Virus record (IMG/VR): IMGVR_UViG_3300032241_000345
Coordinates: 1 to 20,424 of that record
Strand: one strand, 5' to 3'
Length of the DNA: 20,424 bases
Source: a virus
Within the stretch, counting starts at the first letter, position 1. Every line of letters begins with the position of its first letter. The notes beneath the pieces were generated by a model, which saw only the letters and a program-made list of their open reading frames with translations, did not search any database and had not been told where the DNA came from. This document shows positions 1-20,424 of this stretch, one piece after another. A program made the translations under genes and the position numbers.

Positions 1-843
1 CGTTGTAACCAGTCTTCGGGCTAACTCAAACGCAGCAGCCTGTCCAACAAAGTTGCTATCGTTATCAGCGAAAATCGTTAATTTTTTGCAAATTTCTGGC
101 GGCTCAAATGATTTCATCATCGTGGCACTGATTGCCGCCCATGTCGGAACTTTATGTATTAAACTGGCAGATAGTGCCGTTTCTATGCCTTCAGCTATTC
201 CAAGGTGTGCCATAGGATCGGTAAGCCATATTGACGCCCCCGGTACTAATGGCCCCGGCATCATTACCTTATTTGGATCAAGTGGAGCCTTTTCCCCGTT
301 TGTTAGCAAATATGTTTTGTGAACCGATATACCTTTACCATCTGGGCTATTAATCTTAGCCGCCATGACAAAATAACTGCGTCCTTTATCTGCTGGGTGA
401 GTTGTATTCCCCTGCCGAAGCACCTGTGAAGATTTAAAACAACCTAATCGCTTCTTTAGATATAAACCTACCGGAGTTTCTTCATTTACCGTTCCCGTTC
501 CCTTCCAGAAGCGTTCTGCGGCTGTCCTTAATGCAACATGGTTTTCCGGCTTCCGGTATTCTTCTTTCTTTGCGCCGCCAAGAAGGGGCGAAACCATCAT
601 CTTAGCCTTGATCATGTCTATGCCCTTCACCTTGGCGACAAGGGCAAAACCATCCCCAGCGCCACAATGTGAGCATATCCATCCGCCCCGACCATGCTTA
701 TCGTCAAAGCGGAACCGATCCTTGCCTGAACAAATCGGGCAGGGACCATGCTTTCCGTCTAAATGTTTTCTGCTGACACCTATGCTTTCAAGGATATCAC
801 GCCACTTGCCTTGCGCCTGAAGATGAGCCGTTTGAAAGTCCAT
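1..843 (-). CDS. Phage DNA primase, zinc-ribbon plus Toprim (C-terminus off the window)
   Basis: Reading the minus strand from 843 gives 281 open codons that run off the left edge, so the gene is partial. The N-terminus holds a Prim-Zn-ribbon: C35-P-I-C38 and C57-S-H-C60 around a GKDRFRFDD stretch, which binds single-stranded DNA template. Further on, GIAEGIETALSA (E218) and IFADND (D260, D262) are the catalytic motifs of a Toprim_3 domain, which binds metal and makes the RNA primer. This order matches the P4-alpha/T7 gp4 type primases, which often carry a helicase domain after Toprim; that part would lie beyond base 1. The start is supported by AAAGAG about 9 nt upstream and by the family's usual N-terminus. 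It overlaps the last 47 nt of the helicase gene, which suggests translational coupling. Confidence 0.93.
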   Translation of the reverse strand, partial: MDFQTAHLQAQGKWRDILESIGVSRKHLDGKHGPCPICSGKDRFRFDDKHGRGGWICSHCGAGDGFALVAKVKGIDMIKAKMMVSPLLGGAKKEEYRKPENHVALRTAAERFWKGTGTVNEETPVGLYLKKRLGCFKSSQVLRQGNTTHPADKGRSYFVMAAKINSPDGKGISVHKTYLLTNGEKAPLDPNKVMMPGPLVPGASIWLTDPMAHLGIAEGIETALSASLIHKVPTWAAISATMMKSFEPPEICKKLTIFADNDSNFVGQAAAFELARRLVTT

Positions 844-2305
844 TTTGTTTATCTCTTTGTTTTGCTCTGGCGATATTTAGATGGCGAATCCACGAAAGGG
901 TTGCCGGAGATGGTGCTAACGGTATTGGCCGACTAGGTGGCCCGACACCGATGCGCTGCTTGTAGGCATGATAGGCCCATCCATCCTTGTATCCTTTTTG
1001 CCTAGCGTATCCCAACAACTCAGCATAAAAATTTAATTTAACCTGCGTTGTCCACTGCTTTCCTAATTGTTCTTTTTTGCTGGTTAATTCAGCCAATTCA
1101 CCTTCTTCAGTTTCCACTTTGGAAGTAGCAACTGCGGCAAATCCGCACACCGGACATTCTCTTGATCCCGGCGGTTTTAGATAAGCACACTTCGGACAAG
1201 CCCGTGGAAGTTTAATCTTCTTCTCATGGATGCCCTTGGTTTTTTTACCCGAATCAAGAACATCGTGATGAATATCGGTTACAAAGCCCAGACGTAGCGT
1301 TGTATCGCTATGATCTAAGATCAGGCAGTAATCTTTACCTTCTGCCGTTCTAAGGCCGCGACCGATAATTTGTGTATACAAAATTTCAGAGCGTGTAGGC
1401 CGCGCCAAAATGATGCAACGAACATCCCAGTCAATGCCAGTCGTTAATACGCCAACATTGCAAACCACCTTTAAATCGCCGTTGGCGAATTGCTTGGCGA
1501 TTTGTTCTCGTTCCTCAATATCCGTAAAAGCATCCATGTAGCCCGTTGGAACACCAGCTTCCAAAAACTGTTGCTGCAATTTCTTGGCGTGTGCGCGGTC
1601 CACCCCGAAACATAGCGTAGGCCGATCTTCGCCCTTCTCCAACCAAGTGGATACAATGTCAGCTACCAGCGTACCCTGCTGCATGGCACGGGACAATCCT
1701 TTAGTCTCATAATCGCCCTTGACGATTTTAACGCCCGTTAAATCAGGATGCGCTGGGGCAAATACCTTGAAATTAGACAAATAACCCGAATCAATTAGCC
1801 TTTGTGTTGTCGTACCGATGATCAAATCATCGTACAACTTTCCCATGCCTTTAGCCCACGGCGTAGCGGTTAAGCCAATTACTGGAACTTTTTGCTCTTC
1901 CAGTTGTTTGAACCACTTATCCATGAACTTGAACGATACGTGGCACTCGTCCACAATAACCAAAGAGGTTTCTGGTATGTTGCGCCGCATCAAGGTCTGG
2001 ATAGAGGCTACTTGGATAGGCGCTCTGTGGTCTGTCCGTTCATGGAAAGCCTGCATAACGCCAATTTCAAAGATGCCGTCCCGTTCAAACGAATCAACCG
2101 TTTGGTTCACAAGGCTAATGGCGGGAACACAAAAGATAACCTTGTTACCTTTTTCTTGGGCCATGTTGATGATTGCACCAGCCGTAGCAGTCTTCCCGGC
2201 TCCTGTGGGCATCTGCAACACTGGCCTGCGCTTGCCAGAGCGAAGTGATTGCCGAAGAGCGCAGATAGCGTCTTTCTGGTAATCCCTAAGTTCATGCGCC
2301 GACAT
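797..2305 (-). CDS. SF2 DEAD/DEAH-like helicase (SSL2/RecQ-like fold) with C-terminal zinc ribbon
   Basis: An ATP-dependent nucleic-acid helicase of 502 aa. Superfamily 2 motifs are all in order: Walker A PTGAGKT (33-39), DECH box (119-122), motif III-like TATP (146-149), motif V around VGVLTTGIDWD (284-294) and motif VI QIIGRGLRT (312-320). After the second RecA-like domain comes a zinc ribbon with C370-x2-C373 and C384-x2-C387. Such helicases sit beside phage primases and probably unwind or remodel the replication fork; the exact substrate cannot be read from sequence. The start has GGGAGA about 9 nt upstream and overlaps the preceding DnaA-like gene by 14 nt. The C-terminal 70 residues are poorly conserved-looking and rich in Ser, Gly and Arg. 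Confidence 0.95.
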   Translation of the reverse strand: MSAHELRDYQKDAICALRQSLRSGKRRPVLQMPTGAGKTATAGAIINMAQEKGNKVIFCVPAISLVNQTVDSFERDGIFEIGVMQAFHERTDHRAPIQVASIQTLMRRNIPETSLVIVDECHVSFKFMDKWFKQLEEQKVPVIGLTATPWAKGMGKLYDDLIIGTTTQRLIDSGYLSNFKVFAPAHPDLTGVKIVKGDYETKGLSRAMQQGTLVADIVSTWLEKGEDRPTLCFGVDRAHAKKLQQQFLEAGVPTGYMDAFTDIEEREQIAKQFANGDLKVVCNVGVLTTGIDWDVRCIILARPTRSEILYTQIIGRGLRTAEGKDYCLILDHSDTTLRLGFVTDIHHDVLDSGKKTKGIHEKKIKLPRACPKCAYLKPPGSRECPVCGFAAVATSKVETEEGELAELTSKKEQLGKQWTTQVKLNFYAELLGYARQKGYKDGWAYHAYKQRIGVGPPSRPIPLAPSPATLSWIRHLNIARAKQRDKQNGLSNGSSSGARQVA

Positions 2306-2714
2306 TGTGTTGTTTCTCCCACATTTTCACCGCGTGATTGATGGACGTGTGATCTTTTTTAAGCCACCGCGCAATTTGAGATTGCGAATAATTTAAGGTC
2401 TTGTGTGCGCCCCAAATTACTTCCCTACGAATCATAACAATATTCTTTCTGCGGTCATTTGACATCAGAATTTTTGGATCAATGTTATGTTTTTCGGCTA
2501 CTTGACGGAGAAATTTAGCAAAATTGTTATTTGGCAATCCATCAATACGCCAAACTACTTCCGGCTCTTGTACGGGTTCTGGCTCTTGCTTTGGCAGTGA
2601 TTTAACGGCTTGAATTGGCACTAATCCTGCGGGTTTACCTAAACCGCCCAGTCTTTGCCGCACTGCAATATAATGCGCCTTTAGTTCATTGTAACTCAAT
2701 GTGTCCGTGTTCAT
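2292..2714 (-). CDS. DnaA domain IV-like DNA-binding protein
   Basis: A 140-aa protein whose C-terminal half (about 75-135) looks like the DNA-binding domain IV of the bacterial initiator DnaA. The clearest sign is the DHTSINHAVKMW segment (121-132), which matches the DnaA signature DHTTVxHA, preceded by a helix-turn-helix (SQSQIARWL, 110-118). No AAA+ ATPase domain (Walker A/B) is present. Residues 30-55 are a Pro/Glu-rich linker and the first 20 residues could be a short helix. It lies between rusA (29-nt overlap) and the helicase (14-nt overlap), so a role in loading or guiding the replication machinery at the phage origin is a fair inference. A role as a transcription regulator or as a competitor for host DnaA boxes is also possible. 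Confidence 0.8.
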   Translation of the reverse strand: MNTDTLSYNELKAHYIAVRQRLGGLGKPAGLVPIQAVKSLPKQEPEPVQEPEVVWRIDGLPNNNFAKFLRQVAEKHNIDPKILMSNDRRKNIVMIRREVIWGAHKTLNYSQSQIARWLKKDHTSINHAVKMWEKQHNVGA

Positions 2715-3060
2715 TTGATTCGCCCATTGCTATTAGTGTTACGATCATTGGCGCGTTGCTTTGATTGGCCCACTCCGCAGCCAGCGCCACACACTGGGAG
2801 TCGTCTTCTACAATTCTAAGTTCCACCAATAGGTCTGAGGTGGCCTTTAAAAGGTTGTCTAGGTCTCGTCTTTTGTTTGAGCGTAATGCCCTTATGTGAA
2901 TGGCATATTCGCCGTCTATGGTCTTCCTTGTCTGTTGGCGCACCATCCAACCAGCTTCTTCTAACCAATCTTTGTACACTTTGGTGCGATACAGCCGCTT
3001 GCCAGAGATACGCCACAATGCGTTGACAGAAGGAGCCAGTGGAAGTTCAAGCGTTATCAT
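2686..3060 (-). CDS. rusA: RusA-family Holliday junction resolvase
   Basis: 124 aa, the usual size for RusA. RusA dimers bind four-way junctions and cut them symmetrically in a metal-dependent reaction. The catalytic aspartates are visible: D66 and D68 in RRDLDN, and D87 in VEDDSQ. The spacings (2 and 19 residues) match E. coli RusA D70, D72 and D91. The N-terminal LPLAPSVNALWR is the typical beta-strand/loop start of the family. The gene overlaps the XRE gene by 14 nt at its start and the DnaA-like gene by 29 nt at its end. It would resolve branched intermediates left by ERF-mediated annealing or replication before packaging. Confidence 0.95.
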   Translation of the reverse strand: MITLELPLAPSVNALWRISGKRLYRTKVYKDWLEEAGWMVRQQTRKTIDGEYAIHIRALRSNKRRDLDNLLKATSDLLVELRIVEDDSQCVALAAEWANQSNAPMIVTLIAMGESNEHGHIELQ

Positions 3061-3331
3061 TGTTAAAAAAATCCGCTGGGGTCAAGTTACCGTGAGAAAT
3101 ACCAATAATCTTTTGCGCCGCGCCAATCAGCGGCGTTTGTTTGTATCGTTCAATTCGGGACAACGAGGCTACAGAGATACCCGTCAGAAACGAAATATCA
3201 TCCAACGTGATCCGATAGGTCTGCCGCCAAACCCTCATAGGGTGGCCTGAGCCTGATTTGCGCCAATCGTCGTTGTGGACAACCTGTTCGCCGTTGAATT
3301 GGGTTGCAACCGAATTAGAGGATTTTCCCAT
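3047..3331 (-). CDS. XRE/Cro-type helix-turn-helix regulator
   Basis: 94 aa from the chosen start (MGKSSN). An in-frame ATG at 3340 and another at 3373 exist, but GGGAGA lies 9 nt before the 3331 start, so it is preferred. Residues 31-90 form a lambda-repressor-like HTH: MRVWRQTYRITLDDISFLTG then ISVASLSRIERYKQTP, the recognition helix falling on ISVASLSRIE. The ending NLTPADFF is typical of Cro-like phage proteins. There is no peptidase or oligomerisation domain, so it is more Cro-like than CI-like. It lies in the left early operon near the divergent control region and is the best candidate to bind the repeats at 3479-3511. Its first third overlaps the 77-aa gene in another frame. Confidence 0.85.
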   Translation of the reverse strand: MGKSSNSVATQFNGEQVVHNDDWRKSGSGHPMRVWRQTYRITLDDISFLTGISVASLSRIERYKQTPLIGAAQKIIGISHGNLTPADFFNNDNA

Positions 3332-3468
3332 GTCCAACATTCTCCCGAATCGTTTTGAAAGCAAATCCAACACAAATGATGCTCAAATCCGTAGTCCAAC
3401 AAAAAATGCGCCATTGCACTTCCCTTGGGGGTAATCACGGGTAAGGGCGGGTCTAACCGTTTTATCAT
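3235..3468 (-). CDS. Small conserved phage protein, first gene of the left operon
   Basis: 77 aa. The core, LPVITPKGSAMAHFLLDYG followed by EHHLCWICF and GECWTWENPLIRLQ, matches from memory a family of short phage proteins found in many Gram-negative phages (TPKGxAxAHFLIDYG...ECWTWxN). Its function is not known. A strong Shine-Dalgarno AAGGAAG lies 5 nt before the ATG, which makes this the first gene of the leftward operon. The last 30 residues overlap the XRE gene by about 97 nt in a different frame and look unconstrained (Ser/Thr/Ala/Gln-rich). The conserved Trp and Cys pattern shows it is a real protein rather than a shadow. Confidence 0.75.
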   Translation of the reverse strand: MIKRLDPPLPVITPKGSAMAHFLLDYGFEHHLCWICFQNDSGECWTWENPLIRLQPNSTANRLSTTTIGANQAQATL

Positions 3469-3478
3469 TTGACTTCCT

Positions 3479-3511
3479 TTTGCGTTGTATGCAAATTACG
3501 CTCAATGCAAA
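3479..3511. promoter_or_regulatory. Candidate operator: ATGCAAA direct repeats and TTTGC/GCAAA inverted repeat
   Basis: ATGCAAA occurs at 3489-3495 and again at 3505-3511, 16 bp apart. TTTGC at 3479-3483 forms an inverted repeat with GCAAA at 3491-3495 around a 7-bp spacer. The elements lie in the 62-bp region between the two divergent operons and overlap the candidate -10. The XRE protein is the natural candidate ligand; binding is an inference. Confidence 0.35.
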
Positions 3512-3521
3512 CAAACGTCAA
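3493..3521 (-). promoter_or_regulatory. Candidate sigma70-type promoter for the left operon
   Basis: On the minus strand TTGACG (3521-3516, 5/6 to the -35 consensus) is followed after exactly 17 bp by TAATTT (3498-3493, a weak -10, 3/6). Transcription would start about 3486, leaving a short leader ahead of the AAGGAAG site of the 77-aa gene. The poor -10 makes this only a candidate. Confidence 0.4.
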
Positions 3522-3530
3522 GGAGGTACT

Positions 3531-4049
3531 ATGGATAATCTAAATAAGATAAAATTAACCTTACCTGTAATAGAAACAGAAATTACTAATCTCTTGGCTG
3601 TGCTGTATGAGACTAATCCTGAACTTAAATTAGATGATGAATTTAAATCAGATATATTAGAGGGAAGTACCGATCTATTAGAAATAGTAGATAGATTATT
3701 ATATGATCTAATACTTACAGATAGTTATATAGAAGGTATTAAAATAACGCGGGCGCGAATAGAACTTCGTGAAAAGAAACTCAAGGGGCGTCAGGAAGTT
3801 ATCCGCAGAATTATTCGCAGGTTGTTGGAAGCCGCTGAAATGCGTAAAATTACGGTTTCTAACGGAACCGCATCGCTAACAGCGAAACCGCAAAGTGTGG
3901 AAATTATAGATGAGGGGTTGCTTCCTGAAAACTTCTTCCGTATCAAGAAAGAACCGAACAAGACGTTGATCGGTGAACGATTAAAGGCTGGCGAAGACGT
4001 TCCCGGCGCTCAACTATCCAACGGCGGTGAAACGCTAACAATCCGATAA
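3531..4049 (+). CDS. Siphovirus Gp157-like protein
   Basis: 172 aa from ATG 3531, which has a near-perfect AAGGAGG 6 nt upstream; a TTG further upstream at 3480 is not credible. The layout is that of the Gp157 family: a long charged helical N-terminal two thirds (about 15-105, probable coiled coil) and a C-terminal beta part with NGTASLTAKPQSVEIIDE then LPENFFRIKKEPNKTLIGERL and a G-rich end. Family members sit next to recombination genes in many phages; one was linked to phage resistance in Streptococcus thermophilus, but the molecular role is unknown. It is first in the rightward early operon, directly before ERF. The first 70 codons are very A+T-rich, the rest is not. Confidence 0.87.
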   Translation: MDNLNKIKLTLPVIETEITNLLAVLYETNPELKLDDEFKSDILEGSTDLLEIVDRLLYDLILTDSYIEGIKITRARIELREKKLKGRQEVIRRIIRRLLEAAEMRKITVSNGTASLTAKPQSVEIIDEGLLPENFFRIKKEPNKTLIGERLKAGEDVPGAQLSNGGETLTIR

Positions 4050-4058
4050 GGCAAACAA

Positions 4059-4793
4059 ATGAAACATATAATTCAAGCACTTAATGCCATTATGAAGGAC
4101 GTTTCATACGTCCAAAAATCTTCCGAAAACAAGTTCCACGGGTATAAGTACGCTTCTGAAGCATCCCTTTTGGAAAGCCTACGCCCAGCCATGATCCAAC
4201 ATGGTTTAATCCTGATTCCCAGTGTGGGAAACGTCAGCCCGATTGATCAATACGGCAATACGATGCTCACCGTGGAATACACTTTAGCCCACGTATCTGG
4301 CGAGATTTGGCCTGATAAAATTACTGCTGTTGGCTGCGGAAACGATAAGTCCAAATCAGGCAGCGTTGGCGACAAAGGCGTCTACAAGGCTTTAACAGGT
4401 GCTAATAAGTATTTGTTATTTAAACTCTTTCAGATTGAGACAGGTGATGATCCAGAAAAAGACGAAGGTGCGCCGCCAGTACAAGCCGTCCAAAATAACG
4501 CTGCTCCACCTAGCAATAAGAAGGTTTCAGAATCGTCTAAGTCCAAATCAAAAAGTGGACCTGAACCGATTGTCTATGCGGATAACTTTGTGCCTACAGG
4601 GGAGGACTTGGATAAATACGTCAATGTTTTCATTGGGGCATTGCCCTTTGCCACAACGGAAAAAGAAGTTCGTGAATTTTGGAAACAAGAAGCCAAAAAT
4701 AGGGCGCTTATGGCACTACAACCAAATGACGGGGAATATGTACTAATGGCAGAAGCCTGTGCATCCCGAATTGCAGATTTAAAGGATCAATGA
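4059..4793 (+). CDS. erf: ERF-family single-strand annealing protein
   Basis: 244 aa. The N-terminal 130 residues match the Essential Recombination Function family of P22: IIQALNAIMKDVSYVQKS, then NKFHGYKYASEASLLESLRP, then SVGDKGVYKALTGANKYLL. ERF proteins form rings that anneal complementary single strands during phage recombination and genome circularisation. A charged Ser/Lys/Pro-rich linker (about 135-172) joins a small helical C-terminal part (about 175-244). AAGG lies upstream of the ATG, only 9 nt after the Gp157-like gene, and its stop overlaps the next start as ATGA. The pairing with Gp157, an SSB-like protein and RusA makes a complete recombination set. Confidence 0.93.
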   Translation: MKHIIQALNAIMKDVSYVQKSSENKFHGYKYASEASLLESLRPAMIQHGLILIPSVGNVSPIDQYGNTMLTVEYTLAHVSGEIWPDKITAVGCGNDKSKSGSVGDKGVYKALTGANKYLLFKLFQIETGDDPEKDEGAPPVQAVQNNAAPPSNKKVSESSKSKSKSGPEPIVYADNFVPTGEDLDKYVNVFIGALPFATTEKEVREFWKQEAKNRALMALQPNDGEYVLMAEACASRIADLKDQ

Positions 4794-5032
4794 AAATGGC
4801 TAGTTACGAAATGATGGGGATGATCTCCAAAAACAAGTATAAAAAAATGGATAAACAACCAGATATAACAGGAACAGCAACAATTGACGGTGTAGAATAT
4901 AGAATAGCTGGATGGCCTAAATCTGGTAAAGATGGGCCATATTATTCGCTAAAATTCTCGTTAAAAGATGAGGCTCCAAAATCAAATCAATCTAATAGTA
5001 TGGATGATTTATCGGATCACATCCCATTTTAA
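4790..5032 (+). CDS. Small DUF736-like protein with an SSB-type C-terminal tip
   Basis: 80 aa if the ATG at 4790 (ATGA overlap with erf) is used; the ATG at 4796 is better spaced from AAGGA (4781-4785) and would give 78 aa. Residues 15-62 resemble the DUF736-type fold: N-K-Y-K-K, PDITGTATIDGVEYRIAGW and GKDGPYYSLKFSLKD. The protein ends in DDLSDHIPF, very like the acidic DDDIPF tip that bacterial and phage SSB proteins use to recruit partner proteins. Taken with its position right after ERF, a small single-strand-DNA-binding or partner-recruiting protein is a reasonable inference. The fold assignment is from memory and the SSB role is unproven. Confidence 0.72.
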   Translation: MKMASYEMMGMISKNKYKKMDKQPDITGTATIDGVEYRIAGWPKSGKDGPYYSLKFSLKDEAPKSNQSNSMDDLSDHIPF

Positions 5033-5061
5033 TATAAAACATAAGAAAAACGGCATAAAAA

Positions 5062-5517
5062 ATGAAATCTTCAAGAGTTCTATATCCACACACTCCTGCA
5101 GTTGTTGACCAGCAATGGCGTTTTGATTGGATAGCCGTTTCTTATCGTCCCGATCCAATGACATTAGAACCACGTGAAATTGTGGTTGGGCGGGGTTTTA
5201 GCACCAAAAAAGATACGATTAATATCCAATTTGATGCAATCCCGATTGCAGACTCTGATAACTTTTGCCGGGTGGCTCTTCGCCCGGCAGAATTTATACC
5301 TATTGACCCAGAGTTTGCTGAAAAATGGACCGTTCTGACTTACAAAACAGATCGGAACAATGCGACAAGAAAACTAATCGTTGGCAATGCATGGATGGAA
5401 GACAGTGAAATCCTTGTCTTTTTGGATGCCATGCCACTGCCAAATCACAACGTAGAGTGCTGGATAACACTCAAACCAAGGATTGAACGGTATGTCCCAA
5501 CCAACGCGCTTGATTAG
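5062..5517 (+). CDS. Hypothetical protein built from a tandem duplicated domain
   Basis: 151 aa, family not recognised. Two segments align with each other: about 23-75 and 89-139. Each runs Trp - aliphatic/Tyr strand - R/K-E/L-IVVG or LIVG - a strand containing FDAIP or LDAMP - and ends in RVALRP or WITLKP. The shared pattern suggests two small beta domains from an internal gene duplication. It has no signal peptide, membrane segment or catalytic motif I can name. It follows the DUF736-like gene after 29 nt with only a weak ribosome-binding site and overlaps the next gene by 26 nt. A DNA-metabolism accessory role is suggested only by its neighbours. Confidence 0.75.
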   Translation: MKSSRVLYPHTPAVVDQQWRFDWIAVSYRPDPMTLEPREIVVGRGFSTKKDTINIQFDAIPIADSDNFCRVALRPAEFIPIDPEFAEKWTVLTYKTDRNNATRKLIVGNAWMEDSEILVFLDAMPLPNHNVECWITLKPRIERYVPTNALD

Positions 5518-5839
5518 CGATGAATGGATTGAGGAGGCGTTGAATTACTTAGCAACGTCTTCTGATCAAACAGCAGCCGCCCGTGCAAATCGTGTACGAG
5601 CGGAATTTAACCGTAAGCAAACCCGCGCCAGATTAGTCTTGCGTTCCCCCGAATCATCCGTAGCAATGCGAGATGCTTGGGCAGAGGCTCATTCTGAATA
5701 CATTGATGCCTGTAATGAAGAAGTTACAGCCATAGAAGCCGACGAGTGGCACAGGTCACAACGTAACAAGTGTGATGCCATCATTGAGGCTTGGAGAACG
5801 GAGCAGGCCTCCCACCGTGCGGGAAGCAAGTTTCAATGA
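5492..5839 (+). CDS. Conserved helical phage protein of the early operon
   Basis: 115 aa from ATG 5492, supported by AAGGA nine bases upstream. The sequence is almost wholly alpha-helical and charged. It resembles a phage family commonly found beside recombination genes with the pattern yL...A.ARA.R...FN/R...RA.L..S.ES.AMRDAWA.....Y and a C-terminal IIEAWRTEQASHR. Its biochemical function is not known. It overlaps the upstream gene by 26 nt and its stop overlaps the next start as ATGA, so all three are probably translated as a coupled unit. Confidence 0.75.
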   Translation: MSQPTRLISDEWIEEALNYLATSSDQTAAARANRVRAEFNRKQTRARLVLRSPESSVAMRDAWAEAHSEYIDACNEEVTAIEADEWHRSQRNKCDAIIEAWRTEQASHRAGSKFQ

Positions 5840-6315
5840 ATGACCGCGAACGGCATAGACAATTTATTGAACGGCTAGATCGTTCGCGGCCAGCTACTTT
5901 TCGTGCGGCTGAGTGGCTGCATAAGAAAGGTTATAACATTACAATTCCCGCTATTCAGTATCGCCCTTTTGAAGAAACGCCAGATAAATATTTAGATTCT
6001 GGAGATATGTTTATTGAAAAGGATGGGAAAACATATCGGGTTGAGATCAAACACAGCGGCTATGATTTTACCGACAAAAATAGTTGGAAATTTAAAAGTA
6101 TGTTGGTCAGCAATAAGGCTGCTGTGGAACGAAATAAAGATTCAATAGGTTACATCATAATCAATAAGCCAATGACGCATATGGCAATCATTTGGAATAA
6201 GACCCGAAACTATTGGTTTGAAGAAGCCAAATTTGCCAGCAACACCCAAAAAGTAGAACAGTTCTACCTTTGCCCATTGGAATATATTGATTTTAGGAAC
6301 ATGGCTAATGATTGA
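5836..6315 (+). CDS. Putative PD-(D/E)XK nuclease-fold phage protein
   Basis: 159 aa from ATG 5836 (ATGA overlap with the upstream stop); a TTG further upstream is rejected. The centre reads SGDMFIEKDG then TYRVEIKHSG, giving D57 and E70-x-K72, the arrangement of a PD-(D/E)XK active site at the start of two adjacent beta strands. A later strand, SIGYIIINKP, fits the core beta-sheet of the fold. Phage proteins with SGDxFIEKDGKxYRVEVK are common but mostly uncharacterised. It could be a nuclease, a Holliday-junction or Cas4-like accessory, or a fold used only for binding. It overlaps the following HNH gene by 8 nt. Confidence 0.72.
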   Translation: MNDRERHRQFIERLDRSRPATFRAAEWLHKKGYNITIPAIQYRPFEETPDKYLDSGDMFIEKDGKTYRVEIKHSGYDFTDKNSWKFKSMLVSNKAAVERNKDSIGYIIINKPMTHMAIIWNKTRNYWFEEAKFASNTQKVEQFYLCPLEYIDFRNMAND

Positions 6316-6682
6316 AGATATAGGAACAACAAAACGCGGGAACTTATCTGCCAGACGTAAATTGGCAATTTGGGAACGTGAAAAAGGATCTTGCATGATT
6401 TGCGGAATCAAACTGATAACTGGTGGCTTTATCTTTGAACACGTTAAAGCCTTAGAATTAGGAGGTTCAGATACTGATGATAATATTCGGTTAACGTGTA
6501 AACCCTGTGCAACGGAGAAAACAAAAATAGATCATTCACTAACAGCAAAAGCAAAACGATCCAAAACAGCGGTATTAGGTTTAAAAGAGTCCAAAACCCC
6601 ATTGCCGTTTGGGAAAAAATCAAAGTTTAAAAAAAAATTAGACGGAACAATAGTTCTTAGAAAAGGAAATGAAAATGGTTGA
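6308..6682 (+). CDS. HNH endonuclease-like protein
   Basis: 124 aa from ATG 6308, with AGGA ten bases upstream. A compact HNH/zinc-binding module is visible: C29-M-I-C32, then E44-H45 in FEHVKALELGG, N59 in DDNIRL, and C64-K-P-C67-ATEKT. In most relatives the last cysteine is followed by His (CHAxKT), a metal ligand; here it is Ala68. The C-terminal 50 residues are Lys-rich and probably bind DNA. HNH proteins of this size in phages act in packaging, nicking or mobility; its place in the early operon favours DNA processing. It overlaps the next gene by 8 nt. The gene is A+T-rich compared with its neighbours. Confidence 0.82.
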   Translation: MIEDIGTTKRGNLSARRKLAIWEREKGSCMICGIKLITGGFIFEHVKALELGGSDTDDNIRLTCKPCATEKTKIDHSLTAKAKRSKTAVLGLKESKTPLPFGKKSKFKKKLDGTIVLRKGNENG

Positions 6683-7031
6683 ATTAAAGCCTACCCGTGC
6701 AAACTGGAGCCAGCTTATTGAAAGCACACAGAAGGCTGCTGAAGCCGCTGCAACTAAGAATGTGGACCCTGTGGTAATATTAGAAAAAGCCGCCCTTATA
6801 GCTACAGCTATGTTAGAGCGACAAATTACCGCACATGACGTATCCCTGATGTCTATGGCTATTGCGCTTGCCAAGGTTAGCGAAGGCATTGGCAATCAAG
6901 ATAACTATCGTGAAGTTATCAGCACTGCGGCTTGTTCAGGGCATCTAGTTGGAAGTCCGACCCGAAACTTAGCGGAATTGCGGGTAATGTCTGATTTAGC
7001 CAATCAAATGGTTGCACAGGCTACAGAATAA
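6675..7031 (+). CDS. DUF6378-like hypothetical protein, last gene of the rightward operon
   Basis: 118 aa from ATG 6675, 7 nt after AAGGA; the ATG at 6669 is too close to that site. The protein is helical. Its middle, ITAHDVSLMSMAIALAKVSE, followed by NQDNYREVISTAACSGHLVG, resembles the C-terminal pattern of DUF6378 phage proteins (tAxDVAlmMialKiaR...NxDNyvDaaGY). DUF6378 members are usually linked to nucleotide or DNA metabolism genes but are uncharacterised, and this one is divergent. It ends 7 bp before a strong terminator, so it closes the plus-strand operon. Confidence 0.72.
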   Translation: MVELKPTRANWSQLIESTQKAAEAAATKNVDPVVILEKAALIATAMLERQITAHDVSLMSMAIALAKVSEGIGNQDNYREVISTAACSGHLVGSPTRNLAELRVMSDLANQMVAQATE

Positions 7032-7037
7032 GAAAGC

Positions 7038-7088
7038 GACCGGAGTGGGGGGAGGGAAGACCTAAAGCGCAGCCTACTCCGGTCTTTT
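7038..7088 (+). terminator. Intrinsic terminator between convergent operons
   Basis: The arms GACCGGAGTGGG (7038-7049) and CCTACTCCGGTC (7073-7084) pair over 12 bp with one G-U, enclosing a 23-nt purine-rich loop, and are followed by TTTTCC. It sits between the stop of the plus-strand early operon (7031) and the stop of the minus-strand late operon (7102). On the minus strand the hairpin is followed by GCTTTCTTA, so weak termination in both directions is possible. Confidence 0.8.
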
Positions 7089-7101
7089 CCTGCGCCAAAA
7101 C

Positions 7102-9447
7102 TTAACGCTTTGCAGCATCCAATGCTTGAACAACTGCATCGTCTGGCAATGACAGCATATGCTCAGTAGTGTTCCTCATCATAACTTGGCGGCGCTTTAA
7201 ATCACGCAGTAGCTGTTCTGGCGTCATTACACTTGAACCAGCCCGGCCACCTGAAGCATGACCAATACGACCACCTGATGCTTTTGTTGTATCCGATGGT
7301 GCAAAAGGGTTCATGTCTGGGTTAGTAGCTACATAATTTGTTAAACGAGTTTCAAGATTACTAAAAATTTTACGATTTAATTCATCTTTATTTAGTGCGT
7401 CACTTAATTGTTTTTGAACTTGTGGATTGGGATCAGCAGCCATGCGTAACATGGCCGAAGCACGTTGATTGGCAAGACCTGAAACGGTTTTTGATCCTAG
7501 ATAAACGGCAGGTATGCCAATACCCAATGCAGCCGCAGTAGAGCCAAGAAAATACGGGTCAGTCATCCGCTCTAATAACTCAGGAGCATGGGTTATAGCA
7601 GTTTGAGCGCCAACAAATCCAGCACCAACACCTGCGCCAATTCCTGCTGACCCAAGACCTAATTTAGCCAAACTTGTAAGAATGTTGGGGTCAGATTTGT
7701 TTTTTACTGACAATCCAAGTGTACCAGTCAATTCACGGACACGAGCCATTTTGAACGCATCATTCACGCCTTCAAATGTATCATCACCTAAAGCGGCCCT
7801 TAAACGCTGCTCAGTTTGAGAATCCATGTTTTTAAAAACATTAGCAGCAGCATCTGGGTTTTCCTTTACAAAAGAAAGAAGACCAGTTTTGAAACTATTT
7901 TTTTCTGCTAGAGTATAACCGCCTGTTTTGGGTGGAGCAGTCAAATAATTCATTTGTTGCCCAATATCTTCAGCATTGCCTTTTGGCTTTGAAATCATAG
8001 TGAAGAAATCGGACCCAGCATCAAAAGCATTATCTGCTTTAATGTAGCGTTGAGCGGTGCTTGTGGCTTTATCGTAAAGAGGGAACTGTTGTTTGAGAAC
8101 ATCCGTAAATTGATGCATCATTGCACCCGTAGATGCTGCCGTATCAGCTTCTTTTGGATCAGATTTTTGACCACGCCATACACTGTTAAGGCCGCGCTTT
8201 ACATAGTCCCAATATTCAAGGTCTGGTGGCTGTTGTGCGCCAATTTGACCTGTTGGACTACGTAAAACATACAACCCTGTTTGTGGGTCTTTTGAAAAAG
8301 GACTTGGAGTAAGGTCGCCATCTTTGATCCGCTCATTATTAGCAAAATCAATAGCGGCTTGACCTTCTTTTGTATTGATTACCGTATTAAAATAAGGATT
8401 CCAAACGGCATCTGCGCCATTAGAATTAAATGCGGCATTATAAGCAGGAGACGATGCACTGCGATATGCTTTATCCGCAGCACGACGTTCTTCAAAAATA
8501 TTAATTGGTTTGCCAGCCGCATCATCAATTTGTTCACCAATAATTCTTGGATTATCGGCAATTCTTTTATTAATAACACTATTTAATGCTAATGCATTAG
8601 GATCGTTTTCAAGACGCTGTTCTGCACTTTGAATAAGTGGTTTTGCGCCTTGCACATCAGCCAAAGAAACATTTTTGTCGCCCCGATTTAAGGCGTCTAA
8701 ATATTCTTCTACAGACAATTGACGTTGAGATGGAACGACAGATGGTTGCGTTGAAGCACCTTCAACAATTTTTTGAGCCATAACTGATTCAGGATCAAAA
8801 AGACCATATATTTTACTGCCAAGATTCTTTACAGCCTTTACGCCGCCAGTAATAGCAGACGCTACCGGAGTTGCTGCCGCACCTGCACCAAAACTCGTTC
8901 CCAGACGTTTTGCCGTTTCTTCTGGCGTTTCACCCGGAAGTGCCTCCGACGAAGCAGAAGACATCAACCCACTTTCGGTCATTCGCCCCAAATATGGCGT
9001 TACATTTTTGACCAATGCAGGAGCATTTTCCGTCAATGCAGCCGCGCCACGTTCAAGCCCAATTTCAGGCAACAATACAGATGTTGCCCCCGGAATACCT
9101 GACATAAATGAATATGTCTTAGGAGCCGCCGCATATTTGGCATTTTCTATTGCAGCACGTTCAGCCTGAATATCTGTATATCGTTCCGTGAGCGATTTGC
9201 CTTGGCCTGATCCTGCTACTGCCCTAGCAAGGTCAAATGCTTTGTTGTAGGCAGGGCCAACCATTGGTATTTGCCCAAATTGAAAAGGTTGGTAAGCACC
9301 AAGTTGTTCAATTGGGCTATATGAAGCCACTGTTTTTTTAGCAGCAGGCATTTTTGCTTGAACCTGCGCTTCAAAATTAGAAGAAGCAGTAGGTTCCGCA
9401 ATATTTACAGCATCATCAGGTTCTAAAGTTGGGACATTACTGGCCAT
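7102..9447 (-). CDS. Large putative internal virion / DNA-ejection protein (781 aa)
   Basis: Last gene of the late operon, starting at the TAATG overlap with the 1128-aa gene's stop and with AAGGGG upstream. It is not a recognised enzyme. Residues 1-580 are mostly helical and Ala-rich, with FEERRAADKAYRSASSPAY (318-336) and EYWDYVKRGLNSVW (411-424), patterns I recall from large phage internal proteins. A glycine-zipper stretch, LGSAGIGAGVGAGFVGAQ (598-615), and a second apolar Gly/Ala segment (633-650) could insert into a membrane. The C-terminus has GGRIGHASGGR (725-735) and then a helical tail. Size, position after the tail genes and membrane-active segments fit an ejection protein that helps DNA cross the cell envelope; this is inferred. 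Confidence 0.75.
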   Translation of the reverse strand: MASNVPTLEPDDAVNIAEPTASSNFEAQVQAKMPAAKKTVASYSPIEQLGAYQPFQFGQIPMVGPAYNKAFDLARAVAGSGQGKSLTERYTDIQAERAAIENAKYAAAPKTYSFMSGIPGATSVLLPEIGLERGAAALTENAPALVKNVTPYLGRMTESGLMSSASSEALPGETPEETAKRLGTSFGAGAAATPVASAITGGVKAVKNLGSKIYGLFDPESVMAQKIVEGASTQPSVVPSQRQLSVEEYLDALNRGDKNVSLADVQGAKPLIQSAEQRLENDPNALALNSVINKRIADNPRIIGEQIDDAAGKPINIFEERRAADKAYRSASSPAYNAAFNSNGADAVWNPYFNTVINTKEGQAAIDFANNERIKDGDLTPSPFSKDPQTGLYVLRSPTGQIGAQQPPDLEYWDYVKRGLNSVWRGQKSDPKEADTAASTGAMMHQFTDVLKQQFPLYDKATSTAQRYIKADNAFDAGSDFFTMISKPKGNAEDIGQQMNYLTAPPKTGGYTLAEKNSFKTGLLSFVKENPDAAANVFKNMDSQTEQRLRAALGDDTFEGVNDAFKMARVRELTGTLGLSVKNKSDPNILTSLAKLGLGSAGIGAGVGAGFVGAQTAITHAPELLERMTDPYFLGSTAAALGIGIPAVYLGSKTVSGLANQRASAMLRMAADPNPQVQKQLSDALNKDELNRKIFSNLETRLTNYVATNPDMNPFAPSDTTKASGGRIGHASGGRAGSSVMTPEQLLRDLKRRQVMMRNTTEHMLSLPDDAVVQALDAAKR

Positions 9448-12400
9448 TATTGAACCCCTTGTTGAGCCTGATACTTTTTACGCTCCTGATCAGCGTCTAG
9501 CCAATTTACTTTGCCAGATGCATCACGTTCCCAAAACTGTTTTCTTTGGCCGCTATAATTAATATCACGGCCTTTCATCCAAGGTTCCAATGACGGCCCA
9601 GAAGAAGTTGTATCGGTTTCTGTACGTTTATACGGCAAGTTTTTGATATCAGCAGGAGACATACCTGCAAAATAATCAATTTGGTCAACTGCCTTTTGAT
9701 CATAAACTTTTTGACTATGATTAGGATCGCCCGTCCAATCAGCAATAAATTGCGACTGAGTTTTTCTTTGTGCTGGATTTGGATTGTTAATATTGGCTAT
9801 CCAATCCCTTGCCATATCTTCTTGACGCAGTTGATTGCTACGATCTTGCGTAATTACTTGATATTTTGCAGCAGCAGCCTTTGCTGGTTCCGCAACCGAC
9901 ATAAGACCTTCTTTTAATTGCATATTTGTCGTTCTGCCAGCCGCATTTGCCGCAACAGCTTTAAATGCATTGACAATGGCATCTTTGGCTGCGGTATCTT
10001 CAAGACCTTGAAATCCTGCATCATCAACATCAACACCAAATCTTTTTAATACATTATCTAATGCCGGAGTTCCTTTAATAATACCGATAGCGTCTGCTTT
10101 AAATCCGGCTGTACGATTCATATCTATTTTTTGATATGCATTAATAAGACCTTCTTGGACTTGTTGCACAGGAGGAAGTTCTTCTAAGAACTTAGTTTGT
10201 TCATTGGTATAATTGTGAGTGGTATCCGCCTGTTTTGCAGACATATCTTGAATATATTTATCGTAAGCAGCTTTTTGTGCATTATAATCAAGAATTGACT
10301 GTGGAATGCCCATTTCACCATTTATTAATTTGGTTTGCATTTCACCTTTATCAATTTTTTCAGCAGTTGATTGATAAGTGTCAGCTAACTTATCAGCAGC
10401 ATCTGCTGCCGCTGCATTTTTTTGCATACGGAAATTGGCCGCAATTTTACGTTGAACTTCAGCCTTATCTAACCAAACATTTGGTAGTCCTTCTGGATGG
10501 ACATCTTTATATTTGTTAATTGTGCTAGGCGCTTGCGATGCATCGGTTATAGCGGCTTGTGCCACTTTAACTGGGGCGGGCGCATTGGTCATATCGCCTT
10601 CATCAGCGCCAAGAACATCTGAACTTACTAACGATGGTGCTGTAAAAGTATCTGAAGAATTTTGATCTCCAGCTACTCCACCCAAAGCGTGTCCTTGCCT
10701 TGGAACAGCACCAGTTTGTGAAACTACTAGTGAATTTATGAAGGCTTCCGGCATACCCGATTCTTTATAAATTCCATATAACCGATCAGCATATTGAGAA
10801 GGAGTTAATTTTTCACCTTTTGGACCTAAAAATACAGTCTGTCCAACAGTGGGAGAAGCTGTGTCAGTATCTGTTGTTTGGGTAAATAATTTTTCACCCG
10901 CATTAGCCAAAGCAGTAGCGGCTTGAATTTTGGCAATACCAAGTTTGCCATATTCTATTGGAACGCCAGCTTCTTCAACTGCAACCCGACGACCAGTGAG
11001 ACCTTGTTCAGCCAGTGCTTTCTGGGTTTCATAATCCAATTGGCGCTGCTTGGCATAAGTATTCATGCCAATAAGACCACCTTGACCGATGGCCTGACCA
11101 ATAAATGGAGATGGGCTTGCAGCCATACCAAAACCAGCAGCCACAAGAGCCATTCTTGCATCATCAGATAATGGTTTGCCGCTATTAAATAAATTGCCAG
11201 CCAATCCCGGCTGATCGTGAGTGCTAAATAAACCGCCAACACCCTTGGATATGGATGAACCTAAATCGCCAAGAAAACCCTGATCAGCGGGAACCGTATT
11301 ATCTTGAGGAGGCGTGTCACCATCTGCATGATGGCTGCGCGGGACTAACCCGCCATGTGCATAGCCGCCAGATGCAGAAAAAGTTGCTTGATCTGGTGTC
11401 CAATTTGAATATTTGGAGGCAACATCTTGGTATGCTGCCAACATATCGGCGCTGCTTGGATTTGGAATGGTTGTAGGACCAAATTTATTCCATACAGCTT
11501 TACCAAATCCAGAAATACCGGATGTATCAAATGTAGGCTCTTGATATGGTTGTGCATGGGGAATTGGCACACCGCCGCCAGAGCCGCTAATAGCAATGTG
11601 AGGAATATATGATCCAAGCGTAATTTTGGCTAATGTTGCCATTTCTTGCGTTAGTGGATCATCGGCATAGGGTGTTGAACCAAATTGATATTGGCTGCCA
11701 CCTATGCCGCCGTAAGCATATGGTTGGCGCTCCATACTTGCAGGAACCAATCCACCCATAGATGAGCCACCCGCAGCAAAATGGCCTTTATCAGCCGCTG
11801 CACTAGTAGCATCATCATAGTTAACCATCCGCAAGCCGCCTTGTGTCTTATGGACAGCATCAGGATGGCGTTTTTCAACTTCTTGTGCGCTAAGGCCAAT
11901 ATTTGTCTTAGGATCGCCTTTATAATTGAACTTATAGATGTTTTGACCATCAAAAGTTTTACCGATTGGCTCCATATTATCTTTGGTGCGCTCATCGGAC
12001 ATATTTAAAAGAGCAGTTCCAAGACCTAAAAATGAATTTAAGCTACTAGGACCGGGAGATGTTGTGGTACTTACGCCACCCTGACCAGCACCAAGGCCGG
12101 AAGCCATGTTCGCCAAGCTGCCAAGCGTCTGCCAAGGATAAGCCTGTTGTTGTGCAAATTGCTGATATTGAGCCGCGTCTTGAGCCTGCTGTACAGCATA
12201 TGGTACAGCACCTGCCGTCATAAGACCTTGAGCGCCAGCCATACCCATGTTTTGAACATTTGTACCTAAATTGGCATATTGATTAGCCATATTTCCTTGG
12301 TTTTGCAGCCCAGCCATATAATTTTGGGCGGCATTTTGATAACCTTGGTTTTCCATGCCGCTAATTGTCTGGCCTAATGCAAGGTTTTGCTGACCCATAA

Positions 12401-12833
12401 GAGCCGCTTGAGCAATATTGCCACGGTCGCCGCCAAATGCGCCCTGTGAAATAGCGTTACCCAACAATTGCTGCTGTTGCTGCTGATTGACGTTTTGCAT
12501 TTGGGCCGTTGTAGCGCCGACCGCATTCTGCAAATAAGGGTTCATATATCCCTGAACGCCTTGCTGATAACCTTGTGGGCTATAACCTTTATAGACATCT
12601 TGGGTCATTTGACCCGCTTGCTGATAATAAGGTTGCGCCGCCGTAGAATATTGATTTGCCTGAGCGAGTCCGGCTTGCTGGGTGGCATTCATGCCCGGAA
12701 CTAATTCACCAGTGTAGGCTTGATACGGCTGTTGCTGAAGAGCCTTACCCTGTTCAGTAATGTACTTGTACATATCCTGAACCATCTGCGGAGGAGCAGA
12801 TGTTGATGTCGTAGTTGCCGTTTGACCACCCAT
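9447..12833 (-). CDS. Large virion protein with internal S74-type (tail-fibre chaperone) domain (1128 aa)
   Basis: Residues 1-240 are Gln/Ala/Gly/Tyr-rich with a Q-run and a GAFGGDRGNIAQAAL segment, a pattern I recall from phage internal and tail-associated proteins. Residues 278-345 look like the intramolecular chaperone/peptidase S74 domain: SDERTK (S279, K284), GQNIYKFNYKG, NIGLSAQEVEKRHPDAV. In that family the Ser-Lys pair self-cleaves just before the Ser after helping the protein fold. Gly-Gly motifs follow at 354-361, 375-379 and 489-496 (ASGGYAHGGLVPR region). The C-terminal half (about 550-1128) is mostly helical. AAGAGG precedes the start at 12833, 15 nt after the GNAT gene. Likely a structural or ejection protein; the domain order is unusual. 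Confidence 0.8.
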   Translation of the reverse strand: MGGQTATTTSTSAPPQMVQDMYKYITEQGKALQQQPYQAYTGELVPGMNATQQAGLAQANQYSTAAQPYYQQAGQMTQDVYKGYSPQGYQQGVQGYMNPYLQNAVGATTAQMQNVNQQQQQQLLGNAISQGAFGGDRGNIAQAALMGQQNLALGQTISGMENQGYQNAAQNYMAGLQNQGNMANQYANLGTNVQNMGMAGAQGLMTAGAVPYAVQQAQDAAQYQQFAQQQAYPWQTLGSLANMASGLGAGQGGVSTTTSPGPSSLNSFLGLGTALLNMSDERTKDNMEPIGKTFDGQNIYKFNYKGDPKTNIGLSAQEVEKRHPDAVHKTQGGLRMVNYDDATSAAADKGHFAAGGSSMGGLVPASMERQPYAYGGIGGSQYQFGSTPYADDPLTQEMATLAKITLGSYIPHIAISGSGGGVPIPHAQPYQEPTFDTSGISGFGKAVWNKFGPTTIPNPSSADMLAAYQDVASKYSNWTPDQATFSASGGYAHGGLVPRSHHADGDTPPQDNTVPADQGFLGDLGSSISKGVGGLFSTHDQPGLAGNLFNSGKPLSDDARMALVAAGFGMAASPSPFIGQAIGQGGLIGMNTYAKQRQLDYETQKALAEQGLTGRRVAVEEAGVPIEYGKLGIAKIQAATALANAGEKLFTQTTDTDTASPTVGQTVFLGPKGEKLTPSQYADRLYGIYKESGMPEAFINSLVVSQTGAVPRQGHALGGVAGDQNSSDTFTAPSLVSSDVLGADEGDMTNAPAPVKVAQAAITDASQAPSTINKYKDVHPEGLPNVWLDKAEVQRKIAANFRMQKNAAAADAADKLADTYQSTAEKIDKGEMQTKLINGEMGIPQSILDYNAQKAAYDKYIQDMSAKQADTTHNYTNEQTKFLEELPPVQQVQEGLINAYQKIDMNRTAGFKADAIGIIKGTPALDNVLKRFGVDVDDAGFQGLEDTAAKDAIVNAFKAVAANAAGRTTNMQLKEGLMSVAEPAKAAAAKYQVITQDRSNQLRQEDMARDWIANINNPNPAQRKTQSQFIADWTGDPNHSQKVYDQKAVDQIDYFAGMSPADIKNLPYKRTETDTTSSGPSLEPWMKGRDINYSGQRKQFWERDASGKVNWLDADQERKKYQAQQGVQ

Positions 12834-12847
12834 AACGAACCTCTTAA

Positions 12848-13411
12848 CTATTCTTCTGAATCAGCATCAGAACCAGTTTTTGCGCCCCAAAGAAAAAAGG
12901 CTCCTACAGGATCACCAAAATTACGCCTGTATAAATCAATCTTAGCATTAGTGCGGCTATTTGATAAGACCCCTATTGTAAGTGGCAAATCTAAATCATG
13001 GGCCACTTTCTTAGTAAAAGTTATCAATTTTTGAATACGAGAATCTTTGGCATTTCTATAGTCTGGATGCACAAAAACACACATTTCTTCCAAAAATTGC
13101 TTATCAGAATACCAATAATTGGCAATTCTAAGCACAATACCGCCTTCTAATTTACCTTTATCGCCAATTACACCGACAATGCCGCCAGTTTGGTTTAAAG
13201 GAGGCCAGATGGCTTCAGCCACTTTTGTTTCGTTAAAGTCAAACAAGCCAATTTCTTCATGCACCAACTTAGCCAAAGCAAGAATGTCAAAAAGGTCTTC
13301 TTTTGTGCCAATCCGAACGTGGCATGGGGTTTCTACTAACTTAACTGGCCCCCGTGCTTTTCTTTGACTCTTAGATAACCGAACGCGCTTTTTTCCCTCA
13401 GTAACTATCAT
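12848..13411 (-). CDS. GNAT-family N-acetyltransferase
   Basis: 187 aa. After a basic leader (1-25) the GNAT fold begins at HVRIGTKEDLFDILALAKL (31-49), followed by the beta-hairpin GGIVLRIANYWYSD and strand FLEEMCVFVHPDYR (106-119). The acetyl-CoA pyrophosphate loop usually reads R/Q-x-x-G-x-G/A; here it is RNAKDSRIQKL, which is degenerate, as in a number of phage GNATs. The end, DLYRRNFGDPVGAFFLWG (159-176), fits the final strands. Phage genes of this type often lie among structural genes and may acetylate a virion or host protein; the substrate is unknown. GAGGGAT precedes the ATG, right after the 200-aa gene's stop. Confidence 0.85.
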   Translation of the reverse strand: MIVTEGKKRVRLSKSQRKARGPVKLVETPCHVRIGTKEDLFDILALAKLVHEEIGLFDFNETKVAEAIWPPLNQTGGIVGVIGDKGKLEGGIVLRIANYWYSDKQFLEEMCVFVHPDYRNAKDSRIQKLITFTKKVAHDLDLPLTIGVLSNSRTNAKIDLYRRNFGDPVGAFFLWGAKTGSDADSEE

Positions 13412-13420
13412 CTTGATCCC

Positions 13421-14023
13421 TCAATCAGACTTTGGTCCCGGTAATTTCTTCAGTGTATTAATCAAATCTTTACGAGCCAAAACCACAAAACCATCAAACA
13501 AATTATGCCCAGCGGTAATGTCACCATGCCCGATATTACGAACAACAGAAGGAGGAATGACATATTCCCCACCCGCCGCCACAATAGGGGCAAGATTTGA
13601 ATCATTTTCACGATCTGCACCCTGCTTGTTGTTTCTTGCAAAAGCATCCCGCATTGGAACTCGCCAATCATGGCATAAACTATCCAATATCTTTAACCCA
13701 GCATCCGTGTTGCCTTCTCCCAAGGAAGATACAATGTCTGCGGGAATGACATAACTACCAGCGGGGACGTGCATATTTAGATGGTCTGTACGACCTGCCA
13801 CCGCTGCTTGGATTGGCCCGACGTGCGCCCGTGAATCCTTGGCTGCGGCGTCAGGAATATCCCGATTAGTTAATGGCGTTGGAATATTTCCACCCTTGGC
13901 TTTTCCAGACCGTGCCATGTGTAAAGCCGCAGCTATAGCCTGATCATGCGGATGGCCTGATTGTACCATTTCACTGATATTTGAACTGATCGTCTTTTGA
14001 CTTGTACCGTGGTGCAATGGCAT
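13421..14023 (-). CDS. Conserved late phage protein with duplicated SYVIPADIV motif (200 aa)
   Basis: Start set at ATG 14023 (MPLHHGTSQK), with GAGGA 6 nt upstream. Residues 8-40 (GTSQKTISSNISEMVQSGHP, then HDQAIAAALHMAR) match a small helical motif seen attached to many phage proteins. After a GKAKGGNIPTPL linker come two copies of a repeat: 86-118 with VPAGSYVIPADIVSSLGEGN, and 148-180 with GGEYVIPPSVVRNIGHGD. The second ends in LFDGFVVLARKDL and KLPGP. Homologues occur, as I recall, in phages and prophages of alphaproteobacteria, usually between the tail-hub and internal protein genes. Function unknown; a virion assembly or minor structural role is suggested by context only. Confidence 0.8.
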   Translation of the reverse strand: MPLHHGTSQKTISSNISEMVQSGHPHDQAIAAALHMARSGKAKGGNIPTPLTNRDIPDAAAKDSRAHVGPIQAAVAGRTDHLNMHVPAGSYVIPADIVSSLGEGNTDAGLKILDSLCHDWRVPMRDAFARNNKQGADRENDSNLAPIVAAGGEYVIPPSVVRNIGHGDITAGHNLFDGFVVLARKDLINTLKKLPGPKSD

Positions 14024-14031
14024 GACTATCC

Positions 14032-14451
14032 TCAAATATTAGGTGTATAAGAAATAACTGCGGACATACCCGTTTGGGCAACAACCACCAATCCATTGGT
14101 TACGTGAATGCGAATATCCCGATAAGGAACAAAGTTTGCAGCATTAGCGGCAAGAGATTGGTATATCAAATTGGCATTAGATATGCCGCCCGTTGTTGCA
14201 GAATCATATAAAAGCACTTGGTTTGAGCCAGATGTTAACGGAATAGAAACGCTATATAAAAGTCCTTTACCCGTAAACACTTGCGTTGTGGTGGCTACAA
14301 CTGGAGGGCATGACGTTGTCGGAATAGCGTAAGTTGCCCCCGTAACAAGACTTGTCGTATTTCCCGCAATTGTAGACAAATAACCAACAAGGCTATTGAT
14401 CGCAATAACGCCGTTCTTTTGAGTGGTTAATAAATCATCAAGAGATGCCAT
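14032..14451 (-). CDS. Small beta-rich putative virion protein (139 aa)
   Basis: The first 30 residues (MASLDDLLTTQKNGVIAINS...) form a short helix typical of a small phage structural family; the rest is Ser/Thr/Gly-rich beta strands ending AQTGMSAVISYTP. It has no signal peptide or catalytic motif. GGGG lies about 7-10 nt upstream of the ATG. It is followed by the 200-aa gene with the start 9 nt past its stop. In the late mRNA its upstream neighbour would be the 882-aa gene, but a homing endonuclease gene on the other strand now separates them. It may be a tail or head accessory or decoration protein. Confidence 0.75.
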   Translation of the reverse strand: MASLDDLLTTQKNGVIAINSLVGYLSTIAGNTTSLVTGATYAIPTTSCPPVVATTTQVFTGKGLLYSVSIPLTSGSNQVLLYDSATTGGISNANLIYQSLAANAANFVPYRDIRIHVTNGLVVVAQTGMSAVISYTPNI

Positions 14452-14488
14452 ACTTGACCCCGTTCAAAAATAATTGTATGTCATGTGC

Positions 14489-14977
14489 ATGAGAGAAGTT
14501 CCGATAAATGTTTTGCACGAAAAATTGTTTTATGAACCACAAACGGGCCATTTGATTTGGAATCATACCACGCAATGGACTAAAAAAGGACAAATTGCGG
14601 GAACAAATTGCCTTGGATATATCAAAATAAGTATTAACAAAATTATCATGCCCGCACACAGAATTGTTTGGGCGATGAAGCATAACCAATGGCCGTTTGG
14701 CGAAATTGACCATATTAATGGTAACCGCGCTGACAACAGAATTGAAAACTTGCGTGAGGTTACACATCAACAAAACTGCATGAACAGAACAAAAGCACAA
14801 AATAATAAATCTGGATACAAAGGAATATCTTGGCATAATTCTGCTCAGAAATGGCAAGCCCATCTTTCCGTTGGCGGCAAAAGCATTTATTTGGGTCTTT
14901 TTGATAATCCTGAAAAAGCCCATGATGCTTATGAAAAGGCCGCACAAATGGCGTATGGAATATTTGCCCGTCATTAG
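14489..14977 (+). mobile_element. Free-standing HNH-AP2 homing endonuclease gene, antisense in the late operon
   Basis: 162 aa from ATG 14489 (ATG 14483 is an alternative; no clear Shine-Dalgarno before either). The HNH core is A-H57-RIVWAMKHNQWP, I-D74-H75-INGNRADNRIENLREV and THQQN, all characteristic. Residues 106-160 form an AP2 DNA-binding domain: NKSGYKGISWHNSAQKWQAH, then FDNPEKAHDAYEKAA. Such enzymes cut a homing site in related phages lacking the gene and spread by repair. It is the only plus-strand gene between 7102 and 20424 and its stop overlaps the 882-aa gene's stop by 4 nt. TTGACC (14454-14459) with a poor -10 at 14477-14482 is a weak candidate promoter. Confidence 0.92.
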
Positions 14978-17622
14978 AATTTCCCGTCTATTTGGTAACG
15001 GTATTTAACCGCGCCAAGCCGCCAGAAAGTTCCCGTATCAGTAGATGATAAGGAAAATGACATATAACGCGCCCTGATTCGGCAAGAAATATACTCTGTT
15101 GATTGCGTCATCGGGAACGTAATTGAACTAACTGTTCCAGATGGTGAGCCAGAATAATAGCTAGTGGACGGTGATGTAGCCGTATCTGTAGCGTAGTTAG
15201 TGTAATTAATGGTCAAATACACAGTAGCGTTAGTGTTACCGCTATACGTACCCCATTTCATATCAGGCCAAATTTGATCCACAAAAACCAAATTATCAGC
15301 CTCATTTAACTGGAAATAACCCGTGCTAAACGAGGACTGCATACCCGTTGTTTGACCATTATATACAGCATCATTGCCCATTTCATGCTGGTATAACCAT
15401 GTATCAGAACCTGCTCCAATAGGTGAACCAAGCACTGATTGATCAATCCATGCCGTGCGGCCAAGAGTTCCATAATCCCACTGCTGGAGAACATAGTTGT
15501 ACTTCACATAAGAATCATTTTCAGTGGCATTTGCTGAAGGATAATACCAAGTTACTTCATTAAATTGAGAATTAACGCCACAGCATACTTTGTAAAAATA
15601 TGAAGTATTAATATTTTGGAAAACAACATCCCAAATTGGGCATGGAATAGTCTGTGGGCCAGAACCAATGCTCATGAAGAATTGTTTCTGCGACATCCAG
15701 TAAACAGCGCCATTTAACTGACCTACACAGTGACGGCTTACTGCACCACAATTAGAACCAATTTTGTTGAACCCATAAACCAAGGGGGTTCCAACGTATT
15801 GCATGGCCCATAAATCTAAGTCAGTCCAAAGCAATCCTTGTTGTGGCCCTTGAATACCAGCAACGATCTTAGACCCTGTTGGAATACGGTAGGAACCCGC
15901 CTGATTGATTACAGTGGCATTCCATGAAGTGTAATCTCCAACATCACACCAGCGCACTAACATAGGATCGGGTTGAAGCGTGAACGAAGAACCGTACGCC
16001 ACAATTTGACGCTGAGGCATGGCAACAAAAATGCCAGAATTAACCAATGGACTATTGCCGCCAACAATTTGGGCTTGTTGCAATTGACCACTAGGATTCC
16101 AAGAATAAATTGGCCCTCCTGCTGGGCAAGCAACTAAAACTTGTCCAAAATTATCTAATGTCCAATCCGTTGCCGTAATTGGAGTTCCAGAACCTTGCGC
16201 TTGAGCCGAACCAACACCAAATCCGCCAACGCCAAAACCACCAACGCCAAATCCGGTTCTGGTCTGTTGTGGGCCTAAAGAAATGTACCAGTAAGTATCA
16301 ATATTCCCATCATTAATCGGCGTTGGTCCAACTGTAATTGAACCTGAAGTTGTAGCGGCAAACGTAAATTGACCTGCTGTCAATGCTCCATTTGTTGCCG
16401 GAGTATCAATAATCGTGTAACTGCCTGAAACAGTAGTATTAGTAGTTGGAACATACGTTGCCGTTCCGCTGCCAGAACCAACTCCAGTTGCAGTAAAAAC
16501 TACGCCAACTGTATTGGAAGAAGCGCCAATTAATGTGAAATCAGTTGATCCAACAGAAGTAATTATATAACGGGTTCCAACAACAAATGAACCACCCGTC
16601 ACATTATTTACTGGTACATATAATGCTTTGCCAGTTCCAGAACCTGCACCAGTTGCTATAAATGCAGTACCAACATTGTTATTAGCTGCACCAATAGATG
16701 TCCACGTTGTTGTTCCAGTGGTTAAAATTACGTAAATTCTACCTGTTGTAAAATATCCCGCATCCAAGGAGCCTATGGTTGTGGGAACGCTAACATATAA
16801 AGTGTTATTTGGAACAAAAGTATTATTTGGCAAATATCCAGTTACAATACCGGAATTGGCCGTTGTTGAAAATGTATAAGATACGCCGCCATTTGCAGTC
16901 ATAGCGGTAGATGAAACGGTCGTGTCAATATTGACCGTGTATGTTCCTGCACCGCCAGAACCACCAACAAAGGCAATAATTTGCGTTCCCGGAACAACAC
17001 CGGTTCCAGTAATCGTTTGATTAAGTGAAATTGTTCCCGTGACAGATGATGCTGTCAACGTAGTTCCAGAAATGGAACCCGTAAAAGTTGCTTGGCTAAC
17101 TGCTGCCGTTGCACCACCACTTGCCAATATAGAATATTGGTTCCCTGCCGCTGTATATATACCGTATGGGCCATTTAAGATTAATCCACCCACCGAAACA
17201 GGCGTTGTAAAATTAACATAGTCTAATGTTGTTGCAGAAATATTTGAATCTATAAATGTAACAAGATTAGTGTTAGTTGGATATGAAGTTACAAAATTAG
17301 GAGTTGTATCCGTAATCGTTAATTGAGGAGTAATATTTTGAGGAGGAGAACTACCATTTAATGATACAGATAATGATGATTCAGCACCAATACCTAACCA
17401 ATTGTTAGAATTTAAATCTGCCCAACCTTTAAGAGACCTAATAGAAGAACCAATAGAAGAATTTAAATAATTCTTCCACCCACCTAGTTTTTGAGCAAGA
17501 CCCAGCCCGTTTCGTTCGGGCAAAAACCGAATCAATTGTGATGTTGAATATGCAGCTTCGTTAAGAGCAAATGTCGTATTTGTCTCAACACCGGGTTTAA
17601 GTTTAATTGTTGCGTGGGGCAT
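14974..17622 (-). CDS. P22 gp10-like packaged-DNA stabilisation / tail-hub protein (882 aa)
   Basis: The N-terminus (LKPGVETNTTFALN, RFLPERNGLGLAQKLGGWK) and the C-terminal two fifths (about 485-882: TDWTLDNFGQVLVACPAGG, DVGDYTSWNATVINQAGSYR, ending FWRLGAVKYRYQIDGKF) match a large phage family related to gp10 of P22, a tail protein that plugs the portal and keeps DNA in the head. The C-terminal part is a likely beta-propeller. Residues 180-243 and 294-392 are foreign-looking Gly/Thr/Ser-rich modules inserted into the N-terminal beta region. A GFGVG triplet lies at 457-471. GAGGGG precedes the start; the upstream adaptor gene ends 4 nt before it. Confidence 0.83.
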   Translation of the reverse strand: MPHATIKLKPGVETNTTFALNEAAYSTSQLIRFLPERNGLGLAQKLGGWKNYLNSSIGSSIRSLKGWADLNSNNWLGIGAESSLSVSLNGSSPPQNITPQLTITDTTPNFVTSYPTNTNLVTFIDSNISATTLDYVNFTTPVSVGGLILNGPYGIYTAAGNQYSILASGGATAAVSQATFTGSISGTTLTASSVTGTISLNQTITGTGVVPGTQIIAFVGGSGGAGTYTVNIDTTVSSTAMTANGGVSYTFSTTANSGIVTGYLPNNTFVPNNTLYVSVPTTIGSLDAGYFTTGRIYVILTTGTTTWTSIGAANNNVGTAFIATGAGSGTGKALYVPVNNVTGGSFVVGTRYIITSVGSTDFTLIGASSNTVGVVFTATGVGSGSGTATYVPTTNTTVSGSYTIIDTPATNGALTAGQFTFAATTSGSITVGPTPINDGNIDTYWYISLGPQQTRTGFGVGGFGVGGFGVGSAQAQGSGTPITATDWTLDNFGQVLVACPAGGPIYSWNPSGQLQQAQIVGGNSPLVNSGIFVAMPQRQIVAYGSSFTLQPDPMLVRWCDVGDYTSWNATVINQAGSYRIPTGSKIVAGIQGPQQGLLWTDLDLWAMQYVGTPLVYGFNKIGSNCGAVSRHCVGQLNGAVYWMSQKQFFMSIGSGPQTIPCPIWDVVFQNINTSYFYKVCCGVNSQFNEVTWYYPSANATENDSYVKYNYVLQQWDYGTLGRTAWIDQSVLGSPIGAGSDTWLYQHEMGNDAVYNGQTTGMQSSFSTGYFQLNEADNLVFVDQIWPDMKWGTYSGNTNATVYLTINYTNYATDTATSPSTSYYSGSPSGTVSSITFPMTQSTEYISCRIRARYMSFSLSSTDTGTFWRLGAVKYRYQIDGKF
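16211..16255. repeat. Three tandem 15-bp repeats encoding GFGVG
   Basis: Plus-strand units CCAACACCAAATCCG, CCAACGCCAAAACCA and CCAACGCCAAATCCG run head to tail. They encode three GFGVG units (residues 457-471) of the tail-hub protein. Relatives carry similar G-Y/F-G-x-G strings with varying copy number, so slippage could change length without a frameshift. Confidence 0.9.
16447..16743 (-). repeat. Two 44-residue repeats inserted in the tail-hub protein
   Basis: Residues 294-337 and 349-392 align without gaps at 24 of 44 positions. Each reads Y-I/V-I, G-T/S-T, W/F-T-x-I-G-A, N-x-V-G, F-x-ATG-x-GSG-x-G and ends A-x-YVP. The unit is of a kind I recall as recurring in tail fibres and other phage surface proteins. 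They interrupt the gp10-like N-terminal beta domain. Confidence 0.8.
16894..17085 (-). repeat. Inserted phage surface module (FTGSISGTTLT type) in the tail-hub protein
   Basis: Residues 180-243 begin FTGSISGTTLTASSVTG, continue with ITGTGVVPGTQIIAFVG and GTYTVNIDTTVSSTAMTA. This matches from memory a widespread, shuffled phage module with the same beginning and end. Its borders fit an insertion between two strands of the host protein. Confidence 0.65.
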
Positions 17623-17625
17623 AAA

Positions 17626-18342
17626 TTATCCCCTCGTTGGCGTTGCAGCAGGAGCAGGGGAATAAGAAGTCCAAGCAGCGGCTTCAAATTTTGCACGATT
17701 TGCTTCAATTAAAGCACTTGATTTCAATGCTTGATATTGGGCTTCATATGTCTGAGCCATCTGCGGATCGTCATTAATTTTGCCAAAATTGCGTTGAAAC
17801 GCTGAAATGTAAATCATGGAGGCCATAATAAACATATCTGGCAAATATGTACTAATATATGTTGTTGTATTGTTGGCCGACAAAGGCGCTGAACGCACAG
17901 TACCTGTCAAACGAACACTATAATTAGAATTGGGAATTGGCCCAACAGTCATATATTGCGAAGTATTACCAGTAGTAGCAGTATCACCACCATAAACAGC
18001 AAAATATTGCGGTAAGCCTTGAGTTGATCCCGATCCGTAGACATTTTGAATATATTCCTTAGTCACAGGGGTAAGGGGCGTGGAATTTCCAGACCCATCA
18101 ATAACTTCAAATGTCTGAGCAACAATGAATTGAGATGTTGGAATAGTTAATTGATTATTGCCCGATGTAAACGAATAAGCCGTGGTGCTGATCTGAGTGC
18201 TAAGAAAATCTAAATCGCGCTGCATACGCAATTCGGCATAATCAATCATAGATGGGATAATAATCGTGTAATTAGTGTCGGTTACAGGCACAACCGCCAT
18301 CGTTGCAATTTGTTGAACGTATGACGAGTACGTGAGAGACAT
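17626..18342 (-). CDS. Putative head-tail adaptor protein (P22 gp4-like role)
   Basis: 238 aa. The N-terminal 45 residues are helical (YSSYVQQIATMAVVP, then IDYAELRMQRDLDFL), a hallmark of adaptor proteins that dock on the portal ring. The middle is beta-rich (VAQTFEVIDGSG, QYFAVYGGDT, GPIPNSNYSVRLTGTVR). A C-terminal helical part contains LPDMFIMASMIYISAFQRNFG and then DDPQMAQTYEAQYQALKSS. It sits directly upstream of the gp10-like gene, the usual order for podovirus adaptor and stabilisation genes. The start at 18342 has only a weak ribosome-binding site, 2 nt after the endolysin stop. I could not assign a specific family from sequence alone. Confidence 0.8.
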   Translation of the reverse strand: MSLTYSSYVQQIATMAVVPVTDTNYTIIIPSMIDYAELRMQRDLDFLSTQISTTAYSFTSGNNQLTIPTSQFIVAQTFEVIDGSGNSTPLTPVTKEYIQNVYGSGSTQGLPQYFAVYGGDTATTGNTSQYMTVGPIPNSNYSVRLTGTVRSAPLSANNTTTYISTYLPDMFIMASMIYISAFQRNFGKINDDPQMAQTYEAQYQALKSSALIEANRAKFEAAAWTSYSPAPAATPTRG

Positions 18343-18344
18343 GA

Positions 18345-18857
18345 TTATCCAACCATCTTAAACGCGATTTCTTCAACTTCAGCAACGCGCCGTGACCAAC
18401 CTTTACCAAAAGTATCATAAGTTGGAAGGCTTTGCAAAAAGGCTAATCGGGCTTCGCAGACTCCCGTTGCAATCTCACGAGGGTTTGCCGTTTCAAGAGC
18501 AGCAATTGTGGCTGATCCGATTTGGCCGTCTGTATTGACACCAAGTACCGACTGAAGGGTTTTTGCCGCCCTACCCGTCCCCGAATTGATCGCAAGATCA
18601 AAGACTGCATAATCCACCCCATCTGGGAGATCGTCGCCTTTTATAGCATCCCAGTAGCGTTTCTTATACAACGGCATCACGTCGGAAGGGGTTAACGCCC
18701 GAATATCTTCCTTGGATACTTCATGGCCTACCCATTCCTCCCAAACCGCTTTCGTGCAGCCAAGGTTAGTGCATCCTCCGGGGTCTTTCGGATTATCCAC
18801 ATAACCGCCCTCATTTTTAAGAATAAGGGCAAAGCACTGTTCCCAATTGTCTTTCAC
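18345..18857 (-). CDS. Endolysin, glycoside hydrolase 108 family with peptidoglycan-binding C-terminus
   Basis: 170 aa, starting with GTG whose GTGA overlaps the holin stop. It hydrolyses peptidoglycan glycan strands (muramidase). The signature ILKNEGGYVDNPKDPGGCTN gives catalytic E16 and is followed by G-C-T in place of the usual G-I-T. LYKKRYWDAIKGDDLPDGVD is the second family hallmark. Residues from about 92 (SGTGRAAKTLQSVLGVNTDG, then GWSRRVAEV) match the small PG_binding_3 domain. There is no signal peptide, so release to the cell wall needs the neighbouring holin. Confidence 0.95.
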   Translation of the reverse strand: MKDNWEQCFALILKNEGGYVDNPKDPGGCTNLGCTKAVWEEWVGHEVSKEDIRALTPSDVMPLYKKRYWDAIKGDDLPDGVDYAVFDLAINSGTGRAAKTLQSVLGVNTDGQIGSATIAALETANPREIATGVCEARLAFLQSLPTYDTFGKGWSRRVAEVEEIAFKMVG

Positions 18858-19384
18858 GACTTATTCCCCAAAGAAGCGGTAAGGGCATCTGTCTTTTGTT
18901 TAGAGCCAGCAGATGAGCCAAAATAAAACCCCATAACGCTTGTCCAAGCCGTGCCAAGCGTACCGATCAGCATCAAAAGGGCTTCTCCGCCCGTGGCTGG
19001 AAGGCCAAAGTGCAAAATGTAAGCGATGATCCCAAAGAACCCAAGCGTGACGCCAACCGCCAATACGCGGGGTATCCAGTCACGGGTGGCAATTTGCATT
19101 TGACGAGCCGAATCACGGTCTTCTTCCGATATCTTTTCCAGATCAATGTCTAAAGATTTCATTTGAACTTTGAAATCGGCATCAATCTTTTTTAACGCAG
19201 CCAACTGATCGCCCGTTGGATTAGCAAGAGCCGACATAATATCGTCCTCAGTGCCATTTTCATGGCCAAAGAGGGCATTTGATACAGCTTTAACAGCCAT
19301 TCCAGCAATAGGGCCACCCAGAGCGGTGGCGATGGTAGGAGCAACAGACCCAATTAACGGGCCAAAAGTTTTTAAAATGTCCAT
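18854..19384 (-). CDS. Holin, 3-TM type (GTA_holin_3TM-like)
   Basis: 176 aa. An apolar Gly/Ala-rich segment lies at the N-terminus (about 7-34), then a charged middle that includes the family hallmark EEDRDSARQMQ with ATRDWIPRVLA, then two strong membrane helices at about 106-127 (VGVLTLGFFGIIAYILHF-like) and 132-156 (EALLMLIGTLGTAW and MGFYFGSS). This matches the Holin_3TMs family described for gene transfer agents and found in many proteobacterial phages. It would make inner-membrane holes at lysis, letting the cytoplasmic GH108 enzyme out. It is coupled to the endolysin gene by a 4-nt overlap. Confidence 0.9.
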   Translation of the reverse strand: MDILKTFGPLIGSVAPTIATALGGPIAGMAVKAVSNALFGHENGTEDDIMSALANPTGDQLAALKKIDADFKVQMKSLDIDLEKISEEDRDSARQMQIATRDWIPRVLAVGVTLGFFGIIAYILHFGLPATGGEALLMLIGTLGTAWTSVMGFYFGSSAGSKQKTDALTASLGNKS

Positions 19385-19385
19385 T

Positions 19386-19853
19386 TCACTTCACCGTTAA
19401 CATGAGGATTACACCAATTACACCAATACCCAAGACTAGAAAGCCAACAATGCTTGCAATCATAATAGCATCCTTGCGGTTTTCTTCTTGTTCCTTTAGC
19501 GCCGCCGCCGCCTCTCTCGCTGCTTCTTTACGCATTTCAATAACTTGCCGTTGAATGCCGTCCCAAGCCGCAGGACCGTATTGAGCAACAAACATATTCT
19601 TTACGTTCTGCTGCATCTCAATGGCTTTAGCCTTGGCAGCATATATTTTAACAGCCTCAGCCTCAAATTCAGCTTGAGATTGAAACAATTTTTTCTTGCG
19701 TGGAGATGAGGCAATCGTAACAATTTGCCCCACTTTTGCAAAAAGACTGCTGATTTTTTCAGCAGTCTCCATTACATCTTGTCCAGCTTCAACGGCTGAC
19801 TTAATAGAAGAATACAGACCTGTGGCTGCGGCTATAAGCGTAAACGGGTCCAT
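19386..19853 (-). CDS. Small membrane-anchored phage protein of the lysis cassette
   Basis: 155 aa, function not established. The N-terminus (MDPFTLIAAATGLYSSIKSA) is apolar and could be amphipathic. Residues 55-125 form a long charged helix, a probable coiled coil, with SQAEFEAEAVKIYAAKAKA and YGPAAWDGIQRQVIEMRKEA. One C-terminal membrane helix follows at about 130-153 (MIASIVGFLVLGIGVIGVIL). I recall similar proteins next to holins in marine and freshwater podoviruses. It could be a lysis accessory (antiholin or spanin-like) or a small virion membrane protein. It ends 1 nt before the holin gene; the site ahead of its ATG is weak. Confidence 0.72.
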   Translation of the reverse strand: MDPFTLIAAATGLYSSIKSAVEAGQDVMETAEKISSLFAKVGQIVTIASSPRKKKLFQSQAEFEAEAVKIYAAKAKAIEMQQNVKNMFVAQYGPAAWDGIQRQVIEMRKEAAREAAAALKEQEENRKDAIMIASIVGFLVLGIGVIGVILMLTVK

Positions 19854-19865
19854 ATTTAATCCATA

Positions 19866-20054
19866 TTATTCAGCAGCAAGTGTTTCGGGGGCAGCTTCTG
19901 AAGCAACAGGCGCTGCCTGCATTTGCGGTTCTGCTTGCGCTTTTAACTTTTCATAGACAGTAATGCCTGCCTCAAGAGGCAGCTTCCCAAGGCCAGCAGC
20001 AATGATATTTGCTTCTGCCACGGTAAATTTGAAATTAAGTTCAAGATTATCCAT
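19866..20054 (-). CDS. Small conserved phage protein (62 aa)
   Basis: The first 40 residues (LELNFKFTVAEANIIAAGLG then KLPLEAG) follow the pattern F-x-LTVxEAN-x-I-x-x-x-LGxLP seen in short proteins of many podoviruses and siphoviruses. The tail is Ala/Pro/Glu-rich and probably disordered. The strong site AGAGGGA precedes the ATG. Function unknown; it lies between tail and lysis genes. Confidence 0.75.
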   Translation of the reverse strand: MDNLELNFKFTVAEANIIAAGLGKLPLEAGITVYEKLKAQAEPQMQAAPVASEAAPETLAAE

Positions 20055-20063
20055 TTTTCCCTC

Positions 20064-20375
20064 TTACGAAAATGGTGGCGCTTGTGTTTGCGTCACTGGT
20101 TGAGATAATGCCGATATTTGCGCTCCAACTTGCGCCTCAACGCCCGGCATGCTGATGCATTGAGAAACCCATATATAAGCCATCTGTTGTGTAATGTCAG
20201 CATATGGAACAAATTCTGCTGGGTTTGGCGAACCTAAATTAGCCGTTCCAGATGCAGATGATGTGACAGTACCATTTGTACCCGTGCAAACCCAATTAAT
20301 AGCCGTAACCACATTGGTTAGGCTATTAGAGGATGGGTTTACAATAAACTGAGGAAACTCCCACGTATATTGCAT
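20064..20375 (-). CDS. Small tail-associated hypothetical protein (103 aa)
   Basis: The start at 20375 (MQYTWEFPQF) forms a TAATG overlap with the stop of the upstream tail gene and is preferred over an upstream TTG. The protein has an N-terminal beta part (WEFPQFIVNP, NVVTAINWVCTGT) and a helical segment FVPYADITQQMAYIWVSQC. This pattern resembles short proteins found after tail fibre or glycine-rich tail genes in many phages (W.F.....vV..I.W...F.pY..iT...v..WV). Function unknown. Confidence 0.75.
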   Translation of the reverse strand: MQYTWEFPQFIVNPSSNSLTNVVTAINWVCTGTNGTVTSSASGTANLGSPNPAEFVPYADITQQMAYIWVSQCISMPGVEAQVGAQISALSQPVTQTQAPPFS

Positions 20376-20424
20376 TAAGTGTATTCCCAAATGCGGATCA
20401 TGCCTTGGTAGCCATTGCCGCCAC
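20375..20424 (-). CDS. C-terminus of a glycine-rich tail protein (partial)
   Basis: Only the last 15 codons lie in the window: GGNGYQGMIRIWEYT and a TAA stop that overlaps the next ATG. Phage tail and receptor-binding proteins with glycine-rich C-terminal domains often end this way (GGxGxxGxIxIxEYT). The rest of the gene lies to the right. Confidence 0.7.
   Translation of the reverse strand, partial: GGNGYQGMIRIWEYT

Follow-up and report, generated by a model that had tools for sequence, protein, structure and literature searches.

The single-stranded DNA-binding proteins (SSBs) known from bacteria and from double-stranded DNA phages are typically OB-folds. In phages, SSBs of the SSB-HK620 or 80alpha Ssb type are cognate to a single-strand annealing protein whose gene adjoins their own. 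In phage HK620, Sak4 alone anneals poorly and is stimulated by the neighbouring SSB-HK620, whose last six residues are required to bring Sak4 onto the coated single-stranded DNA (ssDNA) (PMC5928155). In Staphylococcus aureus phages, sak or sak4 adjoins the cognate ssb, and the pair acts as a unit, both members being needed for replication (PMC5499656). The locus analysed here has the same kind of arrangement: in a viral DNA stretch of 20,424 nucleotides (hereafter the window), which has no near match among phage isolates, an ERF annealing gene is followed, with an overlap, by the gene for a protein of 78-80 residues ending in DDLSDHIPF (Table 1). A preliminary description of this DNA had proposed that the small protein may be a minimal SSB, or an SSB mimic, with a DUF736-like core. 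Its observations are confirmed here and its interpretation is partly supported, in the sense that the protein belongs to a real, widespread and already labelled family with an unusual predicted core and a presumed affinity for ssDNA.

Table 1. Features at and around the small SSB-like gene (positions of the window)
Feature	Position	Strand	Basis
RusA-like Holliday junction resolvase, divergent operon	2686..3060	-	PF05866 E=9e-12
Gp157 / Mu Gam-like protein, upstream of ERF	3480..4049	+	PF05565 E=1.9e-20; PHROG 253 E=5.7e-21
ERF single-strand annealing protein, coupled upstream gene	4059..4793	+	PF04404 E=5.8e-21; PHROG 155 E=4e-32
AAAGGA, likely Shine-Dalgarno	4781..4786	+	sequence; within the 3' end of ERF
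ATGA overlap, ORF start on the ERF stop codon (TGA), putative translational coupling	4790..4793	+	sequence
Small SSB-like protein gene	4790..5032	+	ORF; PHROG 7364 and 18154 matches; dN/dS 0.20
Core domain, residues 8-58, predicted four-stranded beta-meander	4811..4963	+	AlphaFold2, pLDDT about 90
Linker, residues 59-71, low-confidence, probably disordered	4964..5002	+	pLDDT <50 at 65-70; length variable among relatives
SSB-type acidic tip DDLSDHIPF, residues 72-80	5003..5029	+	sequence; tip conservation

The reading frame, its ending and its coupling to ERF are as they had been described. Translation from ATG-4790, which shares four bases with the ERF stop, gives 80 residues, and from the in-frame ATG-4796 it gives 78. 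The latter (MASYEMM...) appears the likelier start, because its spacing from AAAGGA is 9 nt (3 nt for ATG-4790) and because it resembles relatives that begin MA(E/Q)YDN; whichever of the two is used, the arrangement of the reading frames indicates that the small gene is coupled to ERF. The same -4 overlap recurs at five other loci (L001, L003, L106, L107 and L124). Comparison with one 83%-identical relative points to purifying selection, with a dN/dS of 0.13 in the core that is lower still than that of the whole gene, and HIPF is unchanged despite two synonymous changes. The charge of the window protein is split between a basic core (pI 9.2) and an acidic tail (pI 4.4).

Elsewhere in the window, a small minus-strand protein (2292-2714) beside RusA and a helicase has the C-terminal DNA-binding domain of DnaA (PF08299, 2e-11), with the replication-initiator helix-turn-helix, and is too short for the ATPase. 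Judging by eye, an HNH and AP2-like homing endonuclease frame (14474-14977, plus strand) lies amid minus-strand structural genes, and a 1128-aa virion protein (9447-12833, minus strand) has an S74-type chaperone-like segment (DERTKDNMEPIG...GLSAQEVEKRHPDAV) within the first third of the chain, not at its C-terminus.

The small protein matches PHROG 7364 (E=3e-12 over residues 6-65) and PHROG 18154 (E=2.8e-9 over residues 6-67), both of which carry the label 'single strand DNA binding protein', and has no match in NCBIfam or, up to E=1, in Pfam. The SSB name is not new, being already in use for this family in PHROGs and in several GenBank records. It seems to stem from genome annotation and to be based on the tail, not on the core: the GenBank note of VpV262 ORF24 reads 'similar to single strand DNA binding protein C-terminus', and a similarity also underlies the name given to phiVC8 ORF31. 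No biochemical or ssDNA-binding assay of the PHROG 7364/18154 family was found in the literature searched. The identification made from this window therefore holds as regards the tip, which relatives keep, and repeats a name that databases had apparently drawn from that same tail. Core and tip of VpV262 ORF24, phiVC8 ORF31 and the VP2 member align with the window protein along the whole of its length, and the VpV262 product ends in a kindred DFDDDIPF; unlike the window protein, the phiVC8 and VP2 proteins have two core copies in one chain.

Relatives of the small protein were gathered from viral contigs, phage genomes and bacterial genomes, and their endings were counted as PF with, optionally, one residue after it. 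With the cores clustered at 90% identity, 33 of 40 clusters have such an ending, and at 50% identity 13 of 15 do, versus 7 of the 1,225 other ORFs of at least 100 aa at the same loci (Fisher p 2e-51 and 3e-24, respectively, residual relatedness being ignored). When loci were chosen via the neighbouring ERF and not via the small gene, the tip was present in all 64 complete relatives (64/64). Both the cluster counts and this ERF-anchored set reject a chance origin of the tip, and the expectation of the preliminary description that relatives would keep it is borne out. The final six residues of the 128 distinct members that end in PF follow the pattern D, D/E/S, D, V/I/L/M/A, P, F, and the stretch after the core ranges among relatives from about 13 to 96 residues, so the terminus is retained even though the linker drifts.

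There are exceptions to this pattern. One clade (L008-L017, e.g., L009:3001-3219 and L012:2980-3198) has lost the PF tip and has acidic ends (EDDL or EDGL), another ends in ..DDLDF or ..DDFF, and the phiVC8 member has 14 residues beyond IPF (MDTYHRQSKLGHCV), whereas its near twin in VP2 stops at IPF. The loss of PF in L008-L017 and the post-tip residues of phiVC8 imply that the tip is not indispensable. In the tip-less clade, a search of three records (G006-G008) detected no ERF, and the upstream ORF is short or not close in the inspected loci. A separate observation concerns canonical OB-fold SSBs, which in several viral contigs (L155, L173, L202, L206, L209 and L218 around 4001-4110; L051 and L146 at 4001-4513) and in Vibrio phage ST2-1pr (L335, 2498-3049) bear a conserved in-frame extension of ~15 residues after DDDIPF (RDTFARGARTAYACS type), making the normally free SSB tip internal; many end in C-x, and MDTYHRQSKLGHCV resembles them.

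Some tails are close to those of bacterial SSBs. The VP2 member and those of contigs L192 and L220 end in EPPMDFDDDIPF, which is also the 12-residue C-terminus of E. coli SSB; in Paramagnetospirillum the tail is PADMDDEIPF in the host SSB and PADLDDEIPF in the prophage member, and in Mesorhizobium the corresponding tails are RDLDDEIPF (host SSB) and ADLDNDEVPF (family member). This likeness favours a tail that, at least in some phages, would dock on the partners of the host SSB, and it is also compatible with docking on ERF.

The association with annealing proteins, anticipated from the window, holds across diverse phages. The gene directly upstream was identified as Erf in 16 of 32 diverse loci, as Sak in six, as another annealing protein in one and as exonuclease/RecE in five, which puts an annealing protein upstream in about 23/32, and the gap between the two genes is mostly -4 to +10 nt. 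A reverse search from one ERF type found the family adjoining ERF in 77/77 loci, these ERFs being mutually related, and ERF is present in 22 of the 40 records searched whole. The pairing also occurs in the isolates C72C1 (Sak), ctfne034 (erf) and Mae-JY35 (erf). Other members adjoin DNA polymerase or helicase genes, including those of phages with Z-DNA enzymes, and in some phages the family gene has no annealing protein nearby. A search with PF00436 of 39 member records, among them nine named phage genomes, found no canonical SSB (the 40th, G066, was left out, as its protein is not a family member but a canonical SSB whose tail is similar). This fits a replacement of the canonical protein, a weak argument given that phages may seldom carry canonical SSBs in the first place: one SSB query matched 1,597 of 50,697 records.

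As for the core, a classical SSB domain finds no support in the sequence. No Pfam match appears up to E=1, the PF00436 profile detects nothing in the window record, and the core profile compared with a canonical SSB set gives an hhalign probability of 0.2%, as expected from the preliminary description, which had called the core unlike a classical SSB. The similarity to DUF736 that it had also proposed is detectable but remote as far as profiles can tell. Against eight plasmid DUF736 proteins, the core profile reaches an hhalign probability of about 81-85% and a score of 33.0, whereas shuffling the columns 200 times never gave more than 23.2 and reversing the profile gave 11.7; three relatives match DUF736 (PF05284) in the same register with 12.6-14.8 bits, below the gathering cut-off of 22.1, and neither the window protein, which has no match, nor any relative exceeds the Pfam cut-off. 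Genuine DUF736 proteins, found with a typical DUF736 sequence as bait, were used for this comparison because the 'DUF736' match of a Caballeronia plasmid protein itself fell below the Pfam cut-off. Proteins of ~160 aa on plasmids of Caballeronia, Paraburkholderia and Burkholderia (L135, L136 and L137) weakly match the phage family, and two of them weakly match DUF736 too, being possible links between both. A related-locus search with the Burkholderia phage Bm1 protein found no loci.

AlphaFold2, run with 36 sequences, predicts strands at residues 8-14, 26-32, 35-46 and 49-58 (pLDDT about 90), followed by a low-confidence tail. A sequence search against solved structures yielded chance matches only, and the comparison of the single-domain model with them (Foldseek/VIA) gave a best Z of 4.4 and no significant match. 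No OB-fold emerged from this check: the weak matches are PUR/PC4-type ssDNA-binding sheets and eight-stranded barrels, all below significance. Those of the single-domain model (Borrelia Pur-alpha, Z 4.2/3.3; PC4 and MoSub1, about 3; SpoVG, 2.9) would be suggestive of ssDNA-binding sheets, and since their scores lie below the noise level stated for the tool, they are left out as evidence of function; OB-fold SSBs do not figure in that list, an absence that excludes nothing. Among predicted viral proteins, the model retrieves phage relatives, including the 'single stranded DNA-binding protein' of Vibrio phage JSF9, and a phage protein annotated as DUF736. The tandem cores of the VP2 protein are modelled as eight strands, and this model comes closest to eight-stranded barrels, avidin-like and designed ones (Z 6-7.5, the level of a common arrangement and not significant alone). 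Together, the eight-strand tandem model and its barrel-like neighbours are read as a hint that single-core members may dimerise into an eight-stranded barrel.

The reading given most weight, with a probability of roughly two in three, is that of a minimal non-OB SSB that would coat ssDNA and, by means of its tip, recruit the annealing protein and/or the partners of the host SSB. The small protein would probably be translated from the ERF message, directly after ERF; its basic, aromatic-bearing meander would join a second copy, fused to it in VP2-like phages, to form a barrel able to coat the single-stranded DNA of the phage in recombination-dependent replication, and the flexible acidic IPF tail would draw the annealing protein, the host proteins that dock on SSB, or both onto the coated strand. 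By analogy with HK620 and the staphylococcal phages, the coated phage ssDNA could be passed to ERF through the tip. The analysis shows the gene, its overlap with ERF, the conserved tip, the neighbourhood and the predicted core; ssDNA binding, dimerisation and partner recruitment are inferred. The tight coupling to annealing proteins, the tails like that of bacterial SSB and a very small core without a recognised ssDNA-binding fold could also be explained by an adaptor or recombination mediator whose core binds ERF/Sak (or double-stranded DNA) instead of coating ssDNA, and whose tail docks host SSB-interacting proteins (RecO, ExoI, PriA, RecQ) at the annealing site. We consider this unlikely: members found beside DNA polymerase or helicase genes, far from any annealing protein, fit an SSB role in replication better, and the tandem duplication of a basic core suits DNA coating.

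A host-SSB-like tail, as seen in some phages and prophages, is also what a decoy would display, one that competes for the partners of the host SSB and so disarms repair nucleases or replication with no need to bind DNA. This is more improbable still, given that the genes lie in recombination/replication operons and not among early anti-host genes, and that the core is conserved, with tip-less relatives, which implies a core function of its own. Least credible, with very little probability left to it, is a classical OB-fold SSB that, through truncation or divergence, has only part of the barrel left; the gene occupies the place of the canonical ssb beside sak/sak4 in staphylococcal phages (PMC5499656) and the tail is SSB-like, yet the profile comparison with canonical SSBs gives a probability of 0.2%, the remote similarity is consistently to DUF736 instead and a four-strand meander is predicted. 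Taking the minimal SSB up again, a fuller picture can be offered tentatively, at slightly below even odds: a widespread phage family of minimal SSBs built on a four-stranded non-OB meander, which dimerisation or fusion would turn into an eight-stranded barrel. The family would be a distant relative of DUF736 and carry a bacterial SSB tail that was either acquired or converged on.

If true, the protein, an SSB of only 78-80 residues whose core is of another kind, would rank with the smallest known and be a compact natural carrier of the tip for studying or improving annealase recombineering, in which a single-strand annealing protein is used with its cognate SSB. It would also give a functional lead for DUF736, a family of unknown function on conjugative plasmids, whose proteins would become candidate DNA-binding proteins of those plasmids. 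In any case, an annotation based on the tail only is replaced by a testable description of a family.

Set beside the systems known, the small protein has in common with DUF736 (PF05284, proteins of conjugative plasmids) the core motif PD...W...G..Y.S, whereas the eight plasmid proteins examined lack the acidic PF tip and have extra sequence beyond the common region, so the suggestion that DUF736-like proteins could be renamed stands for the phage family only. The T7 gp2.5 and Enc34 ORF6 (DUF2815) SSBs are likewise phage-encoded with an acidic tail, but they are OB-fold proteins of about 190 aa with a capping helix (PMC5686142), and their type has no sequence match to the small protein in Pfam or among the sequences of solved structures. 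With the bacterial SSB (PF00436) it shares an acidic tail that is borne on a flexible linker and terminates in (I/V/L)PF, while it is about half the size and its core, a predicted four-strand meander, has no sequence similarity. Finally, SSB-HK620, a protein of 21.3 kDa and apparently a tetramer, is distantly homologous to bacterial SSB, and its partner is Sak4 and not ERF, but it is, like the small protein, the product of an SSB-type gene beside that of an annealing protein, with a tip of the same kind (NDYPPF) that is required for recruitment (PMC5928155).
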